Source: Bradyrhizobium zhengyangense (GTDB taxonomy: Bacteria > Pseudomonadota > Alphaproteobacteria > Rhizobiales > Xanthobacteraceae). Taken from it: a DNA stretch of 64,000 nt. Location: assembly GCF_022012435.1 (NCBI RefSeq), contig NZ_JAKLUA010000003.1, positions 372,001-436,000 of the forward strand, in the 5' to 3' direction. A model generated the notes under the pieces. It had not been told where the DNA came from. It was given only the letters and a program-made list of their open reading frames with translations, and searched no databases. This document shows, in pieces, positions 1-64,000 of the stretch. Both the position numbers and the translations under genes were made by a program. Within the stretch, counting starts at the first letter, position 1, and each line of letters starts with the position of its first letter.

Positions 1-360
1 GTCGCGGCGATAGAAGCTGTGATGATGGTGGTGATGGTGATGGTGGTGATAGTACCGCCGATATCGCGGGACTACCACGACCGGCGCGTCATAGTCGTAG
101 TAGCGACGACGATAGAAGCTGTGGTGATGATGGTGGTGGTGGTGGTGATAAAATTGAGCCACCTGGACATTTTCGCTGGCTTTTGGCGGGGCCGCTTCAT
201 CGATCGCTTGCAGCAGGGCGCCGGCGTTTGCGATCGGCTCCAACAGGTCGGCGTATGAGTTCGCCTGCAGGACATCCGTCGGTGCCGGCGCGGCCTGGGC
301 GGTACCGAGCCCTCCGAGCGCGGCCACCGCTCCCAATAGTCCGGCAATCTTCTTGTCCAA
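1..360 (-). CDS. His-rich exported protein, 3' end beyond the window
   Basis: The reading frame starts at a TTG at 360 and stays open to the window edge (120 codons). A GGAG seven bases upstream of the TTG supports this start; the nearby ATG at 373 is out of frame. Residues 1-23 form a signal peptide (DKK, a hydrophobic core, then AQA before AP), so export to the periplasm is likely. The mature part holds two copies of one unit: a run of nine His (residues 72-80) and a run of ten His (105-114), each followed by SFYRR, with a Tyr/Arg/Val-rich linker between them. The His runs suggest metal binding, probably Ni, Cu or Zn, but this is inference. I do not recognise a named family. The C-terminus and possible further repeats lie outside the window. 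Confidence 0.75.
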   Translation of the reverse strand, partial: MDKKIAGLLGAVAALGGLGTAQAAPAPTDVLQANSYADLLEPIANAGALLQAIDEAAPPKASENVQVAQFYHHHHHHHHHSFYRRRYYDYDAPVVVVPRYRRYYHHHHHHHHHHSFYRRD

Positions 361-470
361 TGTCGTTCTCCATGGTCGCCGGACCCAGCTCCGGTATCTC
401 GCAACGTCAGACATTGCCGAATGTTCCCTGAACCGCCGATTAACGACTTGTGGCGGGAGGGTGACGTTGC

Positions 471-1628
471 TCAGTTTGCGGAGACTGTGGCGACGCGGCG
501 AAGAAATTGCAGCAGCAATCGGCTCACCTCCGCGGGCTGCTCCTGCTGCACCCAATGGCCGGCGCCGTCGACGAGGTGGCAGCCGAGCAACTTCGTGCAC
601 CCACTCGTTTGCATCGCTTCGAACACGCCGGGGCGCTGATACGTGCCCCAATCCTGCTTGCCCGAGATGAAGCAGGAGGGCACGTCGATGCTGCGGCCCG
701 CAAACAGCTGCATCTCGTTGTTGAGCATTCCCGACGTGCCGTAGCGGTACCACTGCAGGCCGCCCTGGAATCCGGTGCGGCCATATTCGGCGCTGTAGAA
801 AGCGAGATCGCTATCCGGCAGCCATTGGTTGGCGGCGATCGCGGCGCGCGACGGCATCTCCTTCGCGACCGTCTCGGGCATGGTCTCGCCGAGGTCCATC
901 ACGTAATAGGTCGGCAGCTTTGCGAGCTCGCTCGCCGACCATGACTTGAGCGGATACGGCTTGTTGTCGGTCCAGTCCGCGCTCTTGTGATGATAATAGG
1001 CGCGCAGGAAACCGTGCACGCCTTGTGGCGCATGCAGCATGTCGGCATTGGCCGGACGCGTCGCGTAATACCATTGATAGTGGATGCGCGGGCGCGGCAG
1101 AGCGGCGAGCTCGCGATGCACGGGGTCTTCGACCGGAGGCATCGCCGGTGCATCGGCTGTGCCCAACGGCAGCGGCGGCGCTCCGCCGAAGGGCGCACTC
1201 ATCAACGTCACCGAGCGAAACACGTCGGGTCGTATCAATGCGCACCATGCCGCAACAGGGCTGCCGAAATCATGTCCGGCGAGATCGACCTGCCTGTACC
1301 CGAACGCCGACACGAGTGCGAGCGCGTCGCGCACGAGGTTCAGAAACGAGAATGGCGTGAGATCGTCGTCATAATCCGCACTCCATCCGGCGGTGCGGCC
1401 ATAGCCGCGCTGGTCAGGCGCGATGACGTGATAGCCCGCTGCCGCCAGCGTCGGCATCACCTTGCGCCAGGAGAAGGCGAGTTCGGGAAAGCCGTGCAGC
1501 AGCAGGATGCAGGGCCGGCCTTTGGTCTCGAAGCCGGCCTCGAGCACATGCATGCGCAGGCCGTTGATGCCGTCGACGTATCGCGAGCGGATGCCGGCGG
1601 GGAGGGGGATGTCGGGAAGTGCACTCAT
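471..1628 (-). CDS. epoxide hydrolase-like alpha/beta hydrolase
   Basis: Alpha/beta hydrolase of 385 residues resembling soluble epoxide hydrolases, which open epoxides to diols through an ester intermediate. Visible motifs are HGFPE (residues 45-49, oxyanion hole), GHDFG with the nucleophile Asp at 120, and GAGHW near residue 358 for the catalytic His. The use of Asp rather than Ser or Cys separates it from esterases, although haloalkane or fluoroacetate dehalogenases share this layout. The frame opens further upstream, but ATG at 1628 has GGAGAAGG just ahead and begins at the first conserved sequence. No signal peptide, so cytoplasmic. It lies upstream in transcription order of nothing on the same strand except the His-rich gene; a palindromic repeat separates it from the MBL gene behind it. 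Substrate unknown. Confidence 0.8.
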   Translation of the reverse strand: MSALPDIPLPAGIRSRYVDGINGLRMHVLEAGFETKGRPCILLLHGFPELAFSWRKVMPTLAAAGYHVIAPDQRGYGRTAGWSADYDDDLTPFSFLNLVRDALALVSAFGYRQVDLAGHDFGSPVAAWCALIRPDVFRSVTLMSAPFGGAPPLPLGTADAPAMPPVEDPVHRELAALPRPRIHYQWYYATRPANADMLHAPQGVHGFLRAYYHHKSADWTDNKPYPLKSWSASELAKLPTYYVMDLGETMPETVAKEMPSRAAIAANQWLPDSDLAFYSAEYGRTGFQGGLQWYRYGTSGMLNNEMQLFAGRSIDVPSCFISGKQDWGTYQRPGVFEAMQTSGCTKLLGCHLVDGAGHWVQQEQPAEVSRLLLQFLRRVATVSAN

Positions 1629-1659
1629 TGCCTTCTCCACGCGGGTGGAATCGTAGATT

Positions 1660-1701
1660 CGTAGGGTGGGCACGGCGCGGTGCGCCTTTGCCCACCCTAC
1701 G
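1660..1701. repeat. extragenic palindrome, GTAGGGTGGGCA type
   Basis: Perfect 13-base inverted repeat, CGTAGGGTGGGCA (1660-1672) and TGCCCACCCTACG (1689-1701), around a 16-base loop. It fills the gap between the MBL gene and the epoxide hydrolase start. This sequence is a familiar dispersed extragenic palindrome in alphaproteobacteria. It would form a stable RNA hairpin, but there is no T-run, so it is not a classical intrinsic terminator. Confidence 0.8.
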
Positions 1702-1715
1702 GCATCTCGGCTAAA

Positions 1716-2585
1716 TCACACCGCCGTACACACGAACGCATTGCCCTTGCGCTTGATCTTCCCCACCGATGGGGAGGGGAAATGCGCGGTGCAACACAGC
1801 GTGTCGGTGTCGCAATAGCGCTCGAGGAAGCTGCGGCGCGTCGTGGCCGCCTTGGCCGGATCGACATCGAACTTGATCGACAGCTCCGGATAAAGCGTTT
1901 GCAGCGGCGAGTGCATGAGATCGCCTGAAAATACCGCGTCGTCTTTGCCGCGTCCCATTGCGATGGCGACGTGGCCGGGCGTATGGCCCGGCGTCGGCAC
2001 GATGCGGACATGATCGCCGATCTGGTGGTCGTTGCTGATCAGCTCGTGCCTGGAGGCCTCGACCACGGGCAGCACGCTGTCGGCGAAGGGCGGGATCTCG
2101 GTCTTGGCATTCTCCGCGAACCAGTGATCGTATTCCTGCTTGGCGAAGAGGTAGCGCGCCCTGGGGAAGGTCGGTACCCAGCGGCCATTCTCCAGCCGCG
2201 TATTCCAGCCGACGTGGTCGACATGCAGATGCGTGCACATCACGAAGTCGATGTCATCGACCGAGACGCCTGCGGCATTGAGTGCGCGCATGTACGTGTC
2301 GTCGGTCTTCATGTTCCATTTCGGGCGATTGGGTCGCGGCTTGTCGTTGCCGATGCAGCTGTCGATCAAGATGGTGTGGTGCGGCGTCTTCACCACATAG
2401 GACTGGAAGCACAGCATCAGCACGTCTTGATCGTCCAGCGCCTTGGCCTGCCGCATCCACGCCCGGTTCTCGGCCAGCACCTCAGGCGTCAGGCCCGGCA
2501 ACATCTCCAGGGCCGGGACGAACGACGTCTCCTGCTCGATGATACGCTGGATGGTGAGGTCGCCGATCGTATATTTCAGGCTCAT
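1716..2585 (-). CDS. MBL-fold metallohydrolase (copy 1)
   Basis: Metallo-beta-lactamase-fold hydrolase of 289 residues. The metal-binding signature HLHVDH is at 119-124, followed by GWNT; downstream are TPGHTPGH and FSGD, which carry the further His and Asp ligands, so an active dinuclear zinc site is expected. Known relatives are annotated as MBL hydrolases or quorum-quenching lactonase-like proteins, but the substrate cannot be read from sequence. The ATG at 2585 follows GAGGGA; an upstream extension of nine residues lacks support. It is clearly paralogous to the gene at 5538-6389 (shared CTHLHVDHVGWN, WVPTFP, ARYLF and a following EYD). The serine hydrolase gene upstream ends 17 bases before, so the two are probably cotranscribed. 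Confidence 0.85.
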   Translation of the reverse strand: MSLKYTIGDLTIQRIIEQETSFVPALEMLPGLTPEVLAENRAWMRQAKALDDQDVLMLCFQSYVVKTPHHTILIDSCIGNDKPRPNRPKWNMKTDDTYMRALNAAGVSVDDIDFVMCTHLHVDHVGWNTRLENGRWVPTFPRARYLFAKQEYDHWFAENAKTEIPPFADSVLPVVEASRHELISNDHQIGDHVRIVPTPGHTPGHVAIAMGRGKDDAVFSGDLMHSPLQTLYPELSIKFDVDPAKAATTRRSFLERYCDTDTLCCTAHFPSPSVGKIKRKGNAFVCTAV

Positions 2586-2602
2586 GCTCGCTTCCCTCGT
2601 GA

Positions 2603-3793
2603 TCAGTGCCATTCGCGCACGGATGGAATGACGATATTGGTGAGGATGTCGATCGCAGCCAGGCCTTCTTTGGGCTGGCCGTATTGCGCCGTCGTCGTCA
2701 TCATGACGAGATCAAGCTCGGGCACGATGAAGATGCGTTGTCCGCCCCAGCCGAAGGCGGCAACCCATTTGATCTCCTTGACGCCGGCCAGCGAGCGGCC
2801 CATCCACCATTGATAGCCGTAGAAGAACGTGCCGCCGAAATAGCCGACCGCCTGGAAGCGCGGCGTGATCGATTGCGCGATCCAGTCGGCCGAGACGATT
2901 TGCCGGCCGTTCCACTGACCGCGATTGAGCACGAGCTGGCCGATCTTGGCCGCATCGCGCGGTCGCAAGCGCAGGCCTGCAGCCGCCGCGATCTTGCCGT
3001 TCTTGTAGGGCTTCCACTCGACGTCGGTGATGCCGAGCGGCTGGAACAGCACTTCGCGTGCAAATGCCTCCAGCGATTGTTTCGAGACGCGCTCGATGAT
3101 GTTGCCGAGCAGCTCAGTGCCGCCGCCGTTATAGGTCCATAGTACATCAGGCGGCGCGGCGATCGGCTTTGCGAGCACGTAGCCGATCGGATCGGCTTCA
3201 GAGACGAGATGCGGCTCGTCGTTTTTCGGATCGGTCCAGTCCCGCGCCTCGTCCCATTGGATGCCTGATGACATCGTCAGCAGATGCCGCAGCGTGACGG
3301 CGTCCCATCCCGGCTGCTTCACCGCTGCGGCGTCGGGGAAGAATTTTAGTACGGACTCATCGACGCCTGCGATAAGTTTGCGGTCGATTGCTATTCCGAT
3401 GAGCAGCGAGGTCACGCTCTTGGTTGCCGAGCGCATGTCGTGCTTCGTCGTTGCGGTGAATTCGTACTGGCCGTGGGGCTGTCCCCAAGGCTCGTCGTAG
3501 CCGGGAAAATATTGCTCGAAGACGAGCCTGCCATGCCTGACGACCACGACCGAATGGAGCGCGGTTGCCCTCAGCGCAAGCCGCGCGGCGATGGTGCAAA
3601 GCTTTGCGGCGTCCATGCCGACGTTGTCGGGCGAGGCGATCTCCCAGCCATCGTCGATCGCTGCAGGCGATCCGCAGGCCCGGTCGGTTTGTCCATGCGG
3701 TATGCCCTCGGCCCGCAAATCGATGGCCGAGACGGACAGCGCGAGCACGAGGCTCGCACCGAGCATTGTAAGGCGGGAGAATCGATCGCGCAT
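2603..3793 (-). CDS. beta-lactamase-family serine hydrolase, exported
   Basis: Serine hydrolase of 396 residues of the class C beta-lactamase / DD-peptidase / esterase fold. The catalytic SxxK reads SATK at 122-125, and a Tyr-containing second motif reads TYNGGG. The N-terminus is charged (MRDRFSR) followed by a hydrophobic stretch to about residue 27, consistent with a signal peptide. ATG at 3793 is chosen because GGAG lies seven bases ahead; a slightly upstream ATG at 3799 overlaps that site. Family members hydrolyse esters, amides or small peptides; nothing here shows beta-lactam resistance. It sits between the MBL gene (17 bases downstream) and a GST gene (23 bases upstream), on the same strand, so a multi-gene transcript is likely. 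Confidence 0.8.
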   Translation of the reverse strand: MRDRFSRLTMLGASLVLALSVSAIDLRAEGIPHGQTDRACGSPAAIDDGWEIASPDNVGMDAAKLCTIAARLALRATALHSVVVVRHGRLVFEQYFPGYDEPWGQPHGQYEFTATTKHDMRSATKSVTSLLIGIAIDRKLIAGVDESVLKFFPDAAAVKQPGWDAVTLRHLLTMSSGIQWDEARDWTDPKNDEPHLVSEADPIGYVLAKPIAAPPDVLWTYNGGGTELLGNIIERVSKQSLEAFAREVLFQPLGITDVEWKPYKNGKIAAAAGLRLRPRDAAKIGQLVLNRGQWNGRQIVSADWIAQSITPRFQAVGYFGGTFFYGYQWWMGRSLAGVKEIKWVAAFGWGGQRIFIVPELDLVMMTTTAQYGQPKEGLAAIDILTNIVIPSVREWH

Positions 3794-3816
3794 CGTCATT
3801 CTCCCGGAATGACCCG

Positions 3817-4428
3817 CTACGCCGCCGGCGGGACCGAGATCTTCACCGAGGGACGCTCCAGCATCTTCTGGTGGAAGGCGTCGAGCTTCGGATAGGCCTT
3901 GCGCCAGCCGCAATCAGCGAAGCGGAAATCGGCATAGCCGAGCACGCAAACAAGGCCGATCTGCGAGATGTCGAACGGGCCGTTCAGTACCTCAGGCATG
4001 TTCTCGAAGCGCGCCATGCCGGTCCAGGCCCGGTTCCAATGGTCGTCCGACCACGCCTGCCATTGCAGGCCCTGCGGCCGCACCATCTTCTCGTAGCGGC
4101 ACAGCAGCATGGAATCGAGCATGCCGTTGATCAGCGAGTGGTTGGTCTTGGCCTTCCAGCGCCGCGGACCGTAATCCGGGATCAGGCTGCCGCCGGCCAT
4201 CTCGTTGAGATATTCGACGATGACGTAGGAATCCAAAATCACGTCGCCATCATCAGTGATCAGCACCGGCAGCTTCTTCAGCGGTGTGATCTTCGAATAG
4301 TCCTCATTGACCGTGCCCGGCGCGACGGTCGCCGGCGTGAACTCGATCTTGTCGATCAGCCCGAGCTCGATCGCGGCGATGCGCACCTTGCGGGCAAAGG
4401 GCGAGGCGGCGGAGAAGGAGAGTTTCAT
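3817..4428 (-). CDS. glutathione S-transferase family protein
   Basis: GST-fold protein of 203 residues. The N-terminal thioredoxin-like part has SPFARKVR (a Ser/Pro start typical of bacterial GSTs) and a glutathione-contact segment ending LPVLITDDGDVILDS near residues 53-67; the rest is the all-helical C-terminal domain. It would conjugate or transfer glutathione in the cytoplasm; the acceptor is unknown. ATG at 4428 has AGGA ten bases upstream, and the sequence before it reads through a palindromic repeat and is non-coding. It ends 23 bases before the serine hydrolase gene on the same strand. It is one of three distinct GSTs in the window (others at 52506 and 60213). Confidence 0.85.
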   Translation of the reverse strand: MKLSFSAASPFARKVRIAAIELGLIDKIEFTPATVAPGTVNEDYSKITPLKKLPVLITDDGDVILDSYVIVEYLNEMAGGSLIPDYGPRRWKAKTNHSLINGMLDSMLLCRYEKMVRPQGLQWQAWSDDHWNRAWTGMARFENMPEVLNGPFDISQIGLVCVLGYADFRFADCGWRKAYPKLDAFHQKMLERPSVKISVPPAA

Positions 4429-4467
4429 GGTGAATGTCCTACGGGTTAGCCGGCAGTTGGTTTTGGT

Positions 4468-4548
4468 CATTGCGAGGAGCGAAGCGACGAAGCAATCCAG
4501 GCTGCCTCCGTAGGACCATCTCTGGATTGCTTCGCTTCGCTCGCAATG
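4468..4548. repeat. extragenic palindrome, CATTGCGAG / CAATCCAG type
   Basis: Long imperfect inverted repeat. The left arm (4468-4500) runs from CATTGCGAGG to GCAATCCAG and the right arm (4522-4548) from CTGGATTGC to CGCAATG, with a loop of about 21 bases. It lies between the FAH-family gene and the GST gene. This is a common dispersed intergenic element of Bradyrhizobium-like genomes. It may stabilise or attenuate the transcript across the gap. Confidence 0.85.
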
Positions 4549-4568
4549 ACGGGGAGAGGGCGGAGGCC

Positions 4569-5411
4569 TTACGCCGCCACGATCTCCTGGCGCTGCTCGC
4601 CGAGGCCTTCGATGCCGAGCGTGATGACGTCGCCGACATTGAGGAAGGTCGGCGGCTTCATGCCGAGGCCGACGCCGGGCGGGGTGCCCGTGGTGATGAT
4701 GTCGCCCGGCAGCAGCGTCATGAACTGCGAGACATAGGAGACGCACTTGGCCATCGAGAAGATCATGGTCTTGGTCGAGCCGGTCTGGCGGCGCTGGCCG
4801 TTGACGTCGAGCCACATCGACAGGTTCTGCACGTCCTTGATCTCGTCCTTGGTGGCGAGCCAGGGGCCGACCGGGCCGAACGTGTCGTGCGACTTGCCCT
4901 TGGTCCACTGACCCAGGCGCTCGGTCTGGAAGTTGCGCTCGGAGACGTCGTTGCAGACGCAATAGCCGGCGACGTAGTTCAGCGCGTCGGCTTCCGAGAC
5001 GTACTTGGCGCGGGTGCCGATGATGGCGGCGATCTCGACCTCCCAGTCGAGCTTGGTCGAGCCGCGCGGCTTCTCGACGTTGTCGTTCGGGCCTGACAGC
5101 GAGGTGTTGGCCTTCATGAAGATGATCGGCTCGGTCGGGATCGCGGCGCCGGTCTCCTTGGCGTGGTCGCTGTAATTGAGGCCGATCGCGACGAATTTCG
5201 AGATGCCGGTGACCGGCGCGCCGAAGCGTGGCTTGCCGGACACCGCGGGCAGCGAGGCCGGGTCGATCGCAGCGAGCTTCTTCAGAGATTCCGGCGAGTA
5301 GGCCTCGCCGGTGAGGTCCTTCAGATGCGCCGACAGGTCGCGCAATTGGCCGGATTTGTCGATCAGGCCGGGCTTCTCCGCACCCTTTTCGCCGTAACGA
5401 ACAAGCTTCAT
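4569..5411 (-). CDS. fumarylacetoacetate hydrolase family protein
   Basis: FAH-fold protein of 280 residues. It has the fold's metal-binding acidic cluster (LDWEVEIAAIIG) and the conserved C-terminal TGTPPGVGLGM with GDVITLGIEGLGEQ. Family members cleave C-C bonds in or decarboxylate 2,4-diketo acids at the end of aromatic or sugar-acid pathways; annotations include ureidoglycolate lyase-like and 2,4-diketo-3-deoxy-fuconate hydrolase-like. I cannot choose among them. ATG at 5411 has GGGAGAAA nine bases upstream; the longer frame to 5480 is unsupported. With a GST downstream on the same strand, the pairing is reminiscent of maleylacetoacetate isomerase / FAH pairs in ring cleavage, but this GST lacks an obvious isomerase signature, so that is only a suggestion. 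Confidence 0.85.
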   Translation of the reverse strand: MKLVRYGEKGAEKPGLIDKSGQLRDLSAHLKDLTGEAYSPESLKKLAAIDPASLPAVSGKPRFGAPVTGISKFVAIGLNYSDHAKETGAAIPTEPIIFMKANTSLSGPNDNVEKPRGSTKLDWEVEIAAIIGTRAKYVSEADALNYVAGYCVCNDVSERNFQTERLGQWTKGKSHDTFGPVGPWLATKDEIKDVQNLSMWLDVNGQRRQTGSTKTMIFSMAKCVSYVSQFMTLLPGDIITTGTPPGVGLGMKPPTFLNVGDVITLGIEGLGEQRQEIVAA

Positions 5412-5537
5412 TCTGGTTTCTCCCTTGGGATGGACTGATCGGTTAAATAGCTTCATGGAACAGGGCGGCGGGAAATTCAACCGCCGAAAAGGGGTGCATT
5501 GCAGCCCTTCATTCGCGGGGTGGCCGCCCCACGACCG

Positions 5538-6389
5538 CTAGGATTGCAGCGCCTCAAACCTGAACGCATCGCCCTCCCGCCGGATATGCCCGGCCGAGAA
5601 ATGGCCGCCAATCACCAGCGTCGGGGTATCGGCAAAGCGCGAGAACACCTTGTGCCGGCTTGCCGCGGATTGGGCGATGTCGGTATCGACGACAGAGCAC
5701 CAGTCGAGATGGGCCATCTGGCAGGGATGATGGGCGACGTCGCCGCTAAGCAGCGCCTGCTCGCCGCCGGATTCGATCAGGACGCTCATATGCCCGGGGC
5801 TGTGGCCTGGGGTCGGGATCACGCTGATCTCCTCGCAGAGCCGGTGGTCGCTCGGGATCGTTTCGACCTTGCCCGCATCGACGACCGGCTTCACGGAATC
5901 GTTGAACACCGCGACCTTGTCCGGCTCGGCCGTGTAGTCACGCCAATAGTCGTATTCGGTCCTGCCGAACAAATAGCGCGCATTGGGGAAGGTTGGCACC
6001 CATTTGCCATCGACCAGCTTCGTATTCCAGCCGACGTGATCGACATGCAGATGCGTGCACAACACGGTGTCGATGCTCTCAGGGGGAAAGCCCGCGGCTG
6101 TCATCATTTCCAGAAACGGCGTGTCGCGGTTATTCCAGACCGGGACGCCGCGGCCCTGCTTGTCGTTGCCGAGGCCTGTATCGACCACGATCCGGCGCGT
6201 CGGCGTCTCCACCACCAGCGAATGGATCGACATTTTCAGCCGGCCTTCCTCGGTGGCGAAATGCGGGATCAGCCAGGGCAGCTTCCGGATCTCATCATTG
6301 GTCGCGGCCGGCAGGATGAAGCGGGTCGAGCCGACCGTCTCCATTTCGACGACCTTGGTGATTTTGACCTGGCCGACCTTCCACTGCAT
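5538..6389 (-). CDS. MBL-fold metallohydrolase (copy 2)
   Basis: Metallo-beta-lactamase-fold hydrolase of 283 residues with HLHVDH at 113-118, TPGHSPGHM and LSGD, so the zinc ligand set is intact. It is a paralogue of the protein at 1716-2585: the two share the region around the metal site almost word for word, and the DNA there is close to identical over about 40 bases (near 2207 and 6020). The start at 6389 has AGGGG eight bases ahead. No signal peptide. The gene upstream of it diverges (6516, plus strand), leaving 126 bases for two promoters. Substrate unknown; the flanking FAH and GST genes suggest a catabolic role. Confidence 0.85.
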   Translation of the reverse strand: MQWKVGQVKITKVVEMETVGSTRFILPAATNDEIRKLPWLIPHFATEEGRLKMSIHSLVVETPTRRIVVDTGLGNDKQGRGVPVWNNRDTPFLEMMTAAGFPPESIDTVLCTHLHVDHVGWNTKLVDGKWVPTFPNARYLFGRTEYDYWRDYTAEPDKVAVFNDSVKPVVDAGKVETIPSDHRLCEEISVIPTPGHSPGHMSVLIESGGEQALLSGDVAHHPCQMAHLDWCSVVDTDIAQSAASRHKVFSRFADTPTLVIGGHFSAGHIRREGDAFRFEALQS

Positions 6390-6515
6390 CGGGCGTGCCC
6401 CTATTTTCTTTGTTTGGCGTCAAAAGATGCACACTTTCCGCCGCCAAGCGCAATGGATCATCTGTCGCGATGTTGCGTTATGTGAGGAACCCGTCGAGAG
6501 CCAAAGGGGGAGCCC

Positions 6516-6947
6516 ATGCCAGAGCTTGCGATTTCCGCCGACAAGGTCGCTTTCATCATCGAGAAGGCGCGCGAATTCGACGTCAAGGAATCCGGGTCCG
6601 ATCCGGATTCGGGCTCCAATCCGTCCGATGACGACGAGATCGACGTGCTCGAGGACAACAATTCCGATCCGGTCGCAGCCGAGCTCGCCGGCTTCATCCG
6701 CGCGCTGAACGAGGACGAGCAGCTCGACCTGGTCACGCTGATGTGGCTCGGCCGTGGTGACGGCGATGTCGACGAGTGGGACGATCTGCGCGCCCGCGCG
6801 GTCGAGGCGCGCAGCGAGTACAAGTCGCCGCGGCGCAAGACGGTGCAATATCTGCTGGGCGAACCGATGCTCGGCGATCTCCTCGCCGACGGCATGGACG
6901 AGCTCGGCATCGACTGGTCCGACGAGCGGACCACGCCGGTGGGGTAA
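6516..6947 (+). CDS. DUF3775-like acidic protein
   Basis: Small acidic cytoplasmic protein of 143 residues. The N-terminus (PELAISADKVAFII) and the C-terminal helical part (LDLVTLMWLGRGD, then YLLGEPMLGDLL) match my memory of the DUF3775 family from Bradyrhizobium and relatives, which has no known function. Residues 26-50 are a low-complexity Asp/Ser/Asn stretch and probably disordered. ATG at 6516 follows GGGGGAG. It stands alone on the plus strand: divergent from the MBL gene and convergent with the quinone-reductase gene, whose stop is four bases away. No catalytic motif is visible. Confidence 0.7.
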   Translation: MPELAISADKVAFIIEKAREFDVKESGSDPDSGSNPSDDDEIDVLEDNNSDPVAAELAGFIRALNEDEQLDLVTLMWLGRGDGDVDEWDDLRARAVEARSEYKSPRRKTVQYLLGEPMLGDLLADGMDELGIDWSDERTTPVG

Positions 6948-6950
6948 CTC

Positions 6951-7940
6951 CTATTTGGCGCAGTCGACGATGACGGTGCCGAGCTTGTCGCCCTTCTCGA
7001 CGGCGAGATGGGCCTGCGCCGTATCCGACAGCGCGAATTGCGCCGCGATCGTGTGAAGCCGCGGCACCACCGCCAGCCATTTCGAGATGTCGGCCTGCGC
7101 CGCGGCGAGCAGCGCCGGCGGCAGGGCGAACAGCACCAGCGCGCGCAGATTGATGCACTTCTCCATCAGTTCGCGCATCGGCACCACAGGCGCGCGATTG
7201 CCGTTGGTGGCGTAGACAGCAATGGTCGAATTCAGCGCCATCAGCTTCAGCGTCGTCGCGATATTGCCGCCGAAATCGACATCGACGACATGATCGACAC
7301 CGCGTCCGCCAGTAAACGCCATCGCTTTCGCAACGACGTCCTCGTCTTTGTAATTGACCACGAGATCAGCGCCCGCGCGCCGCGCCTGCTCGCCCTTCAT
7401 CGCCGAGCTGACGGTCGTAATCACCTGCGCGCCGCCCCATTTTGCCAATTGCACCGCATAGTGCCCGACCGCGCCGGCGCCGCCGGTGACGAGAACCGTC
7501 TTGCCGACAACAGGCCCGTCCGCAAACAACGAGCACCACGCCGTCATTGCGGGGATGCCGAGCGTGGCGCCTTCCGCAAAGGAAAGATGGTCCGGCAACG
7601 GCGTCACCAGCTGCTCGGCGAGCGCGATATATTCGGCCGCAGTGCCGAAAGCGCGGCCATTGCGCTGGCCGTTGAACAGCCAGACACGGTCGCCGCGCTT
7701 GAACCGCGTCACGCCGTCGCCGACCTGATCGATCAAACCCGCGCCATCACTGTTCGGGATGACGCGCGGATATTCCATCGCGCGATAAGAGCCGCTGCGC
7801 CGGCCGACATCGGCCGGATTGACGCCGGAAGCTTCCAGGCGAATGCGGACTTCGCCTGGACCCGCGACCGGCGTCGCCATCTCTCCATAGGTGAGAACGT
7901 CGACGGCCGGCCCTGTTTGCTCGTACCAGACCGCTCTCAT
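6951..7940 (-). CDS. NADPH:quinone reductase-like MDR oxidoreductase
   Basis: Medium-chain reductase of 329 residues. It has the GroES-like N-terminal half (EASGVNPADVGRRSG) and a Rossmann half with VTGGAGAVGHYAVQLAKW near residues 150-167, ending in KGDKLGTVIVD. The catalytic and structural zinc ligands of alcohol dehydrogenases are absent, which places it with zinc-free quinone reductases / enone reductases using NADPH. The likely role is reduction of quinones or reactive carbonyls in the cytoplasm. Start at 7940 is the first residue of the conserved domain; the upstream GGAAAG is only a fair ribosome site. It converges with the DUF3775 gene and is separated from the SDR gene by a long palindromic element. 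Confidence 0.85.
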   Translation of the reverse strand: MRAVWYEQTGPAVDVLTYGEMATPVAGPGEVRIRLEASGVNPADVGRRSGSYRAMEYPRVIPNSDGAGLIDQVGDGVTRFKRGDRVWLFNGQRNGRAFGTAAEYIALAEQLVTPLPDHLSFAEGATLGIPAMTAWCSLFADGPVVGKTVLVTGGAGAVGHYAVQLAKWGGAQVITTVSSAMKGEQARRAGADLVVNYKDEDVVAKAMAFTGGRGVDHVVDVDFGGNIATTLKLMALNSTIAVYATNGNRAPVVPMRELMEKCINLRALVLFALPPALLAAAQADISKWLAVVPRLHTIAAQFALSDTAQAHLAVEKGDKLGTVIVDCAK

Positions 7941-7994
7941 CCGGATTGCTTTCCGAGTTGAAGTTTTGGGCCAGCAGGCGCGGCATCAAAAATC

Positions 7995-8116
7995 CACCTC
8001 TCCCTTGGGAGAGGTCGGCGCGCAGCGCCGGGTGAGGGGTTACGCTCTCGCGTGTCGCAGCACCCCCTCACCCGATTTGCTGACGCAAATCGACCTCTCC
8101 CCGCTGGGGAGAGGTG
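7995..8116. repeat. compound extragenic palindrome (CACCTCTCC / GGAGAGGTG)
   Basis: A 122-base block of nested inverted repeats. The outer arms are CACCTCTCCC (7995 on) and GGGGAGAGGTG (to 8116). Inner hairpins include GGCGCGCAGCGCC, GGGTGAGGGG paired with CCCCCTCACCC, and GATTTGC-TGAC-GCAAATC. It fills the gap between the MDR and SDR genes. A related but shorter version lies at 26298-26337. This is a dispersed intergenic element of Rhizobiales. Confidence 0.85.
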
Positions 8117-8133
8117 AAGAGCCACCATCGCCC

Positions 8134-8916
8134 TCACAGTGTGCCCGGGAAGGCACCGCCGTCGAGCAAAATGTTCTGCCCGGTGATGAAGCCGGCCTTG
8201 GCGCCGCAGAGGAAGGCGCAGGCATAGCCGAACTCGTCCGGCTGGCCGAAGCGGCCGGCGGGATTGAGCTTGGCGCGCTCGGCCAGGATCGCTTCCGGCG
8301 TCGTGCCGCGCTTGTCGGCCTCGGCCTTGGCCGTGCCGGTCAGGCGGTCGGTCTCGAACGGGCCCGGCAACAGGCCGTTGATCGTGACGTTGTTGATCAC
8401 GGTCTTGCGCGACAGGCCGGCGATGAAGCCGGTGAGGCCGGCGCGCGCGCCGTTGGAGAGGCCGAGAATGTCGATCGGCGCCTTCACCGCGGCCGAGGTG
8501 ATGTTGACGATGCGGCCGAATTTGCGCGCCATCATGCCGTCGACGGTCGCCTTGATTAGCTCGATTGGCGTGAGCATGTTGGCGTCGATCGCCTTGATCC
8601 AGTCGTCGCGGGTCCAGTTGCGGAAATCGCCGGGTGGCGGGCCGCCGGCGTTGTTGATGAGGATATCAGGCTCGGGGCAGGCCTTGAGCACGGCTTCGCG
8701 CCCGGCAGGCGTCGTGATGTCGCCGACGATCTCGGTGACCTTCACGGAAGGATAGGCTTTCCGGATTTCGTCGGCCGTCTTCTTCAGCGCCTCGGCGCCG
8801 CGCGCGGTCAGCGTGACGTCGACGCCGGCTTCGGCCAGCGAGAAGGCGCAAGCGCGCCCCAGGCCCTTGCTGGATGCGCAGACGATGGCGCGGCGACCCT
8901 TGATCCCAAGATCCAC
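8134..8916 (-). CDS. SDR-like protein lacking the catalytic Tyr and Lys
   Basis: Rossmann-fold protein of 260 residues related to short-chain dehydrogenases and FabG-like reductases: LINNAGGPPP near residue 87, NITSAA for the catalytic-Ser strand and a C-terminal GQNILLDGG. The glycine-rich start is altered (CASSKGLGRA instead of TGxxxGIG). Where YSASK is expected it reads LSNGARAG, so both Tyr and Lys of the active site are missing. Such divergent BKR-like SDRs are a known subgroup, so this is probably not decay; the function may be non-catalytic or use a different mechanism. Start is a GTG at 8916 with GGGAG eight bases ahead. It is transcribed toward the MDR gene across a repeat. Confidence 0.8.
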   Translation of the reverse strand: MDLGIKGRRAIVCASSKGLGRACAFSLAEAGVDVTLTARGAEALKKTADEIRKAYPSVKVTEIVGDITTPAGREAVLKACPEPDILINNAGGPPPGDFRNWTRDDWIKAIDANMLTPIELIKATVDGMMARKFGRIVNITSAAVKAPIDILGLSNGARAGLTGFIAGLSRKTVINNVTINGLLPGPFETDRLTGTAKAEADKRGTTPEAILAERAKLNPAGRFGQPDEFGYACAFLCGAKAGFITGQNILLDGGAFPGTL

Positions 8917-9046
8917 TGTTTCACTCCCGAAAATAGCAGGCAGGTTTTTGAACGGGCGGCACTCTAGCCAACATCGGTGCCGCTGATAAGGGACGTGCCC
9001 GCGTCAAAATGCATGCGGGTTCGCGCTGCGATGCAAATGCGCCTGA

Positions 9047-9559
9047 TCAGATGCGCCGCTCTTGCTTGAGACGGTCGATCGCCTCGGCGGCCTCCGGCGG
9101 CAGCGACTTGAAGCCCATCTGCCCGGCCCGCGAGAACAACGGCCGCAGATGCGAGCCGGCGAGGAAGGGCGGCTGGTGGTTGGCCGGCACGATCTGGTCG
9201 AACACCAGCACAAGCGTGGTGGCAACGAGCCCGACCCTGATGGCGCCAAGCGCGGCGCCGCCGAGGCGGTCGCCGATCCCGGCGTCACGGATCGTGTCGC
9301 TCAGCGCGAGCCGGCCGATATAGCCGAACAGCATGCCGACGACGATGAAGATGCCGAAGAACCAGATCCAGTTCTGAACCAGCGGCGCGTTCGGATTGCC
9401 CGCGACCTGCGGCACGATCAGCGGCATCAGCGCCACCGCAATGGGAGCTGCGAGGAGATAGGCGAGGATGGTCATGGCGCTGCCGAGCAGGCCGGTCCTG
9501 AAGCCGAAGCCGATGGCAATTGCGAACGCCGCATAGACCGCGAGATCGAAACTGTTCAT
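9047..9559 (-). CDS. CvpA family inner-membrane protein
   Basis: Membrane protein of 170 residues with four hydrophobic segments (about 5-27, 28-50, 64-84 and 101-121) and the CvpA pattern of a second helix followed by a conserved G-D-R-L-GGAALG segment (residues 96-106). Known CvpA is needed for colicin V production or export in E. coli, and homologues contribute to envelope functions; the exact role is unclear. ATG at 9559 is preceded by CAGGG ten bases away. The cytoplasmic tail ends LKQERRI. It is flanked by the SDR gene downstream and by repeat-bearing non-coding DNA upstream. Confidence 0.85.
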   Translation of the reverse strand: MNSFDLAVYAAFAIAIGFGFRTGLLGSAMTILAYLLAAPIAVALMPLIVPQVAGNPNAPLVQNWIWFFGIFIVVGMLFGYIGRLALSDTIRDAGIGDRLGGAALGAIRVGLVATTLVLVFDQIVPANHQPPFLAGSHLRPLFSRAGQMGFKSLPPEAAEAIDRLKQERRI

Positions 9560-9741
9560 GAGCGAAACCCTGCCAATGGAACGAATGAACGTCGCACCGA
9601 TCGTTCCGGTTTCAGATCGCTAAAATCGTCTGTATTTTTTGTGGCTCCGTGGCTGAAATACTGCACCCACTCCATGACTATTCAACGTCAGTAAAGAAAA
9701 TATCCGCTCAGGCGCGAGCTCTCGTGGAGTTGAACACCGCC

Positions 9742-9778
9742 GTCATCCCGGATCTGCGCTTCGCTTGTCCGGGACGAC
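9742..9778. repeat. short extragenic palindrome, GTCATCCCGGA type
   Basis: Inverted repeat with near-identical arms GTCATCCCGGA (9742-9752) and TCCGGGACGAC (9768-9778) around a 15-base loop, in the 239-base gap between the GMC oxidoreductase gene and cvpA. It is related in style to the element at 11419-11523. The rest of the gap shows no gene. Confidence 0.75.
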
Positions 9779-9798
9779 AGCGGAGTTTGCGGGGAGCT

Positions 9799-11391
9799 CT
9801 ACCGCACCTCCGCCCGGATCATATCCGCGGCCTTCTCGCCGATCATGATGACAGGCGCATTGGTGTTGCCGCCGATCAGCGTCGGCATGATCGAGGCATC
9901 GACGATGCGCAAACCGTCCACGCCATGCACCTTCAGCTTCGGATCGACCACGGCCATCGCGTCCGTGCCCATCTTGCAGGTGCCGACAGGGTGATAGACG
10001 GTGTCGACGCGATTGCGCAGAACGTTGCGGATGTCGTCGTCCGTGCGCACATCTGACGTGAACATATCCTTCTTCTGCAACGCGCGCAGCGCAGGCGTCT
10101 CCATCAGCCGCCGTGTGGTCTTGAAGCCCGCGACCATCGACTCGAGATCCTCCGCCTCGCCCAGAAAATTCGGATCGATCATTGGTGCAGCGAGTGGGTC
10201 GGCGCTTCTGAGCCACACGCTGCCGCGGCTCTTCGGCCTGAGCAGGCAGACGTGGCATGAGAAGCCAGCCTCCTTGTGCTTCTTGCGGCCGTGATCGTCG
10301 AGCATCGCGATGACGAAGTGGAGCTGGATGTCAGGCACGTCGAGATCGGGGCGCGTCTTCAGGAAGCCGCCGCACTCGGCGAAATTGGTGGTCATCAGGC
10401 CGCGTCTCTCCCGGCGGTATTGCTGGATGCCGCGAAGCAGGGATGGCAACCGGCCAAGCGAGGCGTGAACGAAGTGCGGATAGTCGGAGGCATAGACGAA
10501 CACGAAATCCGGATGGTCCTGCAGATTTCGCCCGACGCCCGGCAGGTGATGCGTGACGCCGATGCCGTGCTTGCCCAGCGCCTCGCCGTCGCCGATGCCC
10601 GACAGCATCAGCAATTGCGGCGACTGGAACGCGCCGGAGGCGAGGATGACCTCGCGGCGTGCGCGCAGCTGCGTCTCTTGCTTACCCTGTACATATTCGA
10701 CGCCGACCGCGCGCCCACCTTCGAACAGGATTTTGGTGGCATGCGCGCCCGTCTCGACGCGCAGATTGGTGCGCTTGTCCAGATGGGGATTCACATAGGC
10801 CCGCGCCGCGCTCCAGCGCTCGCCCTTGTGCTGCGTCACCTGATAGCTGCCGAGGCCTTCGTGATCCTCTGCGTTGAAGTCCTCGCGGATGCGGAACTGC
10901 GCCTCGCGCGCGGCCTGATGGAAGATCTCATGGATCGGATTGTCCGAGCGCAGCCTGTTGACATGCAGCGGGCCGCCCTTGCCATGATATTCGCCGTCGA
11001 AATCGCTGTTGTTTTCCGAGCGCTTGAAATAGGGCAGCACGTCTGCATACGACCAGCCGACATTGCCGAGCGAGGCCCAGTGGTCGTAGTCCCATTTGTG
11101 GCCGCGGATATAGACCATGGCATTGATCGCCGAGGAGCCGCCAAGGCCCTTGCCGCGCGGTTGATAGCCGATGCGGCCGTTCAAGCCCTTCTGGGGCACG
11201 GTATCGAAGGCCCAGTTGGCCGCGCTGTATGGCAATGCGAGCCCGAACGGCGTGGTGATGCGCCATGTGTCGTTGCGCCCGCCGGCATCGAGCAGCGCTA
11301 CAGATGTCGCCGCATCCTCCGACAGCCGCCCCGCCGCCGCGCATCCGCCCGAGCCCGCGCCCACGACGATGAAATCGAATGTGTCAGTCAC
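9799..11391 (-). CDS. GMC-family FAD oxidoreductase (choline/aryl-alcohol dehydrogenase-like)
   Basis: FAD-dependent glucose-methanol-choline oxidoreductase of 530 residues. FAD binding is shown by VVGAGSGGCAAAGRLSED at the N-terminus; the GMC signatures GGSSAINAMVYIRG and the substrate-domain segment ASGAFQSPQLLMLSGIG are present, and the C-terminus has YHPVGTCKMG with the catalytic His followed by GGNTNAP. It oxidises a primary alcohol to an aldehyde; choline, alkanol and aryl alcohol are all possible. GTG at 11391 is chosen because AGGGGG lies eight bases ahead; the upstream ATG at 11409 overlaps that site. The aldehyde dehydrogenase gene just upstream on the same strand would take the product to the acid. 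Confidence 0.9.
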   Translation of the reverse strand: MTDTFDFIVVGAGSGGCAAAGRLSEDAATSVALLDAGGRNDTWRITTPFGLALPYSAANWAFDTVPQKGLNGRIGYQPRGKGLGGSSAINAMVYIRGHKWDYDHWASLGNVGWSYADVLPYFKRSENNSDFDGEYHGKGGPLHVNRLRSDNPIHEIFHQAAREAQFRIREDFNAEDHEGLGSYQVTQHKGERWSAARAYVNPHLDKRTNLRVETGAHATKILFEGGRAVGVEYVQGKQETQLRARREVILASGAFQSPQLLMLSGIGDGEALGKHGIGVTHHLPGVGRNLQDHPDFVFVYASDYPHFVHASLGRLPSLLRGIQQYRRERRGLMTTNFAECGGFLKTRPDLDVPDIQLHFVIAMLDDHGRKKHKEAGFSCHVCLLRPKSRGSVWLRSADPLAAPMIDPNFLGEAEDLESMVAGFKTTRRLMETPALRALQKKDMFTSDVRTDDDIRNVLRNRVDTVYHPVGTCKMGTDAMAVVDPKLKVHGVDGLRIVDASIMPTLIGGNTNAPVIMIGEKAADMIRAEVR

Positions 11392-11418
11392 TTGTGTTTC
11401 CCCCTGCATTTTCTTCTC

Positions 11419-11523
11419 GTCATTCCGGGGCGCGACGAAGTCGCGAACCCGGAAGCCATTGCGCCACCCGTGACGCGGTTGGATGGATTTCGGGCTCGCC
11501 TCTTCGAGGCGCCCCGGAATGAC
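11419..11523. repeat. extragenic palindrome, GTCATTCCGGGGCGC type
   Basis: Perfect 15-base inverted repeat (11419-11433 and 11509-11523) enclosing 75 bases that contain further self-complementary stretches. It occupies almost the whole gap between the aldehyde dehydrogenase and GMC oxidoreductase genes. The sequence matches a very common dispersed element of Bradyrhizobium. Within a transcript it could protect or attenuate the downstream gene. Confidence 0.85.
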
Positions 11524-11529
11524 CGCGAG

Positions 11530-12975
11530 CTACGACATGAACCGCATCATCTTCTCCAGCCGCGCGATCTTGCCGCCATAGGGCGGATAGAGATCGGCGA
11601 GGCGGTTGAACTTGGAGCGATAGAACACCGGCTTCAGCTTGCTGAATGTGCGAAAACCCCACTCGCCGTGATAGGCGCCGGTGCCGGATGCGCCGACGCC
11701 GCCCATCGGCTGGTTAGTCTGCGCGAAGTGAAACAGGCAATCGTTGATGGTGACGCCGCCCGAGACAGTGCGCGCCAGCACCTGGTCTCGCGCCTCGCCG
11801 TCCTTGCCGAACCAGTACAGCGCGAGCGGCCGGTCGCGGCGGTTGATGAAGGTGATGGCGTCGGCCGGCTCGTGCGTGCCCAGCACAGGCAGCACGGGTC
11901 CAAAGATCTCCTCCCGCATCACCGCCATGTCTTCAGTCGCGCCAAGGATCAGCGTCGGCGGAAATTTGCGGTGCGCCTTCCAGTTGGGATCATCGGCCCT
12001 AGCGGGTTGCAGGATCTTTGCGCCGCGCTGGGCCGCCTCCGCGACCAGCCCTTCGAGCCGTGCATAGTGGCGGTCGGAAATGATCGAGGTGTAGTCCTTG
12101 TTGGCGGGGTCGGTGCCGAACATGCGCCGCATCGCGGCGCGCACCTTCTCGGCGAACGCCTGCAACGTGGACTCGGGCACCAGCACATAGTCGGGCGCGA
12201 TGCAGGTCTGACCGGCATTGAGCAGCTTGCCATAGGCGATGCGCTCGGCCGCTTCGTCGAGATCGGCTGACGCATCGATGATCGCGGGCGACTTGCCGCC
12301 GAGCTCGAGCGTGACAGGCGTGAGATTGCGCCCCGCGGCTTCCGCGACCAGCCGCCCGACCCGGGTCGAGCCGGTAAAGACGAGATGATCGAACGGAAGG
12401 TGAGCAAAGCCCTTCGCGACGTCGTCCTCGACACCGGTGACGAGCAACTCGGTGGCGTCGAACCTCTCCGCGACCATCTCCTTCAATAGCGCGGAGAAGT
12501 GCGGCACCAGATCGCTCGGCTTGATGATGATTCGGTTGCCGGCCGCGATCGCGCCGATCGCGGGGGCTAGCGTAAGCTGCAGTGGATAATTCCAGGGCGC
12601 GATGATGCCGACGACGCCGAGCGGCTGCGGCATCAGCCGGTTGCGCGCGGGCAGGAATTGCAGCGCGGTTGCCACGCGCTGCGGCGCCATCCAGCCCTTC
12701 AGATGTTTTGTGGCGTGCCGGATCTCAGAGAACACCAGCATCGCCTCGGCGATGGTGGTCTCGACCGCCGAGCGATGGCCGAAATCGGCGGAGATGGCCT
12801 GCCGGAAGCGCTCCTCATGATCAGCCACCACGGCGCGCAACCGCGCCAGCCGATCGAGCCGCTCGGCGCAATCAGCCGGCGGCTCCGCCCGCGAGCGTGC
12901 AAACATGGCCTCGAAACTGACCGTCAGCGCGACCAGCGCGGCGCTCGCCTGGGGGCGGTCCACAATGTTATCCAT
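11530..12975 (-). CDS. coniferyl-aldehyde-type NAD(P) aldehyde dehydrogenase
   Basis: Aldehyde dehydrogenase of 481 residues. The catalytic Cys is C258 in AGQTCIAPDYV, the general base is E224 in LELGGKSP, and IIAPWNYP (124-131) contacts the cofactor. The short length and C-terminal YPPYGGKIARLEKMM resemble the coniferyl aldehyde dehydrogenase (CalB) / fatty-aldehyde class, which oxidises coniferyl aldehyde to ferulate among other substrates. ATG at 12975 follows GGGAGGAG; the longer frame to 13077 is unsupported. The GMC oxidoreductase gene lies 138 bases downstream on the same strand, so an alcohol-to-acid route is plausible. Substrate choice is inferred from family resemblance. Confidence 0.85.
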   Translation of the reverse strand: MDNIVDRPQASAALVALTVSFEAMFARSRAEPPADCAERLDRLARLRAVVADHEERFRQAISADFGHRSAVETTIAEAMLVFSEIRHATKHLKGWMAPQRVATALQFLPARNRLMPQPLGVVGIIAPWNYPLQLTLAPAIGAIAAGNRIIIKPSDLVPHFSALLKEMVAERFDATELLVTGVEDDVAKGFAHLPFDHLVFTGSTRVGRLVAEAAGRNLTPVTLELGGKSPAIIDASADLDEAAERIAYGKLLNAGQTCIAPDYVLVPESTLQAFAEKVRAAMRRMFGTDPANKDYTSIISDRHYARLEGLVAEAAQRGAKILQPARADDPNWKAHRKFPPTLILGATEDMAVMREEIFGPVLPVLGTHEPADAITFINRRDRPLALYWFGKDGEARDQVLARTVSGGVTINDCLFHFAQTNQPMGGVGASGTGAYHGEWGFRTFSKLKPVFYRSKFNRLADLYPPYGGKIARLEKMMRFMS

Positions 12976-13284
12976 GGCGCTCCTCCCTATCTGGCGCTTC
13001 GCGGCTGTTTTGTTGCCGCAAGCTGGCGGTTTGTGGAACTTCTGGCAAGTGTGCGGCAAATCGGCCGGAATTCGCACCCGTCAGCTGTCATAAAGTCGAA
13101 AAAAACGTCCCCACAGCCCTTTCCAAAGACAGTCCGGGTTGGTACATACCCCCCGCACCCAACGGGCTTTGCCCCGGGGTTGCCTTCCAGGGAAGCCTTC
13201 GGGACGGGAGAAGCAAGCCACGCGAGCAGCGTTGGCCCTCAATCCACCGTCCCCGGCATTTTCAGAAGGCGCGCAACGGTTTAA
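12976..13284. other. intergenic region between aldehyde dehydrogenase and tRNA
   Basis: These 309 bases must hold divergent promoters for the aldehyde dehydrogenase and the initiator tRNA. I see no convincing coding frame. A GC-rich stretch with small self-complementary parts (for example CTTCC-AG-GGAAG near 13185-13196) is present, but no -35/-10 pair is clear enough to mark. Confidence 0.4.
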
Positions 13285-13361
<77 letters not shown>

Positions 13362-13387
13362 AATTCGGAATGACCGGTTCCGATACG

Positions 13388-13422
13388 AAAATGGCCCGCT
13401 TGATGCGGGCCATTTTTGTTTT
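13388..13422 (+). terminator. intrinsic terminator after tRNA-fMet
   Basis: Stem AAAATGGCCCGC (13388-13399) pairs with GCGGGCCATTTT (13405-13416) around a 5-base loop and runs into a T-rich tract (TTTTTGTTTT). It is a classical Rho-independent terminator in the right place for the tRNA. Confidence 0.9.
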
Positions 13423-13537
13423 GGAGCTTGCGCAGCGGCCCTAATCGAGCAAATCGGCTTTCTGATGTAGCAGCGATAGCCATACCATCGCTGTCGTCTC
13501 CGCCGTCGTGCCTTCTGTCCACGAACCGAGTTATCCG

Positions 13538-14419
13538 ATGACCGACGTCGAGCTTGTCAACGTCTTCACCCACTTGGGGCAGGGCGGCAATCCATGTCCT
13601 GTTGTCGTCGATGCATCGAAGCTTTCCGCTGCGGAGATGCAGTCGGTGGCTCAGCAATTTGGGCATGAGTCGGGCTTCGTTCTGCCGTCACCGAGACTCG
13701 ACGCTGACTACGTCTTCCGGTTCTGGGTTCCTCGGCACGAGATGGAGATGTGCGGTCATGCGACGATCGGCGCGCTCTGGGCTCTCGCGATCAAAGGTCG
13801 CTTGCCCGCTGAACAGGTCCGCATCGAGACGCGCAGCGGAACGGTGACGGGCTACGTCGATCATGCTGATTCAGCTGACCCGTCCGTCGAAATCAGCCAG
13901 CCTGTTGGCAAGGTCGTCGATCTCTCGCGTGCCGATGAGGAAGATGTCCTGTCGACGCTCAAGCTGTCGCGCCGCGATCTGCTCGACCTGCCCATTCAGA
14001 ACGCCGTCACCTCGCGCGTGAAGACGCTGATCCCGGTCAAGGGTGTCCGCGAACTCAACGCAATGGTGCCGAACCCGTCGGCGATCGAGGCGTGCTGCGA
14101 GCGGATCGGATCGACCGGCCTCTACCCCTACGCCATCGATCACCAGGGCGAACGACGTTTCGAAGCGCGGCAATTTCCGAAATCGTCGGGTTACCCGGAA
14201 GATGCCGCCACCGGCATCGCCGCTGCGGCGCTGTCGTTCGGACTGCTCAAGAACGAACTGGTCGAACCCAGCAGCGCGCGGATCACCATCATGCAGGGCC
14301 GCGCGATGGGAGCGTTGTCCGAGATCCGGGTGCGCCTCGGCTTCGCCGGCGAGAGGCCTGTTGGTTGCCTGCTGGGAGGCTCTGTCACGCGCGCGGAGCC
14401 GCGTGTCCTGCAGCTTTAG
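13538..14419 (+). CDS. PhzF-family isomerase/epimerase-like protein
   Basis: PhzF / diaminopimelate-epimerase-fold protein of 293 residues. The active-site Glu is E44 in GHESGF, matching the catalytic Glu of PhzF; EMCGHATIGALWAL and the C-terminal YPEDAATGIAAAAL are the two other family blocks. PhzF isomerises a dihydro-hydroxyanthranilate during phenazine synthesis, but most family members sit outside phenazine loci and have unknown substrates; there are no other phenazine genes here. ATG at 13538 is preferred over a GTG ten codons upstream because the domain begins directly after it; neither has a good ribosome site. It stands alone, downstream of the tRNA terminator. Confidence 0.8.
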   Translation: MTDVELVNVFTHLGQGGNPCPVVVDASKLSAAEMQSVAQQFGHESGFVLPSPRLDADYVFRFWVPRHEMEMCGHATIGALWALAIKGRLPAEQVRIETRSGTVTGYVDHADSADPSVEISQPVGKVVDLSRADEEDVLSTLKLSRRDLLDLPIQNAVTSRVKTLIPVKGVRELNAMVPNPSAIEACCERIGSTGLYPYAIDHQGERRFEARQFPKSSGYPEDAATGIAAAALSFGLLKNELVEPSSARITIMQGRAMGALSEIRVRLGFAGERPVGCLLGGSVTRAEPRVLQL

Positions 14420-14695
14420 CAGGTTCGACGCAGAGACGGTACTCGACCTGCAGCTTCGGCGCGGCATCGACGCGTTCGCACAACACGCGAAGCGCATGCC
14501 GTCGCTTGCGCGCCGTTCGGCCCCGCGTTTGCAAGTTGGATTGACGATCGTCTTGGCAGTGTAGCAAAACTCCTTTAGATTGTACATCGATACTGCACAC
14601 GTTGAAGTGATTTTCGCCCTCGTGCTGCGCCGGATCACGGCTGTGACGGCGTGCAGGAGCCATCATCTCGCAATCCGTCAGATCGGGAGTGAGCC

Positions 14696-16384
14696 ATGTC
14701 GCATCACCGGACGATTCAGACCCTAGCTCTCGCCGTGGTCATCACCGCGGCCGGTGCCGGCGCAGCAAAGGCCGAGCGCGCCGGTTGCGAGTACAAGGAC
14801 ATCGACGTTGCACGTTATGGCGAAAAGCCATTCCACAATCCGCCCGAGATCACTTCCGCGAACGGTGTGCTGAAGGCCGGGCTCGACGTCGAGTACACCG
14901 ACCCGACCAAGGTCAGCATCGGTGGATGCGGCGTTACGCTGCGGACTTATGGCGGGCAACTCGCGGGGCCGACGCTGCGTGCCAAGCCGGGCGACGTACT
15001 CAACATCCTGTTGTCGAACAAGCTCCCGGTGGAAACGCCCGACCAGGTCAATCAGCAATTCGAGCAGGAGCGGTCGAACGCGCATCTGAGCGTGGTGCCC
15101 GCCTCGTTCAACACCACGAACCTGCACACCCATGGCCTGCATGTCTCGCCGGTCGGCAACAGCGACAACGTTTTGCTCGCGCTGTTGCCGCAGACGCAGT
15201 TCCCGTACGAGATCCGGGTGCCCGCGAACCATCCGCCCGGCTCGTTCTGGTATCACGCCCACACCCATGGCTCGACGTCGATCCAGGTCGGCAGCGGCAT
15301 GGCCGGCGCGCTCATCCTGGATGACGATCGGGCGAAAATTCCGCTCGCGTTGCGCGAAGCCAACAAGGGCGAGAAGGTCATGCTGTTCCAGACCATCCTC
15401 TACAACACCAATGGCGAGCTGAACCAGATCTCCGCGCTGTTTCCCGATCCCCCCGCGCCCTGTCCGACGCCCAACCCCGGCACATGGACCTGCAGCAAGC
15501 GGCAGATCACCATCAACGGCCAGATTCGTCCTGTCATCACGATGCGGCCCGGCGAGGTGCAGCGCTGGCGCATGATCGACACCGGCTTCCGCGCCTCGCT
15601 CGCGATCCGGCTGGAAGGTCATCCGTTGCATGAGATCGCGCTCGATGGTCTCTATCTCGGCCGCGTCGATACCTGGCCCGCGGGGCAGACGATCGAGCTC
15701 CAGCCCGGCTACCGCAGCGACGTTCTGGTGCAGGCCAGCAAGACACCAGGCCGCTACCAGCTGATCAACGGGGCGCTGACCGCCGCGCAGTCGTTGCGCG
15801 CCGTGGCCCAGCCCGAGGAGGTGTTGGCGATCGTCGACGTGCAGGGCGATCCCGTCGATATGGCGCTGCCGACCAGCGCCGAGATGGCCCCGCTCGCGCC
15901 GTTCCCGAACCTCGACCTGAAGGCGAAGGCGGTCGGCGTGCAGCAGGTCGTGTTCAAGCTCGGCCAGGATGTCCCTGGTAGTCGCAACTACTTCCAGATC
16001 AATTACGAGGCCTTCGATCCCAACCACAGCCGCAAGGTGGTGCTGAACACCGTCGACCAATGGTCGCTCTCGACCGTCGGCGATCCCGCCGCGAACAACG
16101 GCATTCCGGCGTTGCCCCACGTCTTCCACATCCACGTCAATCCGTTCCAGTTCGAACGGCAGGGACCGTCGGGCCCGGAGACGGTGTGGAAGGATACCGT
16201 GCTGATCCCGCCAGGGAAGCAGATCAACGTCTACACCCAGTACACCGACTATATCGGCGCGTTCGTCCTGCACTGTCACATCCTGGATCACGAAGATCTC
16301 GGCATGATGGAGGTCGTCGAAGTCGTCAGCCCGGAAGGCACCTCGCCGCTGCGGGCGATGGCCGGCGGCGGACATCACCACTGA
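14696..16384 (+). CDS. multicopper oxidase (laccase-like), exported
   Basis: Three-domain multicopper oxidase of 562 residues. A signal peptide is present (residues 1-26, ending AAKA). All four copper motifs are intact: HTHG (144-147), HAHTHG (187-192), HVFHIH (475-480) and HCHILDHEDLGM (526-537), where C527 would join the trinuclear centre to type 1 copper and M537 is the axial ligand. Such enzymes oxidise phenols, bilirubin or metal ions with reduction of oxygen to water. The C-terminus ends GGGHHH. ATG at 14696 follows GGGAGTGAGCC. It is monocistronic and converges on the operon ending at 16478, which carries two more oxidases, so a shared phenol or amine chemistry is possible. The 276 bases upstream show no gene. 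Confidence 0.92.
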   Translation: MSHHRTIQTLALAVVITAAGAGAAKAERAGCEYKDIDVARYGEKPFHNPPEITSANGVLKAGLDVEYTDPTKVSIGGCGVTLRTYGGQLAGPTLRAKPGDVLNILLSNKLPVETPDQVNQQFEQERSNAHLSVVPASFNTTNLHTHGLHVSPVGNSDNVLLALLPQTQFPYEIRVPANHPPGSFWYHAHTHGSTSIQVGSGMAGALILDDDRAKIPLALREANKGEKVMLFQTILYNTNGELNQISALFPDPPAPCPTPNPGTWTCSKRQITINGQIRPVITMRPGEVQRWRMIDTGFRASLAIRLEGHPLHEIALDGLYLGRVDTWPAGQTIELQPGYRSDVLVQASKTPGRYQLINGALTAAQSLRAVAQPEEVLAIVDVQGDPVDMALPTSAEMAPLAPFPNLDLKAKAVGVQQVVFKLGQDVPGSRNYFQINYEAFDPNHSRKVVLNTVDQWSLSTVGDPAANNGIPALPHVFHIHVNPFQFERQGPSGPETVWKDTVLIPPGKQINVYTQYTDYIGAFVLHCHILDHEDLGMMEVVEVVSPEGTSPLRAMAGGGHHH

Positions 16385-16477
16385 CGCGACTTGACTGCCG
16401 CATACGGGCGCGGACTACGTTCGCGCCCGTTTGCGTGGAGGCGATTCATCAGGTGCGAGGCGCCGTCGCGCCCGGAC

Positions 16478-17173
16478 TTACGTGGACGCCTGCTGCGGAT
16501 AGAAGATCGGCGTCTGCGGATCGCGGTGCCAGTCATATTCCGCGGCCATGGCGGCATTCTCGGCGACGGCGCGGCCGGCGAGCCGCGAGACCAGATAGAA
16601 GCCCATGTCGGTGCCGGCCGACACGCCGGCGCTGGTGACATATTTTCCGGCGTCGACCCAGCGTGACACGCTGTCCCACAGCACCTTGGGACCAAACTGC
16701 GCCACCCAGCTGAAGGCGAAATGGTTGGTTGCGGCCGGCTTTCCATCGAGCAGCCCGGCGCGCGCCAACACCGCGGCGCCGGTGCAGACCGACGTCATGA
16801 TGGGGACGCGGGCATCCATCTGATGGACCCATGCCAGCAACGCCTTGACCTCTTTCGGATGCTTCTTTTCGTCCAGCAGCGGCCGCGTTCCTTCGCCGCC
16901 CGGGATCATCAGGAGATCGAGCCGCTCCTCGAGCGCGCGCGCGAAATCCCAGTCGGGCGCGACCGAAGGTCCGTTGCTGCTTTTGACGTTCTTGCCGTCG
17001 CGGCTGATCAGCTTGATCTCGAAGGGATAGGCGGGCGGCGCCTCATAGGATGTGCCGAGGAAGCGCGAAATCGAGAACGCCTCGACGAATCCCCAGACGT
17101 CGATCGGCTCGAATCCATTGAACACGACGATCCCGATCCGCTGGGTGCGGGGGAAGACCTTGTTGCCTGCCAT
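16478..17173 (-). CDS. DJ-1/PfpI-family protein
   Basis: Class I glutamine-amidotransferase-fold protein of 231 residues of the DJ-1/PfpI group. The nucleophile elbow reads TSVCTGAAVLARAG with C130, and the partner acidic residue is in GFEPIDVWG near residue 22. Layout resembles isonitrile hydratases and the N-terminal part of GlxA-type regulators, but there is no AraC DNA-binding domain. ATG at 17173 follows GGAGAACC and begins one base after the flavoprotein stop, so it is the last gene of the oxidase operon. A role in dealing with reactive carbonyl or quinone products made by the operon enzymes would fit, but is inference. Confidence 0.85.
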   Translation of the reverse strand: MAGNKVFPRTQRIGIVVFNGFEPIDVWGFVEAFSISRFLGTSYEAPPAYPFEIKLISRDGKNVKSSNGPSVAPDWDFARALEERLDLLMIPGGEGTRPLLDEKKHPKEVKALLAWVHQMDARVPIMTSVCTGAAVLARAGLLDGKPAATNHFAFSWVAQFGPKVLWDSVSRWVDAGKYVTSAGVSAGTDMGFYLVSRLAGRAVAENAAMAAEYDWHRDPQTPIFYPQQAST

Positions 17174-17174
17174 C

Positions 17175-18314
17175 CTAAGGTTCTCCTGCAAAATGCACGG
17201 CCGGTTCGCGATCGAACGGCTCGGCCGCATGACGGCGCTGCCAGAACGCGGATCCGCTCCAGCGCCGCTCCATGCGATAGACGGTGCGCCTGTCGCGCCG
17301 GTAATGGCGGTACTCGGCTTCGATCAGCCTGCGATATTTCGCGCCGCCGCCATCGACGCCTCTGATCGCATCAAGCAGGACGAATGCGCCGAGCTTGCCG
17401 GTGCGCAGCGCCTTCATGATGCCGGCCGACGACAATGGATCCCAGCTCGAGGCCGCATCTCCCACCGCGACCCAGTTGCGTCCGCTCACGTGATCGAGGC
17501 AATGCGAGCGCGCCGGCCAGGTGAAGATGCGCTCTGCGCTATTGGCCGTGGCTGCGCGCGCCGCCGTCAGCGGCGCCGCGCGCAATTGCGCGAGCCAGGG
17601 TCCGAGCCGTGCGCTGGAATGATGGTGGACGATGTCGCTGTCGCTCATCCAGGCCAGCACCATCAGGCCATCAGGGAGTGCAGTCGAATACCACCATCCG
17701 TTCTCGCAGGCCTCGACCAGCGTAGCGTGATCGCGGATCGCACCATCGCGAAGGCGCACCAATGCGGCAACGCCCACCAGGCGATCGGCAAAACGTCTGC
17801 GGCTGCCCTGGCTCGTCGCGAACCGCGCCGATCGTCCGGTGGCATCAGCGACGAAGCGCGCGCCGATCTCGACGCGCCGTCCCTGGCAGTCGAGGGAAAG
17901 CTGCCATCCCGCAGCTTCCGCGACGGCGGACAGGAAGCGCGCGCCGCGCCAGACCTCGATGCCGGCAGCCTCGGCAGCGGCGCGTAAGGCTTCGTCGAAG
18001 CTGGTACGGTCGAGGTGCCAGGCACTGCCGCGCGTCGAAAACATGAAGTCATGGGCATGAGGGCGGTCGCTTCCCCAGGCGGCCTGGGAGCGGACGCCCT
18101 CGATCGCTCCATCGCGCAGGATGTGGTCCCGGCAGCCCAGTCCGTTCAGGAGTTGCACAGCGCCCGGCGCGAGCGTTTCCCCGATCCGCCAGTCCGTCGC
18201 GATGGCGGCCTCGGCGATCAGGATTTTCAGGTCAGGCGCGTGACGCTTCAGCTCCAGCGCCAGGGCCGTTCCGGCAGGGCCTCCGCCGAGGATCACCACA
18301 TCGTGATGCGACAT
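17175..18314 (-). CDS. LodB/GoxB-like FAD-dependent protein (quinoprotein maturase)
   Basis: FAD-binding protein of 379 residues of the flavin halogenase-like / LodB group. The dinucleotide motif VVILGGGPAGTALALEL starts the protein, WRIGETLAPG follows at about residue 42, and the second FAD motif reads WVAVGDAASSWDPLSSAG. The WxWxIP motif of tryptophan halogenases is not seen. In Marinomonas, LodB and GoxB are flavoproteins required to build the cysteine tryptophylquinone cofactor of their partner oxidase. Here the gene starts 12 bases after the LodA-like gene, exactly the expected pairing, which is the main reason for the call. GAGG lies ten bases before ATG 18314. No signal peptide, in line with cofactor synthesis in the cytoplasm. 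Confidence 0.85.
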   Translation of the reverse strand: MSHHDVVILGGGPAGTALALELKRHAPDLKILIAEAAIATDWRIGETLAPGAVQLLNGLGCRDHILRDGAIEGVRSQAAWGSDRPHAHDFMFSTRGSAWHLDRTSFDEALRAAAEAAGIEVWRGARFLSAVAEAAGWQLSLDCQGRRVEIGARFVADATGRSARFATSQGSRRRFADRLVGVAALVRLRDGAIRDHATLVEACENGWWYSTALPDGLMVLAWMSDSDIVHHHSSARLGPWLAQLRAAPLTAARAATANSAERIFTWPARSHCLDHVSGRNWVAVGDAASSWDPLSSAGIMKALRTGKLGAFVLLDAIRGVDGGGAKYRRLIEAEYRHYRRDRRTVYRMERRWSGSAFWQRRHAAEPFDREPAVHFAGEP

Positions 18315-18326
18315 ATCAGCGTCGCC

Positions 18327-20342
18327 TCACGATTTGGGTTGGTCCGGCGGCGTGGGCGCGAACGTGTATTGCCCGTCGCTCTGGATGATGAAGCGCAACG
18401 ACGCCCATGCCGTGGTCATGGCGAGATCGCCGGCGTTGTTCTGCGCCGTCGGCGACCATGGCGCACCGTTGAAAATGAAGGGGCGGTGGACCGGCCACCA
18501 ATAGGTCAGCTGAAAGGCCTGCGCGGCAGGGTCGCCGACGCTGTCGAGCTCGAGATTGTTCCAGTCGCGATAGGTGACGTCGACCGGCTGGTTGGTGCAT
18601 TCGTTGAAATCGGACTGCCACGGCAGCGCGCTGTATTTGGTGATGTCGCCCGGCTCGAGCCCGTTGCTGAGCTCTGCTCCGCCCGGCAAGGAAAGCTCGC
18701 CTTGCGACGGCGCTGCCGGCTTGATGCGGTAGGCCGCGGAATAGATCGCGGGATTGCGCATGATCCAGCCCGCCTCGGCGCCCGGACAGAACGCTCCGCC
18801 GAGGGCTGAGGCCAGCGCGCCGCGGTCCAGCGCAGCGCCAGGTCCCGGATGCATCAGGCCGGGTTTGATGTCTTCGGCGTCCTCGTTGATGAAGAGCCCG
18901 TCGGCCCATTGCTTGAGCAGGAACAGCATGGTCTCGGTCAGGCGCAGGAATTTCGACGGCGCCGTGTTCGAGAGCGCATTGTCGCCGCACAGCAGCGGCA
19001 TCGCGAACAGCTTGCCGCCCGGGATGCCTGGGCCTGCCGGTGCGAACAGTTCGTTTTCCTGTCCGGGCTTGCGCAACACCGCATACAGCAGCTGGCGCAT
19101 CTGATGGCGGCGGCGGCGATCCGCCTCGGGCTCGTCAGGATAGGGCGGCACCGACAGATCGGTGAAATCGAAATTGCCGCCGGGGGCCGTGTTGTGCGGG
19201 TTGCCGCCGGTCAATGCATCGGCGTCCATGAAATTCTGCGCATCGAGCGGGCGCAGCAGGATCGGCAGGATGTCGCGACCGAAATACGGGCGGAAGTCGG
19301 CGTTCCATTGCGCCTGTGCGCGCCAGATGCGCAGGCCCGCCTCGTCCTTCGGAACCACGGCCGATCCCGTGTAAGGCGGGATACCGTAGAGGTAGGGCAC
19401 GTAACCGAAATGCCGCACGGCGATGTCGAACAGCAGGTCATCCATAGTGACGACGTCGACGGCCTGCGGCACGTAGCGCGGATAACCGACGATGACCCAG
19501 GCCGGATCAATCGCGGCCGGCGCGAGAACCGGCTTGCCCAGCGGTTTGACAGGGCGTTTGTCGATGGCGACCACGGTGCCGATGAAGCGCGCGTTGACCG
19601 GGCCATCGGAGATGTCGTCGAACCAGCCGTCGTTGTTGGCGTATTCCTCGATCTTGGGATTGCCGAAACCGTCCAGCATTGTCCCCGAATTGCCGAAGCC
19701 GCCCAGCACCAGAAGCCGGTTCTTGTTCGCCATCTGGGTGCATCTGAGCTCGCCCAAGGCCGCGATCGAGTTCGGCACCAGGTCGGGCGGAAAGCTGGTC
19801 GGCCCGGGACTGTTCTTGTCGAAGATCGCCTGCTGCGACCCCATGAAGCTCACGGTGCGCGGGCCGGGATCGATGATGAGGCGCTGGCGCTCCTCGCTGT
19901 TGGTGATGTCGGCGTTGCGCAGCGGATGGTCGGACGCATAGCCGTGCTCGCCATCGGTCTCCGCGAACGCGTACCAGCTCGCCTTCTTGTTGGCGAGATA
20001 GGCCGTCCACTGGATGTCGTCGATCCGCAAGGTCAGCAGCTGGCCGTTCCGGCGATTGACGATGTCGACCTGGTCGCCGATGGCGGCCTCGCGGCCATCA
20101 GGTGATTTGTCGTCGTAGATGAAGACGCGAAAGCGCGCCGCCTGGCGCAGGATCCTGCCCTTGTCGTCATTGAAATATTTGACGCTCTCCTCTTCGCCCT
20201 TCTTGTTCAGGATCGGATTGCCCTGATCGTCGCATTTGATCGGCAAATGTCCGCCCTTGTCGGGGGAGATGCAGAACTTGTCCGGCGAGTTGCCGAGCCG
20301 CGCAATGCCGATCGCGGGATGAATGCGAAAGCTTGTTGCCAT
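18327..20342 (-). CDS. LodA/GoxA-like cysteine-tryptophylquinone amine/amino-acid oxidase
   Basis: Protein of 671 residues that begins with the LodA-family signature FRIHPAIGIARLGNS. Known members are L-lysine 6-oxidase (LodA) and glycine oxidase (GoxA), which oxidatively deaminate amino acids and release ammonia and hydrogen peroxide using a cofactor made from one Cys and one Trp. My candidates for the cross-linked pair are C519 in GGAFCPG and W575 in ALPWQSDF; C452 in LLCGDN is another conserved-looking Cys. No classical signal peptide. It starts seven bases after the tyrosinase stop and ends 12 bases before the maturase, so the three are one transcript. AGG lies ahead of ATG 20342 but is weak, suggesting coupling to the upstream gene. 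The substrate cannot be told from sequence. Confidence 0.9.
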   Translation of the reverse strand: MATSFRIHPAIGIARLGNSPDKFCISPDKGGHLPIKCDDQGNPILNKKGEEESVKYFNDDKGRILRQAARFRVFIYDDKSPDGREAAIGDQVDIVNRRNGQLLTLRIDDIQWTAYLANKKASWYAFAETDGEHGYASDHPLRNADITNSEERQRLIIDPGPRTVSFMGSQQAIFDKNSPGPTSFPPDLVPNSIAALGELRCTQMANKNRLLVLGGFGNSGTMLDGFGNPKIEEYANNDGWFDDISDGPVNARFIGTVVAIDKRPVKPLGKPVLAPAAIDPAWVIVGYPRYVPQAVDVVTMDDLLFDIAVRHFGYVPYLYGIPPYTGSAVVPKDEAGLRIWRAQAQWNADFRPYFGRDILPILLRPLDAQNFMDADALTGGNPHNTAPGGNFDFTDLSVPPYPDEPEADRRRRHQMRQLLYAVLRKPGQENELFAPAGPGIPGGKLFAMPLLCGDNALSNTAPSKFLRLTETMLFLLKQWADGLFINEDAEDIKPGLMHPGPGAALDRGALASALGGAFCPGAEAGWIMRNPAIYSAAYRIKPAAPSQGELSLPGGAELSNGLEPGDITKYSALPWQSDFNECTNQPVDVTYRDWNNLELDSVGDPAAQAFQLTYWWPVHRPFIFNGAPWSPTAQNNAGDLAMTTAWASLRFIIQSDGQYTFAPTPPDQPKS

Positions 20343-20349
20343 GACGGGC

Positions 20350-22365
20350 CTATTGTCTCGATCTCGAGAACCGATCGAAGAAGTTGAGTGAAACGGCGTC
20401 GATCTTCAGGGCATCGGTCGCCGGCGTGCCGTCGGTGTTGAGGACGACGAGGTTGACGCTGAACGAGGTCGCGCCATTGGCCTTGAGCCGCTTCACCGCG
20501 TCGGTGGCGTCGATGCGGAAATTGCCGGGGGTCTTGTGCGGTCGCGGCCGCAAATCGAAGCGCGCGGTGCGCGGTTCCGGAACGTCGCAATGGCCGGGGC
20601 CGCCGACGCAGACGCCGGTGAACATGCTGACCATCCCGACATAGTTGGGATTGCCGCGCGTCGGCGTCTCGACGGTCGCGCCCGGCGTGTTGAGGAAGGC
20701 GCGGATGTGAAAACCGGGACGCGTGACGTATTGCACCGCGTGCAGGCGGATCTCCGCGTGACTATGGTCGGCGACGACCTTGGGATGGACAGGCGCCGCG
20801 GCGGACTGGAAGCGCTGCAGCGGCACCGCGCTGTTGGTCACGAACATGTTCGCGGCCATCATGTATTCGTAGCCGAGCCGCGAAATGCTGGCGGTGTCGG
20901 CGACGGTGAAGTTCCACGGCGGCAGCACGTCGCCGGGATCGTCGGGTCCGCCGCTGGGATTGCGACGCTGCCATTCCGCCCACAGCCGGTCGCAATTGCT
21001 GTGATGCCCCCAGAAGATCGGATCGAACGCGGTGGTGCCGGGATCCTGCATGTCGCCGTATGGCTGTTCGCTAGGCACGATGCTCGAAAACGGGTTCTTG
21101 CCGCCCGAGAAATTGTGAATCAGGTTGTGGATGGTCTCCAGCGCGCCGAAGAACTGGTTGCCGCGGCTGCCGCTGGCGAAATCAAAGAAGCTTTCGATCT
21201 CAAGGATGCGCTCGACGTCGTCGGGCGTCGGATAGGCCTCGAAGATCAGGTCGGCGTTGCCGCCGGGCCAACGCTTCCAGTCGAACAGCGGATTGATGTC
21301 GCCGAGAACCGACTTGATCGCCTCGTCGCTCTCGGGCGCCGCGCCGTAGCTGATCTTCGCAGCGGCGAACAAGCGCGCGCCGGAATTGAAGTCCTTGCCG
21401 ATGATGCCGCGCAAGGCCGCCAGCGCCTCCGCCGAGACCTTGCCGCCGTCGGTCAGCTTGCGCAATCCGTCCTCGTCGATCCAGCAGCGATAGGCGGCGG
21501 GGACGATGCCGTTGTCGTTTGCGACCTTGCCCATGTCCTCGAGCGAGGCCTTGACGTTGGCGCTGTCGGCCGCCCAGTCCCAATAGGGCAGGGTCACGGT
21601 CGGATCGATGTCCTGAAGCTGCTTTTCGAAGCCGTAGAGATAGGCGCGATGCCAGGTCAGGAACTGCTCCCAGCCGTGCTGGCACTGGTTGGCGTGGATG
21701 CGGGCCCAATAGGCAAAGCTTCGCTCGTCCTGCGGATAGGCATCGAGCGACTTCATCTGGGCGATCGCGGCCCGCAGGCGCCGCAGCTCCTCGTCGGAGA
21801 GATAGGCCACGTTCTTGCGCGCGCGCACGCCACCGGAATCGTGCGCGAGCTGGTTGGTGGGGCCCGTGAACAGGGCGTGCGGCGCGTCTCCCGTCACCAG
21901 CGCGCGCGTGACGGCCGAGGCCTGTGCCGCGCCGGCATGAAGTTTGTCTTCGTCAGATCCGGGACAGCCGTCGGTGATCCAGTGCGCAATGAACGCAATA
22001 TCTGCTTCGCTGACGCGCTTGCCGCCCCAGGGAAGCGGCGGAAATTGCGTGCCGTCGAACGGATACTGGCCGCGCAGGCCCTTGATCAGCCCGGCGTTGT
22101 CGCCATTGCCGGGCGAGGCTGCGGCTGCATGCTCGTCGCAGCTTCCATGACAGCAGGATGATGGCTTGGCAGCCGGCGGCGAGCCCTCTCCGCCGCGCAT
22201 CATGGGGATGCCATAGAGCTCGAAGGCTCTCAGTTCCGGCAGCGGCAGAGTCCAGAAGCGCGGATGCGACATGTAGCTTGCCGTCGAGGCGCCGGCAGCC
22301 GCGTCCATGATGGCCCGAAACCGGTCGTAGCGCGAGGGCGGCGTGGCTTCGCTCAAATCCGGCAT
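20350..22365 (-). CDS. long tyrosinase with extra N-terminal region
   Basis: Tyrosinase / polyphenol oxidase of 671 residues. CuA ligands are H224, H230 and H239 (HANQCQH, then FLTWHRAYLYGFE); CuB ligands are H413, H417 and the HH at 454-455 (ETIHNLIHN, then DPIFWGHHSNCDRLW). C228 sits two residues before H230, the spacing of the Cys-His thioether bridge of fungal tyrosinases. About 190 residues precede the copper domain and include CCHGSC (71-76) and a segment (WGGKRVSEADIAFIAHWI) reminiscent of cytochrome c tails but with no CxxCH; about 200 residues follow it. No signal peptide. GGAGAACA precedes ATG 22365. It would hydroxylate phenols and oxidise catechols to quinones. It heads the LodA/LodB-like genes with only seven bases between. 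Confidence 0.9.
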   Translation of the reverse strand: MPDLSEATPPSRYDRFRAIMDAAAGASTASYMSHPRFWTLPLPELRAFELYGIPMMRGGEGSPPAAKPSSCCHGSCDEHAAAASPGNGDNAGLIKGLRGQYPFDGTQFPPLPWGGKRVSEADIAFIAHWITDGCPGSDEDKLHAGAAQASAVTRALVTGDAPHALFTGPTNQLAHDSGGVRARKNVAYLSDEELRRLRAAIAQMKSLDAYPQDERSFAYWARIHANQCQHGWEQFLTWHRAYLYGFEKQLQDIDPTVTLPYWDWAADSANVKASLEDMGKVANDNGIVPAAYRCWIDEDGLRKLTDGGKVSAEALAALRGIIGKDFNSGARLFAAAKISYGAAPESDEAIKSVLGDINPLFDWKRWPGGNADLIFEAYPTPDDVERILEIESFFDFASGSRGNQFFGALETIHNLIHNFSGGKNPFSSIVPSEQPYGDMQDPGTTAFDPIFWGHHSNCDRLWAEWQRRNPSGGPDDPGDVLPPWNFTVADTASISRLGYEYMMAANMFVTNSAVPLQRFQSAAAPVHPKVVADHSHAEIRLHAVQYVTRPGFHIRAFLNTPGATVETPTRGNPNYVGMVSMFTGVCVGGPGHCDVPEPRTARFDLRPRPHKTPGNFRIDATDAVKRLKANGATSFSVNLVVLNTDGTPATDALKIDAVSLNFFDRFSRSRQ

Positions 22366-22498
22366 GCCTTGTTCTCCTGGCGAGATGCCACGGTCGCTTG
22401 GCTGTCACGCGCGACACGCATTGCGATCTCGATTGCACGCATTCATCGCATTCAGCTCCGGTCGGTGTGAACCGGCCGGTCGTTGCAGTGCAGTCGGC

Positions 22499-22819
22499 TC
22501 ACGCCACCTTCTTGAAGGTGCCGTGAAATTGATCGAAGGTGAGATCAGGCGGACTCGTGATGTTGGTCACGATCGTGTGTCTCGCGTAATCCTCGATGTG
22601 CACGACCGTCGTCTTGTCGGACTCCTGCCATGTCACCAGGAAGATATGCTCGGTGATCGGCTCGACCTTGATCGTCACCGTTTCGGAGCCGACGATTTTT
22701 CCGTTGGCATCAACGTTGTAATAGGTGAGCGAGGTGTCGGAGGTGAATTCCAGCTCGACACGGAAGGCGACGAAATCCACCAGGTATCTGTGACCGACGG
22801 CCGGGAAAGCGCGCGACAT
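22499..22819 (-). CDS. small MoaF-like (lipocalin-like) protein
   Basis: Small protein of 106 residues, mostly beta-strand in appearance. The pattern GHRYLVDFVAF, then FLVTWQESDKTTVVHIEDY and a C-terminal FDQFHGTFKKVA resembles the MoaF-related domain, a lipocalin-like fold found as small stand-alone proteins. These have no settled function; binding of a small ligand is plausible. ATG at 22819 has a strong AGGAGG six bases ahead, better than any other ribosome site in the cluster. It is upstream of the tyrosinase on the same strand with a 133-base gap, so it may be the first gene of that operon or have its own transcript. No signal peptide. Confidence 0.65.
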   Translation of the reverse strand: MSRAFPAVGHRYLVDFVAFRVELEFTSDTSLTYYNVDANGKIVGSETVTIKVEPITEHIFLVTWQESDKTTVVHIEDYARHTIVTNITSPPDLTFDQFHGTFKKVA

Positions 22820-23050
22820 GGGCACCTCCTGTTGTCGAAACAATTAAATGAACTGCGGCTGACGAGAGTAAACCCTTCGTCATTGCTTCCTCAAATCTGC
22901 AATTTAAGGTAGCGCTGTTTCAGCGTGCCGTCAATGAACACCTGGCGTCTTGCCGAGGATCGAAACTGCGACGGTTTGTTGCTCCAACAATCTTCACAGA
23001 TCTGTTGCGATCGTCACGACGGCCATCGCCGCGGGCCGTCACACTGGACG

Positions 23051-23644
23051 CTAGCTGAGATCGTGCAGATCCTTGCCGAGTGGCGGCTTCAGGGAAAATC
23101 CGCTGAACCTGACCGGCAATCCCTCTCGCTCCGGTGTGCAAGCCATTGGTCCGACGAGGTAGGATCGCGCCGCGGTGAACGGAGCCAGTCGGACGAGGGG
23201 CCAGGTCTTGCCGTCAGCTGACGCCTGCAATCGCAGAACGCCGTCGGCGATGGTGACACGCATCCAGAAATCGCCGGCATCGTGCTCATAGGGGGCGGTT
23301 GCCCAATCCGACTGCCCAATGGTCAAGACGCTCGAGAGCATCGCGCGCCCGTCCGAAAACTCGATTCCGGCTTTGACCCAGTGCTCCGCATCGATACGCA
23401 CCATGATGCCGGCTTGATCGTAGAGTTCCCGAAAATTGCTCTGGATTCGCAGCTCGGCGGTAAACGCCTCCGCGGTCGCAAATCCCAGAAAATGGCCGCT
23501 GTCGCGGCAAAACCCATAATGCGTTTTCTGCCAGAAATCGGTGGCCTTGTCGGTGACGAGCTCGAGACTGTCGCCCTGCGCGGTCCACCGTTCCGGTTCA
23601 TTCAGCCAGACACCATCATGTCTTGCGAAGATGGCAGCGTTCAT
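23051..23644 (-). CDS. DUF1349-family protein
   Basis: Protein of 197 residues with the DUF1349 pattern: LELVTDKATDFWQKTHYG, YDQAGIMVRIDAEHWVKAGIE, SSVLT, DFWMRVTIADGVLRLQASADG and VGPMACTPEREGLPVRFSGF. DUF1349 is a concanavalin-like beta-sandwich, related to carbohydrate-binding folds; its cellular role is not established. ATG at 23644 has GAGG seven bases ahead; the extension to 23743 lacks support. It lies on the same strand as, and 231 bases upstream of, the MoaF-like gene; the gap shows no gene. The 292 bases on its other side up to 23936 hold promoters but no visible gene. Confidence 0.8.
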   Translation of the reverse strand: MNAAIFARHDGVWLNEPERWTAQGDSLELVTDKATDFWQKTHYGFCRDSGHFLGFATAEAFTAELRIQSNFRELYDQAGIMVRIDAEHWVKAGIEFSDGRAMLSSVLTIGQSDWATAPYEHDAGDFWMRVTIADGVLRLQASADGKTWPLVRLAPFTAARSYLVGPMACTPEREGLPVRFSGFSLKPPLGKDLHDLS

Positions 23645-23936
23645 GTCGAACCTCGACGAAAATTGCCGACACCGCCTGATGTCGAGCTGGTGCGGCAAGA
23701 CAGCCGCAAGACGAACGGAGAGCGCGAATGCGCGATCACGCACCCCGGCTCTCCAGGACGCACTTTAGTGACGCATTTCAGTGTGGCCAAATCAGAGCAG
23801 CCCGTTCTTCTTCGGGATATCGGGTGATCGCTGGACGCTCCGGTTGCTTCCAGCGGGTAAGCAAGTATCGTTCAGCCCTGTGTTGTCTGTAGTCATTGCA
23901 CCCACAGTTCGATTAGAGATTAGCTGGTGAAACGGG

Positions 23937-24929
23937 ATGAGACGGCGAGATTTTCTTCGCGTTATGGGCATGGCGGCGGCATGGCCGCCAGCGGCGCTGG
24001 CCCAACAGGATTCATCCCGTCACATGCCCACCGTGGGCTTCATGGGCTTTGCCACAGCGGAGGCTGACGCGCCGGCCCTGCAGCATTTTCGCAAGGGCTT
24101 GAGTGATCTTGGCTATGTCGAAGGGCGCACGATCTACATCGATGCACGCTCGGCCAACGGCGACGTGGCGCGCGGGCTCGCGATCATTGACGAATTCGCG
24201 GCCAAGCCGGTCGATGTCCTGTTGTCACCGGGGCCTGCTGCAGCGCGCGCTGCCGTGCGCAAGACCAAAATCCCTGTTGTCGCCGTGGCGCTGCCTGCGG
24301 TGCAGAGTGATCCGGAATTATTCCAGAGCCTTGCGCGTCCCGGCGGCACCCTGACCGGCTTCGCAGCTTTCGGCGAAGAGATGTCGTCCAAGCGGATCCA
24401 GATGCTGAGGGAGATCTTGCCCGAGCTGAAGACGCTGGGCGTGATGAACAATGCAACCGATCCCACATTCAGCGCCTGGGGCGCGCAGACAATGCTGGAA
24501 GCACGGTCTGCCGGCATGGAGCCAATGCGTCTCGGCCTCACGGCAGCTTCTCCAGCAGCCGTGTCTGAGCAGATCAAAGTGTTGGCGGATGCGGGCGGTG
24601 CCGCAATGGTGGTGATCCGCGATTACATGACGTCGGCGATGCGAGACGAAATTTGCCATGCTGGCATCGAGAGGAAGATTGCTGTCGTCGGCGAACAAGC
24701 CGAATTCGCTCGCGCCGGCGCACTGCTCAGCTATGGCGCCGACATCGGCGACCTCTTCCGCCGTGCGGCTGGCTATGTCGATTTGATCCTGAAAGGACGA
24801 AAGCCGGCAGAAATGCCGATCCAGCTGCCGACCAAATTCGAATTGGTGGTGAACCTCAAGACGGCCCGCGTCTTGGGGTTGACGATCCCACCCTCAATAC
24901 TCGTGCTCACGGATGACGTCATCGAGTGA
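23937..24929 (+). CDS. orphan TrpX-like ABC substrate-binding protein, Tat-type signal
   Basis: Periplasmic binding protein of 330 residues in the ABC_sub_bind (TrpX-like) family. The N-terminus MRRRDFLRVMGMAAAWPPAALA is a twin-arginine type signal. The binding domain starts PTVGFMGFATAEAD and shows the paired lobes of type 1 periplasmic proteins. Family members near TrpXYZ bind tryptophan or other small ligands; in Bradyrhizobium-like genomes many copies occur without their own permease, as here, so the ligand is unknown. The ATG at 23937 lies in a GGGATGAG context without a good ribosome site. Downstream 180 bases to the ArsR gene carry only a partial palindromic repeat. Confidence 0.85.
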   Translation: MRRRDFLRVMGMAAAWPPAALAQQDSSRHMPTVGFMGFATAEADAPALQHFRKGLSDLGYVEGRTIYIDARSANGDVARGLAIIDEFAAKPVDVLLSPGPAAARAAVRKTKIPVVAVALPAVQSDPELFQSLARPGGTLTGFAAFGEEMSSKRIQMLREILPELKTLGVMNNATDPTFSAWGAQTMLEARSAGMEPMRLGLTAASPAAVSEQIKVLADAGGAAMVVIRDYMTSAMRDEICHAGIERKIAVVGEQAEFARAGALLSYGADIGDLFRRAAGYVDLILKGRKPAEMPIQLPTKFELVVNLKTARVLGLTIPPSILVLTDDVIE

Positions 24930-25046
24930 TGCGGCCGGCTTGCAGTTGCAGCTCGCAGGATGGGTTGAGCTCTTGCGAATCCGTCGCCTGATGGGCAGAG
25001 TCAGTACCAGCAATCGTTGGTGGGATCTGTTTGAGAGTACGAGCTT

Positions 25047-25072
25047 GATGGGTTTCGCTTCGCTCAACCATC
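25047..25072. repeat. short extragenic palindrome fragment
   Basis: Inverted repeat GATGGGTTTCGC / GCTCAACCATC. It resembles half of the widespread rhizobial element whose core is GGGTTTCGCTNCGCTCAACCC and appears truncated. It lies in the gap between the binding-protein gene and the ArsR gene, convergent at this point. Confidence 0.55.
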
Positions 25073-25111
25073 TTGCGCGCGACTACGCCTCCGCATCCGG
25101 CGCGAATGCTC

Positions 25112-25423
25112 TCAGTCCGGAAAGCTCAGGATCATCTTGAGCAGCTTCGGAAATCGCGCGTTGATGTCTTCCTCGCGCAGGACGTTGCGGTGCTGGACGC
25201 CTTGCTTTGACGTCCGGACCAGGCCGGCCTCCCGCAGAATGCGAAAATGGTTCGATAGAGTCGACTTCGCCATATCGGGGCAAGGCGCCGCCTCGGTGCA
25301 CGACATGCAATCCTTCTGCGCGGCCAGACTCTTGACGATACGCAGCCGCTTGGGATCCGCGAGCGCGCCAAGCACCCCCGCCAGTGTGATCTCCTCCCGC
25401 GCCGGGTGAACGAACTGCGCCAT
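25112..25423 (-). CDS. ArsR-family regulator with a Cys cluster
   Basis: Winged-helix repressor of 103 residues. ALADPKRLRIVKSLAAQ begins the DNA-binding domain, and SKSTLSNHF-like recognition sequence (AKSTLSNHFRILREAGLV) follows. Between them three Cys occur as CMSC and, six residues on, PCPDM, which could sense metal or thiol-reactive compounds. ATG at 25423 begins the conserved domain; an in-frame TTG at 25459 would place the start inside the operator, which argues against it. The gene diverges from an SDR gene with a perfect inverted repeat between them, so self-regulation and control of the SDR are likely. The inducing signal is unknown. Confidence 0.85.
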   Translation of the reverse strand: MAQFVHPAREEITLAGVLGALADPKRLRIVKSLAAQKDCMSCTEAAPCPDMAKSTLSNHFRILREAGLVRTSKQGVQHRNVLREEDINARFPKLLKMILSFPD

Positions 25424-25454
25424 GCCCAAAAATATAGCACGTCCCTTGAATGAG

Positions 25455-25485
25455 TTCAATAGTTCACTAGTATTGAACTATTGAA
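25455..25485. promoter_or_regulatory. operator between ArsR and SDR genes
   Basis: Perfect 12-base inverted repeat TTCAATAGTTCA (25455-25466) and TGAACTATTGAA (25474-25485) with a 7-base spacer. The site is AT-rich against a GC-rich background, 32 bases upstream of the ArsR start and 35 bases upstream of the SDR start. Its form matches ArsR/SmtB operators, which are 12-2-12-type dyads, though the spacer is longer here. Binding would block both divergent promoters. Confidence 0.85.
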
Positions 25486-25519
25486 TGTCGGCATCCCGCC
25501 GAACAATGGAAGACATGCG

Positions 25520-26272
25520 ATGACCAAGAGACTCGAAGGCAAAGTTGCGCTGGTGACCGGCGCATCCAAGGGCATAGGTGCCGAAATCTCCGCCCGGCTT
25601 GCGGCCGAGGGTGCGGCGGTTGCCGTCAATTACAGCTCGAGCAAGCAGGCCGCGGACCGGGTGGTCGCCGCCATCATCGCTAAGGGGGGCAAAGCTGTCG
25701 CGGTCCATGGCAATCTGGCCGACGCCAAGGACGTGAAGAACGTTGTCGCGGAGACGGTGAAGGCGTTCGGTGCGATCGACATCCTCGTCAACAACGCGGG
25801 CGTCTACGAGTTCGCCCCGCTCGAGGCCATCACGCCTGAGCATTTCCACAAGCATTTCGACCTCAATGTGCTCGGCCTGCTGCTGGTCTCGGGTGAAGCG
25901 GCGAAGCACTTCAACGCCAATGGCGGAAGTATCATCAACATCAGCTCCGGCGTATCGACCATCGCACCGGCAAACACCGCCGTGTACACCGCGACCAAAG
26001 CCTCGGTGGATGCGATCTCCGCCGTGCTGTCGAAGGAGCTCGCGCCGCGCAAGATTCGCGTCAACGCCGTTAATCCCGGCATGATCGCAACCGAAGGTGT
26101 CGTGTCGGCGGGCCTGCACGAGGGCGACATGCGCAAGTGGATCGAATCCACCACCCCGCTTGGCCGCATCGGCAACGTCGAGGAGATCGCTGCCGCGGTG
26201 GCCTTCTTCGCATCGGACGATGCGTCCTACGTCACCGGCGAGACACTTCACGTCACCGGCGGCCTTCGCTAG
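25520..26272 (+). CDS. SDR oxidoreductase (FabG-like)
   Basis: Short-chain dehydrogenase of 250 residues with a complete catalytic set: TGASKGIG (13-20) for NAD(P), NNAG, ISSGV with the catalytic Ser, and YTATKASV with Tyr and Lys. The C-terminal YVTGETLHVTGGLR is typical of FabG-like reductases. It reduces a carbonyl or oxidises an alcohol with NAD(P)H; the substrate is unknown. ATG at 25520 has GGAAG eight bases ahead. Divergent from the ArsR gene across the operator at 25455-25485, so it is the likely target of that repressor, perhaps for detoxifying a carbonyl or quinone. Confidence 0.9.
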   Translation: MTKRLEGKVALVTGASKGIGAEISARLAAEGAAVAVNYSSSKQAADRVVAAIIAKGGKAVAVHGNLADAKDVKNVVAETVKAFGAIDILVNNAGVYEFAPLEAITPEHFHKHFDLNVLGLLLVSGEAAKHFNANGGSIINISSGVSTIAPANTAVYTATKASVDAISAVLSKELAPRKIRVNAVNPGMIATEGVVSAGLHEGDMRKWIESTTPLGRIGNVEEIAAAVAFFASDDASYVTGETLHVTGGLR

Positions 26273-26297
26273 CGAGGGGATTGTCCCGCCGAGGAGA

Positions 26298-26337
26298 CAC
26301 CCTCTCCCCAACCCTCTCCCATAAGCGGGTGAGGGAG
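26298..26337. repeat. extragenic repeat related to the 7995-8116 element
   Basis: Sequence ACACCCTCTCCCC, then AACCCTCTCCC and GCGGGTGAGGG, forming a short hairpin of CCCTC with GAGGG arms. It resembles part of the larger compound palindrome at 7995-8116. It lies just after the SDR stop. The rest of the 261-base gap to 26533 shows no gene. Confidence 0.6.
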
Positions 26338-26533
26338 CAGTGCCGATGTCGCCGCGTCGTGCAATCATAAGCGATTGCCCTGCATGACGGGGCAGGCATG
26401 GAGACATCCCGCCGCACCGCGATGTGGCGGGTGCATCGATCGCACGCAGCAAAAACGCGGGCCGGCGAAATGCCGTCCCGCGCAATTCAGATCAGATGAT
26501 GGTGCTGCGATCCAACCCTGGATCAGCTCAAGC

Positions 26534-27034
26534 TCAGCCCTTCTCCGGCCTGTGCGGACAGACCATCGTCAGGTGGAGCAGCGTCGGCTTGTCCGAGCCC
26601 CTCTTGTATTCCCACTCCAGCCGGATCTCGTGCCGGTCTGCCAGCGCATCGCTCGGTGCGTGCATAATGATGTTGGTCTTCATCGGGATCGGCGGCTCTG
26701 AGTTGAAGCACTTGCGGACGCAGGCATCGAGCAGGTCGCATCGCGTCAAGGGAATCACCCCGGGCTCGTCCCTGGACAGGGGTACCGTGTTCAGCTGGGC
26801 GCTGAGGTCGACGCGAGCGCGGCCCTTCTCCTTGTGCCAGTGCTTGGCGCTGCCCTCGGGCCACTTTGAGGCCGGCGTCAGAATCAGGTGGTACTGGCCG
26901 TACTCCAGCGTCGGCACGTCGATGTCGTCGGAAGCCTTGAGCTTGGCGACGCTCTTTTTCATGTTTGCCAGAGGGAAGTAGTTGCTGTTCATCAAATCTC
27001 TGAATGGCTTGCCTCTGTAAGGTCTCGAGCCCAT
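26534..27034 (-). CDS. hypothetical protein, 166 residues
   Basis: I do not recognise this protein. It is a soluble, mixed-charge sequence without signal peptide or membrane segment. Visible features are a basic N-terminus (GSRPYRGKPFRDLMN), a central YHLILTPASKWPEGSAKHW and a C-terminal half with Cys at three places (TRCDLLDACVRKCF) followed by RHEIRLEWEYKRGSD. ATG at 27034 has GAGGGA seven bases ahead, favouring it over the frame to 27112. It faces the SDR gene convergently and diverges from the cyclase gene with 281 bases of apparently non-coding DNA between, where both promoters must lie. Confidence 0.6.
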   Translation of the reverse strand: MGSRPYRGKPFRDLMNSNYFPLANMKKSVAKLKASDDIDVPTLEYGQYHLILTPASKWPEGSAKHWHKEKGRARVDLSAQLNTVPLSRDEPGVIPLTRCDLLDACVRKCFNSEPPIPMKTNIIMHAPSDALADRHEIRLEWEYKRGSDKPTLLHLTMVCPHRPEKG

Positions 27035-27315
27035 CGCCTTGTCCCTCAAAATGTCATTGGCGGCGTGAAAAATACATACAGCTCCGCCACGCTGGCCGGC
27101 CTGGCTGACCATGCGCTGCCGAAATATATGCCCCCTTGCCGGGATTTTTTGACGCTACCACTCAGGGCTGTGTTTCGTCCAGATCGCCAACTGTGCTGTG
27201 CCCAGCTTCCTGCGAGCAGCGGGCCGGATTGCTAAGTGGTTCTCGATGGGTATTCTCGTCAAAGTCGCTCGCGGATTCTGATCGACAGACGGGCCGCGAC
27301 CTTTGAGGCGCAGGA

Positions 27316-30300
27316 ATGCATTGCTTCGCATGTCAGTCCGCGATCGATCCGGACGATAGCTGGTGCTCCAAATGCGGGGCTGCAGTGCGTCAACGAGTCG
27401 ATCCCGACAGCGAACGTCGATTTGTGACGATTCTGCGCGCTGACGTCATCGACTCCACGGGTCTGGTTGCTGAATTGGAGCCGGAGGATGCCGTCTCGCG
27501 GCTCGAGCCTGCGCTGGCAGCCATGAGAGCCTCCGTACGTCAGTTCGGCGGCATCGTCAGCAAGGAGCTGGGAGACGGACTCGCGGCGGTCTTCGGCGCC
27601 CCGATTGCTGACGACAACCATGCGCCGCTGGCCTGCCATGCGGCCATCGAGCTGGTCCGGCGCGTCGCCAGTCTCGGCGATCCCGGGCTTCAGGTCCGGG
27701 TCGGCCTGCATTCCGGCCATGTCGTCGCCTACATGGTCGCCAGCGAATTTTCCAAGGTCTACGAAATCGGCGGCGCCGCCCAGCATCTGGCCGCGCGGCT
27801 GGAGCAGGTCGCCGAGGCGAATCAGATCTACGTCTCGGAGGCCTGTCAGAATCTCGCCGACGGGCATGTCAGGTTCGAGCATCTCGGCAGCAAATCCCTG
27901 CGCGGCTTCAGCCAGCCCGTGCCGGTCTACCGGATCGTGGGTGCCAGCGACCTGTCGAGCTGGCGCGTGCGACGGGCCCGCAGCGTCTCCCGCTTCGTCG
28001 ACCGTGCGATCGAGCGGGCCTTGCTGGATCGCAGCGCCGGACAGGCTCGTGCCGGCCGGCAGACGGTGCTGCTGCTGGGCGATGCCGGCATCGGTAAATC
28101 GAGGCTCGCGCATGAGTTCGCCCAGAAGCTCAAGGGCGAAGGCTGGCGGTTGATCGACGCCGAGTGCAGCCCGAATCTCCAGGGGGCGCCGTTCAGCACG
28201 CTCAAGCGAATCCTGTTGTCGGCCATGGACGCGGCCGCAAAGGACCCCGGCAATCCCCGCGATCCCCGGGCCGAGCTGTCCACGATTCAGCAAAGCGCCC
28301 TCGATGCGGTGCTCGATGTGCCGATCTCGAACCCGCAATGGGACGAGCTCGAGCCGCATGCGCGGGGGCGCGTGATCTCCGACGCGAGCTGCGCCGTCAT
28401 CCAAAGCGTGGCCAGTCGCCAGCCGACGCTCCTCCTTCTGGAGGATTTGCACTGGATCGACCGGGCCAGCGACGTCGTCGTCGCGGCCATTGCCGCGCTG
28501 GCGGTGCCCGGCCTCCTCGTGCTTCTCACCACCCGCCCGAACGGCATGCCGGTCTGGATTGCGCGCTGCCACGCCGAGGTGGTCGCGATGCGGCCGCTCG
28601 ACGACGATTCCGGGCTGGAAATGTTGTCCGACATGCTCGGGTCCTCACAGACCAATGCCGATCTGAAGAGCCGGATCATTTCCCATACGGCCAACGTGCC
28701 GCTGTTCATCGAGGAGGTCTGCCGCGGGCTGAAGGACAGCGGCACCTTGCGCGGCGAATGGGGCGATCTGGCGCTGATGCGCCCGATCGACGAGCTCGGC
28801 ATTCCCACCAGCATTCAGGGTGTGATCGCGGCGCGCCTTGACCGGGTGTCGCGGCAACAGCGTCTGGTGTTGCAGGTCGCGGCCGCTTTGGGGCCGCGAT
28901 CGAGCGAAGCCGTGGTGCGGAAAGTCTCGCAGTTGGCCGAAGACGTCCTTCAGGATTGTCTCGTGTCACTCGACCGGGCCGAGCTGCTCGTCAGGATCGA
29001 TAGCGACCTCGAGAACTCGCTCGAGTTCAGGCACGAGATGGTCCGCCAGGTGACCTATGAGTCGATGGTCGAGAAAGTGCGCGAGAGCATTCATGCGCGC
29101 GTGCTTGCGGCTTTCGAAAGCGACGAAACGTGGCGAGATGATCCCGACGCCCTCTGTTACCATGCCATGCGCGCCAAGGACTGGGCCAAGGCATTCAACT
29201 ACGGGAGAAGTGCCGCACAGAAATGCCTCGCGCGCTCGGCCTATGCCGATGCGGTCGACTACTTCCGGACCGCAATGAATTCGCTCGACAAGACGCCGTT
29301 GACGCGCCCGCGGGAGACCAACGCGATCGATCTGCGGATGGAGGCGCGCATGGCGTTTCAATGGTCCGGTCGCGTCGCCGAGTGGATCGATCTCGGAAAG
29401 GAGGCCGACCAGCGGGCCAGCCAGATCGATGATGTCGGCAGAAAGATCGCTGCCATGACGGTCATGGCGGGTGGACAGAACTTCTATGGGACGCCGGCCG
29501 AGGCCGTCGTTCTTGGCGAGGAAGTCGTCGGCCTCGCCGAGCAGTCGGGCAATCCGGGGTGGCGCAACCTTGCGCAATACAATCTCGGACAGGCTTATTT
29601 TCTTGCTGGGCGGTATCGCGAGGCCGAGCAGACTTTCGCACGGGCCCGCGCACATCTCATGGAACCAGAAGCGAGCGCGCCGTACGGCACGCCGCCGAAA
29701 TACACACTCCTCCTCTGCTGCATGATGAAGAGCTTCACCCACACCGTCATGGGTGAGTTCGATGCCGCCGAGCAGCTTCAGCGCGAGGCTGCCGCGATCG
29801 CGGACGAGACCGGCCGTCCCCATGACCGCGTCGCTGCCGCCTCTGGCAGCGGCTGGCTGATGCTGGGACGGGGCGATCCGGCCGCGGCCGCCGCCGTTCT
29901 CGAAGGCGGTCTTGTGCTGGCGCAGAAGCATGGCATCCGGCTGTTCGTGCCGGTGCTCGCCTGCCATCTCGGCATGGCCTATCTTGAGCAGGGCTTGTTC
30001 GATCGGGCCCGCCGCATGCTGACTGAAGCGCGCGAAGAGGCACGTGCCGTCGGCTATACCTCGGCGGTGCTGCGCTCCTCGATCTACCTCGCCTTGGCGG
30101 TCAATCAGCTTGGCGATGTCCGGGCGGCCCAGAACATGCTGCGCGAGGCGCGCAACACCGCGCGCCAACAGGGCTTTTCCGGCCTCGAGGCTGAGGCCCT
30201 GTTCGGCGAGGCCGTGGTGACGCCGCCTGCGAGCGGTGACAACCGGACCATCATCCTTGCTGCGCTCCGCGCCGCGATCGCGATCGCCTCAGAAAGCGGT

Positions 30301-30372
30301 GCGAGGCCGCTGCGGGAGAAAGCCGAGGCGATGCTGGATCGCATGTTCGCCGGAGGCGATCAGCCTGCCTGA
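27316..30372 (+). CDS. zinc-ribbon / class III cyclase / AAA-like ATPase / TPR regulator
   Basis: Large cytoplasmic signalling protein of 1018 residues. Residues 3-20 form a zinc ribbon (C3, C6, C17, C20). Residues about 35-205 are a class III nucleotidyl cyclase domain with both metal Asp residues (D43 in RADVIDS, D87 in LGDGLA), but the transition-state Asn of the NxxxR motif is His (HLAAR, 157-161), as I recall is common in this subfamily. A P-loop ATPase follows (GDAGIGKS, 255-262; Walker B LLLEDLHW), and the last 400 residues are TPR-like helices. Such proteins are common in Bradyrhizobium and are thought to link a sensed state to cAMP or act as ATPase scaffolds. GAGG lies seven bases before ATG 27316. 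It stands alone. Confidence 0.88.
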   Translation: MHCFACQSAIDPDDSWCSKCGAAVRQRVDPDSERRFVTILRADVIDSTGLVAELEPEDAVSRLEPALAAMRASVRQFGGIVSKELGDGLAAVFGAPIADDNHAPLACHAAIELVRRVASLGDPGLQVRVGLHSGHVVAYMVASEFSKVYEIGGAAQHLAARLEQVAEANQIYVSEACQNLADGHVRFEHLGSKSLRGFSQPVPVYRIVGASDLSSWRVRRARSVSRFVDRAIERALLDRSAGQARAGRQTVLLLGDAGIGKSRLAHEFAQKLKGEGWRLIDAECSPNLQGAPFSTLKRILLSAMDAAAKDPGNPRDPRAELSTIQQSALDAVLDVPISNPQWDELEPHARGRVISDASCAVIQSVASRQPTLLLLEDLHWIDRASDVVVAAIAALAVPGLLVLLTTRPNGMPVWIARCHAEVVAMRPLDDDSGLEMLSDMLGSSQTNADLKSRIISHTANVPLFIEEVCRGLKDSGTLRGEWGDLALMRPIDELGIPTSIQGVIAARLDRVSRQQRLVLQVAAALGPRSSEAVVRKVSQLAEDVLQDCLVSLDRAELLVRIDSDLENSLEFRHEMVRQVTYESMVEKVRESIHARVLAAFESDETWRDDPDALCYHAMRAKDWAKAFNYGRSAAQKCLARSAYADAVDYFRTAMNSLDKTPLTRPRETNAIDLRMEARMAFQWSGRVAEWIDLGKEADQRASQIDDVGRKIAAMTVMAGGQNFYGTPAEAVVLGEEVVGLAEQSGNPGWRNLAQYNLGQAYFLAGRYREAEQTFARARAHLMEPEASAPYGTPPKYTLLLCCMMKSFTHTVMGEFDAAEQLQREAAAIADETGRPHDRVAAASGSGWLMLGRGDPAAAAAVLEGGLVLAQKHGIRLFVPVLACHLGMAYLEQGLFDRARRMLTEAREEARAVGYTSAVLRSSIYLALAVNQLGDVRAAQNMLREARNTARQQGFSGLEAEALFGEAVVTPPASGDNRTIILAALRAAIAIASESGARPLREKAEAMLDRMFAGGDQPA

Positions 30373-30519
30373 GGCGGAATCGGGCCTCGCCGCGCTCTCG
30401 CCCGACGGACCGAACGATTTTTGCAAGCGATGCAAGGGTTTAGCTACTGTGCATGGGGTTGTTCTGACTTTTCGCGACGCGGCCGAGGCGCTGTGACGAC
30501 AAAGTCCCTTGCGCGAGCG

Positions 30520-30569
30520 AAAAGGTCGGCTACCGTTCGCGCTCTAACCGCAGGGTTAGGTGACCTTTT
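30520..30569. other. nested inverted repeat upstream of opgC-like gene
   Basis: Outer arms AAAAGGTC (30520-30527) and GACCTTTT (30562-30569) enclose a hairpin CTAACC-GCAG-GGTTAG (30544-30559). A T-rich stretch follows (ending TTCTTTTT). It could be a terminator for the cyclase gene, a leader structure, or an operator 73 bases upstream of the OpgC start. The 269-base gap has no other visible element. Confidence 0.5.
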
Positions 30570-30641
30570 GATTGATTCTTTTTAGCATCCGATTTCGCCG
30601 GCGCCGCATTGGCGCGACGCCCACCAGACGAGGCGGGGGCC

Positions 30642-31862
30642 ATGATCATACGGGACCAGGCAGCACTGTTGGCGCCGGTCGAGCGCGATTTGCGGCTCGA
30701 CCTGTTCCGCGGCATCGGCTTGTGGATGATCTTCCTCGATCACATCCCGCACGACGTCGTGGCCTGGCTGACGCTGCGCAATTACGGCTTCAGCGATGCC
30801 GCCGAGTTCTTCGTCTTCATCTCCGGCTATCTGGTCGGCTGGATCTACGGGCCGATCGTCGCCGGCGGCTGGTTCCTCGCCGCGCTGAAGCGGCTGTGGC
30901 GGCGGACGGCCGAGATGTATGTCGCCCACATCATGCTGTTCCTTCTGTTCACGGCGCAGATCGCCCGCACGATCAGGAGATTCGACAACCCGATGTATGC
31001 GGACGAGTTCAACGTCCACAACTTCCTCGACCATCCGGACATCCTGATCGGGCAGGCGCTCACGCTGCGCTACAAGCCGGTCAATCTCGACGTGCTGCCG
31101 CTCTACATCACGCTGATATTTGCCTCGCCCTTCATCGTCTGGTGCCTGGTCCGCCGGCCGAACCTGACGCTTGCGGTGTCCGTGGTGCTCTACGTGCTGT
31201 CGCGCTGGTTCGACTGGAACGTCGCCTCCTACCCGCCGGGCACGACCTGGTATTTCAATCCGTTCTGCTGGCAGCTCATGTTCGTCGTCGCCGCGTGGTG
31301 CGGTGTTGGCCAGATCGAGAAGATCGCCAAATGGGTCTGGTCGAAGCCGGTGATGGCAATCGCGGCGGCTTGGATTGCGTTCGCCCTTCTGATCGTGATG
31401 ACATGGCACATTCATGCCCTCGAGGCGCTGATTCCGAAATGGATGATCAAGGCGATCTATCCGATCGACAAGACCGACCTCGACATGCTGCGCTTCACGC
31501 ATTTCCTGGCGCTGGCGATCTGGGTGACCTATTTCGTCCCGCGCCGCTGGAAGGCGCTGCAATTGAAATGGCTGCGCCCGCTCATCCTGTGCGGCCAGCA
31601 TTCGCTGCCGATCTTTTGTCTCAGCGTGTTCCTGTCGTTCTCGGCGCACTGGATCCTGATGCAATACACCAGGGGCGCCTGGGAGCAACTCGCCGTCTCG
31701 TTCGCCGGCTTCGCCATCATGGTCGGCGCCGCGTGGCTGCTCGACCGCGCTGGGCGGGTGCCCAGCCTCTTCGTCAAGGTGACCGATGTCGACGACGAGC
31801 CGGGGCCCGCTGCCGAAGGCGCACCGGTTAAGGTCATCGCCGCAGCTCCCGCTAGCCGCTGA
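30642..31862 (+). CDS. OpgC-domain membrane protein
   Basis: Integral membrane protein of 406 residues with about ten hydrophobic segments. The start RDLRLDLFRGIGLWMIFLDH and SDAAEFFVFISGYLVGW are the OpgC signature; OpgC and relatives belong to the acyltransferase-3-like group and succinylate osmoregulated periplasmic glucans. A role in modifying periplasmic or surface glucan is therefore likely, at the inner membrane. ATG at 30642 has GAGGCGGGG ahead; a TTG start at 30609 is less likely. The C-terminal tail (about 385-406) is Ala/Pro-rich and cytoplasmic. The DUF2059 gene follows after 41 bases and may be cotranscribed. Confidence 0.88.
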   Translation: MIIRDQAALLAPVERDLRLDLFRGIGLWMIFLDHIPHDVVAWLTLRNYGFSDAAEFFVFISGYLVGWIYGPIVAGGWFLAALKRLWRRTAEMYVAHIMLFLLFTAQIARTIRRFDNPMYADEFNVHNFLDHPDILIGQALTLRYKPVNLDVLPLYITLIFASPFIVWCLVRRPNLTLAVSVVLYVLSRWFDWNVASYPPGTTWYFNPFCWQLMFVVAAWCGVGQIEKIAKWVWSKPVMAIAAAWIAFALLIVMTWHIHALEALIPKWMIKAIYPIDKTDLDMLRFTHFLALAIWVTYFVPRRWKALQLKWLRPLILCGQHSLPIFCLSVFLSFSAHWILMQYTRGAWEQLAVSFAGFAIMVGAAWLLDRAGRVPSLFVKVTDVDDEPGPAAEGAPVKVIAAAPASR

Positions 31863-31903
31863 GGGTCCATCGCGTCGCGCGGACGATTTTTCAGGAGATA
31901 TCC

Positions 31904-32392
31904 ATGTCGAGACGCTTGTTGACGATTGCCGGCGCCCTGCTGCTCCTCATCAGCAACGCGTCGGCACAGGCGCCGTCGCCCGAGGCGATGGATGCTGCGC
32001 GCAAACTCGTCACCACGCTGAAGATCGCGGATCAGTATCGCGCGGCGCTTCCGCAGCTCATGCTTAAACTGAGACCCGTGGTCGCGCAGGACCGACCGGA
32101 GATCGAGCACGAATATGATGCGTTGACCGCGCCGGGCTCCGACATCTACGCACCGTTCGCCGCCACCATGATCGACCAGATCGCCGCCCTCTATGCCGCC
32201 AGCTTCACCGTGGAAGAGCTGCGTCAGATCGAAGCGTTCTACGTCCAGCCGGCCGGCCGGAAGCTTTTGGAGAAATCGGATGCGCTGGCGCAAGCGAGTG
32301 CGCAGATCGGCCAGGACGCGAACCAGAAGGCTGTCGATGAACTGAAGCAGCGCCTCACCGAGGCGCTGCGCCAGAAGGGGCACAAGCCGTAG
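31904..32392 (+). CDS. DUF2059-family exported protein
   Basis: Periplasmic protein of 162 residues with signal peptide (RRLLTIAGALLLLISNASA, then QAPS) and the DUF2059 pattern: YAASFTVEELRQIEAFYVQP followed by GRKLLEKS. DUF2059 proteins are small helical periplasmic proteins of unknown role, often beside envelope genes. AGGAGATA lies directly ahead of ATG 31904, a strong ribosome site. It follows the OpgC gene by 41 bases on the same strand, which suggests a periplasmic glucan or envelope link. It is convergent with the ABC ATPase gene, whose stop is six bases away. Confidence 0.88.
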   Translation: MSRRLLTIAGALLLLISNASAQAPSPEAMDAARKLVTTLKIADQYRAALPQLMLKLRPVVAQDRPEIEHEYDALTAPGSDIYAPFAATMIDQIAALYAASFTVEELRQIEAFYVQPAGRKLLEKSDALAQASAQIGQDANQKAVDELKQRLTEALRQKGHKP

Positions 32393-32398
32393 GCGCCT

Positions 32399-33895
32399 TC
32401 AGTGGATCGCGGCGTACATGATCTTCTCCTCCGTCGCTTCCAGCGCGGAGAACTCTTCCACCACCTTGCCCTGGCGCGAGACCAGGATGCGGTCTGACAG
32501 CGCCATGATCTCGGGCAGATAGGACGAGATCACCACGACCGCCTTGCCCTCATCGGCGAGCCGGTTGATCAGCTCGTGGATCTCGACGATGGCGCCGACA
32601 TCGACGCCGCGGGTCGGCTCGTCGAAGATGATCAGGTCAGGCTCCTGCACCAGCGATTTCGCGATCACGACCTTCTGCTGATTGCCGCCGGACAGCTCGA
32701 CCACCTTGCCCTCGTCGCTGATGGCACGAACCTTCAGCCGCTCGATCCAGGTCTTGCCGACCGCATCGGTCTCCCGCCGGGACAGCATCATGCGCCCCCG
32801 CGGAAACTTCGAGAGCAGGCCAAGATAGATATTGCGCGCAATGGAAGAGGTCTCGAAGAAGCCCTCGACCTTGCGGTCCTCCGTGACATAGGCGATGCCG
32901 GCCTTCACCGCCGGCGCCGGCACACGGTAGCGCACCGGCTGGTCGTGCAGCAGGATCTCGCCGCCGTGGAAGAAGTCGCGCTTGAGCACGCCGGCAACGA
33001 TCTTGAAGGTTTCGGTGCGGCCCGCGCCGACGAGACCGAACACGCCGGTGATCTGCCCTGAAAACACCGATAGCGAATTGTTCTTCACCATCGGCGCCAT
33101 CTTCAAGTTTTGCACCGTGAGCACCCGCGCGCCGGCCGGCCGCGCGCTGCTCTTGCGTGCGCCGTAGAGCGTGTTGGAGAGGTCGCGCCCGACCATGGCC
33201 TGCACGATCGCGGCGCGGTCGAACCTGGCGACATCGTCGGTGACGACATGCTTGCCGTCGCGCAGCACCGTGATGCGGTCGGCGAGCAGCAGCGCTTCTT
33301 CCAGAGCGTGCGAGATGAAGACGATCGAAACGCCGCGCTTCTTGAGATCGCGGACAAGGTCGAAGAAATACTTCTTCTCCTCAGGCGTCAGCGATGCGGT
33401 CGGCTCGTCGAAGATGATGACCTTGGCACGGTGCAGGACCGCGCGCGCGATCTCGACCATCTGCTTCTTGGCTGCGCCAAGACCGCTGACGGTCGCCGTC
33501 GGCGTCACATCGAAATTGAGCGATTGCAGAAATTGCTGCGCGGCGATGTAGATGCCGCGCAGGCGGTTGTAAAACCTTTCCTGCCCCAGAAACAGGTTTT
33601 GCGCGACCGTCATGGTCGGCACCAGGCTGTTCTCCTGGAACACCATGGCGATACCGAGATTACGCGCCTCGAGCGGAGTCTTCGGCGCGACCTCGGCGCC
33701 GTCGACCGTCATGGTGCCCGAGGTCAGCGTCACCACGCCCGCCATCACCTTGGTGAGGGTCGATTTGCCGGCACCGTTCTCGCCGACCAGCGCGTGAATT
33801 TCGCCGCGGCGCAGATCGAAGTCGACCCCGTCGATGGCGGGGACGCCGGCATAGAGCTTTGTCGCCTTGCGCAGCGAGAGTGCGATGTCGCTCAT
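32399..33895 (-). CDS. two-NBD sugar-type ABC importer ATPase (RbsA-like)
   Basis: ATPase of 498 residues with two nucleotide-binding domains, the RbsA/MglA layout for carbohydrate-type importers. The first has Walker A GENGAGKST (38-46) and Walker B IIFDEPTAS with an atypical signature (GLGAAKKQ). The second has a degenerate Walker A (GLVGAGRTE, no Lys), a clean signature LSGGNQQK and LIIFDEPTRGVD; this asymmetry is usual in the family. It powers uptake through the two permeases at 34986 and 38239. ATG at 33895 has GAGGAG ahead and overlaps the upstream propeller gene's stop in ATGA, so it is translationally coupled. It is the last gene of the leftward operon. Confidence 0.92.
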   Translation of the reverse strand: MSDIALSLRKATKLYAGVPAIDGVDFDLRRGEIHALVGENGAGKSTLTKVMAGVVTLTSGTMTVDGAEVAPKTPLEARNLGIAMVFQENSLVPTMTVAQNLFLGQERFYNRLRGIYIAAQQFLQSLNFDVTPTATVSGLGAAKKQMVEIARAVLHRAKVIIFDEPTASLTPEEKKYFFDLVRDLKKRGVSIVFISHALEEALLLADRITVLRDGKHVVTDDVARFDRAAIVQAMVGRDLSNTLYGARKSSARPAGARVLTVQNLKMAPMVKNNSLSVFSGQITGVFGLVGAGRTETFKIVAGVLKRDFFHGGEILLHDQPVRYRVPAPAVKAGIAYVTEDRKVEGFFETSSIARNIYLGLLSKFPRGRMMLSRRETDAVGKTWIERLKVRAISDEGKVVELSGGNQQKVVIAKSLVQEPDLIIFDEPTRGVDVGAIVEIHELINRLADEGKAVVVISSYLPEIMALSDRILVSRQGKVVEEFSALEATEEKIMYAAIH

Positions 33896-34989
33896 GCCCG
33901 AAACTCCTCGGCAAGGCCGGCGAGGGCCAGCTTCAGGACTCGGCCCGGTCCCTTCGCGATCAGCACGAGATCGCCACCCATCTCGACCGCCGCGACGACG
34001 CCGTGATTGATGCCGTCGACCCGGCTATGCAGCGAATAAAGCGGTTGGCCGTCAGCGTCGAGACGGATGACGAGGCCGTAGGAGCGCGGCGGCGCCCAGG
34101 GCTTGATGACGCCCATGGTCTTGATATGCGCGCCCTGCATCGGCTCCTTGAACGAGCGCCCGGAGCGCAGCCGCGGTGCAACCCAGTGTTCGGGCGCGAT
34201 CTCGGCCATCATGCGGCGGCGATAGCCGGGCTCGCGCAGCACGAACTCGACCAGCTGCGTCCGAGCGGTGAATGCGGTGAGCCAGTAGCCCCCGCCTGAA
34301 GCCTTCGACAGCCGTGATGGATAGACCGGCAGGTGAGCGAGCACGATCTTCGGCGTTGCGCCGGGCGAGACAAGAACGAGGCGATGGCGCCAGCTCTCGC
34401 TGACCAGCATGGCGCTACCATGCGCGCAGGCACCGAAGGCATAGCCGAGGCCCTGGGCCAATCGCGTCACGGTCCTGCTGCCGGGATCGAGCCGGTACAC
34501 GCGGCCGCTCCGGTTGAGCTCCAGCAGGTCACGCGCCCAATCGTCGACGCCTGACGTCGCCGAGCCGTCCGTCGCAATCAGCGAGTTGTCACCCGCCAGC
34601 GCGAGCGCATTGATCGCATTGAACGCCGCATCGGCAAAGGTTGCGCTCGGCTGCTCGGCCGAGGGGCCTTCGTAAACACGCACCTCGCGCCCACCGAGTG
34701 CGACAGCAAGGCCGCCGCCGGGCAGGGCACAGAGTGCCGAGATCGGTTGCTCGAAGCTGCGCAATTCCGAGGCCGAGCCGTTGTTCAGCAACAGCAGTCT
34801 TCGCCCGTCTGCAATAAAGAGCTTGCTGCCGTCAGTTGCAAGATCCGCGGGCGAATCGCAGGTCAGCAAGGTCTCGGCGGCTTCCAGCTTCTGGTTCGGC
34901 TTCAGCGCGCCGTCGAAGGACGGCACGGTGATGGTGGCGTCGCCGCGCCCGAGAAATCGGTTGGCGAAGTCTTTGACGGCCGCGATCAC
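33892..34989 (-). CDS. SMP-30 / strictosidine-synthase-like beta-propeller protein
   Basis: Protein of 365 residues with repeated beta-propeller blades: LATDGSKLFIADGRRLLLL, ALAGDNSLIATDGSA, SGRVYRLDPGSRTVTRLAQGLGYAFG and a C-terminal GVVAAVEMGGDLVLIAKGPGRVLKLAL. It resembles the strictosidine synthase / SMP-30 lactonase superfamily and also the C-terminal half of the preceding gene product (YxxWL-A-F and PGYRRRMM elements are shared), so it looks like a detached paralogue. GTG at 34989 is chosen: GGGGGA lies seven bases ahead and its GTGA overlaps the upstream stop. No signal peptide, so cytoplasmic; a lactone or similar ester may be its substrate. Confidence 0.8.
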   Translation of the reverse strand: MIAAVKDFANRFLGRGDATITVPSFDGALKPNQKLEAAETLLTCDSPADLATDGSKLFIADGRRLLLLNNGSASELRSFEQPISALCALPGGGLAVALGGREVRVYEGPSAEQPSATFADAAFNAINALALAGDNSLIATDGSATSGVDDWARDLLELNRSGRVYRLDPGSRTVTRLAQGLGYAFGACAHGSAMLVSESWRHRLVLVSPGATPKIVLAHLPVYPSRLSKASGGGYWLTAFTARTQLVEFVLREPGYRRRMMAEIAPEHWVAPRLRSGRSFKEPMQGAHIKTMGVIKPWAPPRSYGLVIRLDADGQPLYSLHSRVDGINHGVVAAVEMGGDLVLIAKGPGRVLKLALAGLAEEFRA

Positions 34990-37103
34990 GACTGCTTCCC
35001 CCACCTCTTGTCATACTGGACGAAGTTCGGATCGGCATTGTCGAGCTTGTAGCGGCCGATCCGGTTGTTGAGAATGCCGCCGAGATAGAGATAGCCGCGA
35101 TGCTCGCGCATCGAGGTGATCATCGGATGGTTCTCGCCGTGCAGGTCCCAGAACGATTCGACGATCTTGCCCTGTTCGTTGAACTTGACCACGCAGCCAG
35201 TGTTGATGTTGGGGAACAGCCATTCGTCGACCGGCACGCGCTTGGCCATGCGGCGGCGGAAGCCCGGCATCTTCCAGGCGAGGTCGAGCGAGGGACTGCG
35301 CATACCGACCAGTGCCAGCCAGTAATTGCCGTCGGAGGCGAGATTGATGTTGTCGGGGTATCCAGGCAGATTGTCCATGACGACCTCGACCGCGCCTTTC
35401 TTCGGCCCAGCAAACCAATAGCGCTTGATCGAGCAGCCAAAGGTTTCGGCGAACAGGATCGACTGGCCGTCACTGGCGACGCAGATGCCGTTGGGGAATT
35501 TGAGTCCGCGCAGCTCGGTGCGTGTCGTGCCGGTCTTGGTATCGTAGGAGATGATGCGGCCGTTGCCGCGTGCCTCTAAGCCATCGATGGGCCATTCGTC
35601 CATCTCGTAACGGACCGTCGCTTCGGAGAAGAAGATCAGGCCATCGTCGGTGATATCGAGGTCGTCGGCAAGCCGCAGGCGGCTGTCGTCGTTGACCGAG
35701 CGCAGGCTGCGGTTGGTCTCGTCGGTCGCCTTTTCCACGGTGCCGTCGGGCTTGATGCGATAAAGCCCCATGCCGCCGATGCAGACGTAGAGATTGTCCT
35801 CGCGATCGAAGGCCATGCCGAGCGGCTGGCCGCCGATATGGGCGAACACCTCCATCTTCTGATAGTCGGGCGCGAGGAAGCGCATGATGTCGCCGTGGCG
35901 CGAGCCGGCATAGAGATTGTCATGGCGATCGAGGATGACGTCTTCCGGCGCCTCGATGCGGCCAAGGCCGATCGCCTCGACGTCACGCAGCTTGTCGTTC
36001 TGCTCGAATGGCCCGCCCTGTCCGATCTCGGTTGGCGGCGGCGGCGGCAATTCGTGATAAGTCGGCGCGACATAGACCTTGCTGATGATGCGAGTCCGGT
36101 TCTTCTGCCAGCGGATGTCGACCATGGCCGCGACAAGCAGAATGCCGGCCAGCGCCATGCGGTTGACGCCCCCGCGCGCGTTCATGGTGGTGAGGCCGTT
36201 GGTGATCAGGAGTACGATCAGCACGCCCACTGCCGATTTGGCGACAGAGCCTTTGCCACCGCCGAGCGTGATGCCGCCGAGTACGGTCGCGGTCAGCACG
36301 ATCACCTCGAGGCCAACGCCGATGTCGCCGCCGACGGTGCCGAGCCGGGAGGCGAAGAACAGCGCGCCGATGCTGGTCAGCACGCCGCTTGCGACGTAGC
36401 AGAGCGCGATGGTGCGGCGAACGGGAATGCCCGAATTGTAGGCCGAGCGGCGCGAGCCGCCTATTGCGGTGATGTGCCAACCTGGGCGCAGCCGCGTCAT
36501 GAAGATGTGGCCGAAGATCGCGATGACGATATAGGCCAGCGCCACGGTCGGAATGCCAAGGACAGAGCCGGCGCCGATGAAGTCCCAGGACGGGATGTCG
36601 GGGAAGGCCGAAGCGATCGCGTTGGAGTAGCGCTGGATCAGAAGATCGTAGGCCGAGCGGTAAATGATCAGCGTGATCAGCGTGGTGATGAAGGCGCGCA
36701 GTCGCAGATATCCGACCAGGATGCCGTTGACGGCCCCGAGCAGTGCGCCACACAGCAGCGTGGCGACCACAACGGCCGGAACCGGCCAGCCGGCGACGTC
36801 GAGCAGATAGAGCGCACAGAAATCGGTCAACGCGAAGATCGACCCGACCGAGAGATCGATGCCGCCGACGATGACGACCAGCGCAAGCCCGAGCGCAATG
36901 AAGCCGATCTCGCCGGCCTGGCGCGCGGTGTCGGCGAGGCTTGCCGGCGACAGGAAGTTGTCGATGGACCGGCTGAAAGCGAAGCCGACAATCAGGAGAA
37001 GGATGACCGGGATGGCCGTCTCGGTCCATCGCTTGGACAGGATCTCACCGAGAAGATGATCAGGCCAGTAGCGGTAACGCAGGCTTGTGATTGTGTCGCG
37101 CAT
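34986..37103 (-). CDS. ABC permease fused to a strictosidine-synthase/SMP-30-like propeller
   Basis: Fusion protein of 705 residues. Residues about 20-325 are a RbsC-type permease with eight to ten membrane helices and the EAA-like loop GGIDLSVGS / GGGKGSVAKSAVG. A proline-rich linker (HELPPPPPTEIGQGG) follows, then about 330 residues of beta-propeller: EAPEDVILDRHDNLYAGSR, GGQPLGMAFDREDNLYV, ADDLDITDDGLIFFSEA, GLKFPNGICVASDG and YPDNINLASDGNYWLAL, a strictosidine-synthase / lactonase pattern. The reading frame is continuous through the join, so this is not two genes. The permease C-terminus should be cytoplasmic, placing the propeller at the exit of the pore. ATG at 37103 is chosen for the GGA ahead; the frame opens to 37169. 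It overlaps the next gene by four bases. Confidence 0.88.
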   Translation of the reverse strand: MRDTITSLRYRYWPDHLLGEILSKRWTETAIPVILLLIVGFAFSRSIDNFLSPASLADTARQAGEIGFIALGLALVVIVGGIDLSVGSIFALTDFCALYLLDVAGWPVPAVVVATLLCGALLGAVNGILVGYLRLRAFITTLITLIIYRSAYDLLIQRYSNAIASAFPDIPSWDFIGAGSVLGIPTVALAYIVIAIFGHIFMTRLRPGWHITAIGGSRRSAYNSGIPVRRTIALCYVASGVLTSIGALFFASRLGTVGGDIGVGLEVIVLTATVLGGITLGGGKGSVAKSAVGVLIVLLITNGLTTMNARGGVNRMALAGILLVAAMVDIRWQKNRTRIISKVYVAPTYHELPPPPPTEIGQGGPFEQNDKLRDVEAIGLGRIEAPEDVILDRHDNLYAGSRHGDIMRFLAPDYQKMEVFAHIGGQPLGMAFDREDNLYVCIGGMGLYRIKPDGTVEKATDETNRSLRSVNDDSRLRLADDLDITDDGLIFFSEATVRYEMDEWPIDGLEARGNGRIISYDTKTGTTRTELRGLKFPNGICVASDGQSILFAETFGCSIKRYWFAGPKKGAVEVVMDNLPGYPDNINLASDGNYWLALVGMRSPSLDLAWKMPGFRRRMAKRVPVDEWLFPNINTGCVVKFNEQGKIVESFWDLHGENHPMITSMREHRGYLYLGGILNNRIGRYKLDNADPNFVQYDKRWGKQS

Positions 37104-37184
37104 CGGCATTCCAGCAGGACATGGAAACTGTTGAGAGCGTGATCCCCGGACATTGATCCCGGGGATCACGAGCGTCAGCGCGGA

Positions 37185-38192
37185 CTATTTTTTGAGATCG
37201 CTGAGATTCCAGCAGGCCGTCGGACTATCGGCGTTCTCCTTGGTGATCGGAATCAGCGTGGTGTATTCCGAACCTTTGATCGAGCCAGGCTTGGCACCCG
37301 AGGACAGCAGCCACTTGATCGTACCGGCCATCTGCGCAGCCTGGGTCGGCACGTCGTAGCTCATGTTGAGATCGAATGCGCCTGACTTCACCAGCTCGCA
37401 GGCACCCTTGCGCTCGCCGCCGCCCGATGTGGCGAGGAACACCTTGCCGGTGAGGCCGGCTTCCTTCACCGCGGCGGCCGTGCCGATATCCATGCCGTCC
37501 CAGAAGCCGACGATGCCGCAAAGATCGGGATTCTGCTTCAGCACCGTTTGCGTGATCGCCTTGGCCTTGGCGGCATCCCAATCGGCGGCCTGGCTCGATA
37601 CCACCTTGATCTCCGGATGCTTGGCGAGGACGTTCTCGACCCCCTTGAGCGTATAGGCGCTCGCCGCCGCCGACAGCGCACCCTGGATGATCGCGATCTT
37701 GTTCGACTTGCCTTCGCAGGCCTTGACCACGCCTTCGGTCTGGCGCTCGCCGATCTCGACCCAGTTGGCGCCGACGAAGGCGGAGCTGCGATAGGCTGAG
37801 CCCATGTTGATCTGGATGACGTAGATGCCTTCGTTCTCGGCGCGCTGGAGCAGTTTGGCGTAGGTCTGTACGTCAGGATTATGGACGACCATCACCGCCG
37901 GCTTCTCGGTAATCAGCGAGGTCACGGCCTGCGCGCCGGCATTGGTGTTCCAGTTGGCGTCGCGGATCACGAACTTGACGCCGTAGGGCTCGAGCTCCTT
38001 CTTCAGGCCGGCATACCAGCCCTCGGTGAGGTCGAAGTTCATCGCGACCGGCACATAGGCCACGGTCTTTCCGGCGAGCGCTTCCTTGAACGGTTTCTGA
38101 AACGGCTCGTCCAGGCCCTGCTGAGCGAGAGCGGGTCCAGTCAGCGCCGCGAGTGCCAGTGCGGCGAGCGTTGCCTTTGTCGGGTTGTTCAT
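37185..38192 (-). CDS. periplasmic sugar-type ABC substrate-binding protein
   Basis: Binding protein of 335 residues, type 1 fold of the RbsB/Peripla_BP_4 group. The signal peptide ends GPALA before QQG. The binding domain begins GKTVAYVPVAMNFDLTEGWYAGLKK and shows the hinge pattern of sugar-type binding proteins; C-terminal ACWNLSDLKK. AGGAGG lies directly ahead of ATG 38192. The ligand is not evident; partner genes (propeller lactonase-like proteins and an acyl-CoA synthetase) make a plain sugar less certain than the family name implies. It is located between two permease genes, 46 bases after one and 81 before the other. Confidence 0.9.
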   Translation of the reverse strand: MNNPTKATLAALALAALTGPALAQQGLDEPFQKPFKEALAGKTVAYVPVAMNFDLTEGWYAGLKKELEPYGVKFVIRDANWNTNAGAQAVTSLITEKPAVMVVHNPDVQTYAKLLQRAENEGIYVIQINMGSAYRSSAFVGANWVEIGERQTEGVVKACEGKSNKIAIIQGALSAAASAYTLKGVENVLAKHPEIKVVSSQAADWDAAKAKAITQTVLKQNPDLCGIVGFWDGMDIGTAAAVKEAGLTGKVFLATSGGGERKGACELVKSGAFDLNMSYDVPTQAAQMAGTIKWLLSSGAKPGSIKGSEYTTLIPITKENADSPTACWNLSDLKK

Positions 38193-38238
38193 TGCTTCCT
38201 CCTTGGTTGTAGTTGCCGTTATGGTTCTTGTCGGTCGT

Positions 38239-39210
38239 TCAGATGTCGCCCTGCTGTGCCGTTTCTTCGTTGCGCGGATTCAGGAAGGAATCCGTGATGA
38301 CGGCGAGCAGCAGGACCACGCCCTTGATGAGATTTTGCCCGGCGTAGGAGATGTCCATGATGGTCATCCCGTTGAGCATGGTACCGATCAGCAATGTGCC
38401 GATGATGACGTTCAACACGCCGCCACGGCCGCCGGAGAGTCCGATGCCGCCCAGCACGACCACCAGGATCACGTCGTAAATCAGCGTCGAGTTGAAAACG
38501 CGCGTCGGCATCGAATTGACTGATGCGGCCATCACCAGACCGGCGAAGCAGCCGATCAGGGCCGCGATCACGTACTGCAGCACGATGATCGGGCGGGAGG
38601 GAATGCCGGTGACACGCGCGGCGTAAGGGTTGTCGCCGATCGCGTAGATGTAGGCACCCCAGCGCGTCTGGCGCAGCAGGAAAGCCACCACGATGCAGGC
38701 GACCGCGAACATCACGATCGAGGTGGGAATGCCGAGAATGGTGCCTTGTCCGAGCCGCTCGAAGCCGTTCATGCCCTGGCTCCACTGCACGACATCGAGC
38801 TGGAACAGCGCGGCCTGCCCGAGACCGGCGAGCAGCAAGCCGGTTGCCAGCGTCGCAAACAGCGAGGGCACCTCGGCATAGGCGATCAGCCAGCCATTGA
38901 TAAGGCCGAACGCGATCGTGATCAGCACGGCGATCAGCAGCGAGAACGGCAGCGAATGGCCGTTCTGCACCATTTGCAGCACGAGCCCGGGCGGCACCGC
39001 GAGCGCTGCGATCAGCGAGATGTCGATACCGCGGCCGATCACGACGATCGCCATGGCGAGGCCCAGGATGCCGAGCACTGCCACGTTCTGGAGCAGCGTC
39101 AGCATGTTCTCGGCCGTCAGGAAGCCATTCAGGAAGATCGAGAATACCAGGAACAGCAAGGCGAAGACGGCAAAGACGATCTCTTGTTGATTGAACCGAA
39201 AGCGCTTCAT
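38239..39210 (-). CDS. ABC importer permease, RbsC-like
   Basis: Integral membrane protein of 323 residues with about nine hydrophobic helices and the RbsC-type landmarks AIVVIGRGIDISLIA, GDNPYAARVTGI and GGIGLSGGRGG. It would pair with the fused permease at 34986-37103 as a heterodimeric pore; importers of this class more often use a homodimer. The GAAAGG ahead of ATG 39210 is a fair ribosome site. It comes 41 bases after the acyl-CoA synthetase gene and 46 before the binding protein, all on the minus strand. Confidence 0.9.
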   Translation of the reverse strand: MKRFRFNQQEIVFAVFALLFLVFSIFLNGFLTAENMLTLLQNVAVLGILGLAMAIVVIGRGIDISLIAALAVPPGLVLQMVQNGHSLPFSLLIAVLITIAFGLINGWLIAYAEVPSLFATLATGLLLAGLGQAALFQLDVVQWSQGMNGFERLGQGTILGIPTSIVMFAVACIVVAFLLRQTRWGAYIYAIGDNPYAARVTGIPSRPIIVLQYVIAALIGCFAGLVMAASVNSMPTRVFNSTLIYDVILVVVLGGIGLSGGRGGVLNVIIGTLLIGTMLNGMTIMDISYAGQNLIKGVVLLLAVITDSFLNPRNEETAQQGDI

Positions 39211-39251
39211 CCCTTCGTTGCCTTTCTTCGACCTCGGGCTCTGCGGGTCCG

Positions 39252-41159
39252 TTATGACGATCGGGTCTCGATGCGGTAGGTCTGTGGAAGCAGTGTCAGG
39301 CTCTCAGTGAGCGCCTTCACCCGGTCCTGGTCGTTGGAGACGATCGAAACGGTGACCAGCGTAGTCAACCTGACGTCTTTGTCGACGACAATGTCTGCCC
39401 TGGTGGCTGGACCGAAGATACGATCGATCTCGGTCCTGACTTTCTCCTGGATAGCGAGGTCGCGAAGCGTGGGCTTGAATATCTTGCCGACCGCGGTCAC
39501 GGGAAGGGCCTCGAGCAGGACGACGCGCTTGGGCCGAGCAGGAGGCTCATTGACGTTGCGTTCGAGATGCTCGCATAGCTGCGGAAGGTTGATGATTTTT
39601 CCGGGAGACGGAACGACGAACAGAATAGGCACCTCGCCGGCGTAGGCATCCGGCATGCCGACGGCCGAGCTCATCTGGACACCGGGGAAAACATTCGCGA
39701 CGTCCTCGATAGCGGCGGGATCGATGTTGTGGCCGCTGCGGACGATCAGATCCTTCTCGCGGCCAGTGAGCACCAGCCGCTGATCGGCCGTGAGATAGCC
39801 GACGTCGCCTGTGACAATCCAATGGTCGTCGGTGAGCACGCCCTTGTTGTGCCGGGGATCGAGATAGCCTGGAAACACCTGCGGTCCCCTGACGAGGACG
39901 AGGCCGCTGGTAAGCGGCGGACACTCCGTCCTGAGGTCGATATCATCAAGCGCGACGATTTTCGTCTGTGCAAACGGCGCCCTGAAGCCGACGCTGCCTT
40001 GCATGGGTGTGCCGCGGCCGGGATTGAATGCAATCGCGGCCGCGGTCTCCGTCATGCCATAGGTCTCGAACAGCGTGATGCCAGTCCGGGCCTGAAACCT
40101 CTCGCTGACGGCTTTCGGCGCCACTGCCCCACCGGTAAGGGCCATGCGAAGGGAGCTGACATCGGATGAGCCGATCGGCACTTCGGCCAGCGCCGCGATC
40201 GAGGTCGGCACGCCACTGACGATGGTCGCGCCAAACCGTTCGACGGTGTGCCAATAGTCGCGGATCGCATCCGGGCTTCTGAGGCTGTAGGGCGAGGGAA
40301 TGATCACATGGCCCCCGGCCGCCAGGATCGATAGGCCGATGGTCATGGTGCCGCCGACGTGAAACAGCGGGAAGCCGTTGATGGCGGCATCCAGCTCATC
40401 AAGTCCATGAACCTGCGCGAAGCTCCAGGCTGCGTGGATCTGGTTGCCATGTGTCAGGCGGACGAGTTTGGGTCGTCCGGTCGTGCCGCCGGTGTGGAAA
40501 AGCGCACAGACCGTGTCACGATCCCGCGATGGCGCGAAGTCCATGGTGCCGCGCATCGTCGCGACCGCCTCGTCGAAGCTGAGGGCACGCCCGGTCAGGC
40601 GACCTTTCGCGCCGATCACGACAATCGTCTTGAGCGAGGCGACGCGGCTCGCGACATTGGCCGCCTTGGTCCAGATCGCGCGATCGGCCGGTTCGGAAGC
40701 AACCACGAGAACGGTCGCGTTCTGTGCTTCGAGCAGGTCGGCAATGGCATCTTCGTTCAGGAGATAGTTGATCGAGCTGGCGACGCCCGCGATCTGGGCG
40801 CCCAGCAGAGCCGGGAAGAGCTGCGGCAGGATCGGGCAGAGAAACGCGACCGTACCTCCGTTCAGGTTGATGCCGAGCGACCGGAAGAGGTTTGCCGCCC
40901 GCATGATCTCCGTACGCAATTGCCGATGCGTCAGCGTGACATCGCCGGGCTCGCGCGAGCCCTTGGTCAGGACCGTCAGTGCGGGCCGGTCGGGATGCAG
41001 GCGCGCGGTGGCCTCGAACAGATCATGCAGATTGTGGGCAGGGATGAGGGAATCGTAGGGCAACCGTTCCAGCGCCTCGATATCGGCGATGGTTTCGATC
41101 GGCTGCGTGAAGCGCGTCGTGATCGGTGGGGGCGATGTCGTGCTCACGGACGCCGCCAT
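39252..41159 (-). CDS. AMP-forming acyl-CoA synthetase, first gene of the ABC operon
   Basis: Adenylate-forming ligase of 635 residues. Landmarks are the P-loop-like HTGGTTGRPKLVRLTH, the core ETYGMTETAAAIAFN, VTGDVGYL with the adenylate-binding Asp, GREKDLIVRSGHNI and a C-terminal Lys segment VTAVGKIFKP. It would activate a carboxylic acid to acyl-CoA in the cytoplasm. The chain length class cannot be set. An extra 90 residues or so follow the usual C-terminal domain. The start at 41159 lacks a strong ribosome site. It opens the minus-strand operon with the ABC importer genes, so the imported compound, perhaps after ring opening by a propeller enzyme, is the natural candidate substrate. Confidence 0.88.
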   Translation of the reverse strand: MAASVSTTSPPPITTRFTQPIETIADIEALERLPYDSLIPAHNLHDLFEATARLHPDRPALTVLTKGSREPGDVTLTHRQLRTEIMRAANLFRSLGINLNGGTVAFLCPILPQLFPALLGAQIAGVASSINYLLNEDAIADLLEAQNATVLVVASEPADRAIWTKAANVASRVASLKTIVVIGAKGRLTGRALSFDEAVATMRGTMDFAPSRDRDTVCALFHTGGTTGRPKLVRLTHGNQIHAAWSFAQVHGLDELDAAINGFPLFHVGGTMTIGLSILAAGGHVIIPSPYSLRSPDAIRDYWHTVERFGATIVSGVPTSIAALAEVPIGSSDVSSLRMALTGGAVAPKAVSERFQARTGITLFETYGMTETAAAIAFNPGRGTPMQGSVGFRAPFAQTKIVALDDIDLRTECPPLTSGLVLVRGPQVFPGYLDPRHNKGVLTDDHWIVTGDVGYLTADQRLVLTGREKDLIVRSGHNIDPAAIEDVANVFPGVQMSSAVGMPDAYAGEVPILFVVPSPGKIINLPQLCEHLERNVNEPPARPKRVVLLEALPVTAVGKIFKPTLRDLAIQEKVRTEIDRIFGPATRADIVVDKDVRLTTLVTVSIVSNDQDRVKALTESLTLLPQTYRIETRSS

Positions 41160-41362
41160 TCAAGCGGCACGGTGAATTGCGCAGCAGCTGATCTGTCCTG
41201 ACGCAAGCGAACGTTTCCTGCCTGGCTCGTTGACCGATTTTTGTTCTTCATAGGCCACATGCCCGCAGCCTGCTTGCTCCGGAGCGCAAAGCTTTTGCTT
41301 GTCCGCGCAAACCGGTCTTGCGTGTAGGCGGCGGCCATCTAGAATCCCGCCGGCGGGCCAGC

Positions 41363-41377
41363 TTGTGCGATGCACAA
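41363..41377. promoter_or_regulatory. candidate operator upstream of the AraC-family gene
   Basis: Perfect inverted repeat TTGTGC-GAT-GCACAA, 39 bases upstream of the AraC-family start and in the 256-base region that separates two divergent operons. A second 12-base palindrome CCCGCCGGCGGG lies at 41346-41357. AraC proteins often use direct repeats, so the factor that binds here is uncertain. Confidence 0.5.
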
Positions 41378-41415
41378 ACGGCGTTCATCATGGCTGTGCG
41401 ACGGGTGGGCGGACG

Positions 41416-42360
41416 ATGAACCTGGTATTCTCGACAGACGATCTGGAGCCGTCGAAGCGATATGCCGCCTGGCAAGGCGCGATCTGCGATGTCTACGTTC
41501 ATGTCGACGTCAATGCCGACGAGCGATCCGACTACCAGGGCTTCATCCGCGAGGCGCATTTCGGCGCCGTCACGATGACGGACGTGCTGCTGTCGGAGCA
41601 GCGCATCTCGCGGCGCGAGCGGCACATCGCAAAACTCGACAAGGATTGCTACTACGTTGAATTCGTCCAACAGGGCCGGGTCAACGTGCTGCAGGCCGGC
41701 CAGACTTTGCTGTCGAATCCGGGCGTCGGCGCAATTTTTTCGGCGTCTGAAGCCTATGATCTCGAATGCGTCGGCAAGGTCCGGTCGCTCTATCTCGAGA
41801 TCCCACGCACGGAGTTTTCGGCCCGCTTCAGCGAGGGGCGCCTGCCGGTCGTGACCACGATGGCGACGGGCCGCGGTCTCGGGCGCATCGCTGCCGAGTT
41901 CTGCGCGACGCTCGCCGCGGAAGGTGCTTCCCTGGATGAGATCGCCAGGACGCGCCTTGGCGCTGAACTGATGGATGTGCTGGCGTTGACGCTCGACATG
42001 GGCGACCGGGACGAATTCTCCGAGGATGCAAGCGCCCAGCAGGCACGCCTGCGCTCGGTCAAGACCTGGATCGAAGCGCATCTCACCGACGCCGATCTGT
42101 CGCTGGAGAGGATCGCGAAGAGCAACGGCGTCTCGCTCAGGCATCTGCACTATCTTTTCCGGCTCACCGATGTCTCGGTGTCCGAATGGATTTTGGATCG
42201 CCGGCTTCAGCGTTGTTACGACGTCTTGACGCGTCCCGAGTTACGGTCCCTGTCGATCACCGAGGTTGCCTATCAGCTGGGCTTCAGCTCATCGTCCTAT
42301 TTCAGCACGGTGTTTCGCAGGAAGTTCGGCCACAGCCCGTCGGACCTGCGGCGCCGCTAG
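41416..42360 (+). CDS. AraC-family transcriptional regulator
   Basis: Regulator of 314 residues. The N-terminal part (about 1-180) is an AraC_binding_2/FeaR-like sensing domain; the C-terminal 100 residues carry two helix-turn-helix motifs: DLSLERIAKSNGVSLRHLHYLF and SITEVAYQLGFSSSSYFSTVFRRKFGHSPSDLR. ATG at 41416 has GGGTGGGCGG ahead; the frame opens earlier (41299) without a ribosome site. It sits between the leftward ABC/ligase operon and the rightward ligase/MDR genes, so it is the obvious candidate regulator of both. The inducer may be an aromatic or acyl compound, as for FeaR-type proteins, but this is inferred. Confidence 0.88.
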   Translation: MNLVFSTDDLEPSKRYAAWQGAICDVYVHVDVNADERSDYQGFIREAHFGAVTMTDVLLSEQRISRRERHIAKLDKDCYYVEFVQQGRVNVLQAGQTLLSNPGVGAIFSASEAYDLECVGKVRSLYLEIPRTEFSARFSEGRLPVVTTMATGRGLGRIAAEFCATLAAEGASLDEIARTRLGAELMDVLALTLDMGDRDEFSEDASAQQARLRSVKTWIEAHLTDADLSLERIAKSNGVSLRHLHYLFRLTDVSVSEWILDRRLQRCYDVLTRPELRSLSITEVAYQLGFSSSSYFSTVFRRKFGHSPSDLRRR

Positions 42361-42496
42361 CAACACGCGAGGCCGTGCCAGGTTCGGCGTTGGCGGCGGG
42401 TACGCCCACGCAGCTCGGCACAGATGCCGCAAACCCACAAGACGCAAGATTTCAAACAAGAAATCGAACAAATCAAGACATCACACGGAGGGACAC

Positions 42497-44110
42497 ATGA
42501 CCGGCGACATCGCAGCCACCATCTCGAAAGCGCGCGAGCATTCCATCGGCGATCTTCTGCGCCGTTCGGCGGCCCGCGAGCCGGCCAAGCTCGCGGTGAG
42601 CTGCGGCAGCGTGAGCTGGACCTTCGCGGAGATGGACGCGGTCTGCAACCGGCTCGGCCGCGGCCTGCTCGGGCTCGGCGTGAAAAAGGGCGACCGCCTC
42701 GCCGTGCTCTCGCGTAATTCCCACGCCTTTGCCGCGCTGCGCTTCGCCGTGGCGCGGATCGGCGCGGTGCTGGTGCCGATCAACTTCATGCTCAATCCGG
42801 ACGAGATCAATTTCATCCTGAAGAGTTCCGGCGCCAAGCTGCTTGCGGCCGGCCCTGACTTCGTGGAGCCTGCGAAGGCCGCAAGCGCGAAGGATTGCGC
42901 CGTCGAGAAGATGATCTGGCTGCCGGGCGAGGAGCCCGCCATGGCGCCCGCGGGACTCACCACCTTCGACGATCTCCTCCACGCCGATGGATCGTACCTC
43001 GAGGCTTCCGTCGATAGCCGCGGTCTCGCGCAGATCGTCTACACCAGCGGCACGGAATCCCTGCCCAAGGGCGCGATGCTGACCCATGAAGCGGTAATGT
43101 GGCAATATGTCAGCTGTGTCATCGACGGCGGCATGAGCGTGGACGACAAGTTTCTGCACGCGCTGCCGCTCTATCACTGCGCGCAACTCGACGTGTTCCT
43201 CGGGCCGCAAATCTATCTCGGGGCCTCCGGCGTCATCACGGGCAAGCCGACTGCCGACAACATCCTGGCGCTGATCCAGGCGCACAAGATCACGTCGTTC
43301 TTCGCGCCGCCGACCATCTGGATCGCGATGCTGCGCTCGCCGAACTTCGACAAGACCGATCTGTCGACGCTGCAGAAGGGCTATTATGGCGCCTCGATCA
43401 TGCCGGTGGAGGTGCTGCTTGAGCTCCAGCGCCGTCTGCCAAATGTAAAATTCTGGAATTTCTACGGCCAGACCGAGATCGCGCCGCTCGCGACCGTGCT
43501 GCGGCCGGAGGACCAGTTGCGCAAGGCCGGCTCGGCCGGCAAGCCCGTGCTCAATGTCGAGACGCGGGTGGTCAATACGTCGATGGAGGACGTTAGGGTT
43601 GGCGAGGTCGGCGAGATCGTGCACCGCTCGCCGCATCTGCTGTCGGGCTATTACAACGATCCCACGAAGACCGCAGCGGCTTTTTCGGGCGGCTGGTTTC
43701 ATTCCGGCGATCTGGCCACCGTCGACGAAGAGGGCCACATCACCGTGGTCGATCGTGTCAAGGACATGATCAAGACCGGCGGCGAGAACGTCGCCAGCCG
43801 CGAGGTCGAGGAGATGGTCTATCGTATTCCCGCGGTCTCCGAGGTTGCCGTCGTCGGCCTGCCTGATCCGCGTTGGATCGAGGCGGTCACGGCTATCGTT
43901 GTGGTCAAGAGCGGCGAGAAGCTGGATGAGGACACCGTCATCGAGCATTGCGCCGGCCAGATGGCGCATTTCAAGGTGCCGAAGCGCGTGATCTTCGTGG
44001 ATAGCCTGCCGAAGAACCCCAGCGGCAAGTTGCTCAAGCGCGAGCTGCGCCAGCGCTTCGTCGGCGGCGAGACACTCGACAAGGCCATCCAGAAGAATTT
44101 CGGCACCTGA
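42497..44110 (+). CDS. AMP-forming acyl/aryl-CoA synthetase
   Basis: Adenylate-forming ligase of 537 residues: YTSGTESLPKGAMLTHE (P-loop region), FYGQTEIAPLATV, HSGDLATVDEEGHITVVDR and the C-terminal catalytic Lys in NPSGKLLKRELR. This class activates fatty, cinnamic or benzoic acids. ATG at 42497 has GGAGGGAC directly ahead, an excellent ribosome site; the frame to 42266 overlaps the AraC gene and is spurious. The MDR gene begins 15 bases after its stop. Together with the ligase at 39252 it gives the AraC locus two different CoA ligases. Substrate unknown. Confidence 0.9.
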   Translation: MTGDIAATISKAREHSIGDLLRRSAAREPAKLAVSCGSVSWTFAEMDAVCNRLGRGLLGLGVKKGDRLAVLSRNSHAFAALRFAVARIGAVLVPINFMLNPDEINFILKSSGAKLLAAGPDFVEPAKAASAKDCAVEKMIWLPGEEPAMAPAGLTTFDDLLHADGSYLEASVDSRGLAQIVYTSGTESLPKGAMLTHEAVMWQYVSCVIDGGMSVDDKFLHALPLYHCAQLDVFLGPQIYLGASGVITGKPTADNILALIQAHKITSFFAPPTIWIAMLRSPNFDKTDLSTLQKGYYGASIMPVEVLLELQRRLPNVKFWNFYGQTEIAPLATVLRPEDQLRKAGSAGKPVLNVETRVVNTSMEDVRVGEVGEIVHRSPHLLSGYYNDPTKTAAAFSGGWFHSGDLATVDEEGHITVVDRVKDMIKTGGENVASREVEEMVYRIPAVSEVAVVGLPDPRWIEAVTAIVVVKSGEKLDEDTVIEHCAGQMAHFKVPKRVIFVDSLPKNPSGKLLKRELRQRFVGGETLDKAIQKNFGT

Positions 44111-44125
44111 GTTGGAGTGATCGCC

Positions 44126-45133
44126 ATGAAAGCCTGGCAAGTCGCGCGTGACTGGTCGATCGAGGGGATGGAGCTGGCCGACCTGCCTGAGCCGGTACCC
44201 GGCCCGGGCCAAGTTGCAGTTCGGATGAAGGCGGCGTCACTGAACTATCGCGATCTGCTCACGATCCAGGGTAACGGCGGCGTCACCCGATTGCCGCTGA
44301 TCCCGTTCTCTGACGGCGCGGGTGAGGTGATCGCGATTGGTCACGGCGTCAGCCGCGTCGCAGTCGGTGATCGTGTTTGTCCAATGTTCTTCCAGTCCTG
44401 GATCGATGGAAAGGTCTCGGCGAGCAGCCGCCGCTATGCACTCGGCGGCACGCGGCCGGGGGTGTTGCAAGAGGTGATGGTGCTCGATGCCGAGGGCGTC
44501 AGCCGCATTCCAGCGCATCTCTCCTTCCAGGAAGCCGCAACGTTGCCCTGCGCCGGGCTTACTGCCTGGCGCGCACTGTTCGAAGAGGCAGGAGTGCAGC
44601 CCGGCGATACGGTGCTGGTGCAAGGCACCGGCGGCGTCTCGATCTTCGCGCTGCAATTCGCAAAGCTCGCCGGCGCGAGCGTGATTGTGACCTCGTCGAG
44701 TGATGCGAAGCTCGAACGCGCCAAGGCGCTCGGCGCCGATCACACCATCAATTATCGGTCGGTGCCGGAGTGGGGCAAAGCGGCGGCGGAATGGACCGGC
44801 GGCGGTGTCGATCATGTCGTCGAAGTCGGCGGCAGGGATACGTTCGGGCAATCGCTCGAAGCGGCGCGCGTCGGCGGCACCATTCTCGTGATCGGCGTAC
44901 TCTCGGGCTTCTCGCAACAGATCGCGATCCCAAGCTTGTTCTCCAAGAATTTGCACGTCATCGGCCTGTCCGTCGGCAGCCGCCGAATGTTCGAGGGCAT
45001 GGCTGCTGCCATCGGACGCAATGCGATGAAGCCGGCGATCGGTCGCGTGTTCGGCTTTGATGCCGTGCCCGAAGCGCTGCGGCTGATGCAGCAGGGCGGA
45101 CACTTCGGCAAGATCGTGGTGGAGTGTCCGTAA
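44126..45133 (+). CDS. zinc-independent MDR alcohol dehydrogenase / quinone reductase
   Basis: Medium-chain reductase of 335 residues. It has a GroES-like half (AASLNYRDLLTIQGNGG) and a Rossmann half with VLVQGTGGVSIFALQFAKLAGA near residues 165-186; it ends GGHFGKIVVECP. Zinc-ligand residues of classical alcohol dehydrogenases are not evident, so an NADPH-dependent reductase is more likely. GGAG lies eight bases ahead of ATG 44126, and the earlier GTG is inside that spacer. It follows the ligase gene by 15 bases and is probably cotranscribed. It converges with the MFS gene 11 bases away. Confidence 0.88.
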   Translation: MKAWQVARDWSIEGMELADLPEPVPGPGQVAVRMKAASLNYRDLLTIQGNGGVTRLPLIPFSDGAGEVIAIGHGVSRVAVGDRVCPMFFQSWIDGKVSASSRRYALGGTRPGVLQEVMVLDAEGVSRIPAHLSFQEAATLPCAGLTAWRALFEEAGVQPGDTVLVQGTGGVSIFALQFAKLAGASVIVTSSSDAKLERAKALGADHTINYRSVPEWGKAAAEWTGGGVDHVVEVGGRDTFGQSLEAARVGGTILVIGVLSGFSQQIAIPSLFSKNLHVIGLSVGSRRMFEGMAAAIGRNAMKPAIGRVFGFDAVPEALRLMQQGGHFGKIVVECP

Positions 45134-45144
45134 GGCCTATCGCC

Positions 45145-46344
45145 TCAATACTTCTTCACGTGCGCGCCGAACGCTAGCCACAATGCCATCGAGGCGAGGC
45201 CAAAGCTCCCGAGCAGCAAAAACGTCGGGCCGTAGCCGATCCATTGCGCGATCCAGCCGCCGAGCGCGGGGCTCAAGCTCGCGCCGACGCCTTGCACGGT
45301 GATGACGGCACCTTGACCGAGGTTGATGCGACCAGTGCCGTCCAGCGAGCGCGCGACCATGCCGGGGACGGCGACCGTCTGTAGTCCGGTGCCCATCCCG
45401 TCCAATACCTGCATGGGGACCACGCCCCACCATCCCGTCACGAAGAACGCAAGCACGCCGCGTACGGGTAAGAACATGAAGGAGACCAGGATCACCGGCC
45501 AGTAGTTGCGCTTTCCCGCGACTTGCATGGCAACCAGCGACGTCACCACCATGACGCCCTGCGCAATGACCACGGTGGTCGCAACGAAGCTCGGGCCGTT
45601 GGCCTGTCCTTTGGCCACCGCTGCAAGGCCATAGAGCGGGACGATGGCTGCATTGCCGAGATGGAAGATGGCAAGCGCAAGCGCCAGTACGAGGAGCGGC
45701 TTGTGCTTGAGGAGGACGGACATGGCGTCCGGTGGATTCTTGCTCTCGTCCTCCTTGCTGCCGCGCGCCTGACGATCATCGATGGCCTTGGCGGGGATCA
45801 TCAGCACGCAGGCGATCGCGATGGTGCCGAACACGGCCGCCAGCACGAACACCGCGACATAGCCGAATTTGTAACCGAGATAGCCCGACAGCGCTGCGCC
45901 GACCATGTTGCCGGCGTGGTTGAAGGCCTGGTTGCGCCCGTTCAGCGCATTGAAGCCCTTTTGCTTGGCGATGCCGAGCGTGATGCCGGTCACCGCCGGC
46001 ACGATCGCAGCGCTCGCCAGCGATTGCGCGACTTGCGAAAACGTCACCGCCCAGAAATTTTGCGAGATCAGGATGATGGCGGAGGCAAGGACTACAAAGA
46101 TTCCGGGAATGACCACCCACAGCCGCTTGTTGCGGCTGGAATCGATGAAGCCGCCGATCGGCGTCGTGACCAACATGCCCGCGACATTGCCGATCGTCAG
46201 TGCTGTGCCGATCAAGCCGGTGGCCCATCCGCGTTCTTGCAGGAAAACGCCGACGAATGGCCCGATGCCCGACTGCATGTCGGCCATGAAGAAGTTGACG
46301 GCGTAGAGAGGCCAGAGACCGGGTGAGGATGGGCGCGATGTCAT
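45145..46344 (-). CDS. MFS transporter
   Basis: Major facilitator protein of 399 residues with twelve hydrophobic segments. It starts LWPLYAVNFFMADMQSGIGPFVGVFL and has the loop 2-3 motif TPIGGFIDSSRNKRL (GxxxDRxGRR-like) with a shorter central loop rich in charged residues (KAIDDRQARGSKEDESK). The resemblance is to drug or sugar efflux-type MFS proteins, but direction and ligand cannot be told. The ATG at 46344 has no clear ribosome site. It converges with the MDR gene and diverges from the zinc-ribbon MBL gene. Confidence 0.85.
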   Translation of the reverse strand: MTSRPSSPGLWPLYAVNFFMADMQSGIGPFVGVFLQERGWATGLIGTALTIGNVAGMLVTTPIGGFIDSSRNKRLWVVIPGIFVVLASAIILISQNFWAVTFSQVAQSLASAAIVPAVTGITLGIAKQKGFNALNGRNQAFNHAGNMVGAALSGYLGYKFGYVAVFVLAAVFGTIAIACVLMIPAKAIDDRQARGSKEDESKNPPDAMSVLLKHKPLLVLALALAIFHLGNAAIVPLYGLAAVAKGQANGPSFVATTVVIAQGVMVVTSLVAMQVAGKRNYWPVILVSFMFLPVRGVLAFFVTGWWGVVPMQVLDGMGTGLQTVAVPGMVARSLDGTGRINLGQGAVITVQGVGASLSPALGGWIAQWIGYGPTFLLLGSFGLASMALWLAFGAHVKKY

Positions 46345-46520
46345 CTAGACGCTGGACGGGATGCTGCCGATCGAAAATTGTCTCGTGCAGGTGGAAATGG
46401 CCGGTCATTGTGCCGGAACGGACTGAAAACTAACATGTGCTGTCAGCGTTGGTTCCTCCGGACTTGCGACCGGAGGGCTGCGATGTCACCTCACGGGTGT
46501 CCCGCTCTCAATTCTGGATT

Positions 46521-47327
46521 ATGGCCATGCCTCTCTGGACGTGCGAAACCTGTGGCGCGCAATTCCCGGATAGCGGGACGCCCATATCCTGCCCGATTTG
46601 CGAAGATGAGCGGCAATATGTGAACTGGAAAGGTCAGGCCTTCCTCACGCGGGATGCGCTGGCAGAGCGTCACCGTCTCCTCTGGCGCGACGATCTCGGC
46701 CTGACCGGCATCGCGCTCGAGCCGAGCTTTGCGATCGGCCAGCGCGCGCTGCTGGTCCCGGATGGCGCGGGCTACGTGATGTGGGACTGCATTCCGCTGG
46801 CAACGCCGGAGGCGATCGCCCATGTCAAATCGCTCGGCGGCCTGACGGCGATCGCAATCTCGCATCCGCATTACTATGGTGCGCTTGCGGACTGGAGTGA
46901 AGCGTTCGACGGAGTGCCAGTCTATCTGCACGCTGACGACCGCCGATGGGTGACACGTCCGCATCAGTCCATCGTGCATTGGACCGGCGATCAGCATCGC
47001 ATTTCGGACGATGTGCTGCTGTTGCGGACCGGTGGCCATTTTGCCGGCGCCACCATGTTGCACGACGCGCGCGGTGCCGACGGCAAGGGCGCACTTCTGA
47101 CCGGCGACATCGCGCAGGTCACGATGGATCGCCGCTTCGTCAGCTTCATGTACTCTTATCCGAACTACATGCCGCTCAACGCCGCCGCGGTACGGCGGAT
47201 TGCGGCTGCGGTCGAGCCTCTCGCCTTCGACCGCATCTACGGCGCCTGGTGGGGGCGCAACATCGCCAGCGGTGCCAAGGCCGCCTTCGCGACATCGGTC
47301 GAGCGATACATTGCCGCCATTGCCTGA
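46521..47327 (+). CDS. zinc-ribbon plus degenerate MBL-fold protein
   Basis: Protein of 268 residues. The N-terminus has two CxxC pairs (CETC and, after eleven residues, CPIC), a rubredoxin-like zinc ribbon. The rest is metallo-beta-lactamase-like: ISHPHYYGALADW where active members have HxHxDH, then RTGGHFAGATMLH and LLTGDIAQV. Two of the first four metal ligands (Asp and His of xDH) are replaced by Tyr and Gly, so a normal dinuclear zinc site is unlikely. Role unknown. Start could be 46521 or the Met two codons later; GGATT gives weak support to either. The 176 bases to the divergent MFS gene carry no other element I can see. Confidence 0.75.
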   Translation: MAMPLWTCETCGAQFPDSGTPISCPICEDERQYVNWKGQAFLTRDALAERHRLLWRDDLGLTGIALEPSFAIGQRALLVPDGAGYVMWDCIPLATPEAIAHVKSLGGLTAIAISHPHYYGALADWSEAFDGVPVYLHADDRRWVTRPHQSIVHWTGDQHRISDDVLLLRTGGHFAGATMLHDARGADGKGALLTGDIAQVTMDRRFVSFMYSYPNYMPLNAAAVRRIAAAVEPLAFDRIYGAWWGRNIASGAKAAFATSVERYIAAIA

Positions 47328-47360
47328 GCTGGCCGGCGGCCGGAATACTGTTGCCTTTCG

Positions 47361-47391
47361 CTAATAAATGTACTACTAGTACAGATATTAG
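47361..47391. promoter_or_regulatory. 31-bp interrupted palindrome upstream of MetX-like gene
   Basis: Dyad CTAATA-AA-TGTACTA-C-TAGTACA-GA-TATTAG: a perfect 7-base inner repeat around one central C, and a perfect 6-base outer repeat, with only the two-base AA/GA steps unpaired. It lies 96 bases upstream of the MetX-like start, in a 159-base gap. The size and form suit a TetR-type or similar dimeric regulator. No regulator gene is adjacent. Confidence 0.75.
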
Positions 47392-47486
47392 GCGCGACGC
47401 AACGATGCGTTTGCTGGTCCGGCACGATCAATGCATCGTGGTTTCGGCGGCCGCGTTGTGTGGCCGTGTGAGAGGGAGCCGGACGC

Positions 47487-48506
47487 ATGACCGGACAGCG
47501 CGACTACGAAATCTTTGAGGCCGGCAACGTCGTGCTTCAGTCCGGCGCTGTCTTCCCCGCGATGAAACTCGCCTACAAGACTTATGGCGCACTAAATTCG
47601 GCCAAAGACAACGTCATTCTCTATCCGACATCGTTCAGCGCGCAGCATTTCGACACCGAGTGGCTGATCGGGCCCGATGGTGTGCTCGATCCCACCCGCT
47701 ATTTCATCATCATCCCGAACCTGTTCGGCAACGGTCTGTCGTCGTCGCCATCGAACTCCGGCAACGGTCCATTCCCGCAGCTCACCTATCACGACGCCGT
47801 TGCGGTCCAGCATCGCCTGCTGACCGAACGCTTCGGCATTACAAAGCTCGCGCTGGTTTACGGCTGGTCGATGGGCGGCATGCAGGCGTATCACTGGGCC
47901 GCGCTTCACCCCGATTTGGTCGAGCGGGCAGCGGTCGTCTGCGGCAGCGCGCGATGCGCCGCCTACAATTACGTGTTTCTGGAAGCCGTGAAGGCTGCGC
48001 TATCAGGCGATCCTGCCTTCCGTGACGGCCGCTTTGTCGAAAGGCCCGTTGCCGGTTATCGCGCCATGGGGCGTGTCTATGCCGGCTGGGCCATGTCCCA
48101 CGGCTTCTATCGCGACGAGATCTGGCGCGAGGCCGGCTTCACCTCGCTCGAGGACTATCTCACGCGTGGCTGGGATACGACCTTTGCCCGGCGCGACGCC
48201 AACGATCTGCTGGCGCAGATCAGTATCTGGCAGGCTGGCGATATCAGCCGGTGCGCTGCCTTCAGCGGCGATTTCGATCGCGCGCTAGGGGCGATCAAGG
48301 CGCACATGCTGCTGATGCCGGGTGCCACCGATCGTTACTTCGACGTGCGCGACAACGAGGATGAGCTCGGTCGCCTCGTCAATGCAAAATCAGCCGTGCT
48401 GCATCCGATCCCGTCGCTGCACGGTCATCGCGCCGGCAATCCTTTCAACAATCCGCGCGACCAGGCCTTCCTGAAGGCCGAGATCGCAGAACTTTTCAAC
48501 AAGTAA
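47487..48506 (+). CDS. MetX-like alpha/beta hydrolase
   Basis: Alpha/beta-fold protein of 339 residues close in layout to homoserine O-acetyltransferase. The nucleophile elbow is GWSMGGMQAYHW with the Ser of GWSMG, FGNGLSSSPSNSG precedes it, and the C-terminal His is in SLHGHRAGNPF after the acidic-residue segment MPGATDRYFD. True MetX makes O-acetyl- or O-succinyl-homoserine; this protein is shorter and lacks the typical LNSARDN-based N-terminus only in part (it has ALNSAKDNVIL), so another acyl transfer or hydrolysis is possible. GAGGGAG lies ahead of ATG 47487. The desaturase follows after 15 bases and is in the same unit, which points away from methionine synthesis. Confidence 0.8.
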   Translation: MTGQRDYEIFEAGNVVLQSGAVFPAMKLAYKTYGALNSAKDNVILYPTSFSAQHFDTEWLIGPDGVLDPTRYFIIIPNLFGNGLSSSPSNSGNGPFPQLTYHDAVAVQHRLLTERFGITKLALVYGWSMGGMQAYHWAALHPDLVERAAVVCGSARCAAYNYVFLEAVKAALSGDPAFRDGRFVERPVAGYRAMGRVYAGWAMSHGFYRDEIWREAGFTSLEDYLTRGWDTTFARRDANDLLAQISIWQAGDISRCAAFSGDFDRALGAIKAHMLLMPGATDRYFDVRDNEDELGRLVNAKSAVLHPIPSLHGHRAGNPFNNPRDQAFLKAEIAELFNK

Positions 48507-48521
48507 TGCAGGTCCCTGATC

Positions 48522-49493
48522 ATGACTGACGCGACCGTTTCCGTTTCAGAGCCTGGCCATCGTCTGAAGCCGTTGACACCGGCGATGCTGCGCGAATTGT
48601 CTGAACGCTCCGATCACAAGGGCGCGGTGCGCAGCCTCTGCCACTACGCCGTGGTCGTTCTGGTCGGGGCGTTGATCTGGAAGGTGAGCTCGAGCTATGG
48701 CGTGCTTTGGGCGTTGCCGCTGATGGTGATACAGGGCTATTTTCTCGCGTTCCTGTTCATGGCGTTGCACGAGACCGCGCACAAGACTGCGTTCAGGAGT
48801 CGCGGCCTCAACCTCGCGGTCGGCTATCTCTCGGCCTTCATCATCGGGCAGCCCTATGAATATTACTGCCTGTTCCATTGGGACCATCATCGCTACACCC
48901 AGGATCCAGAGAAGGACCCGGAGCTGATCGTCGGCGTGAAGCCGAAAACCGACACCCAGATCGCGCTTGCCTATAGCGGTCTGCTCCAGGTTGCGGGCCG
49001 CCTCCGGCTGATGCTTGGACACGCCGTCACTGGCAGGGTCACGGTGCCCTGGATCCCCGAGAACAAGCGCGCCATCATCGTGACCGAAGCGCGCGTCTAT
49101 GCCGCTCTCTATGTCCTGCTGTTAGCGCTCTCCCTGTGGTTCTCCTCGACGTTGCTGCTCAAGGTTTGGATCGCCCCTCTGGTCATCGGGCAATTCTTCC
49201 TGCGGCCCTATCTCCTGGCCGAGCACACCGGCTGCGAGCGCACCCGCAGCGCCTTCCAGAACACCCGCACCACCTACACCGGCGCGATCGTCAAATGGAT
49301 TGCGTGGAACATGCCCTATCATGTCGAGCACCACGCCTACCCCTCGATTCCATTTCACGCGTTGCCGAAGTTGAACGAGATCGTCGATGGCGAGATCGTC
49401 CATCGCGGTAACGGCTATATCAGGACGACACTTGAGACATGGGCCTGGTTTCGCCGGCAGCGGAACGGTGACTCGCAAAAGGTGCTCCAGTAG
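48522..49493 (+). CDS. membrane fatty-acid desaturase-like protein
   Basis: Membrane di-iron protein of 323 residues. Three histidine boxes are visible: HETAHKT, HWDHHRYT and HVEHH, the last after NMPY as in desaturases and hydroxylases of this superfamily. Hydrophobic segments lie before the first box and around 190-225. It would insert a double bond or hydroxyl into an acyl chain or lipid at the membrane. AGG precedes ATG 48522. The MetX-like gene ends 15 bases upstream; a joint role in modifying an acyl group is reasonable but inferred. The 285 bases downstream carry no gene; a widely spaced GCTAAAAC / GTTTTAGC repeat at 49654 and 49691 is noted without a function. Confidence 0.88.
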   Translation: MTDATVSVSEPGHRLKPLTPAMLRELSERSDHKGAVRSLCHYAVVVLVGALIWKVSSSYGVLWALPLMVIQGYFLAFLFMALHETAHKTAFRSRGLNLAVGYLSAFIIGQPYEYYCLFHWDHHRYTQDPEKDPELIVGVKPKTDTQIALAYSGLLQVAGRLRLMLGHAVTGRVTVPWIPENKRAIIVTEARVYAALYVLLLALSLWFSSTLLLKVWIAPLVIGQFFLRPYLLAEHTGCERTRSAFQNTRTTYTGAIVKWIAWNMPYHVEHHAYPSIPFHALPKLNEIVDGEIVHRGNGYIRTTLETWAWFRRQRNGDSQKVLQ

Positions 49494-49778
49494 CGGCTCT
49501 TTCGAGGCCTGTCGTGCGTTTGCCGGCTTTCGATAGAGGGCTTTACTGCGTGTTCATCGCATGTGCCGATGGCGTGGATCACTCCCTTACCGCGCGGCCA
49601 CACCAGGTCGAGCGAAGCAAAAATGCCGATTGAAATCAATCATTTGGCCGCCGCTAAAACATGACTAACGAGTCCTTCCAGATCGAGAAAGTTTTAGCAG
49701 TCTTGTATTCACCGCGAGGTGAGCCCGCCGGCCTAACGTTGTGTCCATCGAAGCATCCGGTAGCGGGAGAGATGGGCA

Positions 49779-51011
49779 ATGAGCGCGATGGGAAGCCGCC
49801 TTCTGGTGGTTGACGACGACCTGGTGCAACGGGTCCTGATCAGCAAGATCGGCGCGAAGCTCAGCTACGACACTGTTGTGGCTCCGTCCTTCGAGGCTGC
49901 AACCGAACTCCTGGACCGAGAAGCCTTCCAGACCATGGTGCTCGACCTGTCACTCGGAGAGCGGGACGGGGTAGAGCTGCTGCGCTTCGTTGCCGAGCGA
50001 AACCTCAAGGCGATGTCGATCGTGATCATCAGCGGTTGCGATGATCGCATCATGAAGGCGACGCGCCGGGTCGCAAACGGCCTGAAGCTGTCGGTCGGCG
50101 GCTGCCTAACCAAGCCACTCGATCTCAATCGTCTGCGGAGCGCGCTCGAATTGCCTCAGCGCTCGCCGTTGGCTGCAACAACTGCTTCACCGTTGCTCCC
50201 GATCACGCCGGACCGTATCGCGCAAGGTCTCGCCGCCGGCGAGTTTTTCGTCGAATTCCAGCCGAAGATCGCACTCCAGACCGGGAGGGTCATCGGCGCC
50301 GAGGCGTTGGCGCGCTGGCGCAGCGCTGATTTCGGCATGGTGTCGCCGCTCGTCTTCATTCCGATTGCCGAAGAGGCCGGTCTCATGAGCGAGCTGACCG
50401 ACTGCATCCTGTCATCGGCGATGTCGCAGGGCCGTAAGCTGATCGAGCGCAATCCGGGCTTCACCATCGCCGTCAATATCTCGGGCTCGCTGATGTCGGA
50501 TCTGGCGCTGCCCGAGCGGATCGAGGAAATCCTGCGCCGCGAGAACATCCCTCCATCTGCGCTGACGGTGGAGATTACCGAGACAATTGCGATGGCCGAC
50601 GTCGATCGCGCCAACGATATTCTGGTGCGGCTGCGGATCAAGAAGATCGGCACGGCCATCGATGATTTCGGCACCGGCTATTCGTCGCTTGCGGCGCTGG
50701 CGCGGCTGCCGTTCAGCGAACTCAAGATCGATCAATCGTTCATCAAAGGCTGTGTATCCGACGAGGACATGATGAAGATCGTCGATGCCTCGGTCGCCCT
50801 GGGGAAGGCGTTCAACATGAAGGTGGTGGCCGAGGGGGTCGAAAGCCCCGAGGCCCTCGAGATCATACGCCGCGTCGGTTGTGACGTCGCCCAGGGTTTC
50901 TTCTTTGCGCCTTCGCTGCGGCGCTCGCGCGCGGAGCGATGGATATCGCAGCGCAATTCCAGTGCGAACGGGCTGATCGCGTCGCCAGCGGAGACCGCGC
51001 TTGCGAGCTGA
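49779..51011 (+). CDS. response regulator with EAL phosphodiesterase domain
   Basis: Two-domain signalling protein of 410 residues. The receiver domain (about 6-125) has the acidic pair DDD (12-14), phospho-acceptor D56 in VLDLSLG and Lys 112 in TKP. The EAL domain (about 145-390) shows the catalytic set: GAEALARW (EAL at 175-177), VNISGS, TVEITET, DDFGTGYSS, LKIDQSFI, EGVE and AQGFFF. It should hydrolyse c-di-GMP when phosphorylated, in the RocR manner. GGGAGAGA lies ahead of ATG 49779. No sensor kinase is nearby, so the partner is elsewhere. The gene is transcribed alone. Confidence 0.92.
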   Translation: MSAMGSRLLVVDDDLVQRVLISKIGAKLSYDTVVAPSFEAATELLDREAFQTMVLDLSLGERDGVELLRFVAERNLKAMSIVIISGCDDRIMKATRRVANGLKLSVGGCLTKPLDLNRLRSALELPQRSPLAATTASPLLPITPDRIAQGLAAGEFFVEFQPKIALQTGRVIGAEALARWRSADFGMVSPLVFIPIAEEAGLMSELTDCILSSAMSQGRKLIERNPGFTIAVNISGSLMSDLALPERIEEILRRENIPPSALTVEITETIAMADVDRANDILVRLRIKKIGTAIDDFGTGYSSLAALARLPFSELKIDQSFIKGCVSDEDMMKIVDASVALGKAFNMKVVAEGVESPEALEIIRRVGCDVAQGFFFAPSLRRSRAERWISQRNSSANGLIASPAETALAS

Positions 51012-51067
51012 GACGACGAACCCCGGCCGCGAAGCAGCCGGGGTTACGCCAATCGAAGCAGTCGCGC

Positions 51068-51301
51068 TCAGTAGACGGTGTAGCCGCAGACATTCACGAC
51101 GCGGACACGCATGCCGTGACGGGTCTGGACGACGCGCTCTTGATAGCAGTTGTTGATGCCGGTGTTGACGTAGACGCCGCCAAAACCCCAACCGGGACCC
51201 CAATAGTGGTGGAAGCCGTGAGCCGAAGCGGCGGTGGGCACGAGAGCGGCAGCGCCGAGCGAACCGGCGGCGATCAGACCAATTGCAAGCTTACGAAACA
51301 T
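51068..51301 (-). CDS. small exported Gly/Tyr/His-containing protein
   Basis: Protein of 77 residues with a signal peptide (FRKLAIGLIAAGSLGAAAL, cleaved after SAHG-preceding ASA). The mature part starts HGFHHYWGPGWGFGG and has one Cys pair (NNCYQ and VNVCGY) that could form a disulfide. This is a common type of small envelope protein in Bradyrhizobium with no known role. ATG at 51301 has GGAG seven bases ahead; the ATG at 51307 overlaps that site. Convergent with the EAL gene. The 137 bases to the WYL gene show no other gene. Confidence 0.75.
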   Translation of the reverse strand: MFRKLAIGLIAAGSLGAAALVPTAASAHGFHHYWGPGWGFGGVYVNTGINNCYQERVVQTRHGMRVRVVNVCGYTVY

Positions 51302-51438
51302 TCTCATTCTCCAGTGTGGCGCGAGGCCGTTGTTGTGTCCCTGCTTCTCGGTCGAACCGAAGCGCGATTGCGTTCACGCGGCGAGGTGAGAATCGTGTTT
51401 CAGAATTGTTTCGTCAGTCGCGGCGAAATGCGCCGCCG

Positions 51439-52419
51439 TTAGGCTTTGCGCGCCGCGCGATAGCGTGCCGCCATTGCCTGCGCCATCTCGGCCATCTTCT
51501 CGCGGAGATCGGCGGGCTCCAGCACTTCGGCTTCCGCGCCGAGCCGCAACAATTCCGAGGCGGCATGCCATGACGTCTTGCCCGTCGGGACTCTGGCGAT
51601 ACGCCAGCCGTCCGCATCAGCGGCCTCTTCAATCTGCATGCGCGCCCTGACGTAAGGTTGGCTCAGCGCATCGAGCAGTTTTACGCCGAACGGCGAGAGT
51701 CGCACGACCGCGACATTCGGGTGCATCTCGGTCTCTAATCGCAGCGTCGCATCCCGCCAGTAGGCTGCGAGATCGAAATCGGCGGGGCGATCGAAGCGGT
51801 CGTCGAGCGCCGTGCAGTCGAGCACGCGCGCGACACGATAGGTGCGCACGCTGCCATCGACTTGGCCTGCGAGATACCAGCTGCCGCCCTTGAGCACGAG
51901 GCCGAGCGGAGCGACGTGGCGCTGCTTCTCGGCGCGCCAACTCTGGTAGCGAATCCTGATCAATGTTCCGCGCAAAGCGGCACCAGCAATGACGCGCAGA
52001 TGCTTTGGTTCCTCCGTTTCGCCAAACCAGCCCGGCGCGTCCAGATGAAAGCGTTCCTGCATCCGGCCGGCGTCTTCGCGCAAATTTGCGGGCAGTGCGG
52101 CCATCAACTTGTTCTGTGCGGCGATCATCGCTGCGTCCAGCCCCAGCGCTGCTGCCGGCCCCGGGAGCCCGGCGAGGAAGAGTGCGCCCGCTTCGCTCTG
52201 CGACAGCCCGTTCAGCCGCACGCGATAGCCGTCGAGCAGGCGATAGCCTCCCTCCGCACCACGGTCGGCATAGACAGGGACGCCGGATGCCGCGAGTGCG
52301 TCGATATCGCGATAGATCGTGCGCACCGAGACCTCGCAGGCTTCTGCAAGCTCGGGTGCAGTGACCTGTCCCTTGGCCTGGAGGGTGGTGAGGATCGACA
52401 ACATTCGGCTCGCGCGCAT
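51439..52419 (-). CDS. WYL-domain HTH regulator (YafY-like), first copy
   Basis: Regulator of 326 residues. The N-terminal winged helix reads ARMLSILTTLQAKGQVTAPELAEACEVSVRTIYRDIDAL-like helix-turn-helix (residues 5-43, key VSVRTIYRDI), followed by a WYL domain (residues about 135-215; the diagnostic segment reads GLVLKGGSWYLAGQVDG) and a WCX C-terminal extension. WYL domains bind small ligands or nucleic acid ends and tune transcription. ATG at 52419 begins directly at the helix-turn-helix. It diverges from a GST gene, with a perfect 14-base inverted repeat ten bases before its start codon, so autoregulation and control of the GST unit are likely. Confidence 0.9.
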   Translation of the reverse strand: MRASRMLSILTTLQAKGQVTAPELAEACEVSVRTIYRDIDALAASGVPVYADRGAEGGYRLLDGYRVRLNGLSQSEAGALFLAGLPGPAAALGLDAAMIAAQNKLMAALPANLREDAGRMQERFHLDAPGWFGETEEPKHLRVIAGAALRGTLIRIRYQSWRAEKQRHVAPLGLVLKGGSWYLAGQVDGSVRTYRVARVLDCTALDDRFDRPADFDLAAYWRDATLRLETEMHPNVAVVRLSPFGVKLLDALSQPYVRARMQIEEAADADGWRIARVPTGKTSWHAASELLRLGAEAEVLEPADLREKMAEMAQAMAARYRAARKA

Positions 52420-52428
52420 GATCCCTTA

Positions 52429-52461
52429 AACCATACCTGACACAGGATGTCAGGTATGGTT
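52429..52461. promoter_or_regulatory. operator between WYL regulator and GST genes
   Basis: Perfect 14-base inverted repeat AACCATACCTGACA (52429-52442) and TGTCAGGTATGGTT (52448-52461) with a 5-base spacer. It occupies the centre of the 86-base divergent gap, ten bases from the regulator start and 45 from the GST start. The position makes it the probable binding site of the WYL regulator. Confidence 0.85.
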
Positions 52462-52505
52462 CGCTACAAGGTGCCTATCGAAAGCCGATCCGAGGGAGAC
52501 CCGCC

Positions 52506-53150
52506 ATGACCGATCAGAACCGCGTCACGCTGTATTATTCGCCGCAGAGCCGGGCCACTGGCACACGGGTGCTGCTGGAGGAGCTGGGAGCACCCTACGA
52601 TCTTCATGTCCTCAACATGAAGGCAGGCGAGCAGCGAAGACCTCCCTACCTCGCCATCAATCCGCTCGGTAAGGTGCCGGCTGTCAGGCACGGCGAGGCG
52701 CTCGTGACCGAGCAAGTCGCGATCTACGTCTATCTCGCAGACCTTTTTCCTCAGGCGGGCCTCACGCCCGCGCTGAATAACCCGTTGCGCGGTCCTTATC
52801 TGCGCTGGATCGCCTATTACGGCTCCTCCTTTGAGCCCGCCTTGATCGACAAGTTCATGCAACGTGAGCCCGCCCCGATCACCCAGTCGCCCTATGCCGA
52901 TTACGACACCATGCTGGGAGCCCTCGAGGCGCAGCTCTCGAACGGGCCCTATCTTCTCGGCGAGCGGATGACCGCCGCGGATATCCTGTGGGGTGTCGCA
53001 TTCAGCTGGACCATGATGTTCGGCATCGTGCCCAAAAAGGACGTCTTCGTTCGCTATTGCGAGCGCATCACCTCGCGACCGGCGTTCCAGCGCATCAGCG
53101 CGGCGGACGATGAGATGGCCGCGCAGCATGCTGTGGCCGCTGGAGGATGA
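52506..53150 (+). CDS. glutathione S-transferase family protein
   Basis: GST-fold protein of 214 residues. The N-terminal thioredoxin-like domain reads TLYYSPQSRATGTRVLLEEL and INPLGKVPAVRHGEALVTEQVAI, where VPAV and TEQ contact glutathione; the C-terminal domain is helical with GERMTAADILWGVAF. Cytoplasmic. GAGGGAGA lies eight bases ahead of ATG 52506. It is divergent from the WYL regulator across the operator and followed closely by a DUF6157 gene. A detoxification unit under WYL control is the likely reading. Confidence 0.88.
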   Translation: MTDQNRVTLYYSPQSRATGTRVLLEELGAPYDLHVLNMKAGEQRRPPYLAINPLGKVPAVRHGEALVTEQVAIYVYLADLFPQAGLTPALNNPLRGPYLRWIAYYGSSFEPALIDKFMQREPAPITQSPYADYDTMLGALEAQLSNGPYLLGERMTAADILWGVAFSWTMMFGIVPKKDVFVRYCERITSRPAFQRISAADDEMAAQHAVAAGG

Positions 53151-53167
53151 AGGGGCCTGAACCTCGC

Positions 53168-53602
53168 ATGACCAAGCCGATCCATACGACCAACTGTGTC
53201 GACACGTTCATCCAGGTTGCCGAGGACTGTCCGGCGCGCTCCGGTGAGGAGCCGCCGCCGCGCGCGGGACGGCCGACGGTGGCCGGACTGCAATATGCGA
53301 TGATCGCGAACGCACCATATAGGTACACGTCCGACGACGTGATCTTCGCGACCTCAGCGCCGGGACGCGAGCTTGGCGCCAAGGCGACCAAGTCGGAAAG
53401 GAACGCCGCACGCGCCGCGTTCTTCTCGCGCGGACAGGCCTGCATGCGGGCCTCAGGCCTCGGCAAGCGCTACGGCTGGGGTGTGCATGCCGACAAGGAA
53501 GGCCGTATCGCGATCTACGCTGTCGAAAGCAACCGCTATCAAGCGCTGTCGCACGATAAAAAGCTCACACAAACGCGCGCGATGCGGTCGAAGCGGAGAT
53601 GA
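53168..53602 (+). CDS. DUF6157-family protein
   Basis: Soluble protein of 144 residues. The start MTKPIHTTNCVDTFIQVAEDCP, then RPTVAGLQYAMIANAPYRYTSDDV and FFSRGQACMRASGLGKRYGWGVH, match the DUF6157 family as I remember it; no function is known. ATG at 53168 is chosen because family members start just before the HTTN segment; an ATG at 53147 overlaps the GST stop (ATGA) and is an alternative. It is the second gene of the GST unit and is convergent with the enoyl-CoA hydratase gene, three bases away. Confidence 0.75.
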   Translation: MTKPIHTTNCVDTFIQVAEDCPARSGEEPPPRAGRPTVAGLQYAMIANAPYRYTSDDVIFATSAPGRELGAKATKSERNAARAAFFSRGQACMRASGLGKRYGWGVHADKEGRIAIYAVESNRYQALSHDKKLTQTRAMRSKRR

Positions 53603-53605
53603 GCC

Positions 53606-54391
53606 TCAAAACCGAGGTGCCCGCTTCTCCGCGAACGCCTTGATGCCTTCCTTGATCTCGTGGCCGCGCATGCTGTCGCGGTGACGCTGGTCGGCGGCAG
53701 CTTCGTCCAGTTCGCCGCGGGCGAATTCATTGATGGCGCGCTTCATGCCGCGCATCGCGTTCGGTGCATTGCCGGCGAGGATGTTGGCGAGCTTTTCGAC
53801 TTCCTCGTCCAGAAACTCGACCGCCACCATGGCGGTGAGGTAACCGATCCGCAGCATCTCCGGCGCGGTTATCTTTTGAGCGGTGAGGAACAGCTTCTTG
53901 GCATTGTCGACGCCAAGCCGGGTTACGTAGCGTTTGATACCGCTCCTGTAATAGTGCAGCCCGAGCCGGGCCGCCGGCATGAACATCTCCGCGGTGTCGA
54001 CGCCGATACGAAAATCACAGGCGAGCGCGAGGTCGGTCGAGCCGCCATAGACGCCGCCATTGAGCCGGCAGATCGTCGGTACGCCGAGATCTTCGAGTCT
54101 GTTAACGACGACCTCGAAGGCCGAGCCCGCGCTCTGCTGCTCGTTGGCGCTGACTGCGCGCTCGGCGACCGAATTGAGGTCATAGCCGGCCGAGAAGGCG
54201 CGTCCCGTGCCGGTCAGCACGAGGACGCGGATATCGGGATCGGCCTCGACGCGGTCGAACAGTTTTAGCAGCTCGCCGAGATCTTCAGCCTGGAGCCGGT
54301 TGAGATGCTTCGGCCGGTTGAGGCGAATGGTCGCGCGGGCACCGTCGATTTCGAGCACGGGGCCAGAGGCTGCGTCGGCTGCATCCGACAT
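53606..54391 (-). CDS. enoyl-CoA hydratase/isomerase family protein
   Basis: Crotonase-fold protein of 261 residues. The CoA-binding and oxyanion segment reads LTGTGRAFSAGYDLNSV and CRLNGGVYGGSTDLALACDFRI; the usual first catalytic Glu position in GG..GG.E is Thr-Asp here (GGSTDLAL), so activity may be isomerase- or thioesterase-like rather than a classical hydratase. C-terminus ends AFAEKRAPRF as in many enoyl-CoA hydratases. ATG at 54391 has GGAG six bases ahead; an ATG at 54403 is the alternative. Its start lies 11 bases past the stop of the channel gene on the same strand, so they may be cotranscribed although they are functionally unlike. Confidence 0.85.
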   Translation of the reverse strand: MSDAADAASGPVLEIDGARATIRLNRPKHLNRLQAEDLGELLKLFDRVEADPDIRVLVLTGTGRAFSAGYDLNSVAERAVSANEQQSAGSAFEVVVNRLEDLGVPTICRLNGGVYGGSTDLALACDFRIGVDTAEMFMPAARLGLHYYRSGIKRYVTRLGVDNAKKLFLTAQKITAPEMLRIGYLTAMVAVEFLDEEVEKLANILAGNAPNAMRGMKRAINEFARGELDEAAADQRHRDSMRGHEIKEGIKAFAEKRAPRF

Positions 54392-54402
54392 TCTTGTCTC
54401 CA

Positions 54403-55512
54403 TTACCTGTTTTCGAGCGTGCGCCGTTTGGCTTCGGCGTCGATGGTCTCGGCGAGATCGGGATGCCGTGCCATCAGCACGCGGAAGTCGACGAGGTCGA
54501 GCACGAGGAGCCGTGACACTTTCGTGGTCGAAACGTTGGCGCCGCGCATGTTGTTGCCGAGCAGCGCCATCTCGCCGAAGAAGGCGCCTTCCCCGAGTTG
54601 GACTTTCTTGCCGGGCAGGTCGACCTCGACCTCGCCGGCGGCAATGAAATACATGCAGTCGCCCTGCGCACCCTTGCGAATGATCATGGTGCGCGCCGGC
54701 AGCTCCATGGTGCGCAGCATGTGTGTGACGTCGGCGATGGCTGCTGGCCCCAGCGCCGCGAAGAACGGCACTTTGCTGACGGATTCCCAAGTCTTGAGGA
54801 AATTGTCACGGCGGGTCTCTGCCGCAAACCCGGTCGCCAGAATACCGGTCCAGAGGCCGAACACGCCGAGGCCGGAGATCATCACCAGCGCCGCCACCAC
54901 GCGGCCGAGCGGCGTGACCGGCACGACGTCGCCATAGCCTGTCGTGGTCAGCGTGACGACCGCCCACCACAGTGCGGCGGGGACGCTGCCGAACGTTTGC
55001 GGCTGCACGTCCCGCTCCAGGAAATACTCGGCGACGGAGGCAAGAAAGACCACCATCAGGAAGATCACGAGCACGCTGAGCAGCGGCCCCGATTCCAGCA
55101 CCAGCACGCGGCGAAGCTGGCGCAGGCCGGGAATGCCCGGCACGACCTTCAACACCCACAGCACGCTCAGCAGCCAGGCCGTCTTGGGCTCGGCGCCGAG
55201 GACCAGCGCGATCGGGACGGCCAGCGCCCCGACGGTGTCGACCAGCCCGGCGGAGGAGGACATATAGAGTCCCAGCCGCCCTTGACGCTTCATATGGCGC
55301 AGCCGGACCAACCATTCGAACACGAAATAGACGAGGCTGGCCCACAACAGAAAATCGACCCAGCGGTGCGCCGTCTCATAGGCCGGGTCGAGCGTCAGCA
55401 GCACCATGCTGAGCACGCCGACGGTCACGGCCACATAGGCCGCCTTGGTCATATTGCGGCCGGCGGTCGCGGCCACGAACTGGGCCAGGGCGGGAAACAT
55501 CGGCTTCGGCAT
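54403..55512 (-). CDS. cyclic-nucleotide-gated K+ channel, MloK1-like
   Basis: Membrane protein of 369 residues with six hydrophobic helices, a pore ending TLTTTGYGD (potassium selectivity filter) and a C-terminal cyclic-nucleotide-binding domain: GAQGDCMYFIAAGEVEV, GEGAFFGEMALLGN (phosphate-binding cassette FFGEMALL) and a C-terminal helix. The voltage-sensor helix has few positive charges (GLRQLRRVLVLE). Layout and length match MloK1 of Mesorhizobium loti, a cAMP-gated K+ channel. The start is uncertain: ATG 55512 begins just before the first conserved part but has no clear ribosome site; the frame runs to 55617. The large cyclase at 27316 could be one source of cAMP in this genome. Confidence 0.9.
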   Translation of the reverse strand: MPKPMFPALAQFVAATAGRNMTKAAYVAVTVGVLSMVLLTLDPAYETAHRWVDFLLWASLVYFVFEWLVRLRHMKRQGRLGLYMSSSAGLVDTVGALAVPIALVLGAEPKTAWLLSVLWVLKVVPGIPGLRQLRRVLVLESGPLLSVLVIFLMVVFLASVAEYFLERDVQPQTFGSVPAALWWAVVTLTTTGYGDVVPVTPLGRVVAALVMISGLGVFGLWTGILATGFAAETRRDNFLKTWESVSKVPFFAALGPAAIADVTHMLRTMELPARTMIIRKGAQGDCMYFIAAGEVEVDLPGKKVQLGEGAFFGEMALLGNNMRGANVSTTKVSRLLVLDLVDFRVLMARHPDLAETIDAEAKRRTLENR

Positions 55513-55643
55513 GCGGGATGGCGGCTCGGTCTTGGCTCTTGCAGGGCCTGGAACTTCGGCGCCAAAGTGCCCGTCCGCACGGAGGCCGTCAACGACAGGC
55601 GCCGGCCTTCGATGCAAGTGGCTAATCCGGGCAGGTCAAGCCG

Positions 55644-55862
55644 TTACTTGAAATGGGGTGGCTCGTCATAGCCGCGGCGGCTGCTTAAGAATAGCAGCAT
55701 CATCAAGCCGATGCCGACCACCACGGAGAACCCCGCTCCGAGCGCCAGTGCCACATAACCTTCCGTCGGGATCGGGTCGCCTCCGACTGACATGGCCGAG
55801 TAAGCGAAGTATCCAACCGCGGCCAGCATTCCCAGCAAGAGGATGAGGAGGAGCATACGCAT
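55644..55862 (-). CDS. small two-helix membrane protein
   Basis: Protein of 72 residues with two hydrophobic helices (about 2-22 and 38-60) joined by a short loop (GGDPIPTEGY) and a basic/aromatic tail (SSRRGYDEPPHF). No family recognised. CGGAG lies eight bases ahead of ATG 55862, which supports translation. It lies between the channel gene and the TAXI gene, all on the minus strand, with gaps of 131 and 112 bases. Confidence 0.65.
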   Translation of the reverse strand: MRMLLLILLLGMLAAVGYFAYSAMSVGGDPIPTEGYVALALGAGFSVVVGIGLMMLLFLSSRRGYDEPPHFK

Positions 55863-55974
55863 GGTGCGTTCTCCGGTTGTACTCCTAACCAACGGTTGCG
55901 TAGGGGCACAGTTCCGCAGGAGGCCGGCCGCGATCAGCCAGAAAACACCAGCGCGAGGGGCGCGGATCGATAGG

Positions 55975-57423
55975 TCAGGCACTCTGAGCTGTCTTCACGG
56001 TCACGACGTTGGTGTCGTCATTCGGGGGAGGGAGGGCCTGACGGGTGGCCTTCTCGAGCTCGCTGGCGTGGCGCTTCAGGTAGTCGCGACGCATGCCGAT
56101 CTCGTCGCGGACAAATTCGTAACCGAGCTTGAAGGTATCGAGCCCGTCGGTACTGATCGTGCCGTCGCGCAAGCCGATGACCGCGCCGCGCAAGATGCTC
56201 TCAAGCTCGTCCTGGAGGCATTCGAGCTGATCCAGCGAATGGGCGTGCTCGATGCGCTCGCCGATGCAGAGGATGGCAGTGGAGAGCTCGCTCGCCTTCT
56301 CCGGCGCGATGCGGGTGATCTTGGCGTAGATCGCAGCGAAGATCGAGCCGATGACGCTGAGCGCGGCGGCGCCCAGATACATCATGTCGCTGTATTTATC
56401 CATGAACGACTTGGTGTCGTCGTTGATGTAGTCGGCCGCACCCTGATGCGCCATCACGTAGGCGTCCTTCTCGACGGAGGCCGGTTCAATGTGGGTCGCA
56501 AAGCCGTTGTCGAGCCCGAGCGCGGATTTGTTCTCGTAGACGATGCGCGCAATGTCGCCGGCGGTGCTCCCCGACATTTTGGATTGCGCGACCAGGAGCC
56601 ATTCGAGTCCGATGGTGTCGAGATCGTCGTCGGGAATTTCGGGCGACGCAGACAGCGTGCCGGCCGTCAGAGTCTCGTCGGAAATGCCCGGGAATTTGCG
56701 CGCCAGCGCCTTGGCTTCATCGATCGCATTCAGCGTGAAGCCGCCGCGCTTGGCGACCTGCTCATAGGCCTTGTCGCGCACGGCCCTGGAGGCGTGGACG
56801 ATGGCGATCACTGCGCTGAAGCCACTGGCCGGCGCGAATAGCTTGTCGAGGGTCGCGCCCTGCGGCGCCATTTGGATCTTGGCGGCGTCGGGACTGTCGG
56901 GGGCGATATCGAGGAGGTTGCGAACGAAGGCGAGCGATGATTCGCCGTCGGCGAGAACCGCAACCTTCTTCTTCTTCAACTCGGACAGCGACTTGATCTT
57001 TTTGTTGCCGGGACCGAGCAGAAGCACGAAATCGTGCTCCAGCAGTGCCAGCGCGCGTGCCCGCACCGGCACCCTGGCGTCGGTGCGCAGGATGGCGAGA
57101 TCGGCCTGCCTGCGGTCGAATTGCGCGATTGCCTTGGCGTTGTCGGGGTTGTTGACGATCTTGATCCGGAAACGCGAGCCGTTGTTCTTCAGCAGCGTGG
57201 CGAGCTTGTTCGCGAACAGGGCCTCGTCTCCGTTGGGGCCGCCAACAGCAAAGGTCAGCGTCTCCGAGTTGTGCAACCAGGCGCGCCCCGCCCAGACGGT
57301 CGCCAGCGACAGTAGCAGGGTCAGCACGACATACAGCAGGACCTGCTGCTGATTGGTCTTGATTACTTTGGGACGCCGTGGCGGCGGGGGTTCGGTCGAC
57401 GAGGTCGGGCCTTCAGCACTCAT
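55975..57423 (-). CDS. membrane-anchored TAXI-type solute-binding protein
   Basis: Protein of 482 residues. The N-terminus is proline-rich and cytoplasmic, then a membrane helix (about 28-45). Residues about 55-335 resemble TAXI-family TRAP solute-binding domains: LTFAVGGPNGDEALFANKLA and RRQADLAILRTDARVP, with lobe sequence KKKKVAVLADGESS. A second hydrophobic helix (about 348-366) follows and then a cytoplasmic helical tail of some 110 residues. Normal TAXI binding proteins are freely periplasmic and sit beside a fused 4TM-12TM permease; neither applies here. It may act as a receptor rather than a transporter component. AGGT lies near ATG 57423; the frame opens to 57468. Confidence 0.85.
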   Translation of the reverse strand: MSAEGPTSSTEPPPPRRPKVIKTNQQQVLLYVVLTLLLSLATVWAGRAWLHNSETLTFAVGGPNGDEALFANKLATLLKNNGSRFRIKIVNNPDNAKAIAQFDRRQADLAILRTDARVPVRARALALLEHDFVLLLGPGNKKIKSLSELKKKKVAVLADGESSLAFVRNLLDIAPDSPDAAKIQMAPQGATLDKLFAPASGFSAVIAIVHASRAVRDKAYEQVAKRGGFTLNAIDEAKALARKFPGISDETLTAGTLSASPEIPDDDLDTIGLEWLLVAQSKMSGSTAGDIARIVYENKSALGLDNGFATHIEPASVEKDAYVMAHQGAADYINDDTKSFMDKYSDMMYLGAAALSVIGSIFAAIYAKITRIAPEKASELSTAILCIGERIEHAHSLDQLECLQDELESILRGAVIGLRDGTISTDGLDTFKLGYEFVRDEIGMRRDYLKRHASELEKATRQALPPPNDDTNVVTVKTAQSA

Positions 57424-57774
57424 GGCGGCACCTGGCCTTATTCCTTGAATGGCGGGCGAGGCGACCATTGCCGGCGGCCCACGCGAAAATTTCGGTAAGC
57501 GTTTAAAAAAGAACGATAATCCTCTACCCTAGGATGATAGCGCTCCAGTTCCGGAAAGCAAATTCCGCGCCGGAGGTAACCTTACTCGGGGCGAAGCCGG
57601 GCGTTGTCGATCCTATCACCGTTTAGCCACACTTGGCGATTTTCCGGTTCCCCCGGCTGCATTCCGGCGCGGGAAATGTCATAAATCGTCGGTCCCGACG
57701 GTTTTGACGGGTCCAAGAAGAAGTTGCGCTGAACGCTCCATTTTTTTCTTTTCGAGTCAACGAGGGCGTCAGCT
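57424..57774. other. 351-base intergenic region
   Basis: Divergent promoter region for the TAXI gene and the DUF3307 gene. AT-rich patches lie near 57500-57530 and a T-run at 57741-57748. A minus-strand frame ending at 57582 has protein-like wording (SGPTIYDISRAGMQPGEPE) but no ATG or GTG start with a ribosome site and lower third-position GC than neighbours; I do not annotate it as a gene. Confidence 0.4.
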
Positions 57775-58176
57775 TTGTCGTTTCCACCCCTGTCATCGGC
57801 GGTTCCGGTCGAAGCGCTCATTGGCTGGATGCTGCTGCTTACCTTCAAGCACATCATCGCCGACTTCGTCCTGCAAACGGCCTGGATGGCGCACGGCAAG
57901 GACCAGAAGCACGGCTGGGCTTTGCCGCTCCTCGTGCATTGCCTGATTCACTTTGCGGTTGCGTTGCCGCTGATCCTGATCGTGGCGCCAAAGTTCTGGT
58001 TCGTGGCGCTGATCGATTTCGTCATCCACATCACGATCGACCGCGCCAAAGGATTTGTGTCGGCCAATTTCGGCGTCAACCAGGAGCACCCCTGGTTCTG
58101 GACGCTGATCGGCGTGGACCAGGCGCTGCATCACCTGACTGGCTTCGGCCTCTCCATCTTCATGGCGGCGAACTGA
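57775..58176 (+). CDS. DUF3307-family membrane protein
   Basis: Membrane protein of 133 residues with three to four hydrophobic helices and the DUF3307 pattern: LLLTFKHIIADFVLQTAWMA, GWALPLLVHCLIHF, LIDFVIHITIDRAKG and WTLIGVDQALHHLTGF. The repeated His and Asp on helices (KHIIADF, HCLIH, DQALHH) are family features; the function is unknown. The start is a TTG at 57775 with GAGGG about nine bases ahead; no ATG lies before the first conserved helix. The 207 bases to the next gene hold no clear gene. Confidence 0.8.
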   Translation: MSFPPLSSAVPVEALIGWMLLLTFKHIIADFVLQTAWMAHGKDQKHGWALPLLVHCLIHFAVALPLILIVAPKFWFVALIDFVIHITIDRAKGFVSANFGVNQEHPWFWTLIGVDQALHHLTGFGLSIFMAAN

Positions 58177-58383
58177 GGCTCAGGCCTCTATCCTGAGGCG
58201 CCCGCCAGTGGCGGGGATCGTGAAGGACGGCCGCAAGGACGCCCCCACCCCCGTATTCAACCCGGTAGGGCTGCGCTCCGATTCGCGGCATAAGGGCAAG
58301 GACACCGGGTGACTACCGCCCAGGGTGGTTAACCTTTCATTAGAGAATTGCGCGGCATCTTCCTGACACGAGGGAGAACTGCA

Positions 58384-58782
58384 ATGTTTTCAAGCCGCGA
58401 CGCTTTTGAAAGCGATTTCTGCCCGGTTCGTGACGAGCTTCTTGGCGAGATGTACCGCGCCAATGAAGGCGGCCTGCCGAGGCTGGTTGAGAGTGTTTCC
58501 CCTGACGTCCGCGCCAGGCTGGCGCTGTTTTGCTATCGCCGTAGCCATCTGCACTCATTGGCCGTCGCGATCGCGAGCAGCTGCAGCGAGCGCGACCTGA
58601 TCGAGCACGGTGGTCGTGTCGGCTCGACGCTCTACGCGCTCTCGCGCGAAGGCTCGGCCAAATCGTCGCCGTCGCTGTCGGGGGGCCGCAAGCCGATCAC
58701 ACTGTCGACCAAGCCGCTCTCGGTGCTCGCACCGCTGGACGACGAAATCGACGACGAGATCAGCGAAGCCATTCCCGCTTAA
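58384..58782 (+). CDS. conserved hypothetical protein, 132 residues
   Basis: Soluble protein without signal peptide. The N-terminal half has SRDAFESDFCPVRDELLGEMY and ends with ALFCYRRSHLHSLAVAIASSCSERDLIEHGG; the C-terminus is acidic (LDDEIDDEISEA). I recognise this as a type common in Bradyrhizobium but know no function. GAGGGAG lies nine bases ahead of ATG 58384. Its stop overlaps the stop of the convergent YkgJ-type gene by four bases. Confidence 0.7.
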   Translation: MFSSRDAFESDFCPVRDELLGEMYRANEGGLPRLVESVSPDVRARLALFCYRRSHLHSLAVAIASSCSERDLIEHGGRVGSTLYALSREGSAKSSPSLSGGRKPITLSTKPLSVLAPLDDEIDDEISEAIPA

Positions 58783-59102
58783 GCGCTCTCGATAACAGGT
58801 AGCCCGAACTTCCGCCGCGCCATCGCGCATTCGGCGTCGCCGGGCATGCAGGTGCGGCACACCTCCGGCCGCACAGCATAGATGCCGCACTTGGTCGACT
58901 TGCCGATTTCTCCCTGCAACGCGGAACAGCGATCGCCCTCGCAGCGCATGCCGGACTGGCGCGCGTTGACGAGCCCTTCCGGGATCAACGCAAGCTCCTC
59001 GTCGCTCTCGATCGAGAAGCGCGGCCAATTCTGCGAATAACCGCAGCAGGCGCCGCAGCTCTGGCAGTAGCTCGACTGATCAATCTCCTCCGTTGGCATC
59101 AT
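58779..59102 (-). CDS. YkgJ-type cysteine-cluster protein
   Basis: Protein of 107 residues with the YkgJ/CxxCxxCC pattern: CQSCGACCGYSQNWP near the start, then MRCEGDRCSAL, TKCGIYAVRPEVCRTC and ECAMARRKFG. The Cys spacing points to a bound metal, probably zinc or an Fe-S cluster. The function of the family is unknown. ATG at 59102 overlaps the stop of the upstream WYL regulator (ATGA), so the two are translationally coupled; the next Met (59099) is an alternative. Confidence 0.85.
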   Translation of the reverse strand: MMPTEEIDQSSYCQSCGACCGYSQNWPRFSIESDEELALIPEGLVNARQSGMRCEGDRCSALQGEIGKSTKCGIYAVRPEVCRTCMPGDAECAMARRKFGLPVIESA

Positions 59103-59797
59103 GTGTCTTTCGGCGGGCCCCAGACCAGGCTCTGCCGCCATTTCGCGCGCAGCACGTCGCGCCTTTCCGGATATCTTTCGTCGAGATAGGTCGCCTCGAC
59201 GACGCGGTCGGTGCGGAAGCTTCGGAAATCGCTGCGTAGCTCGCACCAGGCTGCGAGCAGGCGCACGGCTTCGAGATAACCGACCGAGATCGGCCAGATC
59301 ATGCGCTCGCTGGGGCGCCCTTGTTCGTCGCGATAGCGCAGCATGATCTTCTTGCCTTCATGGATCTGCGTTCGCGTGCGCGCCATGTCCAGGCGGTCAG
59401 GCTCCCTGTTCCAGCTTGGCCGCGCGCGGCTCGCCGGCTCCAGCACGAAGGGTCGCAGCCGCTCAGGCACGGTGTCGGCGATCTTGGCCATCAAATCTTC
59501 GGCCGCGCGCGCCAGCGTGGAATCGGCGTGGCCCGCGACCCATTGCGCGCCCAGCACCGCCGCCTCGATCTCGTCGGGTGTCAGCATCAAGGGCGGCAGG
59601 TCGAATCCTTTTTCAAGGATGTAGCCCATGCCGGCTTCGCCACGGATCGGCACGCGCTGGCCCATCAACGTTGCGATGTCGCGATAGATGGTGCGCTTCG
59701 AGGTCTCGAGCTCGGCCGCAATCGCGTCCGCCGTCAGCGGCTTACGGGTGCGCCTCAGCACCTGGATGATCTGAAACAGCCGGTCGGCGCGTCTCAT
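59099..59797 (-). CDS. WYL-domain HTH regulator, second copy
   Basis: Regulator of 232 residues: winged helix (RRADRLFQIIQVLRRTRKPL, then TSKRTIYRDIATL) and WYL domain ending IWPISVGYLEAVRLLAAWCELR, with a short C-terminus. It differs from the first WYL protein (51439) by lacking the longer WCX extension. ATG at 59797 has GAGAGA seven bases ahead. It overlaps the YkgJ gene downstream and diverges from a small gene and a GST gene (59911 and 60213). The gap of 113 bases shows only modest repeats, not a dyad as striking as the one at 52429. Confidence 0.88.
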   Translation of the reverse strand: MRRADRLFQIIQVLRRTRKPLTADAIAAELETSKRTIYRDIATLMGQRVPIRGEAGMGYILEKGFDLPPLMLTPDEIEAAVLGAQWVAGHADSTLARAAEDLMAKIADTVPERLRPFVLEPASRARPSWNREPDRLDMARTRTQIHEGKKIMLRYRDEQGRPSERMIWPISVGYLEAVRLLAAWCELRSDFRSFRTDRVVEATYLDERYPERRDVLRAKWRQSLVWGPPKDT

Positions 59798-59910
59798 GAC
59801 AATTCTCTCATCAAACGGCGGATCAGAAATCGGCGCGCGGCTGCTGACAGGATGTTGGCAGCAGGGGAGTTCTATACCGGGACAACACATCGACTGAAGA
59901 GGGTTTGTCC

Positions 59911-60174
59911 ATGATCACTCCAATCCATCTTGGCCTGGTTGGTCCGCTGTGGCGAGCGCAGGCCTCGTTGCATGCCAGGGTCTACGGCCGCTTCACGTTT
60001 CTCGAACTCACTGCCGTCGACCTCCGCCTCGCGCTCGCGACCGTATTGGCACGTTCGCTGATCCAGGCTGCGGACGCGCTGGTCCGCCACGTGATGGGCC
60101 GCGCCTGGCGGGGGGCCCGTTTCGCAGAAGATATCACGGCTGCTGCCACCATGGTGGCAGCAGCGCGGCACTAG
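59911..60174 (+). CDS. small protein before GST, 87 residues
   Basis: Small basic protein, Ala/Arg/Leu-rich, with an amphipathic middle (LTAVDLRLALATVLARSLIQAADALVRHVM) and no signal peptide. No family recognised. GAAGAGGG lies seven bases ahead of ATG 59911, a good site. It precedes the GST gene by 38 bases on the same strand and diverges from the WYL regulator, so it is likely part of that regulator's target unit. Confidence 0.6.
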   Translation: MITPIHLGLVGPLWRAQASLHARVYGRFTFLELTAVDLRLALATVLARSLIQAADALVRHVMGRAWRGARFAEDITAAATMVAAARH

Positions 60175-60212
60175 GTTCCGTCAACTCTTTCGGCAGGTTC
60201 AGGAGAGCTCGC

Positions 60213-60941
60213 ATGATCACGCTTTACGGCTTTGGCACCGGCTTCGGCCTGCCGGAAATCAGCCCCTTCGTCACCAAGACCGAGGTGCAGCTCAAGATGG
60301 CGGGACTGCCCTACCGGAAGGAGCGGGCCATGCCGCCGGCGTCACCCAAGGGGCAGCTGCCATTCATCGACGATGGCGGCGAGGCGGTGGCCGATTCGAC
60401 CTTCATCCGCGCCCATATCGAGCGCCGCTATGGATTCGACTTCGATGCCGGCCTGTCATTGGCGGAGCGTGCGCAGGCCTGGGCGTTCGAGCGCATGATC
60501 GAGCATCACGTCTATTGGGCACTGGTCGGCGCCCGCTGGGTCGATCCGGTCAATTTTGCCAAAGGGCCTGCGCATTTCTTCGACGGAGCGCCGGAGCACA
60601 ATCGCGAGAAGCTGCGCGAGGATGCGCAGTTCCGCGTCGCCGAGAACTATCTGCTCTCCGGTCTTGGCCGCCATGGACCAGACGATGATGTCGATCTCGC
60701 GGTCCGCTCGCTGTTCGCACTGTCGGTGCAGCTTGGCGACAAATCCTATCTGATGGGCAACAAGCCCAGCGGTGTCGATGCGACCGCGTTCGGCGCGCTC
60801 GCCGGCATTTTGACGCCATTCTTCGAGTCCAGCCTGCGCGACCGCGCCGAGGGATTTCCGAACCTCACCGCCTATGTCGACCGGATGATGGATACCTACT
60901 ATCCCGAGTTCGCCTGGACGCCGCTGCGGCAAGCGGCCTGA
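60213..60941 (+). CDS. glutathione S-transferase-like protein (metaxin-type)
   Basis: GST-fold protein of 242 residues. The N-terminal domain (ITLYGFGTGFGLPEISPFVTK, then GQLPFIDDGGEAVADSTFI) and the C-terminal helical domain (NKPSGVDATAFGALAGIL) resemble the FAXDC/metaxin-like GSTs found in many bacteria, which are often annotated as GST without a tested activity. AGGAGAG lies directly ahead of ATG 60213. It is downstream of the small gene at 59911, divergent from a WYL regulator, in the same arrangement as the GST/WYL pair at 52.4 kb. Confidence 0.85.
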   Translation: MITLYGFGTGFGLPEISPFVTKTEVQLKMAGLPYRKERAMPPASPKGQLPFIDDGGEAVADSTFIRAHIERRYGFDFDAGLSLAERAQAWAFERMIEHHVYWALVGARWVDPVNFAKGPAHFFDGAPEHNREKLREDAQFRVAENYLLSGLGRHGPDDDVDLAVRSLFALSVQLGDKSYLMGNKPSGVDATAFGALAGILTPFFESSLRDRAEGFPNLTAYVDRMMDTYYPEFAWTPLRQAA

Positions 60942-60970
60942 CGTAAGCGCGCGGAACGCACAAAAGAAAA

Positions 60971-60993
60971 GAGCCGGCCTGATGGGCCGGCTC
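60971..60993. terminator. bidirectional terminator hairpin
   Basis: Perfect stem GAGCCGGCC (60971-60979) with GGCCGGCTC (60985-60993), loop of five bases. A-rich sequence (AAAAGAAAAG) lies on one side and TCATTTT on the other, so it can end transcription of the GST gene and of the convergent binding-protein gene. Confidence 0.85.
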
Positions 60994-61019
60994 TCGTCAT
61001 TTTGGAAACCGTAGCCGCC

Positions 61020-62171
61020 TTACCTCACCAGCGCGTACTTGCCATTCTTCACCGTCAGCAAGATGCGCGAGCGCTCGTCGAGGCCATAGCGATCCTTTTC
61101 GGTGAAGTTGTAGACGCCCTGGCTCGCGGCCAGCTCCTTCTCGGACAACAGGGCCTGGCGGATCGCTTCGCGGAATTCCGGCGTGCCGGGTTTTGCGGTC
61201 TTCAGCGCCGTCGGGATGATGCGCTTGAGGATCTCGAAGGCATCGTAGGAATGACCGGCGAACTGGCTGCGGCTGTTCGGGCCGTACTTGGCTTCATAGG
61301 CCGAGTTCAGCGCGAGGCCCGGCTTCTTGGTGGCGGCTTCGTCCGGCTGGTCCTCGGGGTCCATGACCGGGCCCGACGCCATCAGCACGCCTTCGGCCGC
61401 CTTGCCGGCGATGCGGATGAAGTCCATGCTGGCTGCGCCGTGGGTCTGGTAGATCAGGCCCTGATAGCCGCGCTCGCGCAGTTCGGTCTGTGGCAGTGCG
61501 GCCGCGGTGCCGGAGGCGCCAACCAGGATCGCATCGGGATTGGCGGCCACGAGCTTCAGCACCTGGCCAGTCACCGAGGTATCCGGACGGGCGAAGCGCT
61601 CCTCGTCGACGATGGTCATGCCCATCGGCACGGCCTGCGCCTTCAGGTCGTTGAACCAGAGGTCGCCATAGGAGTCGGAATAGCCGATATAGCCGAGGGT
61701 CTTGATGCCCTTCGACTTCATGTGCTCGTACAGCACCTTGCCGACGATCGGGATCGGCTGCGGCATCGCCACCGACCACTTCATGCGTTCGGGCGTGATC
61801 GGGAAGGGGGCCAGACCAAAGTGCGGAATGCCGGCTTCATTGGCGACGTTGGAGACCGCGATCGTCGGCGGCGTCAGCGCCGAGCCCATGATGATGTCGG
61901 CCTTGGATTCCGTCACAAAGCGGCGGGCATTGGTGGTCGCGGTGGTGGGATCGCCGCCGTCGTCGAGCACGATCACTTTCAGCGGAACGCCAGCGATTTC
62001 CTTCGGCACGAATTCCAGCGCGTTGCGCTCGGGGATTCCGAGGGCGGCGCCCGGGCCGGTCGTGGTGGTGGTGATGCCGATGGTGATTTCGGCGGTCTGA
62101 GCGAGCGCGGGCAAGGCCGGCAACGCCAGCGTTGCAGCCGCGATGGCGGCAGTCAGGTAAAAGCGTTTCAT
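61020..62171 (-). CDS. branched-chain/aromatic-type ABC substrate-binding protein (LivK-like)
   Basis: Periplasmic binding protein of 383 residues in the Peripla_BP_6 family. The signal peptide ends ALPALA before QTAE. The domain starts ITIGITTTTTGPGAALGIPERN and shows YIGYSDSYGDLWFNDLKA as in LivK-type proteins. In aromatic-degrading alphaproteobacteria, homologues beside feruloyl-CoA genes bind aromatic acids such as coumarate or ferulate rather than leucine; that is my preferred reading here. ATG at 62171 has GGAGG five bases ahead; the frame's earlier TTG at 62174 is immediately adjacent. It is the last gene of the leftward operon; no permease is within the window. Confidence 0.9.
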   Translation of the reverse strand: MKRFYLTAAIAAATLALPALPALAQTAEITIGITTTTTGPGAALGIPERNALEFVPKEIAGVPLKVIVLDDGGDPTTATTNARRFVTESKADIIMGSALTPPTIAVSNVANEAGIPHFGLAPFPITPERMKWSVAMPQPIPIVGKVLYEHMKSKGIKTLGYIGYSDSYGDLWFNDLKAQAVPMGMTIVDEERFARPDTSVTGQVLKLVAANPDAILVGASGTAAALPQTELRERGYQGLIYQTHGAASMDFIRIAGKAAEGVLMASGPVMDPEDQPDEAATKKPGLALNSAYEAKYGPNSRSQFAGHSYDAFEILKRIIPTALKTAKPGTPEFREAIRQALLSEKELAASQGVYNFTEKDRYGLDERSRILLTVKNGKYALVR

Positions 62172-62260
62172 CAATTCCTCCCTTGACGTTTTTCTTTGAA
62201 AGCAGAAATCGGGGATGAATTCAGCCCCGTCTTTTGGCGATGCGGCGATTTAGCTCCGGA

Positions 62261-62680
62261 TTATCTCCCTGTGAATTTGGCTACCATTTCCGGAGGGAAT
62301 GGTGCCGATTTCAGTTTGTCGGGGTTAACGGGGTCGCGGCCGACCAGAACGCGCGTCTCAAAACCTTCGATGGCGAGCGCCTCGCCCTTGTAGACGTTGT
62401 GCTTCACCTCGAAGCTCGAGCGCTTGATGCTCTCGATCTTCGTTTCGATGGTGATCCAGTCGCCATAGGTCGAGGGGATGTAGAACTTGGACCGCGTATC
62501 GACCATGGGGATACCCACCAGGCCGTATTTGCGGACCAGGTCCTGCTTGGAGAAGCCGGCGACCTCGAACAGGGTCGACGTCGAATCGTCGAACATCGCG
62601 AAATAGCGCGGATAGTAGACGATGTTAGCGGGGTCGCAGTCGCCCCACTGGATCTGAACGTCACGCCGGTTCACGAACAT
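62261..62680 (-). CDS. 4-hydroxybenzoyl-CoA thioesterase-family protein
   Basis: Hotdog-fold acyl-CoA thioesterase of 139 residues. The 4HBT signature reads QWGDCDPANIVYYPRYFAMFDD, whose Asp is the catalytic residue in Pseudomonas 4HBT; GIPMVDTRSKFYIPSTYGDWI follows. It would hydrolyse an aromatic or acyl-CoA, releasing the free acid. It begins 12 bases after the SDR stop on the same strand, in an operon with a feruloyl-CoA synthase-like ligase, so a hydroxycinnamoyl or hydroxybenzoyl-CoA is the likely substrate. AAGGCG is the only, weak, ribosome site. Confidence 0.88.
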   Translation of the reverse strand: MFVNRRDVQIQWGDCDPANIVYYPRYFAMFDDSTSTLFEVAGFSKQDLVRKYGLVGIPMVDTRSKFYIPSTYGDWITIETKIESIKRSSFEVKHNVYKGEALAIEGFETRVLVGRDPVNPDKLKSAPFPPEMVAKFTGR

Positions 62681-62692
62681 GCGTTGAGCGCC

Positions 62693-63454
62693 TTATTTCG
62701 GCGCCATGCGCAGCGAGCCGTCGAGGCGCACCACTTCGCCGTTGAGGTAGGAGTTCTCGACCATGTGCAGCGCGAGCGCAGCGAACTCGTCGGCGTTGCC
62801 GAGGCGGCGCGGGAACGGGATCGCGGCAGCGAGCGAGTCCTGCGCTTCCTGCGGCAGATTGGCGAGCAGAGGCGTCAGGAACAGGCCGGGCGCAATCGTC
62901 AGCACGCGGACGCCGAACTGGGCGAGTTCGCGCGCGATCGGCAAGGTCATGCCGACGATGCCGCCCTTCGAGGCTGAGTAGGCCGACTGGCCGATCTGGC
63001 CGTCATAGGCGGCGACAGAGGCCGTGTTGATGATGACGCCGCGCTCGCCGCTCGCCTGCGGCTCGAGCTTGGACATCTCGGTCGCGGCAAGGCGCAGCAT
63101 GTTGAAGGTGCCGATCAAATTGACCTTGATCACCTTGTCGAAATCGGCGAGCGCCATCGGGCCGTCGCGGCCGACGACACGCTTGGCAACGCCGATGCCG
63201 GCGCAATTGACCAGCACGCGGGCCGGGCCGTGGGCCTTGGTAGCCTGTGCGATCGCAGCTTCAGCAGAGGCCGCGTCGGAGACGTCGCAGGTGACAGCGA
63301 CGCCCTTGATCTCGGCGGCAACGGTTTCCGCGAGCTTGGCATTGAGATCGAACACCGCGACCTTGGCGCCCTGCGCGGCCAGTTTTCGTGCGGTGGCAGC
63401 GCCCAGTCCCGATGCGCCGCCGGTGACGATGGCTGCCTGATCCTTCAACAACAT
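62693..63454 (-). CDS. SDR, 3-hydroxyacyl-CoA dehydrogenase type (HSD10-like)
   Basis: Short-chain dehydrogenase of 253 residues: TGGASGLG (11-18) for NAD, NCAGIG, NTASVAA with the catalytic Ser, and YSASKGG with Tyr and Lys, so the active site is complete. The insert [25 protein letters not shown] and the ending [14 protein letters not shown] are typical of the 17beta-HSD10 / 3-hydroxyacyl-CoA dehydrogenase group. It would oxidise a 3-hydroxyacyl-CoA, here probably in side-chain shortening of a phenylpropanoid. AAGGAG lies seven bases ahead of ATG 63454. The ligase gene ends 24 bases upstream and the thioesterase follows by 12 bases. Confidence 0.9.
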
Positions 63455-63478
63455 GGCGTTCTCCTTCGATGAGCTTCT

Positions 63479-64000
63479 TTAGCCGACCGATATCACACGG
63501 TCGGACGGATTGGCAGCGTAGAGCTCTTCGATCAACGCGGTGCGCTGCTCGAGCACGGCGCGCTGGTTGATCGAGCCCTTGTCTGTGACTTCGCCCTTGT
63601 CGATCGAGAGCGGGGTGTCCATCAGGATCGCGCGCGTGACCCGTGTCGAGGAGCCGGTGGCCTGGCCGAGGAAGCGCGTCAGCCGCTCGCGAAAAGCCTC
63701 CCGTACCAGGCGGTCGCGCGCAGTGACGGTGAGATCGTCAGCCGGCAGCGTCGGGTTGACAAGGCGGCAGCCGTCGAGGTCGAGGACGACGAGGGCGGAG
63801 ATCTCGTCGCGGTTGATGCCGGCGATGACGACGTCGCGCACCAGCGGCGCGCAGGCCGCGGTGAGGCGCGCACGCAAAGGCCCGACGCTGACCCAGGTGC
63901 CGCTCGCGAGCTTGAAATCCTCGCTGACGCGGCCGTCGAAATCGAAGCCGGCGTTGAGATCGTCAGGGTCGGACGGCTTCAGCGCATCGCCCATCTTGTA
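63479..64000 (-). CDS. feruloyl-CoA synthase-like ligase, C-terminal part only
   Basis: The last 173 residues of an adenylate-forming ligase whose start is outside the window. The visible part begins YKMGDALKPSDPDD, then FDFDGRVSEDFKLASGTWVSVGPLR, the hinge and C-terminal entrance of feruloyl-CoA synthases, and ends with TDKGSINQRAVLEQR, where the catalytic Lys is the K in TDKGSIN. Feruloyl-CoA synthase activates ferulate, coumarate or caffeate for side-chain removal. It is the first visible gene of the operon with the SDR, thioesterase and binding protein, which together form a hydroxycinnamate uptake and breakdown unit. Confidence 0.88.
   Translation of the reverse strand, partial: YKMGDALKPSDPDDLNAGFDFDGRVSEDFKLASGTWVSVGPLRARLTAACAPLVRDVVIAGINRDEISALVVLDLDGCRLVNPTLPADDLTVTARDRLVREAFRERLTRFLGQATGSSTRVTRAILMDTPLSIDKGEVTDKGSINQRAVLEQRTALIEELYAANPSDRVISVG

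Follow-up and report, generated by a model that had tools for sequence, protein, structure and literature searches.

The tyrosinase gene of Bradyrhizobium zhengyangense lies directly upstream of the gene for a LodA-like quinoprotein oxidase, in an operon which is best explained as a compact form of the lodA operons already known as group ID. Gene order, cofactor residues and copper ligands are preserved, and the LodA-like proteins linked to a tyrosinase constitute one clade with near-unbroken pairing. In the window, i.e. the whole stretch of 64,000 nucleotides that was analysed, we assigned the following features (TYR, tyrosinase; MCO, multicopper oxidase; CTQ, cysteine tryptophylquinone).

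14696-16384, plus strand: MCO, convergent and outside the operon; three Cu-oxidase domains (Pfam)
16478-17173, minus strand: DJ-1/PfpI family protein, 231 aa; PF01965, 55.8 bits on a longer ORF
17175-18314, minus strand: LodB/GoxB-like flavoprotein (CTQ maturase family); NCBIfam and Pfam matches
18327-20342, minus strand: LodA/GoxA-family quinoprotein oxidase, 671 aa; LodA_N and LodA_C
20350-22365, minus strand: TYR, type-3 copper, 671 aa, with an N-terminal extension of about 140 aa; PF00264
21952-22341, minus strand: N-terminal domain of TYR; alignment conservation, profile matches and model
22499-22819, minus strand: MoaF-like protein, an optional neighbour; PF22036, 101.6 bits on a longer ORF

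The Tyrosinase, LodA_N, LodA_C, MoaF_like, DJ-1_PfpI and Cu-oxidase matches in Pfam were above the curated cut-offs. Together with family-level NCBIfam matches they bore out every gene identity given in a preliminary description of this DNA, and the strands and gaps of 133, 7, 12 and 1 bases agreed with the ORF coordinates. The longer DJ-1/PfpI ORF extends to 17230 and overlaps LodB. The MoaF-like protein was started at the ATG following AGGAGG; its longest ORF begins with TTG at 22843. A promoter and terminator scan at the locus gave counts no higher than in shuffled sequences. The entire genome contained a single tyrosinase match and a single LodA_C match.

The LodA-like protein matched LodA_N with 176.1 bits and LodA_C with 133.0 bits. 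In NCBIfam it scored 319.8 bits against the LodA lysine 6-oxidase equivalog, under the cut-off of 600 bits. Similarly, the LodB-like protein reached 260.7 bits with the LodB maturase model (cut-off 400), 209.2 bits with GoxB and 167.1 bits with QhpG, the latter two also under their equivalog cut-offs; in Pfam it matched FAD_binding_3 and Trp_halogenase. Judged by these scores, both proteins are members of their families and not the named NCBIfam equivalogs. C582 and W616 of the LodA-like protein align with C516 and W581 of LodA. Retention of the cofactor residues, which the preliminary description had made a point on which it could fail, extended to the entire TYR-linked clade: Cys and Trp were present in 97 of 98 rows, and the remaining row had a gap.

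The preliminary description knew of no described system with this gene order. This was wrong. Operons comprising lodA, lodB, a tyrosinase and an MCO have been reported as group ID from Bradyrhizobium and others, altogether 11 organisms with Bradyrhizobium japonicum USDA6 as an example; a functional link was suggested and the group was compared with Marinomonas mediterranea, yet a function was not assigned (Campillo-Brocal et al., 2015; PMC4417212). Cultures of one member, Saccharophagus degradans, had no lysine oxidase activity, given as unpublished (PMC4417212). Reports on the activity of group ID members were not found in the literature searched (open-licence PMC), and in the part of a second review of LodA-like proteins available to us (PMC4699246) tyrosinase is not mentioned. 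The window shares with group ID the tyrosinase, LodA and LodB genes, here with gaps of 7 and 12 bases, and the Cys and Trp of LodA. It differs in that a gene for 138-142 aa between lodA and lodB is missing, in that the MCO is convergent and has 562 aa, whereas most loci of the classical type encode one of about 700-730 aa, and in that the operon ends with a DJ-1 gene. The small gene is usual in group ID but not required, as S. degradans was placed there without it (PMC4417212). The TYR-linked clade which includes the window also contains 19 rows from Bradyrhizobium whose loci have the tyrosinase and the small gene described for group ID; several of these represent one genome twice, and the published group ID accessions are not among the rows of the tree. 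The window LodA is about 50% identical to that of this other Bradyrhizobium lineage, and in the trees it is nearer to LodAs from Acidobacteriota, WPS-2 and Methylocapsa. The window represents a second Bradyrhizobium lineage of the TYR-linked operon. In M. mediterranea the CTQ residues and the order of lodA and lodB are the same, but the tyrosinase and MCO genes are located outside the lod operon (PMC4417212), unlike the adjoining tyrosinase here.

How strictly are tyrosinase and LodA linked? The order TYR-LodA-LodB-DJ-1 was identical in the four nearest relatives identified within the genus, and because all four keep it the arrangement is not due to chance; the claim of a conserved order therefore survived. 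We then considered the best 80 of 432 LodA relatives, selected by LodA similarity so that weaker group ID members are outside, and many of them contigs of metagenome-assembled genomes. TYR was directly 5' of LodA in 75 of these 80; the exceptions were four losses at contig ends and one chimera. Of the 69 loci with at least 2.5 kb of upstream sequence, 66 had TYR immediately 5' of LodA and on the same strand. Two of the three misses were over-long LodA ORFs with TYR adjoining (L130, L143), and the third was a chimera of a TYR N-terminus and LodA (L149). The 11 loci with less room comprised seven with TYR and four that were cut off. Gaps between the genes ranged from -130 to 838, and in one locus (L128) a DJ-1 gene is in between. 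The TYR-linked LodAs formed one clade of 98 out of 114 tree rows (SH-aLRT 99), counting the four cut off upstream and the chimera. A second tree separated 38 of these 98 rows from 18 other LodAs (13 of the 16 controls and five plasmid LodAs) with support of 100/99.8. To see whether TYR with its N-terminal domain occurs apart from LodA, we compared 242 genomes of the genus: this domain scored above 185 bits in 16, and exactly these 16 had a LodA match at E < 1e-97. In 289 genomes of the class, strong matches to the domain were restricted to the own genome and two further hits, of which one belonged to a full operon and the other was at a contig end. A search for LodA in viral_contigs confirmed nothing. 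These data suggest that the partnership is old and almost unbroken in the relatives examined. Conserved adjacency denotes linked inheritance and is not proof of a shared substrate.

The proteins also co-vary. Pairwise LodA distances correlated with those of TYR at r = 0.966 (n = 70), of LodB at 0.832 (n = 74), of the small protein at 0.903, of DJ-1 at 0.904 (n = 20) and of the MCO at 0.465 (32 loci), although such correlations rise with protein length, which may favour TYR over LodB. Because LodA distances track TYR better than LodB or MCO, TYR and LodA appear as the core and the MCO as optional.

The tyrosinase has the hallmarks of its family. PF00264 covers residues 215-468 (129.5 bits). The copper ligands H224, H230, H239, H413, H417 and H455, C228 of the C-x-H thioether motif and an Asn at HisB1+1 were each present in 60/60 aligned rows, the window included. 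An AlphaFold model (mean pLDDT 85.5) matched polyphenol oxidases and tyrosinases in Foldseek. Compared with the tyrosinase of Verrucomicrobium spinosum (PDB 8bbq; PMC10526336), the Cys-x-His thioether motif and Asn at HisB1+1 and HisB2+1 are common (N414 and N418 in the window). The Verrucomicrobium enzyme is regulated through a C-terminal extension (PMC10526336); the window TYR has an N-terminal domain without a significant PDB match.

This N-terminal domain is conserved across the TYR alignment. It contains a Cys-Cys loop, C71-C72 (CC in 52/54 rows), and C134; a CXXCH haem motif was found in 0/54 rows and Pfam gave no match. In a genome search its profile matched a c-type cytochrome ORF (E 1.3e-5) and standalone small ORFs, two of which are no more than 5 kb away from other LodA genes (L175, L178). 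In the model (pLDDT 82) the Cys-Cys loop is flexible, below 50. Searched alone against the PDB, the domain had no significant fold or sequence match: best in Foldseek was cytochrome c-551 at E 8.2, VIA-align returned nothing with Z of 2 or more, and the best sequence-profile match was cytochrome c552 at E 0.61. Possibly the domain folds like a cytochrome c that has no haem and carries the Cys-Cys loop; this is tentative because it derives from profile matches and not from a significant PDB match. A fusion of the small 138-142 aa gene into the TYR N-terminus was discarded as its origin, as the tyrosinases of small-gene operons carry the same domain.

What might the two enzymes do together? Pairing that is nearly strict, membership of one clade and such close co-variation, seen over at least five phyla, mean that TYR and LodA, or their products, probably meet, and a shared function, as the preliminary description had supposed, is likely. 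The best reading, to which we assign about an even chance, is that the two oxidases work as partners, with aldehyde and peroxide coming from LodA and quinones from TYR. LodB would convert Cys582 and Trp616 into CTQ. With O2 the LodA-like enzyme would then oxidise a primary amine or amino acid to an aldehyde or keto acid, ammonia and hydrogen peroxide. The tyrosinase, as a fixed partner, would turn a phenol or catechol into an ortho-quinone, either sharing the substrate of LodA or working in the same compartment. Peroxide from LodA could bring resting (met) tyrosinase into its reactive oxy state. Through its Cys-Cys loop domain at the N-terminus, TYR may dock on LodA or load copper. MCO, DJ-1 and MoaF would be optional helpers.

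Alternatively, both enzymes might only be co-regulated in an oxidative or melanin/antimicrobial response and have unrelated substrates. In M. mediterranea LodA, tyrosinase and MCO are indeed co-regulated yet unlinked (PMC4417212), and MCO and DJ-1 vary among loci. However, neither the near-strict adjacency nor the single clade nor the TYR-LodA distance correlation over several phyla would be expected from co-regulation alone; we consider this reading rather unlikely. The tyrosinase might also be a maturation factor which hydroxylates the CTQ-precursor Trp, oxidises the hydroxylated Trp or hands over copper, with LodB finishing. The first Trp hydroxylation in LodA is reportedly autocatalytic and apparently copper-dependent (PMC7876137), and there is a precedent for a tyrosinase that modifies a residue within a protein, namely Tyr98 in the caddie protein (PMC6312201). 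The Cys-Cys loop, the closer tracking of LodA distances by TYR than by LodB and the adjacency in nearly all loci point in the same direction. Yet LodA and GoxA mature via LodB or GoxB without a tyrosinase. Further, a tyrosinase of this type was absent from the 17 loci of the genus that carry other LodAs and served as controls, yet their 16 aligned LodAs keep the Cys in 16/16 and the Trp in 15/16 (one gap). A maturation role is improbable, and its specific version, in which TYR carries out the first hydroxylation of the CTQ Trp or provides the copper for it and docks via a haem-less cytochrome-c-like domain, quite improbable. Very unlikely is a regulatory or oxygen- and copper-handling partner that does not oxidise phenols in vivo and whose functional N-terminal domain docks on LodA: the standalone relatives of this domain near other LodA genes are consistent with it, but six copper ligands and the Asn in every row argue for a working active site.

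Beyond the 2015 report the data add the near-unbroken pairing, the TYR-LodA co-variation, a second Bradyrhizobium lineage and an unannotated N-terminal domain of TYR. Pairing, single clade and co-variation over at least five phyla turn the group ID curiosity into a testable claim, and the window-type operon (tyr-lodA-lodB-DJ-1, without small gene) is compact and a convenient expression construct. Should TYR use LodA peroxide or help to make the cofactor, a type-3 copper enzyme would be coupled to a quinone enzyme, a coupling not found in our literature search (open-licence PMC). If TYR assisted CTQ formation, a quinone cofactor derived from a protein would be made in a new way, and a tyrosinase family that occurs in several phyla would have a protein as its substrate.

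The remaining neighbours are less constant. The preliminary description had counted the MoaF-like gene and MCO to the set and emphasised the laccase; among the four closest relatives in the genus each adjoins the operon in one, whereas DJ-1 follows LodB in all four. In wide loci, MCO was found in 22/46 and DJ-1 in 14/46. The case for the MCO is weak: it is convergent, was not found beside the operon in three of four closest relatives and follows LodA distances poorly. By eye its N-terminus is hydrophobic and signal-like and TYR and the LodA-like protein are without signal peptide; therefore, the MCO may act elsewhere. In the window only the 12-base gap separates lodA and lodB, and the small gene had no match in the own genome, whereas three positive-control genomes matched. 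That MoaF replaces the small gene is unsupported, as in three of the four closest relatives MoaF was not found at the operon and the small gene is likewise missing between lodA and lodB. Two of these relatives (G341, G391) carry distant homologues of the small gene; because these are located elsewhere and precede a gene resembling, by eye, a GMC-type oxidoreductase, they probably are paralogues.

In its own genome (G000) the window lies on contig 23, strand +. The ORFs were read as a run of five genes faced by a sixth:

start 22819, minus strand, MoaF-like gene
start 22365, minus strand, tyrosinase (TYR)
minus strand, LodA-like oxidase (LodA)
minus strand, LodB-like flavoprotein (LodB)
start 17173, minus strand, DJ-1/PfpI gene
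converging on the operon from the opposite side, multicopper oxidase (MCO)

The starts of the MoaF-like, TYR and DJ-1 genes are consistent with purine-rich stretches upstream; from these starts the gaps are 133, 7, 12 and 1 bases, exactly the spacing of the preliminary description. All operon genes and the MCO were named by Pfam with scores above cut-off. In NCBIfam the LodA and LodB proteins count as family members, but their scores fall far short of the equivalog thresholds set for the named lysine oxidase and maturase. Upstream of the MoaF-like gene, on its strand, a DUF1349 protein is encoded (23051-23743, 217.9 bits), and it is upstream in the closest relative, G064, too. The whole genome G000 has one LodA_C match and only one tyrosinase match, whereas G064 carries a second tyrosinase-like ORF (L059:15861-17540; about 50 bits to TYR) a few kb from the operon.

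The preliminary description had held that no system with such a gene order was described. This was wrong because lodA-like operons of group ID, published in 2015, include tyrosinase and MCO genes, usually with a gene of 138-142 amino acids between lodA and lodB (Campillo-Brocal et al., 2015; PMC4417212). Eleven organisms are listed for the group, Bradyrhizobium japonicum USDA6 is the example in the legend of Fig. 1B, and the authors suggest a functional relation (PMC4417212). Searches of open-licence PMC text yielded no study of what group ID does, and in the searched text of PMC4699246, on LodA-like proteins, neither tyrosinase nor group ID was mentioned. The window operon is real, conserved and of a kind already described, in a compact form that belongs to a second lineage. 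The evidence for the pairing assembled here exceeds what was found in print.

Conservation of the gene order in relatives had been set as a check. Genome contigs were searched with a LodA alignment and the best 80 of 432 relatives were taken as loci. A tyrosinase accompanied LodA in 75 of these 80; four were cut off and one was a chimera. Upstream sequence of 2.5 kb or more was available for 69 loci; in 66 of them TYR lay directly 5' of LodA in the same orientation, and in 65 of these 66 the ORF adjoining LodA carried the TYR N-terminal domain. In all loci with a gap its median was 17 bases (range -130 to 838). In one locus (L128) a DJ-1 gene sits between TYR and LodA. Two of the three misses (L130, L143) have over-long LodA ORFs with a tyrosinase nonetheless present; the third is L149 (9590-11476, on a Verrucomicrobiota MAG contig), where a single ORF begins as the TYR N-terminal domain and goes on as a LodA without a start of its own, possibly by deletion or an assembly fault. 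The loci with less than 2.5 kb upstream had TYR in 7 of 11, the other four being those cut off. Of 68 loci that extended 2.5 kb or more downstream, 67 had LodB and 58 had the small gene at any position. MCO and DJ-1 genes were found in 22 and 14, respectively, of the 46 loci with 7 kb on each side. The phyla represented, apart from that of the chimera, are Pseudomonadota, Acidobacteriota, Bacteroidota, Vulcanimicrobiota and Nitrospirota.

Within the genus, the TYR N-terminal domain scored above 185 bits in 16 of 242 genomes. The same 16 have a LodA match at E < 1e-97, and all 16 fall in the clade of tyrosinase-linked LodAs. A TYR-type tyrosinase was absent from all 17 control loci, which carry other LodAs of the genus. 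In two controls (L171:2626-4194 and L176:2-3752, the latter copy directly after an MCO gene) a LodA-LodB pair of another clade has a different tyrosinase nearby, at distances of 3.4 kb (LodA) and 1.8 kb (LodB), possibly a second case of tyrosinase-LodA association.

The TYR-linked LodAs grouped as a single clade of 98 among the 114 rows of a quick tree. In a careful tree 38 chosen rows separated with support of 100/99.8 from 18 others, which included plasmid LodAs of Pseudoalteromonas, Azospirillum, Xanthomonas and Paraburkholderia. The simplest reading would be that a tyrosinase joined LodA once and then stayed. Pairwise distances of LodA correlated with those of TYR at r = 0.966 (n = 70), DJ-1 at 0.904 (n = 20), the small protein at 0.903 (n = 65), LodB at 0.832 (n = 74) and MCO at 0.465 (n = 32); the maxima among 500 permutations were 0.093 for TYR, 0.475 for DJ-1 and 0.286 for MCO. 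Therefore, the most faithful partner of LodA is the tyrosinase, ahead of the maturase LodB, and the least faithful is the MCO.

The window LodA and four Bradyrhizobium relatives (74-95% identical) are nested within a group of Acidobacteriota, WPS-2/Eremiobacterota and Methylocapsa, apart from 19 Bradyrhizobium rows with the classical operon, several of which are one genome fetched twice. This placement suggests that the genus acquired two versions of the operon. None of the five window-group members, nor G056, has the small gene between lodA and lodB; it is present in Methylocapsa (L082), which branches between the window group and G056 with partial support (98/68, careful tree). Whole-genome searches gave no match to the small gene in G000, G064, G403 and G056, while three positive controls matched. 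G341 and G391 have a distant homologue far from the operon (L214:7955-8413, L215:8358-8801), followed by a gene that by eye resembles a GMC-type oxidoreductase.

Is the oxidase equipped for catalysis? In an alignment with the solved LodA structure (3weu), C582 and W616 of the window protein correspond to C516 and W581, the residue pair forming the cysteine tryptophylquinone (CTQ) cofactor (PMC4417212). Residues were counted in 114 aligned rows, 98 from the TYR-linked clade and 16 genus controls. The CTQ Cys and Trp, and likewise D578, are conserved in 97 of the 98, with a gap in the remaining row. C519 and Y234 align with C448 and Y211 of LodA, which we take to be active-site positions distinguishing LodA from GoxA. 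Cys is present at the former in 93 of 98 rows (controls: 13 His, 3 Ser); the latter is Tyr in 72, Phe in 24 and a gap in 2 (controls: mainly Phe, 11). Judged by these residues, an amine-type active site would fit better than a glycine-type one. All 60 aligned TYR rows keep the six His, the C-x-H thioether motif and an Asn at HisB1+1; at HisB2+1, 32 rows carry Asn and 28 carry Ile. An Asn or Asp residue in these two places favours monophenolase activity, but not exclusively so (PMC8049008). A Verrucomicrobium tyrosinase has the thioether, termed rare among bacterial tyrosinases, and two Asn like the window TYR (PMC10526336).

How might the two enzymes cooperate? The LodA-like protein may convert an amine or amino acid to an aldehyde or keto acid plus peroxide, and TYR would oxidize phenols. 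Since type-3 copper enzymes can be brought into their oxy state by peroxide (PMC8049008), peroxide from LodA could generate the oxy form of TYR and so tie the enzymes together. Lysine is not favoured as substrate because cultures of a group ID organism were reported to lack lysine oxidase activity (PMC4417212). A bolder and less likely reading is that the tyrosinase is a maturase of the LodA cofactor. CTQ formation in LodA and GoxA needs LodB-type flavoproteins, and the first hydroxylation of the Trp is reported to be autocatalytic and, in LodA, apparently dependent on copper (PMC7876137). However, LodAs elsewhere manage without a tyrosinase.

The first ~140 residues of TYR had no Pfam match. 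This domain is conserved, with a motif of about PFDG-x-x-FP-x-LPWGG...WI-x-x-GCP. Its loop contains CC in 52 of 54 rows, at least two CC in 14, and CXXCH in none of the 54. AlphaFold predicted four helices with good confidence and the CC segment as a disordered loop. A profile of the domain matched an ORF for a c-type cytochrome that contains CMMCH (E 1.3e-5) and standalone Bradyrhizobium proteins of ~110-140 amino acids, one of which had a weak Cytochrome_CBB3 match below the curated cut-off (E 0.008). Cytochromes c ranked first in the PDB searches, with E values (8.2 and 0.61) nowhere near significance, and VIA-align gave no match at Z 2. This may be a cytochrome-c-like domain without haem; that it serves in docking or copper handling is a guess.

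Standalone relatives without CXXCH occur at L175:3463-3792, L178:13279-13632 (both control loci), L199-L204 and L206-L212; the one in L200 is contained in a longer ORF. The gene that follows in L175 appears ferritin-like by eye, and LodB/LodA lie within ~5 kb. L178 also has, beside a gene of ferritin-like appearance, an ORF of 462 amino acids (1012-2400); its start resembles, by eye, the LodA N-terminus, and it may encode a second LodA-like protein of shorter length. In L205 (G299:C1:5120854-5121086) a group ID tyrosinase N-terminus is represented by two short fragments that lie in different frames, one with a stop; the LodA matches of this genome are weak and outside the TYR-linked clade.
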